Virus record (IMG/VR): IMGVR_UViG_3300048548_000772 | Coordinates: 1-20,770 of that record | Reading direction: 5' to 3' (one strand) | Length of the DNA: 20,770 nucleotides | Origin: a virus | Shown here: piece by piece, positions 1 through 20,770 of the stretch | How positions within the stretch are numbered: position 1 is the first letter of the stretch | How the letters are laid out: every line of letters starts with the position of its first letter | Program-made: the position numbers and the translations under genes | The notes under the pieces: generated by a model | Seen by the model: the letters and a program-made list of their open reading frames with translations, nothing else | Told to the model about the DNA's origin: nothing | Database searches by the model: none

Positions 1-635
1 GCAGTAGCATCAGCAGAACCAATGATTTTAAACTGAGACTCAATTGGGTCTTCGTTTGAATCCCATGAGTTTGCAATTAAGAAACCGCCAGCCAAGAAGT
101 AACGTTCGATGTGTTCGATTGGGGAAGCCCAGTCAGAAGCACCGAGGTTTACGGTAAACTCTTGGTCACCACCACCGATTGTGTATCCAGAAACAACAGG
201 GGAGTTTTGATCGGCAGCTTTTCCGCCCTCTACTGCAAAGTACCCACTATTGATAACCGAACGCTGACGGCGTTGGATGTATGGAAGAATGATTGATTGC
301 TCGGAAATATTTACACGATTAATCAACGGCTTGATATTAGTTACTGAACTATTAAGAAGAGCAACTAAGCCACGCTCTTGCACACCAAGCATTTTTGCTT
401 CTGCAGAGCTAGCTATCACGCGAGCTAAATCAATCTCTTTATTAGAAAGAGCTTCAAATTCCGCAGGAGTTAAACCCTTGATGGATGCGTTAGTAAGTGT
501 GCAACCAGTGGAATCATCTACTTTAATGATACGCCCAAACCCAGCATCACGCGTAAGGTTAGAGCTAGTGATTGCGGTGTTTCCCGGCTCAACAGATTGA
601 CCTGGAGTGGGCATGTTTGGATCGCTTATAGCCAT
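1..635 (-). CDS. Probable major capsid protein, N-terminal part (cut by window edge)
   Basis: An open frame of 211 codons runs from ATG at 635 off the left edge, so the C-terminus is missing. It begins MAISDPNMPTPGQS and continues with a Thr/Ser-rich arm, a helical segment around residues 60-110 (GLTPAEFEALSNKEIDLARV), then Gly-rich beta-type sequence containing GYTIGGGDQEFTVNLGASDW. The capsid call rests on position: it directly follows portal and scaffold in the order normal for podovirus-like head cassettes. I do not recognise a specific capsid family motif, so another virion protein is possible. No Shine-Dalgarno is visible before the ATG; a TATAAT lies only 3 nt upstream of it, and one copy of the dispersed palindrome lies 20 nt upstream. 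The gap separating it from the scaffold gene suggests independent or adjusted expression. Confidence 0.6.
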   Translation of the reverse strand, partial: MAISDPNMPTPGQSVEPGNTAITSSNLTRDAGFGRIIKVDDSTGCTLTNASIKGLTPAEFEALSNKEIDLARVIASSAEAKMLGVQERGLVALLNSSVTNIKPLINRVNISEQSIILPYIQRRQRSVINSGYFAVEGGKAADQNSPVVSGYTIGGGDQEFTVNLGASDWASPIEHIERYFLAGGFLIANSWDSNEDPIESQFKIIGSADAT

Positions 636-655
636 AATATTATATTGATTTGTTA

Positions 656-677
656 GTTACACATTAATTCGTGTTAC
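656..677 (-). promoter_or_regulatory. Dispersed palindrome, copy A (upstream of capsid)
   Basis: Plus-strand arms GTTACAC (656-662) and GTGTTAC (671-677) form a 7-bp inverted repeat with one mismatch around the 8-nt spacer ATTAATTC. The same 22-nt layout recurs at 20586-20607 with nearly the same spacer (TTTAATTC) and in diverged form at 4971-4992. It lies 20 nt before the ATG of the capsid gene in the otherwise untranslated 636-795 gap. Role as operator or late-promoter element is inference. Confidence 0.5.
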
Positions 678-694
678 AATCATAATATCATGTA

Positions 695-715
695 GAATGC
701 CTTAAATCGGCATTC
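695..715 (-). other. Perfect hairpin in scaffold-capsid gap
   Basis: GAATGCC (695-701) and GGCATTC (709-715) pair over 7 bp around a 7-nt loop. Two further stem candidates share the gap: CCCC/GGGG at 737-750, which can extend through a 2-nt bulge, and CTAAAAC/GTTTTAG at 776-792 just after the scaffold stop. None is followed by a T-run on the minus strand, so they are not standard intrinsic terminators. They could set the scaffold to capsid expression ratio or protect mRNA ends; that is speculation. Confidence 0.4.
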
Positions 716-795
716 CGTAACATTTTTACCTAAATTCCCCAATAAAGGGGTTTAAGTTATATGTTTAGCGATTTCCTAAAACTATGTTTTAGAAA

Positions 796-2145
796 CTACA
801 AACCAAGGGTATTGAATAGTGCGTTGGTTTGGATGGGCTTTGGCTTAGAGTCAACTTGAGTACCTTGCCTTGGTGTAGCATTTACAATTGGCGGTTTAGC
901 TTTAGGTTGTGGTGCTTGCTCCTGTTTATTAACTCCCCTCTTATATCCTGCCGCTTCCATTTGCTTTCTATGGTTAGAAATACCATTGGTAATCATATCT
1001 TGATACCTTAATACTAATAGTTTCATTAAGTCATTATCCGACCAAGTGTAATACTGACTGCGTTTATTCTCGGGAGTCTGAAAGTATCTCTCTCTTCGCA
1101 TGAAAACTTTACCGTCTTGCTCGGTCTGCCCAGATTTAACAAAATTGCTCTGCTCCATCTCAAGCCAATCATTTAAATCTTTATGCACTTGGTTATTTTC
1201 AACATCCAACTGAGTAGCTGGATCAAGGAATATATCAGTTAGTGCATCCGCGTGGGTAAGCATTTTTTGAGTCATGCCTTCGAGGATCTGAAACTCAAAT
1301 GGGTTTTCATCAGATAACTTCTTTATAGCCTCATCACCACCTTCTGCGAGTTTTTGCCTATACTCTTCCGGTATTACTCTCTGCTGGGCAACTCTCCTGA
1401 AATTAGCCTTAGCCTCATTCAGTTTAGGGGCAGATTCAAAATGATTAATCTTATTCTTTAATTCCTGTATTTCCTTTTGATGTGCCTTGGATGCTCTAGA
1501 TTCCGCCTCATCAATGATCATCTCCCGATTGACTTTTTCTTCATCAAGCCTCGTAAATGATGGTCTGTTCTTTTTAATAAAAGATGCGTATTCTTCGTCC
1601 GTACTTGGATCAAAGTGTACATCTTCATCAATTCTCTTATCGAGATATGCCTTACTTTTCTTTAGGTAGGATTTGAATTGTGTCGATTTACCCTTATGCC
1701 CATCTAGCTTTTTCTCTGCATACTTGACTTTTTCGTATAGCGACCTCTCTTCCGGAATTAGTGAGTTGACGAACTCTATCTCCTCGGGATCCTCTTTGGG
1801 TTCTTCCTTAAGGTTGAAAGTTGGTTGCTTAAGAACATCTTCGGGAACTTCAGGGTCTACTACCTTCCGTAGTTTTTTCTTTTTGGGTTCTGTCTTTTCT
1901 GGCTCCGTAACAGGCTCAACTTCCTCTTCCCCTAAATCCTCTTGGGGTTGCTTGGATAAATCTATCTCGTCTACTGCGTCCGCAATACTTATAGGTCTAC
2001 CTAAATCCTCTTCGGGTTCTTCTTGAACCGGTGCAGCTTCTTCAGCAACATCAAATAATGTTTTAAATAAAGGGTTATCAGCCCCTTGCTTAATTGGCTG
2101 TTCAGCCACTTGCTCTTCTACTGCTTCTTGATTTTCTTCACTCAT
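796..2145 (-). CDS. Head scaffolding protein
   Basis: 449 aa, very rich in Glu, Asp, Lys and Gln, with almost no hydrophobic core, typical of podovirus scaffolding proteins that guide procapsid assembly and are then removed. Residues 1-130 hold acidic stretches alternating with Pro/Lys runs (EPEKTEPKKKKLRK); residues about 120-240 read as long charged helix or coiled coil (KYAEKKLDGHKGKSTQFKSY, EAESRASKAHQKEIQELKNK). The C-terminus has a basic Pro/Gln-rich tail ending QTNALFNTLGL; in scaffolds the C-terminus commonly carries the capsid-binding helix. Its ATG overlaps the portal stop as ATGA (2142-2145), so the two are translationally coupled. Identification is by composition and position between portal and capsid, not by a conserved motif. 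Confidence 0.75.
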   Translation of the reverse strand: MSEENQEAVEEQVAEQPIKQGADNPLFKTLFDVAEEAAPVQEEPEEDLGRPISIADAVDEIDLSKQPQEDLGEEEVEPVTEPEKTEPKKKKLRKVVDPEVPEDVLKQPTFNLKEEPKEDPEEIEFVNSLIPEERSLYEKVKYAEKKLDGHKGKSTQFKSYLKKSKAYLDKRIDEDVHFDPSTDEEYASFIKKNRPSFTRLDEEKVNREMIIDEAESRASKAHQKEIQELKNKINHFESAPKLNEAKANFRRVAQQRVIPEEYRQKLAEGGDEAIKKLSDENPFEFQILEGMTQKMLTHADALTDIFLDPATQLDVENNQVHKDLNDWLEMEQSNFVKSGQTEQDGKVFMRRERYFQTPENKRSQYYTWSDNDLMKLLVLRYQDMITNGISNHRKQMEAAGYKRGVNKQEQAPQPKAKPPIVNATPRQGTQVDSKPKPIQTNALFNTLGL

Positions 2146-4421
2146 AATTGTACTTGTTGCTCGGGTGACGTCATTGCTTGTTGCTCGGGCGCTATTGGAG
2201 GTCCTTCTCCTTCAACACCTGGTGCGACCTCCCCTTCTTGTATATCCTCCTCTTTTTCTGCTTTCTGCAAGAGGGCTTGTAATACCTGCATAACCTGAGG
2301 CCACTGCTCTTTAAGTTTTGTTACAAATTGTTCGTTGCCGACATTGTTTAACTCCTGCTCTTGGTCGGCTTCATCTGTTTCTAGTTTAAGATCATGAGCT
2401 CCGGACATACGGAATATTTCGTTAAACATCGTAAATACGCGCTCTTTCCCGAGTGCCTGTGCCATATCTGGAACTTGCAGTAACTGCATTACCAACTGAC
2501 CCAACACCTGTGCAGATTGAGTATCCCTTGCTCTTTCGGCGCCATCTCGACCACTAAATAAATATTCATACACAAGGCTATCGGGTTTACCAATTACATT
2601 TCGAGATGAAATACTTTCGCCTCCTGATGTCTCAACATCAAACCCCGCTTCTCTGATAATATTCTCTGAGTATCTACCTTTGATTGGGACAATGAAAGAA
2701 TCAGTGGAGCATGAAACTAAATGCTCATATAAAACCTTCTTCATGGCGGCCCTCATATCATCAATTCCCTCGGAGATAAATGAGTAGATGGCATTTGTAG
2801 TGTTACTTATCTCAGCAACTTCGGTTGCACTGATTTCTCGAGGAGCGGGCTGTCCTAACTCTTGTGGAGAAAGGATCAGCAATCGCTCAACGAGATTTAG
2901 CAACTGGAGGATTGCTTGGATCGACTGATTAACACCAGCAGAAAGTTCTTTTTGTACATCGACTACTTTAATGAAGTCGTGATTATTTATACCTAGATCG
3001 GCAGCTTTTTGACCAGAGTAGAATAGTGCTTTTGGCTTTGAGTAAAAACTATCGTCAGCTAGCGCATCCTTTATGTATTCTTTTACATCATCATCTAGGG
3101 CATCTTGGTCGATAGCGAATATCTTAAACATACTCATCTTCATCTGCTCCAGCATTGAACTAAGTATGTTAGTCAACTGGTCTTGGTAAGGCATGATCTC
3201 ATGAGCTACTGATATATTCGCCATGCGATCATCGTTCTCATTTATACCACCATATATAGCAGGAAGAGATGGAAGGTACTCGGCATAAACAACTGTCTCA
3301 TCACTTGCTACAGTTAATTTTAGCCAAACCTCATGCGGGTATTCACCTAAACCATCACGCTTGGGATTTACCTTCATGCACATTTGAGTAACGAACATTC
3401 CTTTATCTTCTTCCTCGGAAGCATAAATTCCAACCTGTGCGGTACGCTCATTTCTGAACGCATATGTATCATTGACCTTCGGGAAGGAGATGTCGTCATT
3501 AAAGTAATATCCGAAGAAATCTGCGTAGGTGCTATATAGGGAAGATAAACTATTGGTAAAGCTGATCTTATCGGAGTTCCATGTTTCAGGGTTTCCGTGT
3601 ATATCTCCGTATCTAACAATATCCCAATACCCTATCCATTCGGGTCCCTGGTTGTTATTAATATCATGCAATGGCCGAGAAGTGTCTCGCAGTACTCTCG
3701 ATGGATGAGGTGTAGTGAATTTAACTCCACCCTTCTCGCAATAAGATTCAAGATTTCGTTCGCCGGTTAATGAATCCTTATTATATCTCCATTGAATATC
3801 CTCAGTCCAAGAAGTAGTAGGGAAGGCAACGCTATGACCATACATAAACATCTGGCGGATCGTCTGCTCAAATTGATGGCGATACCCAAACTGCTCGGTC
3901 ATCATCTCTACTCGTTGGGATAAAACATCAGCCCTAAGCTTGTCAGCAAGGTTAGTACTTCTTGCTTCAAACTTGAAATACGGGAATAGGTTACTGAATC
4001 TACTAGCCTGTGCCGCAACACGACGGGTAACATAGGACCTAATTATATTAACTGAAACTTCATATAACCTAAGTGCATTTATGCTCTTTAATTGACCTTC
4101 ATCATCATACTCGCAGAACTTATCCGCCATACCAAGGTCATCAAGCTTACCGTGAGTTTGCTCTAAAGATATCTTTCCTTGTGCATACTGTAATAACGGA
4201 ATTGTTGACTTATTAATGGGGAGCGAATCCCACGCCATATCAACACTCATATAAAGCTTGGAATGTTCAGCACAGGAGCGAATACCTTCTATTATTCTTG
4301 ATTGGACTAAATCTTGAAACCTGGTTCTTGTCTCAAAGTCTGCGCCTTCAGTTGAAGTAAATATATCACGCAAGCGCTCCTGCGTGCATCCAAACTTTTT
4401 TAGTATATCTTTATTTACCAT
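2142..4421 (-). CDS. Portal protein (head-tail connector)
   Basis: 759 aa, in the size range of long podovirus portals. It would form the dodecameric ring through which DNA is packaged and ejected. Visible features are the helical N-terminal half (RLYEVSVNIIRSYVTRRVAA, RADVLSQRVEMMTEQFGYRH), the aromatic strand region FMYGHSVAFPTTSWTEDIQW, and a middle region resembling portal wing and stem (SVAHEIMPYQDQLTNILSSM). The last 110 residues are helical and then Gln/Glu/Pro-rich (EEDIQEGEVAPGVEGEGPP), as in portals with a barrel-type extension. Its ATG overlaps the upstream basic ORF by 11 nt and its stop overlaps the scaffold start by 4 nt. The call rests on length, general sequence character and position directly between terminase and scaffold. 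Confidence 0.85.
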   Translation of the reverse strand: MVNKDILKKFGCTQERLRDIFTSTEGADFETRTRFQDLVQSRIIEGIRSCAEHSKLYMSVDMAWDSLPINKSTIPLLQYAQGKISLEQTHGKLDDLGMADKFCEYDDEGQLKSINALRLYEVSVNIIRSYVTRRVAAQASRFSNLFPYFKFEARSTNLADKLRADVLSQRVEMMTEQFGYRHQFEQTIRQMFMYGHSVAFPTTSWTEDIQWRYNKDSLTGERNLESYCEKGGVKFTTPHPSRVLRDTSRPLHDINNNQGPEWIGYWDIVRYGDIHGNPETWNSDKISFTNSLSSLYSTYADFFGYYFNDDISFPKVNDTYAFRNERTAQVGIYASEEEDKGMFVTQMCMKVNPKRDGLGEYPHEVWLKLTVASDETVVYAEYLPSLPAIYGGINENDDRMANISVAHEIMPYQDQLTNILSSMLEQMKMSMFKIFAIDQDALDDDVKEYIKDALADDSFYSKPKALFYSGQKAADLGINNHDFIKVVDVQKELSAGVNQSIQAILQLLNLVERLLILSPQELGQPAPREISATEVAEISNTTNAIYSFISEGIDDMRAAMKKVLYEHLVSCSTDSFIVPIKGRYSENIIREAGFDVETSGGESISSRNVIGKPDSLVYEYLFSGRDGAERARDTQSAQVLGQLVMQLLQVPDMAQALGKERVFTMFNEIFRMSGAHDLKLETDEADQEQELNNVGNEQFVTKLKEQWPQVMQVLQALLQKAEKEEDIQEGEVAPGVEGEGPPIAPEQQAMTSPEQQVQL

Positions 4422-4770
4422 CTTCTGTGAAGTTAAACGGGTTGGGGATCGTATCCTTTGTGTAATGCTGTAAATACCTGTGCTCGATTACCGTAAGGAG
4501 CAGTGAGAGCGATCCGGAGAATGGCTTTATTGATGTCAAGGTTTTGCAGAATGAATCGTGAGGCGTATGCAATAAACTTGAAAGTTCTCCGTAGTTCATT
4601 CTTAGGAAACCACATAATCTATCTACTCTCTGTTTGTCCCATCTTTTTCTTATTCCTAGACGCTCATAATGAGCATCCATTAATACAGAAGCGGATGTAG
4701 CAAACTTAGAGTCCCCCGGAGCCTTCCTCTGTATCTCCCTCTTCCTCGGAGCTACTCTCGCTTTCTTCAT
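4411..4770 (-). CDS. Small basic protein, possible HTH, between terL and portal
   Basis: 119 aa from ATG at 4770; a GTG at 4776 is an alternative and an ATG at 4680 would give a shorter form without overlap. The N-terminus is strongly basic (MKKARVAPRKREIQRK). Residues about 40-105 look like a small helical domain (RVDRLCGFLRMNYGELSSLL, then PFSGSLSLLLTVIEHRYL), which could be a helix-turn-helix; the phrase SGS followed by LLL..IE resembles small phage regulators, but I do not recognise a family. The first 65 nt overlap the end of the acidic gene 4706-4966 in another frame, so if the start is right the same DNA encodes an acidic tail and a basic head. It overlaps the portal start by 11 nt. 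Confidence 0.6.
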   Translation of the reverse strand: MKKARVAPRKREIQRKAPGDSKFATSASVLMDAHYERLGIRKRWDKQRVDRLCGFLRMNYGELSSLLHTPHDSFCKTLTSIKPFSGSLSLLLTVIEHRYLQHYTKDTIPNPFNFTEDGK

Positions 4771-4966
4771 CGTCACCGCCAGTTTTTGAAATAGTTATAT
4801 CTGAATCATTGTCATTAAATGATGCAGAGAATTTTTTATCGGACAATTCCTTGACAGTAAAAGCCGCAGACAATCTAACCTCGTCTCCGACTTGAATGCC
4901 ATCAAGCATTGTTAGAATATCTGGATACATTTCCAGGTCAAAATTTGCTAGTGATTCCATATGCAT
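4706..4966 (-). CDS. Small acidic protein, unknown
   Basis: 86 aa, or 84 aa if the second in-frame ATG at 4960 is used. Residues 1-60 look like a small beta-rich domain (IQVGDEVRLSAAFTVKELSD, then KKFSASFNDNDSDITIS). The last 25 residues are almost only Asp, Glu, Ser and Gly, an intrinsically disordered acidic tail. I do not recognise a family. It lies between the large terminase and portal genes, where phages often put small head-completion or regulatory proteins. A copy of the dispersed palindrome (4971-4992) ends 4 nt before the ATG, suggesting that a transcript or regulatory step begins here. Confidence 0.65.
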   Translation of the reverse strand: MHMESLANFDLEMYPDILTMLDGIQVGDEVRLSAAFTVKELSDKKFSASFNDNDSDITISKTGGDDEESESSSEEEGDTEEGSGGL

Positions 4967-4970
4967 ATTT

Positions 4971-4992
4971 GAAACTTATGTTTTAGTGTTAC
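4971..4992 (-). promoter_or_regulatory. Dispersed palindrome, copy C, with weak promoter
   Basis: Plus-strand GAAAC (4971-4975) and GTGTTAC (4986-4992) occupy the same 22-nt register as copies A and B; the GTGTTAC arm is identical and the other arm has diverged. On the minus strand TTGATT (4996-5001) and TAAGTT (4973-4978) sit 17 nt apart and bracket or overlap it. It fills the 31-nt gap between terL and the acidic gene. Confidence 0.4.
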
Positions 4993-4997
4993 AAAAA

Positions 4998-6542
4998 TCA
5001 AGCACCAATATCCATGATTTCAGTTTTAACCTCAGGAGTTGGACCAAGGCTCATTGAGTCGTAATGAAGAAACACATACGACATTGCATCAAAGGGGTGT
5101 ACATAAACGCTTCTCTTCGGTTTATATGATATATTTGGATCGTATGTTTTACCTTGTTTTTCAGATATTAGATTCTGAAACATCTTACATATTGAAGTAC
5201 ATTGAGCAGATACAAGGAACTGCTCGCTCTGCAGTTTTGCGATTGTCAAGCGAACCCGTGACTCTACGGATCCATTGAACTTCGGGGCGGCTCGCATCTT
5301 TATAGGTCGCAACTTGAATGTTTCTGCCTTCGATCTCGAAATCTCTTCTATATCTTTAACATCATAGGATCCTGTCTTTGCCCTAAATTGATTGAATGCG
5401 GAGTTATCTGATACATGGTTAAATGTAAAGTCATGGTCGCACTTTCTATTCCAGTATGCCATTTTTCTCATGAGTAATGGAACTAAGGTAGTATATGGAA
5501 GCTTCTTATTTATGGTAACCAACTCATCAAACACCGTCCATATTGTTCTGTCGGCACCTGGTAAAGCTTGCATGAAGATACAGGCATTATTTACAGAACC
5601 GGGATCCCATCCGACTATTATCGGGTAATTTACATTTGGGAGAATGCCTGTTTTCGCATCCCCCCTCACATGTAGTGACTTATTAAAGTATGGGCCAAAT
5701 ATTGCATTACCCGCCGGTCGATCAATCCATTCACCCCGCACCATTCGTGCTTCCTCAATTGGGTCGGACTTAACTGCCTCTTGGATTCTGTCGTAGTATC
5801 CCGCAGGTAGGTTATCTATATTATCCTCTATCTTTACATGATAAACTGCGTAATCTGTATTCCATACTCCATCTTTATTGTATGGATCTTCAAAGAATCT
5901 CTTATATACCCAATGGCTCGGACCATCTGGATTGCAGGCTGCTAAATATTGCTGTGGGCCATGAATGCCCTGCCTGCGACCTAACTGCTGAACTACTGCA
6001 TTGAAGTAATCATCTGTATCTAAGTTTGTAAGCTCATCCACAAATATCAAAGACGGTTCAAAACCCTTAATTCTATCTTTAATGAAAGACCCATAAGGAA
6101 CTGATATTAGGCACACTCTAGAGGATCCACCAAACCGATTCGTTATATCTATAAACAAGTTCTTTTGAGTGTCTTGCTTCTCATCTGTATGCACCAGGTT
6201 AATACCGTCCACCCACTCGGGAAGTATCTCCACTTGCAACTTGTGCCATACCCCACCCATTGTTGCCTGAGATCGCACACCGACAATTATTAAAGCTAGA
6301 GCATTAAAGTTTTCATAGCAATGACGCACCAACTTATGCCCACCAAGTGAATAGGTTTTCCCGGAACCCCTTTCCCCATATGCAAGTATGTAATTAGATG
6401 GATCATCAAAGATCAGTCTCTGGGTTTTGGTTAACGATGGCAACCAAGGCTCAGACTCACCCTCTACTTCAGGAGAGCTTGCCTCAGGTGCAAACTTCTC
6501 AATCAGTATTTTGTGGTCAATCTTTGTTTTCTTCTTTGGCAT
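4998..6542 (-). CDS. terL: Large terminase subunit (packaging ATPase and nuclease)
   Basis: 514 aa. The N-terminal ATPase has a Walker A-like loop at residues 55-63 (YGERGSGKT) and Walker B with catalytic acid at 166-170 (IFVDE), followed by the coupling-motif region. The C-terminal RNase H-like nuclease domain begins about residue 305 with IIVGWDPGSVNNACIF (Asp313 as first metal ligand), followed by SDNSAFN and, near the end, HPFDAMSYVF for the last acidic ligand. The protein cuts and pumps phage DNA into the procapsid through the portal. Its ATG overlaps the end of terS by 26 nt, the standard pairing. The AACNPDGPSHW segment around residue 202 matches the conserved ATPase region of many terminases. 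Confidence 0.95.
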   Translation of the reverse strand: MPKKKTKIDHKILIEKFAPEASSPEVEGESEPWLPSLTKTQRLIFDDPSNYILAYGERGSGKTYSLGGHKLVRHCYENFNALALIIVGVRSQATMGGVWHKLQVEILPEWVDGINLVHTDEKQDTQKNLFIDITNRFGGSSRVCLISVPYGSFIKDRIKGFEPSLIFVDELTNLDTDDYFNAVVQQLGRRQGIHGPQQYLAACNPDGPSHWVYKRFFEDPYNKDGVWNTDYAVYHVKIEDNIDNLPAGYYDRIQEAVKSDPIEEARMVRGEWIDRPAGNAIFGPYFNKSLHVRGDAKTGILPNVNYPIIVGWDPGSVNNACIFMQALPGADRTIWTVFDELVTINKKLPYTTLVPLLMRKMAYWNRKCDHDFTFNHVSDNSAFNQFRAKTGSYDVKDIEEISRSKAETFKLRPIKMRAAPKFNGSVESRVRLTIAKLQSEQFLVSAQCTSICKMFQNLISEKQGKTYDPNISYKPKRSVYVHPFDAMSYVFLHYDSMSLGPTPEVKTEIMDIGA

Positions 6543-7191
6543 CCTTTAATTCTTTAAGAGGTCGAAACCCTGGCTTTTTCTTTGTGCCCTGCTTTTCTTT
6601 TTCTCCTGCCAATTTAAGCTGAAACTCTAACCCTTTCAAAAGTCTGTCATAAAACTTACCCTGCTGTTCAGTTGCTTGGAGAAATAATCTAGTTTGCAGT
6701 ATTCTCTCCTCAGCATCCATCTCCGGATCGTCAAGTGCATCTTTAAGTGCTTCCGTAACTTCAAAAAGAGACATATTCTGCCTAATGTTTACCTTCTGCG
6801 TAACTCTTAACGCTTCTGCCATTAGCAACCCAACAGAATCATCGAAGTCCTCAAATATCTTTAACTTCTCTACATTATTTGGATTAGATAAAATATTCTC
6901 TAGCTCATTATTAAATATAAACTTACTGTTTTTATCAATAGCACCAATTAATCTACTCCCCTCAGGGTCATCAAATTCGTTCTGTCGCTCCATTAACTCA
7001 ATAGAATCGGGTTTTATATCCTTAGTGCCATTCTTTACCCAGATAGAATAAAGCTGGGGATCATGGTAGACGCGCTCCCTGATTTGCTTTGCGGGGACAC
7101 CGAAGTGTTCACCTACTTTCCCGTAATCTCCATCTAGCTCTTTCATTGCCGCGGCTAGCACATCGGTTTTTATTTTATGAGTTCTGGGCAT
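6517..7191 (-). CDS. terS: Small terminase subunit (DNA recognition)
   Basis: 224 aa from the ATG of MPRTHKIKTD; the frame is open for 31 more codons upstream, but that stretch overlaps the previous gene and reads poorly, so the later start is preferred. Residues 8-50 form an HTH-like unit (DVLAAAMKELDGDYGKVGEH, then FGVPAKQIRERVYHD) fitting the DNA-binding domain of small terminases. The middle is helical (NNVEKLKIFEDFDDSVGLLM) and suits the oligomerisation core; the C-terminus is basic and charged. It starts inside the last 17 nt of the previous gene and overlaps terL by 26 nt. The identification rests on HTH, size and pairing with terL. Confidence 0.8.
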   Translation of the reverse strand: MPRTHKIKTDVLAAAMKELDGDYGKVGEHFGVPAKQIRERVYHDPQLYSIWVKNGTKDIKPDSIELMERQNEFDDPEGSRLIGAIDKNSKFIFNNELENILSNPNNVEKLKIFEDFDDSVGLLMAEALRVTQKVNIRQNMSLFEVTEALKDALDDPEMDAEERILQTRLFLQATEQQGKFYDRLLKGLEFQLKLAGEKEKQGTKKKPGFRPLKELKDAKEENKD

Positions 7192-7552
7192 TTTGCAGTA
7201 TTGATATGAGTGGAACAAATGTAGTCTCCCAATGACTACTCCTACGAAGGAAGGCATAAGTTCCCTTTCTCGTATAAGCTGCAACTCGGTTGCGATCTAA
7301 GTAATCAAACGGATCAAAGTTACAACCCTTACAGAATTGCTTAGCCTCACCAACGGTTACATTATCCCAACTTGTTAGTTTAGATATACGACGAACTGAT
7401 TCAAGTTGTATGCCCCCACGGATAGCAACCTCTTGATCGCTCAGGGCACAGTGAATCCTGTTACCGTTACGCTCTTTTGCGTATAATCTTACAAATACCG
7501 GTGGATACTTAGTTAGTATCTGCCACGGGGACCTTTTTCCATTTTTGTGCAT
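7175..7552 (-). CDS. Conserved-looking hypothetical protein upstream of terS
   Basis: 125 aa, not recognised as a named family. It reads as a compact folded domain with several features of a DNA-associated phage protein: an HTH-like run ALSDQEVAIRGGIQLESVRR followed by ISKLTSWDNVTVGEAKQFCK, then CNFDPFDYLDRNRVAAYTR and an aromatic end (YAFLRRSSHWETTF). The phrases suggest recognition of sequence or a site-specific regulator, but this is inference. It overlaps the upstream gene by 44 nt and terS by 17 nt, so it belongs to the packaging transcription unit. Confidence 0.7.
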   Translation of the reverse strand: MHKNGKRSPWQILTKYPPVFVRLYAKERNGNRIHCALSDQEVAIRGGIQLESVRRISKLTSWDNVTVGEAKQFCKGCNFDPFDYLDRNRVAAYTRKGTYAFLRRSSHWETTFVPLISILQNAQNS

Positions 7553-7739
7553 TTTTTAACTGGTGGTTCATGTCTGGCGAGCATGAATCAATATTCGCCA
7601 GAACAACTTTCGTTTTACATCCCGCACGGTGACCAGTTAAAACCCAAGAATCAAAATATTCACCCAGGACTGGACGCACTCGTTCGTATGCATCAAATGC
7701 TTCAGCCCTAACCTTATTTACTTTTTTATCATCCTCCAT
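7509..7739 (-). CDS. Small hypothetical protein, first gene of packaging block
   Basis: 76 aa. Charged helical N-terminus (KVNKVRAEAFDAYERVRPVL), then GEYFDSWVLTGHRAGCKTKV with a Gly/His/Cys-containing turn, ending in a Lys-rich helix. No family recognised. It is the first gene after the integrase stop and is preceded by a 70-nt gap holding a promoter-like element and one palindrome copy, so it probably opens the late transcript that continues through terS, terL and portal. It overlaps the next gene by 44 nt. Confidence 0.65.
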   Translation of the reverse strand: MEDDKKVNKVRAEAFDAYERVRPVLGEYFDSWVLTGHRAGCKTKVVLANIDSCSPDMNHQLKNAQKWKKVPVADTN

Positions 7740-7766
7740 GTTTTAAGAAGTAAAAACTAATACTAA

Positions 7767-7796
7767 AATATGCAACACGAAAAAGTGTGTTATCAA
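7767..7796 (-). promoter_or_regulatory. Candidate late promoter with palindrome copy D
   Basis: On the minus strand TTGATA (7791-7796) and CATATT (7767-7772) are 18 nt apart. Between them lies a palindrome in the same 22-nt register as the other copies (7772-7793; plus-strand arms GCAACAC and GTGTTAT, five of seven pairs matching). This is the only gap (7740-7809) between integrase and the packaging genes. Confidence 0.4.
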
Positions 7797-7809
7797 TTTT
7801 ATGTAGGAT

Positions 7810-8859
7810 TTATGTAGGAATAATACTAAAGAACTCATCAGACTCTTCCTTGCCCACTCTGTTATTTTTATAATTAGAAAGGAATACCTCACTGCTCATA
7901 TGCCCCATCGTATCGAGAGCCCACTCAAAATCTTTCCAATACCCGTAGCTTCCAAATGAATGCCTTGCACCATTTGCAGGATAGGTAAAACCTTCACGAT
8001 AACTTGTTCCATGCTTGTACCCAAATGCACGTCCCGCCGCTAAAGCTCTCGCTTGACTAAGTGCATTATATGTAACGGGATTAACCATGCCCTTGCCATC
8101 CTTTGGTATCCACTCCCATAAGTTCTCGGGAGGAATAATCCATCGCTCCCTTCCGGTCTTAGTGCGTTCTGCCATTAAGCCTATACGCTTACCCCATTGA
8201 ATATCGGAATATCTGAGCATTTCCATTTCGATCTCAGCACGGATACCCGTGAAAAACATAACCGCCAATGCCGGTCGGTACTTTTTGTGAATAGCACCAA
8301 GTATTCCCCTAGTCTCCTCTACCGAGCAAATGCCTGGTAATTTAGCAAACTGCTTCTTTGTGGTTTCTATCTTCAGACCCTTATTTACCGTGGAATACCA
8401 ATCCTCTTTGTTTTGCCCGTAATCCTTGGATCCGCACCATGCCATAAAAATCTTAACTGCACCACCATACCCAAGCTTTGTTTTGTGCGACCATTTCCCG
8501 GAGTTCACGTATTTCATGTAATCCCCTGTTGTCACTTCACTAACCAATCGATCCTCCCCGAACCATCGCAAGAACTTCATAACCCGATCCTCGGTGGTTG
8601 CCTTTCCTTTCTGTCTTGGCTTGTGGTCGTTATCATTCCTTTTTCCGTAATCTAATATGTATTCATGGAATGCAACCGATAGAATTGTTTTGTCACCCGC
8701 GGGTTCTTTTCTGGACTTGCCTGCTATCCATTCATGCTCATCAAACATCTTCGCCTCGGCATAACTGTCGAAAAACTTTCTGTATCGCTTACCCGACTTA
8801 CGGATATTTATAACCCATCGATCCTTACCTCTAACATTTACTTTAGTTGGTTTTGCCAT
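7810..8859 (-). CDS. int: Tyrosine recombinase integrase
   Basis: 349 aa from ATG at 8859, preceded by AAGGG at a 6-nt distance; the frame is open to a GTG at 8898, but that extension only encodes the Gln-rich product of the GGGCAACA repeats. The N-terminal region (about 1-55) is an arm-binding-type basic domain, residues 56-170 a SAM-like core-binding domain, and 180-349 the catalytic domain. Catalytic residues seen are Arg207 (FFTGIRAEIEMEML), Lys234 (TKTGRERW), Arg299 (ANGARHSFGSY), His320 (MGHMSSEVF) and nucleophile Tyr330. The usual HxxR His is Asn296 here. It would insert the phage into the tRNA-Arg gene whose 3' half lies 150 nt upstream. A tRNA-type terminator separates it from attP, so it needs its own promoter in 8898-8945; none is convincing. 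Confidence 0.93.
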   Translation of the reverse strand: MAKPTKVNVRGKDRWVINIRKSGKRYRKFFDSYAEAKMFDEHEWIAGKSRKEPAGDKTILSVAFHEYILDYGKRNDNDHKPRQKGKATTEDRVMKFLRWFGEDRLVSEVTTGDYMKYVNSGKWSHKTKLGYGGAVKIFMAWCGSKDYGQNKEDWYSTVNKGLKIETTKKQFAKLPGICSVEETRGILGAIHKKYRPALAVMFFTGIRAEIEMEMLRYSDIQWGKRIGLMAERTKTGRERWIIPPENLWEWIPKDGKGMVNPVTYNALSQARALAAGRAFGYKHGTSYREGFTYPANGARHSFGSYGYWKDFEWALDTMGHMSSEVFLSNYKNNRVGKEESDEFFSIIPT

Positions 8860-8861
8860 TT

Positions 8862-8888
8862 GTTGCCCTTGTTGCCCATTCTGTTGCC
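8862..8888. repeat. GTTGCC repeats, left arm of attP
   Basis: GTTGCC occurs at 8862-8867, 8871-8876 and 8883-8888, with a degenerate TTTGCC at 8852-8857, spaced 9-12 nt. Two further copies in the same orientation lie at 9092-9097 and 9103-9108 on the other side of the attachment core. Clustered short direct repeats flanking a core match the layout of arm-type binding sites of lambda-like integrases. Three of them also encode the unlikely Gln-rich N-terminal extension of the int frame. Confidence 0.5.
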
Positions 8889-8945
8889 CATAAAACACTC
8901 ATATCGTGGTATATTTAGGTATAGAGTGGTAAAATATAAGTCTAC

Positions 8946-8975
8946 AAAAAAAAAGACCCTCCCGAAGGAAGGTCT
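8946..8975 (-). terminator. Intrinsic terminator of the tRNA-Arg, carried by the phage
   Basis: On the minus strand AGACCTTCC pairs with GGAGGGTCT (9 bp, one G-T wobble) around a TTCG tetraloop and is followed by eight or nine T. It lies 30 nt after the tRNA 3' end and ahead of int. A second small stem (AGCGGG/CCCGCT, 8983-8997) lies between them. After integration it would end tRNA transcription and shield int from readthrough. Confidence 0.9.
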
Positions 8976-9006
8976 CTATTTAAGCGGGATTCCCGCTAGT
9001 TATGAA

Positions 9007-9055
9007 TGGCACACCCGGAGGGAGTCGAACCCCCAACCTCCTGGTCCGTAGCCAA
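9007..9055 (-). other. attP core: 3' half of a tRNA-Arg(ACG) gene
   Basis: Read on the minus strand, the segment starts at the 5' strand of the anticodon stem and runs to an encoded CCA. Anticodon loop CTACGGA gives anticodon ACG; stem TTGG/CCAG; T-arm GGGGG, TTCGACT, CCCTC (one G-T pair); 3' acceptor strand CGGGTGT, then G73 and CCA at 9007-9009. The D-arm and 5' acceptor strand are absent, so this is not a working tRNA. A tRNA 3' half next to a tyrosine integrase is the classic identity segment used for integration, with crossover likely in or near the anticodon loop. Phage genes continue on both sides, so this is attP rather than attL or attR. Confidence 0.9.
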
Positions 9056-9058
9056 GTT

Positions 9059-9460
9059 TTAATCGTCTATTTTACTAGGACTCGGGGTCTCGTTGCCAAT
9101 GTGTTGCCACTTTGGGTCTACAATCCACTGATCCACGACCCATATGTTTCCGGTCAATTCGTATAGTCTATTCTTGAGGTGTAGCCGAGAGTGGCGAACA
9201 TTAGTCAAATCAGCGTCATAATTAGCCTTGTACTGGTAGATCAGTGAAACCAATACGAGTACTGCTACGGCAATCATACTTGCGAGGATTCCAATGAACC
9301 TTATTTGCCGAGAAAGCTTTTCAGTTTTCTTGGCAATGTCATGTGTTTGCATTATTTCCTCTCCATTCACTCGAACCTTAGTTATCTCGCCGTCAAAATG
9401 GGTGTTCCATTCTTCGGACTCCTTGAAGACAGTTATTTTATTTAATAGGGGAGAAGTCAT
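9059..9460 (-). CDS. Single-pass membrane protein next to attP
   Basis: 133 aa. Residues 1-50 are charged and lack a signal sequence; residues about 54-75 (RFIGILASMIAVAVLVLVSL) form one strong transmembrane helix; the C-terminal 55 residues hold HLKNRLYELTGNIWVVDQWI. No family recognised. The stop codon lies 3 nt from the attP core, and the last codons coincide with the two right-arm GTTGCC repeats, so the end of this gene is also recombination DNA. In a prophage it would sit at the end of the element opposite int, where lysogenic conversion or superinfection-exclusion genes are often found; a membrane protein fits that, as inference only. It follows the RHH gene by 9 nt. Confidence 0.7.
   Translation of the reverse strand: MTSPLLNKITVFKESEEWNTHFDGEITKVRVNGEEIMQTHDIAKKTEKLSRQIRFIGILASMIAVAVLVLVSLIYQYKANYDADLTNVRHSRLHLKNRLYELTGNIWVVDQWIVDPKWQHIGNETPSPSKIDD
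9092..9108. repeat. GTTGCC repeats, right arm of attP
   Basis: GTTGCCA at 9092-9098 and 9103-9109, 11 nt apart, same orientation as the left cluster. They lie about 40 nt from the tRNA core and inside the 3' end of the membrane-protein gene. Confidence 0.45.
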
Positions 9461-9469
9461 ATATTTTAT

Positions 9470-9697
9470 TTATTTTCTGCTTAACTGCCATGCGAACTTG
9501 TCAATTTGCATGGCGTTAGTTTCAGGCACCTTATTGCCAGTGTTTGTTATTAGTTGTGTATATTGCTCTACCGAGTCAGCTACATAAGCTCCTACGGTTT
9601 TTTTAGTTACAAGAAGGGATTCTTGCATTTGCTGGTAGATTTCCAGCGGAATGCGAGTGTTAATCGCTATGTACTCTTTTTTTGATGCTTTTTTCAT
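9470..9697 (-). CDS. Ribbon-helix-helix DNA-binding protein, candidate phage regulator
   Basis: 75 aa. Residues 8-50 match the ribbon-helix-helix pattern of Arc/CopG-like repressors: a strand YIAINTRIP, helix LEIYQQMQESLLVTKKT, turn, and helix VGAYVADSVEQYTQLIT. Such proteins bind short palindromes as dimers. The C-terminal 25 residues are not recognised. It is the first gene leftward from the divergent region 9698-9879, facing the first early gene, which is where temperate phages place their switch regulators. It is therefore a candidate binder of the GTAACAC-type palindromes, but nothing in the sequence proves that link. It is co-oriented with the membrane protein gene 9 nt downstream. Confidence 0.65.
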   Translation of the reverse strand: MKKASKKEYIAINTRIPLEIYQQMQESLLVTKKTVGAYVADSVEQYTQLITNTGNKVPETNAMQIDKFAWQLSRK

Positions 9698-9879
9698 GGT
9701 CTATTTATTTTGTGTCGATGGGGCAAGTTCAGGCACGATAAATTAAGGAATGTTACAAAGTGATAAGAATGTCAAGTATTTATAATATAAAATAATAGAT
9801 ATTTAACATTTTGCATTTATTTTACGAAAATAAAAGATTTTTCTTTTCTTTATCACAATGTGCATGTACAACCCTCTCC
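9698..9879. promoter_or_regulatory. Divergent AT-rich control region
   Basis: This gene-free region separates leftward lysogeny-side genes from the rightward early operon. It contains a minus-strand TTGACA (rc at 9768-9773) with only a poor -10 at 17 nt, a GTAACA half-site of the dispersed palindrome (9751-9756, TGTTAC on plus), and two TTATCAC words, one on each strand (about 9758-9765 and 9850-9857). The stretch 9778-9840 is nearly pure A/T and could hold several promoters; a plus-strand TTAACA followed after 17 nt by GAAAAT is one weak option. No start can be assigned with confidence. Confidence 0.5.
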
Positions 9880-10110
9880 ATGACAAGAAAAAGTGTGGAT
9901 GAACAAACAATGATCAAGAAGGGGGAGGCGGCGAGAATGCTAGGATTCGGCAATACTGCAGGGTACAAGTATCTCGATTTTCTTGCCCTTCATAAAGTAA
10001 TACTGCCGGTATTCCTGCCGGGAATTAAAACCCCAAGGTATATGCGCGAAGAGGTCTTAGCGATAGCTGACCGAGAGCCTGCAGAAATACCCGAGTTTAA
10101 AGTAAATTAA
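9880..10110 (+). CDS. MerR/excisionase-like helix-turn-helix protein
   Basis: 76 aa from ATG at 9880; ATG at 9910 (MIKKGEAARML) is equally possible, since neither has a clear ribosome binding site, and the frame is also open upstream. The core KKGEAARMLGFGNTAGYKYL followed by LPGIKTPRYMREEVLAIAD has the helix-turn-helix plus wing layout of MerR-like and excisionase proteins (aromatic-Arg after a wing, REEV..IA ending). As first gene of the early operon opposite an RHH gene, it may direct excision, act as an early/late switch protein, or both. No His/Cys metal site is present. Confidence 0.65.
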   Translation: MTRKSVDEQTMIKKGEAARMLGFGNTAGYKYLDFLALHKVILPVFLPGIKTPRYMREEVLAIADREPAEIPEFKVN

Positions 10111-10136
10111 CAAAATAACACTGGAGGTGTAAAAAA

Positions 10137-10979
10137 ATGAAAGCAGAAGTAGAAACTATTACTCCCGAGAAGGCTCGTAGTCTCTTGGAGGTAAATACAA
10201 CAAATCGCCCTGTATCAGAAAGAACAGTACGGAGCTACACGCAGATGATGCGTGAAGGAAAGTGGGTTCTTAATGGAGAGGGAATTAAAATGTGTGGCGG
10301 TAAGCTTATTGATGGGCAACACCGCTTACATGCATGTGTCAAATCTGACACACCATTCATTACATTGATCGTGTTTGTGGATGATAATCGAGCGTTTAGT
10401 ACGCTTGATAACGGAAAGAAAAGAACGGGAGCAGATATTCTAGGTATTGAAGGATACAAGAATACTACCCACTTGGCGGCTTCTACTGCCATTGTTCAAA
10501 AGATTTACTCGGGCGAAATGGGTGATGGGTCTTGTGGCGGAATATCTTCCTCAAGAATACTGAATCAAGATATAGTAGATTCAGTTAAAGGTTACGGGGA
10601 TCAACTTATTGATTCTTGCCGTAAAGCTAAGCAGTACGACAGGAAATTCCGATCCAAAAAGGCATGTATTTCAGGACTTCACTATGTTTTCTCCATGACC
10701 TGTGAAGGTGCACTAGAATATGCGGATTCATTTATGGATTCATTGCACCTTGGTGTAAATCTTACACCTGACTGCCCTATTCTTCATCTTAGAAATGCCA
10801 TCATCAAGATGCGTGACCAAGGACCAAATTCTGTAGGACGAATGAGATTAACTAATCTCTTCCTCGTTAAGGGAGCAATTCAGACTTGGAATAACTGGTT
10901 ACTCGGAAAGAAAACTCAAGTCTTAAGAGTAAATCGTGACTCTAAATTACCTAAAATCAATTCACCACTACACCAATAA
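10137..10979 (+). CDS. ParB-like DGQHR-domain protein
   Basis: 280 aa, with a good ribosome binding site (GGAGGTG, 7-8 nt before ATG). The N-terminal domain has a ParB/Srx-type nuclease-like fold signature: PVSERTVRSYTQMMREGKW, then GKLIDGQHRLHACVKSDTPF with Asp59-Gly-Gln-His-Arg63, and FSTLDNGKKRTGADIL. This DGQHR phrase is frequent in phage ParB-like proteins, some of which nick DNA or act as CTP switches; whether this one does either is unknown. The rest is helical (ALEYADSFMDSLHLGVNLTP) and not recognised. It precedes the annealing protein and exonuclease, so a role in recombination or early host takeover is reasonable. Confidence 0.75.
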   Translation: MKAEVETITPEKARSLLEVNTTNRPVSERTVRSYTQMMREGKWVLNGEGIKMCGGKLIDGQHRLHACVKSDTPFITLIVFVDDNRAFSTLDNGKKRTGADILGIEGYKNTTHLAASTAIVQKIYSGEMGDGSCGGISSSRILNQDIVDSVKGYGDQLIDSCRKAKQYDRKFRSKKACISGLHYVFSMTCEGALEYADSFMDSLHLGVNLTPDCPILHLRNAIIKMRDQGPNSVGRMRLTNLFLVKGAIQTWNNWLLGKKTQVLRVNRDSKLPKINSPLHQ

Positions 10980-10988
10980 TGACCAATA

Positions 10989-11690
10989 ATGAATATACCA
11001 AACTTAAGCGGGATAGCTGACCCAAAGAATATCAGCCAAAAAGGAACAGGAAAATTTACTGCCGACTATATTAATTGGGCAAGAACACTTGCTGATATTA
11101 GAGAGCATGCTCAAGGATGGATGCCCGAACTTGTGGAGAATATCCACGGAGAAGAAATTCACCCTGCACCCGATGGAAGTGGGTATTTAATGATTCGCTT
11201 TCGCCATGAAGATGGAACGAAAACTGCCTCGATTCCTCATGCTATTATGGATCACCGAATGCAATCAGTTATCGGTGATAAGATAAGTGCTCGAGATGTC
11301 GCAGACTCTTTTGTTAGAGGTGCATGTAAATCTGCTGCCGCTTTATTTGGGTACGCTTGGCAAATGTGGTCAAAAGACGACCCTATGGCAAGAGATCAGC
11401 CCGCTGATCCAATTAAAGAAGGAAAGATTCGTCAATCTACCAATAACCCACTACCTAAGAAAGTAGATGCATCCGATGCAAGTAAGCTGATGATTTGGCC
11501 GGGCAAAAAGAAGCATACAGGAAAAACCTTGGGCGAGATAATGGATAAAGATCCTGAGTATCTTAAAGGAGTATTAAATACTGCCTATGAGGTATTAAAG
11601 GAGTCAGACCCTACCTTACTAAAAGCGATTGAAACCTTAGTGGGTAAATCCGAAAACAACGGGAAACAAGATTTCAAGGAAGCGGCATGA
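10989..11690 (+). CDS. Probable single-strand annealing protein with ExoX-like C-terminal segment
   Basis: 233 aa. The segment ISARDVADSFVRGACKSAAA followed by LFGYAWQMWSKDD resembles the conserved helix of Rad52/Sak/DUF1071-type phage annealing proteins (V..A.K.A...FG..). Residues about 165-205 (MIWPGKKKHTGKTLGEIMDK, DPEYLKGVLN) resemble the small GKxxGKTL..I...DP.YL domain found at the end of exonuclease X-like and related phage proteins. It would anneal complementary single strands made by the exonuclease encoded next, to which it is coupled by a 4-nt ATGA overlap. The start follows two copies of ACCAATAATGA, so the exact ATG is slightly uncertain. Family assignment is from motifs only. 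Confidence 0.65.
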   Translation: MNIPNLSGIADPKNISQKGTGKFTADYINWARTLADIREHAQGWMPELVENIHGEEIHPAPDGSGYLMIRFRHEDGTKTASIPHAIMDHRMQSVIGDKISARDVADSFVRGACKSAAALFGYAWQMWSKDDPMARDQPADPIKEGKIRQSTNNPLPKKVDASDASKLMIWPGKKKHTGKTLGEIMDKDPEYLKGVLNTAYEVLKESDPTLLKAIETLVGKSENNGKQDFKEAA

Positions 11691-12397
11691 GTAGCACCGA
11701 GCGATCCGAAGAAGTAAACGCAAAGCTTTCTGCATCAAAGTTGGAAGCGTCCTCCCTGTGCCCTGCGTACTTTCAAGCTAATTATAAATTTTCTTGGAAG
11801 GGCGATAAGGATTCTGCAGATGAGGGAACAATTCGTCATGAAATCGAGGAGAAGCAAATTCCCCTTGATGACATAGAAGATGATGAGCGTAGAAAATGTG
11901 CTTACAGAAGTCGGCTCGCCTTGGAAACATGTCGGGAAAAAGTATTTGGTGTCGAAGTAGATCGGTGTGTGGTTACTCGTGAAGCAAGATACTGGTATGA
12001 CGAGTCGTGGAGTGGTCAATTGGATTACATGGATCGTCTTGGGGTAGACGTATTCATTGCTGATTACAAAACCCTCCACGGCTCCCATACCCCTGCTCCT
12101 GATAATGTTCAGTTGCTCGCCCAAGCGGTGTTAGTGATTAAGAATCATACCGATGTAGAGAATGTTTATGCGGCACTTATAGAGCCGTTTAACGACCCCA
12201 CATATACAACGGTTAAATACACCCGAAAATTCCTAGAAGAAAAAGCCAAGTGGTTTGAAGAGGTGGTCAAGAAGGCATATGCGGATGACCCCAAACAAAT
12301 TCCTGGTGCAAAACAATGTAAATGGTGTTCCGCTCTGTACGTCTGTGCGGAGGCAAGGAAACACATTAATTCGTGTATACAGAAAGTAAATAAATAA
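11687..12397 (+). CDS. PD-(D/E)XK exonuclease with Cas4/AddB-like Cys set (DUF2800-like)
   Basis: 236 aa. Nuclease motifs in order: GTIRHEIEE (His51, Glu52), SGQLDYMD (Asp113), IADYKT (Asp126, Lys128) and QLLAQA (Gln142), the standard set of the RecB/Cas4-type nuclease core. Cys25 near the N-terminus plus Cys211, Cys214 and Cys220 (CKWCSALYVC) form the split four-Cys arrangement that binds an iron-sulfur cluster in Cas4 and AddB nucleases. It would resect DNA ends for the annealing protein encoded immediately before it. ATGA overlap upstream and TAATG overlap downstream. The segment 12362-12377 also contains a 16-nt match to the centre of palindrome copy A, probably chance within coding sequence. 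Confidence 0.85.
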   Translation: MSSTERSEEVNAKLSASKLEASSLCPAYFQANYKFSWKGDKDSADEGTIRHEIEEKQIPLDDIEDDERRKCAYRSRLALETCREKVFGVEVDRCVVTREARYWYDESWSGQLDYMDRLGVDVFIADYKTLHGSHTPAPDNVQLLAQAVLVIKNHTDVENVYAALIEPFNDPTYTTVKYTRKFLEEKAKWFEEVVKKAYADDPKQIPGAKQCKWCSALYVCAEARKHINSCIQKVNK

Positions 12398-12792
12398 TGT
12401 CAGAAGAAAAGTGGTTGGATAAGCCTGAGCATATAGCTGAGGCAATGAGTTTAGTTCCTATAATGGATCAGTTTATTAAACAGGTAAAAGCAGTAGTTAA
12501 GGAGAAGCTTGAAGAGAACCCAGATTCAGTTCCGGGATTCAAACTTCGACCTTCGGGTAATATAACTGCCTATGAAGCGTACGAGGTGGCAGAAGTCCTA
12601 ATGAGTACGAATGTACTCGTATGGAATGACTTCCTAAAAGCCTGTAGGTACTCCGAGCAACCCATGGTTAAGATTTGGGCAGATAAGCGAGGAATGTCAA
12701 AGGCTGAGGCTCGAAAGGATCTCAAGAAACGATTAGTGGATATTGCTAAGACTAAGCCTAAGTCACCCGCAATCATTAAAGATCATGGATAA
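12397..12792 (+). CDS. Unknown early protein, companion of the exonuclease
   Basis: 131 aa, mostly helical and charged. Phrases such as PGFKLRPSGNITAYEAYEVA and KIWADKRGMSKAEARKDLKK, and the end PKSPAII, recall the region after the nuclease domain in DUF2800-type phage proteins (a GFKL..G motif), so it may be a separated C-terminal part of that family; this is a weak comparison. It starts at a TAATG overlap with the nuclease and ends at a TAATG overlap with the RusA-like gene, so it is translationally locked between two recombination genes. Confidence 0.6.
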   Translation: MSEEKWLDKPEHIAEAMSLVPIMDQFIKQVKAVVKEKLEENPDSVPGFKLRPSGNITAYEAYEVAEVLMSTNVLVWNDFLKACRYSEQPMVKIWADKRGMSKAEARKDLKKRLVDIAKTKPKSPAIIKDHG

Positions 12793-13120
12793 TGGAACAG
12801 GGAGAGAAAATAACATTAGTAGTGAAGAAGAGAACCCCTTCTCTGAACACACTCCTGCGGTGGAATCAGTGGGAACGTATAAAGGAAAAAGCGGATATGA
12901 ATCGGGAGGTGCTCCTCGCCATCGAGTCCGCATTGTTAGCCGACGAGTCAGACTCTGCGACGCGGACAACCTCGTTGGGGGCGTCAAGCATCTCGTTGAT
13001 TCGCTCAGGCTTGCGGAAATTATTCCAGAAGACGACCCACAAGCCATCTCGCTCGAGGTCGGTCAAGAGAAAGTCTCCTCGTACTCTAAAGAAGAAACGT
13101 GGGTGGAGGTAGCAAGATGA
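12792..13120 (+). pseudogene. RusA-like Holliday junction resolvase split by a frameshift
   Basis: Two overlapping frames each hold half of one protein. The frame from ATG 12792 starts MEQGEKITLVVKKRTPSLNT followed by LLRWNQWERIKEKADMNREV, matching the start of small RusA-like proteins (PSLN.LLR.HW..R.KE). It then turns into basic, low-complexity sequence and stops at 13112. The frame ending at 13120 contains HRVRIVSRRVRLCDADNLVG and then GVKHLVDSLRLAEIIPEDDP, the RusA catalytic region (DxDN, K, D). Joining them needs a -1 shift, or one added base, somewhere in about 12884-12935. Coupling supports the join: the first frame starts at TAATG with the previous gene and the second stops at ATGA with the next. 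RusA resolves four-way junctions. Natural mutation, programmed shift or a base-call error at the A5 run (12886-12890) are all possible. Confidence 0.7.
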
Positions 13121-13683
13121 CTGAAGAATTAAAAGTCTCAATACGGATCAAAGGAAACGCAAAAAATTACCTAGAATGGTACTGCGATCAAGTTGATATG
13201 CTTCCCGCTCAAGTGCTTCGTGCGATGCTCGCAGATAAGATTTCATCTTTTCTCAAGTGTCCCCACGGTGTCCCCGCAGGGACACTTTCAGTCGAAACAA
13301 CTGATACTAGCGAAAACACCGAAGTGTCCCCACAGGGACACCTGCCTCGCGCACACACGGGAGATACTAATGATTTATCTTTAGATAAATCTAAAGAGTC
13401 CAAAGACGAATGTAGGTATTTTTTCAAGACATTCATTGGAATTATTAATTATAAGAAATTCCCCGAACGAGTATCGAAGGAAATAAAAAATAATTGGTCT
13501 GCGATATTGGAATCAAAAATGTCAGCACAAGAAATGGCAGAAAGCTTCAACCATTATGTCATGGAATCGAAAAAGGGAAATAGCATCCCAAGCCATCCGA
13601 ACTCATGGATCGCAGGTCACGGATGGGAAAACACAACGGAGGAGGAAACAAAAAATGAACCAACAGGAAATTATGACTTCTGA
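13117..13683 (+). CDS. Replication initiator / helicase-loader-like protein
   Basis: 188 aa from ATG at 13117. Residues 1-43 (LKVSIRIKGNAKNYLEWYCD, MLPAQVLRAMLADKI) resemble a ribbon-helix-helix DNA-binding unit. Residues about 44-100 are a Ser/Thr/Asp-rich linker. The C-terminal part (FKTFIGIINYKKFPERVSKE, then IPSHPNSWIAGHGWEN) resembles the end of phage replisome organisers and helicase loaders, which often close with HP.TWL...W. It is directly upstream of, and overlaps by 29 nt, the DnaB-type helicase gene, the usual order. The linker is encoded by an unusual cluster of inverted repeats (13257-13391), which suggests DNA-level function, as with the lambda origin inside gene O. Function is inferred from motif resemblance and context. 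Confidence 0.55.
   Translation: MTEELKVSIRIKGNAKNYLEWYCDQVDMLPAQVLRAMLADKISSFLKCPHGVPAGTLSVETTDTSENTEVSPQGHLPRAHTGDTNDLSLDKSKESKDECRYFFKTFIGIINYKKFPERVSKEIKNNWSAILESKMSAQEMAESFNHYVMESKKGNSIPSHPNSWIAGHGWENTTEEETKNEPTGNYDF
13257..13391. repeat. Inverted-repeat cluster and AT-rich palindrome, candidate replication origin
   Basis: GTGTCCC/GGGACAC forms two perfect 7-bp stems with 4-nt loops (13268-13285, loop CGCA; 13324-13341, loop CACA). A third GTGTCCCC half-site is at 13257-13264. About 30 nt further is an AT-rich perfect palindrome, GATTTATC/GATAAATC (13372-13391), overlapping another, TTTAGAT/ATCTAAA. Repeats followed by an AT-rich palindromic stretch inside an initiator-like gene parallel the lambda ori layout. 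Protein sequence here is a low-complexity linker. Confidence 0.45.
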
Positions 13684-15055
13684 AGAAATTTCAGATTACG
13701 ACGCAGAGAGAGGATTAATCTCCTGCACACAAGACGATGACGATACGCAGTACAAAATCTTTGCTAATGCGATTGAATCGGGGATTACTCACGATCACTT
13801 TCAAAACGAGAAATGCAAGCAGTATTGGCAAGCATTGGTGGTAGCGGAAAAGGCTGGCTCTTTCGGATTTGATGGAGCACTTGATAATTTACCGAAAGCA
13901 TTTCTTTCGGAAAACCCTTGGTTTATAACTGAAGTCCTCGGTGCTCACGATATTGCCTCTCTTGCTAAAGGAGAAAAGGCGATAAATAACCTTGTTAAAG
14001 CAAAGCAATACCGAGACTTAGCAAGAATATCAAAAGAGCTTAGAATGAAGGTGGAGGATGCTATTGCGATAAGCGGAGATGAACCCTTGCATTTAGCCAC
14101 AGCGACCGAATCCCAATTACAGGAAATAATAATTCCAAAAGGGGATACACTCAAAGATTCAAAGAAGCTTACCCATTCGACCATTGATATAATTAAGATG
14201 GCGATTACACAGGGTCCCGCTCGGATAAAGCCACATCTACCATGGCTTGAGCGTGGATTGGATGGTGGCTTCAAGAATGGACACATGATCGTTGTGGCAG
14301 CCCGTCCGGGTGTTGGAAAGACAACACTCGTAGTAAACACTATCTATCACGAGGCATTAAGGGGGAAGAAAACATTATTCTTCTCATTGGAAATGAAAGG
14401 TGAATACCTATGGGAAAAGCTAGGATTAATCAGAGCAGGGAAAGGACTTTCCTACAAGGGTGATGATAAGGTCATAAATGAAAGGAATGCCAAAGAGCTA
14501 ATGACCCATATTGAGGCATGTAGTGATCTTCCAATCTATATTGATGATAATGGAAATGCTACGATCTCTGATATTCGTGCAAGTTCAAAAGTAATGCACC
14601 GAAAGGTCGGATTAGACTGCATCGTAATTGACTACTGCACATTGGTTAAACCAGAGGATCCAAAAGTAAATCGAGAGCAACAGGTGGCAGAGATTAGCCG
14701 ACAAGCAAAATTATTGGCTAAGGAATTAGACCTACCTGTTTTCTTAATCGCTCAATTAAATCGAGATTCTGTTAAAAAAGGAGTGGAGCCACAACTTCAT
14801 GACCTTCGTGATTCAGGGCAGATCGAACAAGACGCAGATGTAGTCATCCTTATGCACCGAGATTATGTGCAAGGGGATAAAGAGGATACGAAGCTAATTG
14901 TAGCCAAGAACAGGTTTGGTGGGTGTGGGCACTCAAGGGATAAGATCAAGTTCAATGGAAGTGCCCAAACATTCTGGGAGGAAGAGCCGAGAGTGGCACC
15001 AAGACTTCACGATGAAAAATTTTATCAATACGAAAATGAGAAACCAAGAATATGA
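13655..15055 (+). CDS. Replicative DNA helicase, DnaB/RecA-fold type
   Basis: 466 aa from ATG at 13655, chosen for its strong AGGAGG 9-10 nt upstream; the frame is open further 5' but that part overlaps the loader gene. Residues 1-130 correspond to a diverged DnaB N-terminal helical domain. The ATPase core has Walker A at 216-224 (ARPGVGKTT), the LFFSLEM motif at 241-247, Walker B at 321-328 (DCIVIDYC), then FLIAQLNRDSVKKG and DLRDSGQIEQDADVVILMHR, all hallmark DnaB phrases including the Arg finger region. The C-terminus ends with KNRFGGCG and is typical. No primase domain is fused, so priming must come from the host or elsewhere in the genome. Confidence 0.93.
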   Translation: MNQQEIMTSEEISDYDAERGLISCTQDDDDTQYKIFANAIESGITHDHFQNEKCKQYWQALVVAEKAGSFGFDGALDNLPKAFLSENPWFITEVLGAHDIASLAKGEKAINNLVKAKQYRDLARISKELRMKVEDAIAISGDEPLHLATATESQLQEIIIPKGDTLKDSKKLTHSTIDIIKMAITQGPARIKPHLPWLERGLDGGFKNGHMIVVAARPGVGKTTLVVNTIYHEALRGKKTLFFSLEMKGEYLWEKLGLIRAGKGLSYKGDDKVINERNAKELMTHIEACSDLPIYIDDNGNATISDIRASSKVMHRKVGLDCIVIDYCTLVKPEDPKVNREQQVAEISRQAKLLAKELDLPVFLIAQLNRDSVKKGVEPQLHDLRDSGQIEQDADVVILMHRDYVQGDKEDTKLIVAKNRFGGCGHSRDKIKFNGSAQTFWEEEPRVAPRLHDEKFYQYENEKPRI

Positions 15056-15225
15056 GCAGTAAAAGTAAAGCAAAGCAAGGTGGTGCGTTTGGAGGACTCC
15101 GTGGGAGACGCAAGCGTGCTCAAATTAGATATTTAGCGGAAAGGGGCAAAAATATCACGAGCCCATCGTTACCCGGATCAAGATTAAAAATAAAGGAGGA
15201 TACAAATGATACACAAGAACAGTAG
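15052..15225 (+). CDS. Small basic protein after helicase gene
   Basis: 57 aa. Its ATG overlaps the helicase stop as ATGA. The sequence is basic and Gly-rich at the N-terminus (SSKSKAKQGGAFGGLRGRRK) with a polar acidic end, suggesting a nucleic-acid-binding or accessory peptide; no family recognised. The last 20 nt overlap the start of the next gene, whose strong ribosome binding site (AAAGGAGG) lies inside this frame. Without it there would be a 150-nt gap in a tightly packed operon, and the stop-start overlap supports its reality. Confidence 0.55.
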   Translation: MSSKSKAKQGGAFGGLRGRRKRAQIRYLAERGKNITSPSLPGSRLKIKEDTNDTQEQ

Positions 15226-15505
15226 AACATCATGGGAGGACTTAAAAGAATCCCTTAAAGGTAGGCATAAACAAATATGGAAAGCGTTTTCATCAACCGA
15301 TGGAGCACTTAGAGACAGGCAAGTTAAGGATATTCTTGACTTACCCGACATGAACTCTGTGAGACCAAGAATCACAGAACTTATAAATCGCGGGTTTCTT
15401 ATGGAATTAGACTCAGAAAAGTGCCCAGTAACCGGGAAAAAAGTGAGAAGATGCACGAAGTACCGAGGGCCAAATGTACACCCTCAAGCTTATCTAAATA
15501 TTTAA
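15206..15505 (+). CDS. Winged-helix DNA-binding protein
   Basis: 99 aa with a near-perfect ribosome binding site (AAAGGAGG, 6 nt before ATG). Residues about 30-70 (DRQVKDILDLPDMNSVRPRI, TELINRGFLMEL) form a winged-helix unit: helix, turn, recognition helix SVRPRITEL, and wing; then CPVTGKKVRRCTKYRG, a Thr-Gly-Lys/Arg-Lys-Val-Arg strand seen in phage winged-helix proteins. It sits between helicase and SSB, so it may act in replication or early regulation. The two Cys (CPVTGKKVRRC) are not in an obvious metal site. Confidence 0.7.
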   Translation: MIHKNSRTSWEDLKESLKGRHKQIWKAFSSTDGALRDRQVKDILDLPDMNSVRPRITELINRGFLMELDSEKCPVTGKKVRRCTKYRGPNVHPQAYLNI

Positions 15506-15525
15506 CCCTAAACTAAATAAAAAAT

Positions 15526-15879
15526 ATGAACGGAAAAATGCTATTCTACGGATTAATAACGCTAGTTGATGACCCTGAGGTCATCACTGTTGGGAAAGGC
15601 AACCTGTGTAAATTCAGAGGTGCTTGGAACGAAAAAAGGAAAGAAGAGAAGATTGCATCATTTGCAAACTTTGAGTGCTGGAATGAGTACAAGAACAACA
15701 TCATGATGCAGTACCTTAAAAAAGGTAAGTCTGCTCATGTGCGCGGTTCGATGGTGGAAGATTCCTATGAGAATAAGGATGGAGTAAAAATCAGAACCTA
15801 CAGGTTCCGAGTAGAAGACTTCGACTTAATTGATAGAATTGAGGAAAAATCAAATGATAAACCTCAACTGGATATTTAA
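15526..15879 (+). CDS. ssb: Single-stranded DNA-binding protein
   Basis: 117 aa, OB-fold SSB. The strands MLFYGLITLVDDPEVITVGK, ASFANFECWNEYKNNIMMQY and LKKGKSAHVRGSMVEDSYEN, then YRFRVEDFDLID, follow the SSB pattern (ANFECW.., KG..V.V.G.). The end EEKSNDKPQLDI is acidic, but lacks the classic DDDIPF tip used to recruit host partners. It coats single strands during phage replication and recombination. No Shine-Dalgarno is visible before ATG; the 20-nt leader is A-rich. Confidence 0.85.
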   Translation: MNGKMLFYGLITLVDDPEVITVGKGNLCKFRGAWNEKRKEEKIASFANFECWNEYKNNIMMQYLKKGKSAHVRGSMVEDSYENKDGVKIRTYRFRVEDFDLIDRIEEKSNDKPQLDI

Positions 15880-15881
15880 TC

Positions 15882-16004
15882 TTGCTCGAGCAGTTGTTAG
15901 ATTTACTTATTCTCTACCCGGGGGGGCACGCCGTTGTTGGCGTGTTCTTCTGGTGTGGGGTCGCATATCTCGGGTATACCATCGCGGTGGGATGGAGGCG
16001 GTGA
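15882..16004 (+). CDS. Hidden small membrane peptide (TTG start)
   Basis: 40 aa if started at TTG 15882, three nt after the ssb stop; no ATG is in frame, so the start is uncertain. The product is LEQLLDLLILYPGG, then HAVVGVFFWCGVAYLGYTIA and VGWRR: one transmembrane helix followed by a positively charged end, giving an N-out/C-in tendency. Codon 3' end overlaps a GTG as GTGA. A 57-aa minus-strand frame covers the same DNA and is the competing reading. The case for this frame is its clean membrane profile and its membership in a series of similar peptides in this operon. Confidence 0.4.
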   Translation: MLEQLLDLLILYPGGHAVVGVFFWCGVAYLGYTIAVGWRR

Positions 16005-16063
16005 ATCGTAAAACTGCGCTAAAGCAAGGCAAGCATCGGTCTCCATTTCTATATCGGGGTTGA
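16001..16063 (+). CDS. Possible 20-aa basic peptide
   Basis: GTG at 16001 overlaps the stop of the preceding membrane peptide as GTGA, with GGAGG just upstream (too close for ideal spacing). The product NRKTALKQGKHRSPFLYRG is basic. It may equally be untranslated spacer before the 16060 promoter-like sequence. Very weak support. Confidence 0.2.
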   Translation: MNRKTALKQGKHRSPFLYRG

Positions 16064-16098
16064 CATTGTAATTCATGTAACACATAAAAATGTGTGTC
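16060..16098 (+). promoter_or_regulatory. Candidate internal promoter with palindrome copy F
   Basis: TTGACA (16060-16065), 17 nt, CATAAA (16083-16088) predict a start near 16095, 8 nt before the 16103 ATG. A palindrome GTAACACAT/ATGTGTGTC (16077-16098, 6-7 bp stem ACACAT/ATGTGT) overlaps the -10, resembling the 22-nt operators upstream of late genes in its GTAACAC arm but not in its other arm. It could give separate control to the second half of the early operon. Confidence 0.4.
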
Positions 16099-16102
16099 GT
16101 TG

Positions 16103-16189
16103 ATGGGGACAATAATATTCGTAGTAATTCTTTTAACTTTGTGCAGTTGGCTATATGTGGGATCTGAAAACGATCATTCGGATGAATAA
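16103..16189 (+). CDS. Hidden 28-aa membrane peptide
   Basis: ATG at 16103 gives MGTIIFVVILLTLCSWLYVG followed by SENDHSDE: a single transmembrane helix (residues 3-19) with a short acidic tail, probably facing outward. Its stop overlaps the HNH start codon as TAATG. No good Shine-Dalgarno is visible. Such peptides in early operons are often toxic or membrane-targeting; function unknown. Confidence 0.45.
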   Translation: MGTIIFVVILLTLCSWLYVGSENDHSDE

Positions 16190-16467
16190 TGAAAAAGAGT
16201 TCATTAAAAAGAAAGACTCCACTTCGTCGCGTGAGCAAAAAGCGATCAAAGGAAATGAAAGAGTACAGCATCTTGAGGACAGAGTTTTTAACAAAGCTTC
16301 CTATTTGCGAAGTGTGTATGAAGGCACAGTCAACAGATGTGCATCATCGCGCGGGGCGGGGGAAACACTACCTTGATATCGATACCTGGTTATCTACCTG
16401 TCGACCATGCCATGATAAGATTCATAAAGAACCCAAGTGGGCTAGGGAGAAAGGATATTTAATATGA
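16189..16467 (+). CDS. HNH endonuclease, free-standing
   Basis: 92 aa. Basic N-terminus (KKSSLKRKTPLRRVSKKRSK), then an HNH core: Cys40-x2-Cys43, STDVHHRAGRG (His52/His53), Cys71-x2-Cys74-His75, and final His79 (CRPCHDKIHKEPKWAREKGY). Two CxxC pairs make a structural zinc site around the beta-beta-alpha metal fold. This compact form is common in phages in replication regions; it may process recombination intermediates or cut host/competing DNA. It differs from the HNH proteins beside terminase genes in context. It is coupled upstream by TAATG and downstream by ATGA. Confidence 0.88.
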   Translation: MKKSSLKRKTPLRRVSKKRSKEMKEYSILRTEFLTKLPICEVCMKAQSTDVHHRAGRGKHYLDIDTWLSTCRPCHDKIHKEPKWAREKGYLI

Positions 16468-16580
16468 AAGTATTACTTTTAATGATTGTATTACTCTTGG
16501 GTGCATGTGCCCATATTTGCGTTAAAGAATGTTGCCCAAAACCAGGGCATGGACCGTGCCCTATATGCAACAACAGATGA
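16464..16580 (+). CDS. Mini lipoprotein, Cys-rich, 38 aa
   Basis: ATG at 16464 overlaps the HNH stop (ATGA). Residues 1-14 (MKVLLLMIVLLLGA) form a signal peptide with lipobox LGAC; Cys15 would be lipidated. The mature 24 residues hold five more Cys plus Pro, Gly and His (CVKECCPKPGHGPCPIC). A lipidated, Cys-rich mini-protein is reminiscent of Rz1-type outer-membrane spanins in size, but its place in the early operon and lack of a partner next to it argue otherwise; exclusion of other phages is another possibility. It implies a Gram-negative host. The stop overlaps the next start as ATGA. Confidence 0.65.
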   Translation: MKVLLLMIVLLLGACAHICVKECCPKPGHGPCPICNNR

Positions 16581-16822
16581 AGGGTACACAAATACTTGAT
16601 AAAAACTTAATGACCCGAAGTATCGAGGAATTTAAGAAAGATGCAAAGAGTAAATTTCTTGCTGGAATTAAAGAACATAACCCAGACGGAACCAAGGGTA
16701 TGTGCATGATGACAATGAGGGATCGAGTGGGATCAGCAAAGGAAGAAGTTATAGATTTGTGGTTTTACTTGTGTGCCCTTGAGGACGGAATTGATGCAAC
16801 GCAGGATAAAGAGCTCTTATGA
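16577..16822 (+). CDS. Small MazG-like / NTP-metabolism-like protein
   Basis: 81 aa from ATG 16577, chosen because it overlaps the lipoprotein stop as ATGA; an upstream ATG at 16529 would lie inside the lipoprotein gene. The end DRVGSAKEEVIDLWFYLCAL has the EE..DL..YL helix seen in phage MazG-like pyrophosphohydrolase and related all-alpha NTPase proteins, but the full metal-binding set is not evident in such a short protein, so catalytic ability is doubtful. Coupled to the dioxygenase gene by ATGA. Confidence 0.5.
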   Translation: MKGTQILDKNLMTRSIEEFKKDAKSKFLAGIKEHNPDGTKGMCMMTMRDRVGSAKEEVIDLWFYLCALEDGIDATQDKELL

Positions 16823-17568
16823 ACTTAGATTTTTTAGATAAAGAAGATAGTCCGTATTTGATGAAGAATCATTTACTTCTCGTTCCTGCTGAGTGGATGC
16901 TTATTGAGGAAACCAGTAAGGCAATTGAGGACACGAAACCTGTGCTAAAGAAGTTCTACAAAGAATTAGACTACCGCAATTCAGCAACTCCTAGTGAGTT
17001 TCCTATACTTGAACATGTAACCGAGCACCTACCTGAGGTATTCTCTATACCTTTATTCTCCGACACTTTTTGCAAGGTAATGCTTGATGAAATAGAGAAT
17101 ATAAAAGCTACAAATGGGTTCAAAGTGAACGAAGGTGAAGACAAGGATGTGCAAATTGAAGAGTTTGTATTCTCTAAAAATTCCCCCGGGTGGTATCGAA
17201 CTATGTTTCAACTGATATATGGTAAGATAAATGTCATTTTTGACTCCATTTTCAGTCGAAAAGTGAATACAGGGGTGATTCAGCTAGCAAATTACAACCC
17301 AAAGGAGATTACGCAGACATCATGGCATCATGACGGCGGTGCTGACATTACGATGGTTGTGCCCCTTAATACGGGTGATTATGACGGTGGAGGCACTGAA
17401 TTTTGGAGAAAGGGGGAAGTTGACCCTCTTCCTAATGGTCACGCCTTAATATTTCCCACATTTTCCAATTTACACAGGGGTTTGCCCTTAAAATCGGGCG
17501 ATAGATACCTCTTTGTGTTTTGGCTTAAATTTGCACACGAGGAGAAGGCAGAAGATGACAATGATTGA
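16819..17568 (+). CDS. 2-oxoglutarate/Fe(II)-dependent dioxygenase (PKHD-type)
   Basis: 249 aa. The C-terminal jelly-roll domain has iron ligands His170-x-Asp172 in SWHHDGGADITMVVPLN, the conserved DYDGGGTEFW strand, distal His219 in NLHRGLPL, and Arg229 ten residues later (SGDRYLFVFW) for 2-oxoglutarate binding; LPNGHALIFPTFSNL is typical of prolyl-4-hydroxylase-like proteins. Residues 1-110 are a helical N-terminal part not recognised. It should hydroxylate a protein or nucleic acid using O2; the substrate is unknown. Such enzymes occur in marine phages. It is coupled by ATGA upstream and overlaps the next small ORF by 14 nt, so it is made with the early genes. Confidence 0.88.
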   Translation: MNLDFLDKEDSPYLMKNHLLLVPAEWMLIEETSKAIEDTKPVLKKFYKELDYRNSATPSEFPILEHVTEHLPEVFSIPLFSDTFCKVMLDEIENIKATNGFKVNEGEDKDVQIEEFVFSKNSPGWYRTMFQLIYGKINVIFDSIFSRKVNTGVIQLANYNPKEITQTSWHHDGGADITMVVPLNTGDYDGGGTEFWRKGEVDPLPNGHALIFPTFSNLHRGLPLKSGDRYLFVFWLKFAHEEKAEDDND

Positions 17569-17635
17569 ACTATTTTTATATGCGATATTCTTAATCGCTG
17601 GAGTTATAATACTAGACAACACACTAAACAGATGA
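17555..17635 (+). CDS. Hidden 26-aa membrane peptide
   Basis: ATG at 17555 (AAGG 6 nt upstream, GGAG further), with a second ATG at 17561, gives MTMIELFLYAIFLIAGVIIL followed by DNTLNR: one transmembrane helix. It begins inside the end of the dioxygenase gene and its TGA overlaps the next ATG as ATGA. It fills the only gap between two real genes. Function unknown. Confidence 0.5.
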   Translation: MTMIELFLYAIFLIAGVIILDNTLNR

Positions 17636-17898
17636 GTGAAGAAAAAAAAGAACTGTCGAAAGACGAAATGAAAAACGTTCCTATTGCTGAGGTTTTAATC
17701 TCAACAGGTATTCAATTAGCACAGGAGCGAGAAATGTCGCTTGGTGAGCTAGTTGGGCACTATGAGATCGCTAAGATTGAGGTGTACAACCGGATAACTG
17801 CTGGTGCGAAAGCTTCTCAACCTTCCGTGCCTGACGAAGGTGACGACAAGGTGCAGAAAATGGACGCTGCCCCAGTCGAAGTCGTGGATAAAGCCTAA
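17632..17898 (+). CDS. Last gene of early operon, hypothetical
   Basis: 88 aa. The folded part is residues 15-65 (VPIAEVLISTGIQLAQEREM, SLGELVGHYEIAKIEVYNRI), likely helical; the rest is acidic, Pro/Asp/Val-rich and disordered. No family recognised. Its last 128 nt overlap, in antisense, the SWIM-finger gene from the opposite strand. The disordered tail makes such overlap tolerable. Coupled by ATGA to the membrane peptide before it. Confidence 0.55.
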   Translation: MSEEKKELSKDEMKNVPIAEVLISTGIQLAQEREMSLGELVGHYEIAKIEVYNRITAGAKASQPSVPDEGDDKVQKMDAAPVEVVDKA

Positions 17899-18025
17899 AC
17901 TGAAAGTGCTCACATGAGCACTCTCCATATCCATCAAACTCGTCTAGGTCGACTAGGTGGATATTGTCTGGGTTTGTGAGGCTCGTCAGTAGATACCGGC
18001 GAGCCTCCATCCAGTCGCACTTCAC
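17771..18025 (-). CDS. SWIM-type zinc-finger protein
   Basis: 84 aa from GTG at 18025, which overlaps the stop of the preceding gene as GTGA; an ATG lies at residue 6. YLLTSLTNPDNIHLVDLDEF then GYGECSCEHFQFRLYP and APCRHLRQARKVEKL give the SWIM layout CxCx(n)CxH (Cys36, Cys38, Cys60, His62), a small zinc domain often found in short phage proteins and used for DNA or protein contact. Its 3' half overlaps the end of the plus-strand early operon in antisense, and no terminator separates the two. I prefer this frame as real because the zinc ligands and spacing are intact. Confidence 0.65.
   Translation of the reverse strand: MKCDWMEARRYLLTSLTNPDNIHLVDLDEFDGYGECSCEHFQFRLYPRLRLGQRPFSAPCRHLRQARKVEKLSHQQLSGCTPQS
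17905..17922. other. Hairpin at the convergent junction
   Basis: AGTGCTC/GAGCACT pair perfectly (7 bp, loop ACAT), 6 nt after the early operon stop codon. No T-run follows on either strand, so it is at best a weak or bidirectional terminator. It lies exactly over the CxC codons of the SWIM gene (TGC TCA TGT GAG CAC), so it may be a by-product of coding. Confidence 0.35.
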
Positions 18026-18912
18026 CTACCTAGTAGGGAATCAAGTGCAGAGCGTCTAGTAGGCGCACCTCGTGGTTGTGCGGGTTGTTGATAGAGCCTA
18101 CGCATATTTTCCATGTATGCACCTTGATCTAGTTGCCTACGCTCTTGTTCGGGCAGGTTCATTTTTTGAGGCAATTTCGCACCCTCCCCTTTTTCTTGGT
18201 AGTAGGTTTGACCGAAATTCTCCATGGCTGCTCCTACAAGATCAGAGTTATTGGAACCAGCTAAACCATTCCTTAAGTTCATGTTTACCTTAAAGTCATT
18301 AAGGGCCTCTTCATTATTTTTCACATACTGAATAAAGTCGTTTTCGTATGTTGGTTTACCCTGGTATCGCATAGCTGATTGCGGGCGTAAACTTGCATTC
18401 CTCATGGCGGTTGGGTTTGATCCCTCTGCAAGCTCTGGGAATAATGCACCTAATCCCATTTTAGGAATCTCGGGATCCTTGTATTGAGTATTTAGGATTT
18501 CCTGTAACCCACTAGATTCAAGCGGTTGAACTTCGTTTCCTGTTTTGTCATAGTAACTACCCACTTTCTTTATATCACGACCTTCACCTTTCCCGTGCAG
18601 ATTATAATGCTGCCTGCCCATCTCCGACATAGTTGTAGCGTTACCAAACCCTTGCCCGGATTCAGCAAGCGCCATAAGGTCTGAGTTTCTACGTACATAG
18701 TCATCAAACATTTGATCCTCACTTCCCATGTACGTATGCACGGGATTTACTCCAGGGGGTGCGTATGTTTTTGGAGCTGGTGCTGCGACGGGAGTTGTTG
18801 CTGTTGCTGGATCAGTAAAATTCACACTAGGAGCTGCAGGAGCTAGTCGATTTCTGAACCTCGGGTTATTAAAAAGCTGACTAACAGCACTCATCATTCC
18901 ATTACCAAACAT
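18022..18912 (-). CDS. Virion-type repeat protein with two Y..N.DL...HY..G.GEGR motifs
   Basis: 296 aa. After a Pro/Ala-rich N-terminal arm (AAPSVNFTDPATATTPVAAP), residues 69-112 read DDYVRRNSDLMALAES, then SEMGRQHYNLHGKGEGRD, and residues 192-245 repeat the layout (NDFIQYVKNNEEALNDF, then AAMENFGQTYYQEKGEGAK). This motif (YV.NN.DL....MG..HY...G..EGR) recurs in phage tail, internal and fibre-associated proteins; function of the repeat is not established. The rest is Gln/Arg-rich and helical. The position in a late minus-strand block with small membrane and basic proteins suits an internal virion or ejection protein. It is followed by the SWIM gene (GTGA overlap) and is 2 nt from the upstream gene. 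Confidence 0.6.
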   Translation of the reverse strand: MFGNGMMSAVSQLFNNPRFRNRLAPAAPSVNFTDPATATTPVAAPAPKTYAPPGVNPVHTYMGSEDQMFDDYVRRNSDLMALAESGQGFGNATTMSEMGRQHYNLHGKGEGRDIKKVGSYYDKTGNEVQPLESSGLQEILNTQYKDPEIPKMGLGALFPELAEGSNPTAMRNASLRPQSAMRYQGKPTYENDFIQYVKNNEEALNDFKVNMNLRNGLAGSNNSDLVGAAMENFGQTYYQEKGEGAKLPQKMNLPEQERRQLDQGAYMENMRRLYQQPAQPRGAPTRRSALDSLLGR

Positions 18913-18914
18913 AA

Positions 18915-19244
18915 TTATTGTCCTACTTTTGAAGATCCATGCCTTAATTTATCCACATGTTCATCTAGTTTATCTACCCTACTTTCGAGGTGCTGTATTT
19001 TCATATCCTGTGTGGCATCCGCGGGTAACGCACCAATTTCACCGCGAGGCCATTTTATCCTAAATTCCGAGTTCATTTCGACCTCATGCTTTATTCTAGC
19101 ATTATCATTTTCTAATTGTGATATGCTATTTTTGATGGTCACGTAGGAGTAACAAACAAAGCAAACGCCTGTAATTACTTTAATCATGAAGGCTAAATTC
19201 GCCTTCACAACTGAGTTCTCCCCTACTGCACCTTCTTCACTCAT
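18915..19244 (-). CDS. Membrane/coiled-coil protein (spanin- or holin-like architecture)
   Basis: 109 aa. One transmembrane helix (about residues 18-37, AFMIKVITGVCFVCYSYVTI), then two coiled-coil stretches (ISQLENDNARIKHEVEMNSE; KIQHLESRVDKLDEHVDKLR) linked by FRIKWPRGEIGALPAD. I recall similar proteins, with an RIKWPRGE-like phrase, in marine phages. The layout of one inner-membrane helix and a periplasmic coiled coil fits an Rz-like spanin, but no Rz1 partner overlaps it. Overlaps the MazG gene by 8 nt. Confidence 0.6.
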   Translation of the reverse strand: MSEEGAVGENSVVKANLAFMIKVITGVCFVCYSYVTIKNSISQLENDNARIKHEVEMNSEFRIKWPRGEIGALPADATQDMKIQHLESRVDKLDEHVDKLRHGSSKVGQ

Positions 19245-19527
19245 CTTTTATAAAAACTCCATCCATCATAACACCTTTGCGATCCTTTATGTCATCATAT
19301 GCTACACCAAGGCAGTCTTCCATTTCCACGCCATTACGCTCGCAGATGTTAATCATTACTACGAGCATATCGCCAATATCATCCATAATGTCTTCACCCT
19401 TGCATACGGAGTCGGATAACTCACCTAGTTCTTGAAGTAATTTCATGACCTGAGACTTGTCATCGGACCCAGATATAAGGTTACGATCTTTATGCCATTG
19501 AACGACTTTGTTTATAAGAGTGTTCAT
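19237..19527 (-). CDS. MazG-like nucleotide pyrophosphohydrolase
   Basis: 96 aa, all-alpha. The metal-binding layout is QVMKLLQELGELSDSV (Glu33, Glu36) then EDIMDDIGDMLVVMINICE (Asp49/Asp50, Asp53), matching the ExxE...(E/D)xxD set of the MazG/MazG-like superfamily. It hydrolyses NTPs to NMP and pyrophosphate; phage copies are thought to alter (p)ppGpp or nucleotide pools, or clean non-canonical dNTPs. It sits among late genes rather than with the replication genes. Coupled to the next gene by a 4-nt overlap (19524-19527). Confidence 0.8.
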   Translation of the reverse strand: MNTLINKVVQWHKDRNLISGSDDKSQVMKLLQELGELSDSVCKGEDIMDDIGDMLVVMINICERNGVEMEDCLGVAYDDIKDRKGVMMDGVFIKDE

Positions 19528-19775
19528 TTCATCGACTTCTTACCACGGCACTTCCACTTCTTGCGGGAAAGAGCATTAGCGCAGGGTGGTTTCTTGCATT
19601 TCTTGATGCCCGCACTTCTTGCGCAGTAAGCATCACCCTTCTTGGTGCCCGCTTGTATTCTGGCTTTTCCGTTCTTGGCTTTGCCTGCTTGTCCATAAGA
19701 TACCTTACGCTTACGCCCGGTCTTCTTATCGGTAACTACCTTTACAAACTTCTTACCTTTTGCTGGTTTTGCCAT
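19524..19775 (-). CDS. Small Lys/Cys-rich basic protein
   Basis: 83 aa, very basic. The segment YGQAGKAKNGKARIQAGTKK, then GDAYCARSAGIKKCKKPPCA and NALSRKKWKCRGKKS, matches small proteins I recall from marine T4-like and T7-like phages (GTK.GDAYCARS, LSRKKWKC). Four Cys could bind zinc or form disulfides. It might bind DNA in the virion or cell. It is one of four consecutive Lys-rich mini-proteins (19524-20382). Confidence 0.65.
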   Translation of the reverse strand: MAKPAKGKKFVKVVTDKKTGRKRKVSYGQAGKAKNGKARIQAGTKKGDAYCARSAGIKKCKKPPCANALSRKKWKCRGKKSMK

Positions 19776-19998
19776 GACTTTTTTTCAGGCACTTGCCTGC
19801 CTTTTTGCATTTAACGGGTGATGTACAGTTGCACTTATGTCCCTTAACGGGTGACTTTGACATCGAGTAACTTTTGACCTTAGATTTCGACATCGAGTAA
19901 CTCTTGACCTTAGAAGTTGGTTTTTTCTTTTTCATATTTTTTCCTATACTCATACCTGCTTTAAATGATTTTTTACATCCGCCTGATTTTTTATTCAT
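19753..19998 (-). CDS. Histone-tail-like Lys-rich protein with internal repeats
   Basis: 81 aa, rich in Lys, Ser and Cys. It holds two copies of KVKSYSMSKS encoded by a 30-bp tandem duplication, and two SPVK motifs (KSPVKGHKCNC, TSPVKCKKAGKC). S/T-P-x-K motifs bind the DNA minor groove in histone H1 tails. It ends inside the next gene by 23 nt. DNA condensation or binding is a reasonable guess; a shadow ORF is unlikely because the composition matches its neighbours. Confidence 0.55.
   Translation of the reverse strand: MNKKSGGCKKSFKAGMSIGKNMKKKKPTSKVKSYSMSKSKVKSYSMSKSPVKGHKCNCTSPVKCKKAGKCLKKSHGKTSKR
19855..19914 (-). repeat. 30-bp tandem duplication inside the Lys-rich gene
   Basis: The plus-strand unit beginning CATCGAGTAACTTTTGACCT (19861-19890) is repeated at 19891-19920 with few changes, giving two copies in frame. 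Nearby TTAACGGGTGA occurs twice (19811-19821 and 19844-19854), encoding the two SPVK motifs. The gene has clearly grown by internal duplication. Confidence 0.7.
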
Positions 19999-19999
19999 G

Positions 20000-20770: not shown

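Follow-up and report, generated by a model that had tools for sequence, protein, structure and literature searches.

Three of four very small open reading frames (ORFs) in an uncultivated phage are, in all likelihood, real and conserved genes: those of peptide 2, a lipopeptide and peptide 4. The fourth, peptide 1, is doubtful as a gene and lies across a conserved RNA hairpin. The explanation that best covers the whole locus is offered tentatively. It takes these three genes as genuine and their products as envelope-bound, gives the lipopeptide a part in exclusion and regards the peptide 1 locus as primarily a hairpin. Genes this small fall below annotation cut-offs. The lipoprotein signature, which is found in several phage lineages, singles out the lipopeptide as a concrete candidate for an early function in remodelling the envelope or in exclusion.

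The window analysed is an IMG/VR virus record of 20,770 bases. The plus-strand stretch studied starts with a DnaB-like helicase gene (13556-15055). It continues with the SSB gene (15526..15879; Pfam SSB 5e-9, phrog_44 4e-14), which served as synteny anchor, peptide 1, peptide 2 and an HNH endonuclease-like gene (16189..16467; phrog_740 9e-11). The lipopeptide gene follows, then an 81-residue ORF (16577..16822) that has an ATGA overlap at each end and no match in Pfam or PHROG, a 2OG-Fe(II) oxygenase gene (16819..17568; phrog_61 7.5e-31), peptide 4 and an 88-residue ORF not assigned to a family (17632..17898). An integrase-like ORF was recognized by eye on the minus strand (7810-8898). Comparison of positions 14500-20770 with a phage collection at the DNA level gave no near match. 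Against cultured phages, the proteins gave only distant matches (terminase and helicase) and no useful relative; the collection searched holds no cultured relative of this group. Genome contigs searched for a host or prophage yielded no relatives either. Related contigs were collected by searches with SSB, oxygenase and HNH; they share ancestry and many are fragments.

All four ORFs exist as described in an earlier note on this DNA, and so do the overlaps that join them to their neighbours. The stop codon of peptide 2 runs into the HNH start as TAATG (16187-16191), and ATGA overlaps connect HNH with the lipopeptide (16464), the lipopeptide with the next gene (16577) and peptide 4 with ORF 17632. 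Four plus-strand ORFs of 24–45 residues with a hydrophobic segment compare with 0.26 expected per shuffle, and none of 300 dinucleotide-preserving shuffles of positions 15000-17900 reached four. Peptide 2, HNH and peptide 4 are found on most related contigs long enough to include them, whereas the lipopeptide is kept in some and gives way to other genes in others. The frames of these three peptides are intact in relatives, as the earlier note had required, and no broken frames speak against them; the overlap of stop and following start is mostly retained as well. The ratio pN/pS, counted without correction across related sequences (intervals by codon resampling), is 0.67 (0.44-0.96; 12 sequences) for peptide 2, 0.40 (0.31-0.51) for the lipopeptide and 0.56 (0.39-0.76; 10–11 sequences) for peptide 4. 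Judged by these ratios, all three are under purifying selection. Hence the proposal of overlooked membrane-targeted genes stands for these three, on relatives and selection, and is weakened for peptide 1.

Within peptide 1, conservation is strongest in a plus-strand RNA hairpin (15912..15960). Its stem of about 22 bp contains one bulged U (MFE -34 kcal/mol, z -6.8). The block of SSB and peptide 1 is available in 16 distinct sequences, the window included, and over these the 14 core pairs are 99.1% formed. Three pairs show double changes, that is, the compensatory exchanges expected of a structural RNA element. The covariation score was reached by none of 500 shuffles, which leave the relatedness of the sequences in. 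G-U pairs occur at several positions of the plus-strand stem, and the minus strand gives a far weaker fold. The hairpin is single-copy, occupies the same place in related loci and is absent elsewhere. Like intrinsic terminators and RNase III-type intercistronic hairpins, it is a long, stable RNA hairpin right after a gene. In contrast to these, it has no U-tract (the stem is followed by UCGCAUAUC, and a terminator scan did not list it) and is contained in ORFs that remain open; Rfam gave no match for it. A literature search on HK022 put-like RNAs returned no papers. A search with the hairpin pattern for relatives without the ORFs added no contig to those found by protein, so RNA and peptide are not separable by that search. 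The SSB-linked hairpin is a new candidate for a regulatory RNA, and the case illustrates that a conserved RNA fold may be mistaken for a conserved membrane peptide.

Two reading frames cross the hairpin. Peptide 1 (frame A, 15882..16004, plus strand) is a 40-codon ORF for a possible single-TM peptide. In the window it starts with TTG and lacks a clear ribosome site; in many relatives it has 37 residues from an ATG or GTG at the aligned site. Frame B (15854..16063, plus strand) is a basic ORF that begins in the 3' end of SSB, overlaps peptide 1 in another frame and contains no stop in any of the 16 sequences. In relatives it starts at an ATG within the terminal part of SSB or of whichever gene replaces SSB. 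The chances are about even that the ORF of peptide 1 is a by-product and that the hairpin, frame B or both are the conserved entities. Besides the covariation and the TTG start, the selection ratios argue in this direction, with 0.61 (0.45-0.80) for frame B in the shared block against 0.78 (0.58-1.04) for frame A. Outside the hairpin the values are 0.59 (0.45-0.79) and 0.82 (0.63-1.10), respectively. The stop codon of frame A argues for a translated peptide, however, since it is kept in one column in 16/16 sequences by means of TGA, TAA and TAG (chance about 0.22 per sequence given frame B), as does the ATG or GTG present at the aligned start in 11 of the 16. Only the first ~43 aligned residues of frame B look constrained; its tail was rejected as coding (ratio ~1.1). 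The fourfold-site difference is 0.20 in frame B and 0.24 in frame A compared with 0.49 in HNH, and this far lower variation points to a constraint beyond a single reading frame, to which the hairpin contributes. In the overlap analysis of A with B, doubly synonymous sites are the most variable class, on only ~2.4 sites. Thus, the hairpin is firm and some translation across it is likely. The locus would primarily be a conserved RNA hairpin behind SSB, with possible translation of one or both of the ORFs that cross it.

The relatives fall into two groups. In one of them a dNMP-kinase-like gene separates the block from peptide 2. In the second this place is taken by ORF C, a small acidic antisense ORF (M..VN.D...E...LALA..YD) that lies between SSB and peptide 2 in the window (15903..16076, minus strand). 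The first ~25 codons of ORF C contain no stops and have a pN/pS of 0.54 (0.32-0.83) in 10 sequences from relatives without the kinase gene, where this N-terminal part looks coding. A role of ORF C in constraining the peptide 1 block was rejected: within this block it varies least at third codon positions and has a pN/pS of 1.27. The deoxynucleoside-kinase-like gene (MVKIIGLAGPKGVGKSTYANQLVF and variants) takes the place of ORF C, between the hairpin and peptide 2, in L009, L013, L017, L019, L021 and L023.

A promoter-like sequence, TTGACA-17-CATAAA (16060..16088, plus strand), lies upstream of peptide 2. The TTGAC element is kept in relatives about 40 nt upstream of peptide 2, at a near-constant distance. 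It could be read as mere Val-Asn codons of ORF C, but this was rejected because relatives without ORF C keep it as well. With a promoter at this position, peptide 2 would have a very short 5' leader or none. The element is followed by a palindromic, operator-like site, GTNACA-N10-TGTNAC (16077..16098), which has one mismatch in the window and is present, exactly or as a near match, in relatives with and without ORF C. Relatives of about 80 kb hold 8–9 exact copies each compared with 0 for a reversed-pattern control, and most copies lie within ~20 nt ahead of a start codon. Exact copies in the window are found at 656-677 and 20586-20607. The palindrome is also seen in contigs of L003, L010, L011, L012, L014, L015 and L018. 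The set probably represents a phage-wide regulon, with repressor operators over promoters that have very short leaders, and would then be a map of the regulated promoters of this phage. Many repressor-like sites over one phage genome are also known as the stoperators of Cluster A mycobacteriophages (PMC9283540, PMC6550527). Compared with the stoperators, the present putative operators are palindromic and sit right at promoter-like sequences, immediately ahead of start codons.

Peptide 2 and the peptides downstream of it are probably transcribed as a separate unit. The conserved promoter and operator separate them from the segment of SSB and peptide 1, so their placement in an early operon holds only in part; with operator control of its own, the unit is not established as early. 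A single operon of four like peptides, as the earlier note had pictured it, finds no support: peptide 1 lies on a hairpin crossed by competing frames, the others behind their own operator-controlled promoter. Within this unit of a phage with an integrase-like gene, peptide 2, the lipopeptide and peptide 4 would be translated along with their neighbours and directed to the cell envelope.

Peptide 2 (16103..16189, plus strand) has 28 residues, a single TM helix and an acidic C-terminal tail. Peptide 4 (17555..17635, plus strand; MTMIELFLYAIFLIAGVIILDNTLNR) has 26 residues and likewise a single TM helix. Both would reside in the inner membrane as single-helix peptides. PADLOC gave no match for any of the four peptides. 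In relatives, peptide 4 is usually followed directly by the homologue of ORF 17632. The stop of either peptide overlaps the start of the next gene in most relatives, and peptide 2 stands directly at the predicted transcript start. Such an arrangement is consistent with translated leaders that couple translation to the next gene, the peptides themselves being unimportant, and L002 has lost the TM part of peptide 2 and still has a short ORF at the site. This interpretation is nevertheless unlikely, as the residues of both peptides are under purifying selection and the TM part of peptide 2 is retained in L009 and L021, although the frame there extends past the HNH start.

The lipopeptide (16464..16580, plus strand) has 38 residues and consists of a signal with the lipobox LGA/C and a Cys-rich head, CAHICVKECCPKPGHGPCPIC. 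A search with the alignment of the lipopeptide revealed further homologues; 7 with the same neighbourhood and 5 from elsewhere add up to 12 distinct sequences from at least four phage lineages. They share the signature C-x3-C-x3/4-CC-P-x-[PQ]-x-H-G-x-CPxC behind the lipobox. Ten residues are invariant in all 12 (C15, C19, C23, C24, P25, H29, G30, C32, P33 and C35 in window numbering). Each homologue has G, A or S at -1 and Cys at +1, and position +2 is mostly Ser. With a short hydrophobic signal, a small residue at -1 and Cys at +1, the family has the features of putative signal peptidase II substrates. Pfam, PHROGs and NCBIfam contain no significant match. LPAM_1 matches the L157 sequence at E 0.0065, under the curated cut-off, and sub-threshold matches to Rz-like spanin, Cor and TraV run mainly over the signal peptide. 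A structure model has low confidence (mean pLDDT 68, pTM 0.27). By its sequence, the lipopeptide is a member of an undescribed family of small cysteine-rich phage lipoproteins. It is an accessory gene, to judge from its absence at the site in some relatives.

The lipopeptide genes that have annotatable neighbours stand among replication and recombination genes, and no lysis genes are found there. In the window these neighbours are HNH and the 2OG oxygenase. Elsewhere they are a Sak-like annealing protein, an exonuclease, a replication initiation protein and DnaB (L152), SSB and dNMP kinase (L158), a DnaA-like protein (L161) and an endonuclease VII-like gene (L160). Small DnaA-like genes occur near the lipopeptide at L002:6941-7264, L157:4282-4566 and L161:4321-4605 (only that of L161 matches phrog_27829; the others were recognized by eye).

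From the lipobox we infer export and acylation, and from the replication-gene neighbourhood an early envelope role. An envelope function is a reasonable reading of a lipobox and Cys-rich head kept across several lineages in such surroundings, and of the actions suggested in the earlier note, which also named host-membrane takeover and growth arrest, superinfection exclusion is the best guess. The lipopeptide would be made together with the DNA-replication genes. Processing by signal peptidase II would leave an acylated, Cys-rich peptide of about 24 residues. Given Ser or Ala at +2, its probable location is the outer membrane, and its fold may be fixed by disulfides or metal. By blocking or altering a component of the cell surface there, it would keep additional phages from infecting, in the manner of T5 Llp or Cor. 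T5 Llp, a small lipoprotein that this phage makes early, blocks the receptor from the periplasmic side (PMC9586334). Llp and Cor resemble the lipopeptide as small phage-encoded lipoproteins. They differ from it in that the lipopeptide has the CC-P-HG-CPxC head and no significant match to exclusion proteins; the Cor family phrog_1119 matches 2 of 7 members below significance (best E 0.026). Furthermore, the neighbour of T5 llp is reported to be the receptor-binding gene (PMC9586334), whereas the lipopeptide gene lies in a replication module. The lipopeptide is therefore not filed as a member of the Llp/Cor family, and T5 Llp is its best studied analogue. That it works in an exclusion-like way is possible, with somewhat less than an even chance. 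It is a good deal less probable that a Cys-rich lipoprotein family linked to replication modules blocks a receptor or the envelope in several lineages and that, in addition, the ~110 nt behind SSB combine a structured RNA with two overlapping plus-strand frames, an antisense gene entering in some relatives.

The pattern CC..HG..CPxC recalls a zinc knuckle, and the head might bind metal, the lipopeptide being a membrane anchor or a metal or redox factor of the replication complex and not an exclusion factor. The surrounding replication genes and a Prok-RING_4 match under the cut-off (E 0.005) are compatible with this; no significant zinc-ribbon match was found, and every sequence keeps the lipobox (Cys at +1, Ser at +2 in most), which points to export and makes such a role quite unlikely. 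Least probable of all is a role in lysis, as an Rz1-like outer-membrane spanin or another accessory that acts late with a separate inner-membrane partner: sub-threshold matches to the Rz-like spanin phrog_16495 (5 of 7 members, best E 0.057; L160, E 0.018) and TM plus coiled-coil-looking genes elsewhere in the window (18915-19244, 20363-20584) would fit, but the matches lie mainly over the signal peptide, the annotated neighbours are replication genes, no inner-membrane spanin partner adjoins in the window or in the lineages whose neighbours were scanned, and the head has only ~24 residues and is rich in invariant Cys. Rz1-type o-spanins are likewise short phage lipoproteins; the lipopeptide differs from them in its fixed Cys pattern and its place outside a lysis module.

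Four successive, very Lys-rich small ORFs are present on the minus strand of the window (19524-20382). They are preceded by the TM and coiled-coil-looking ORF 20363-20584, the start of which lies right at an operator copy.
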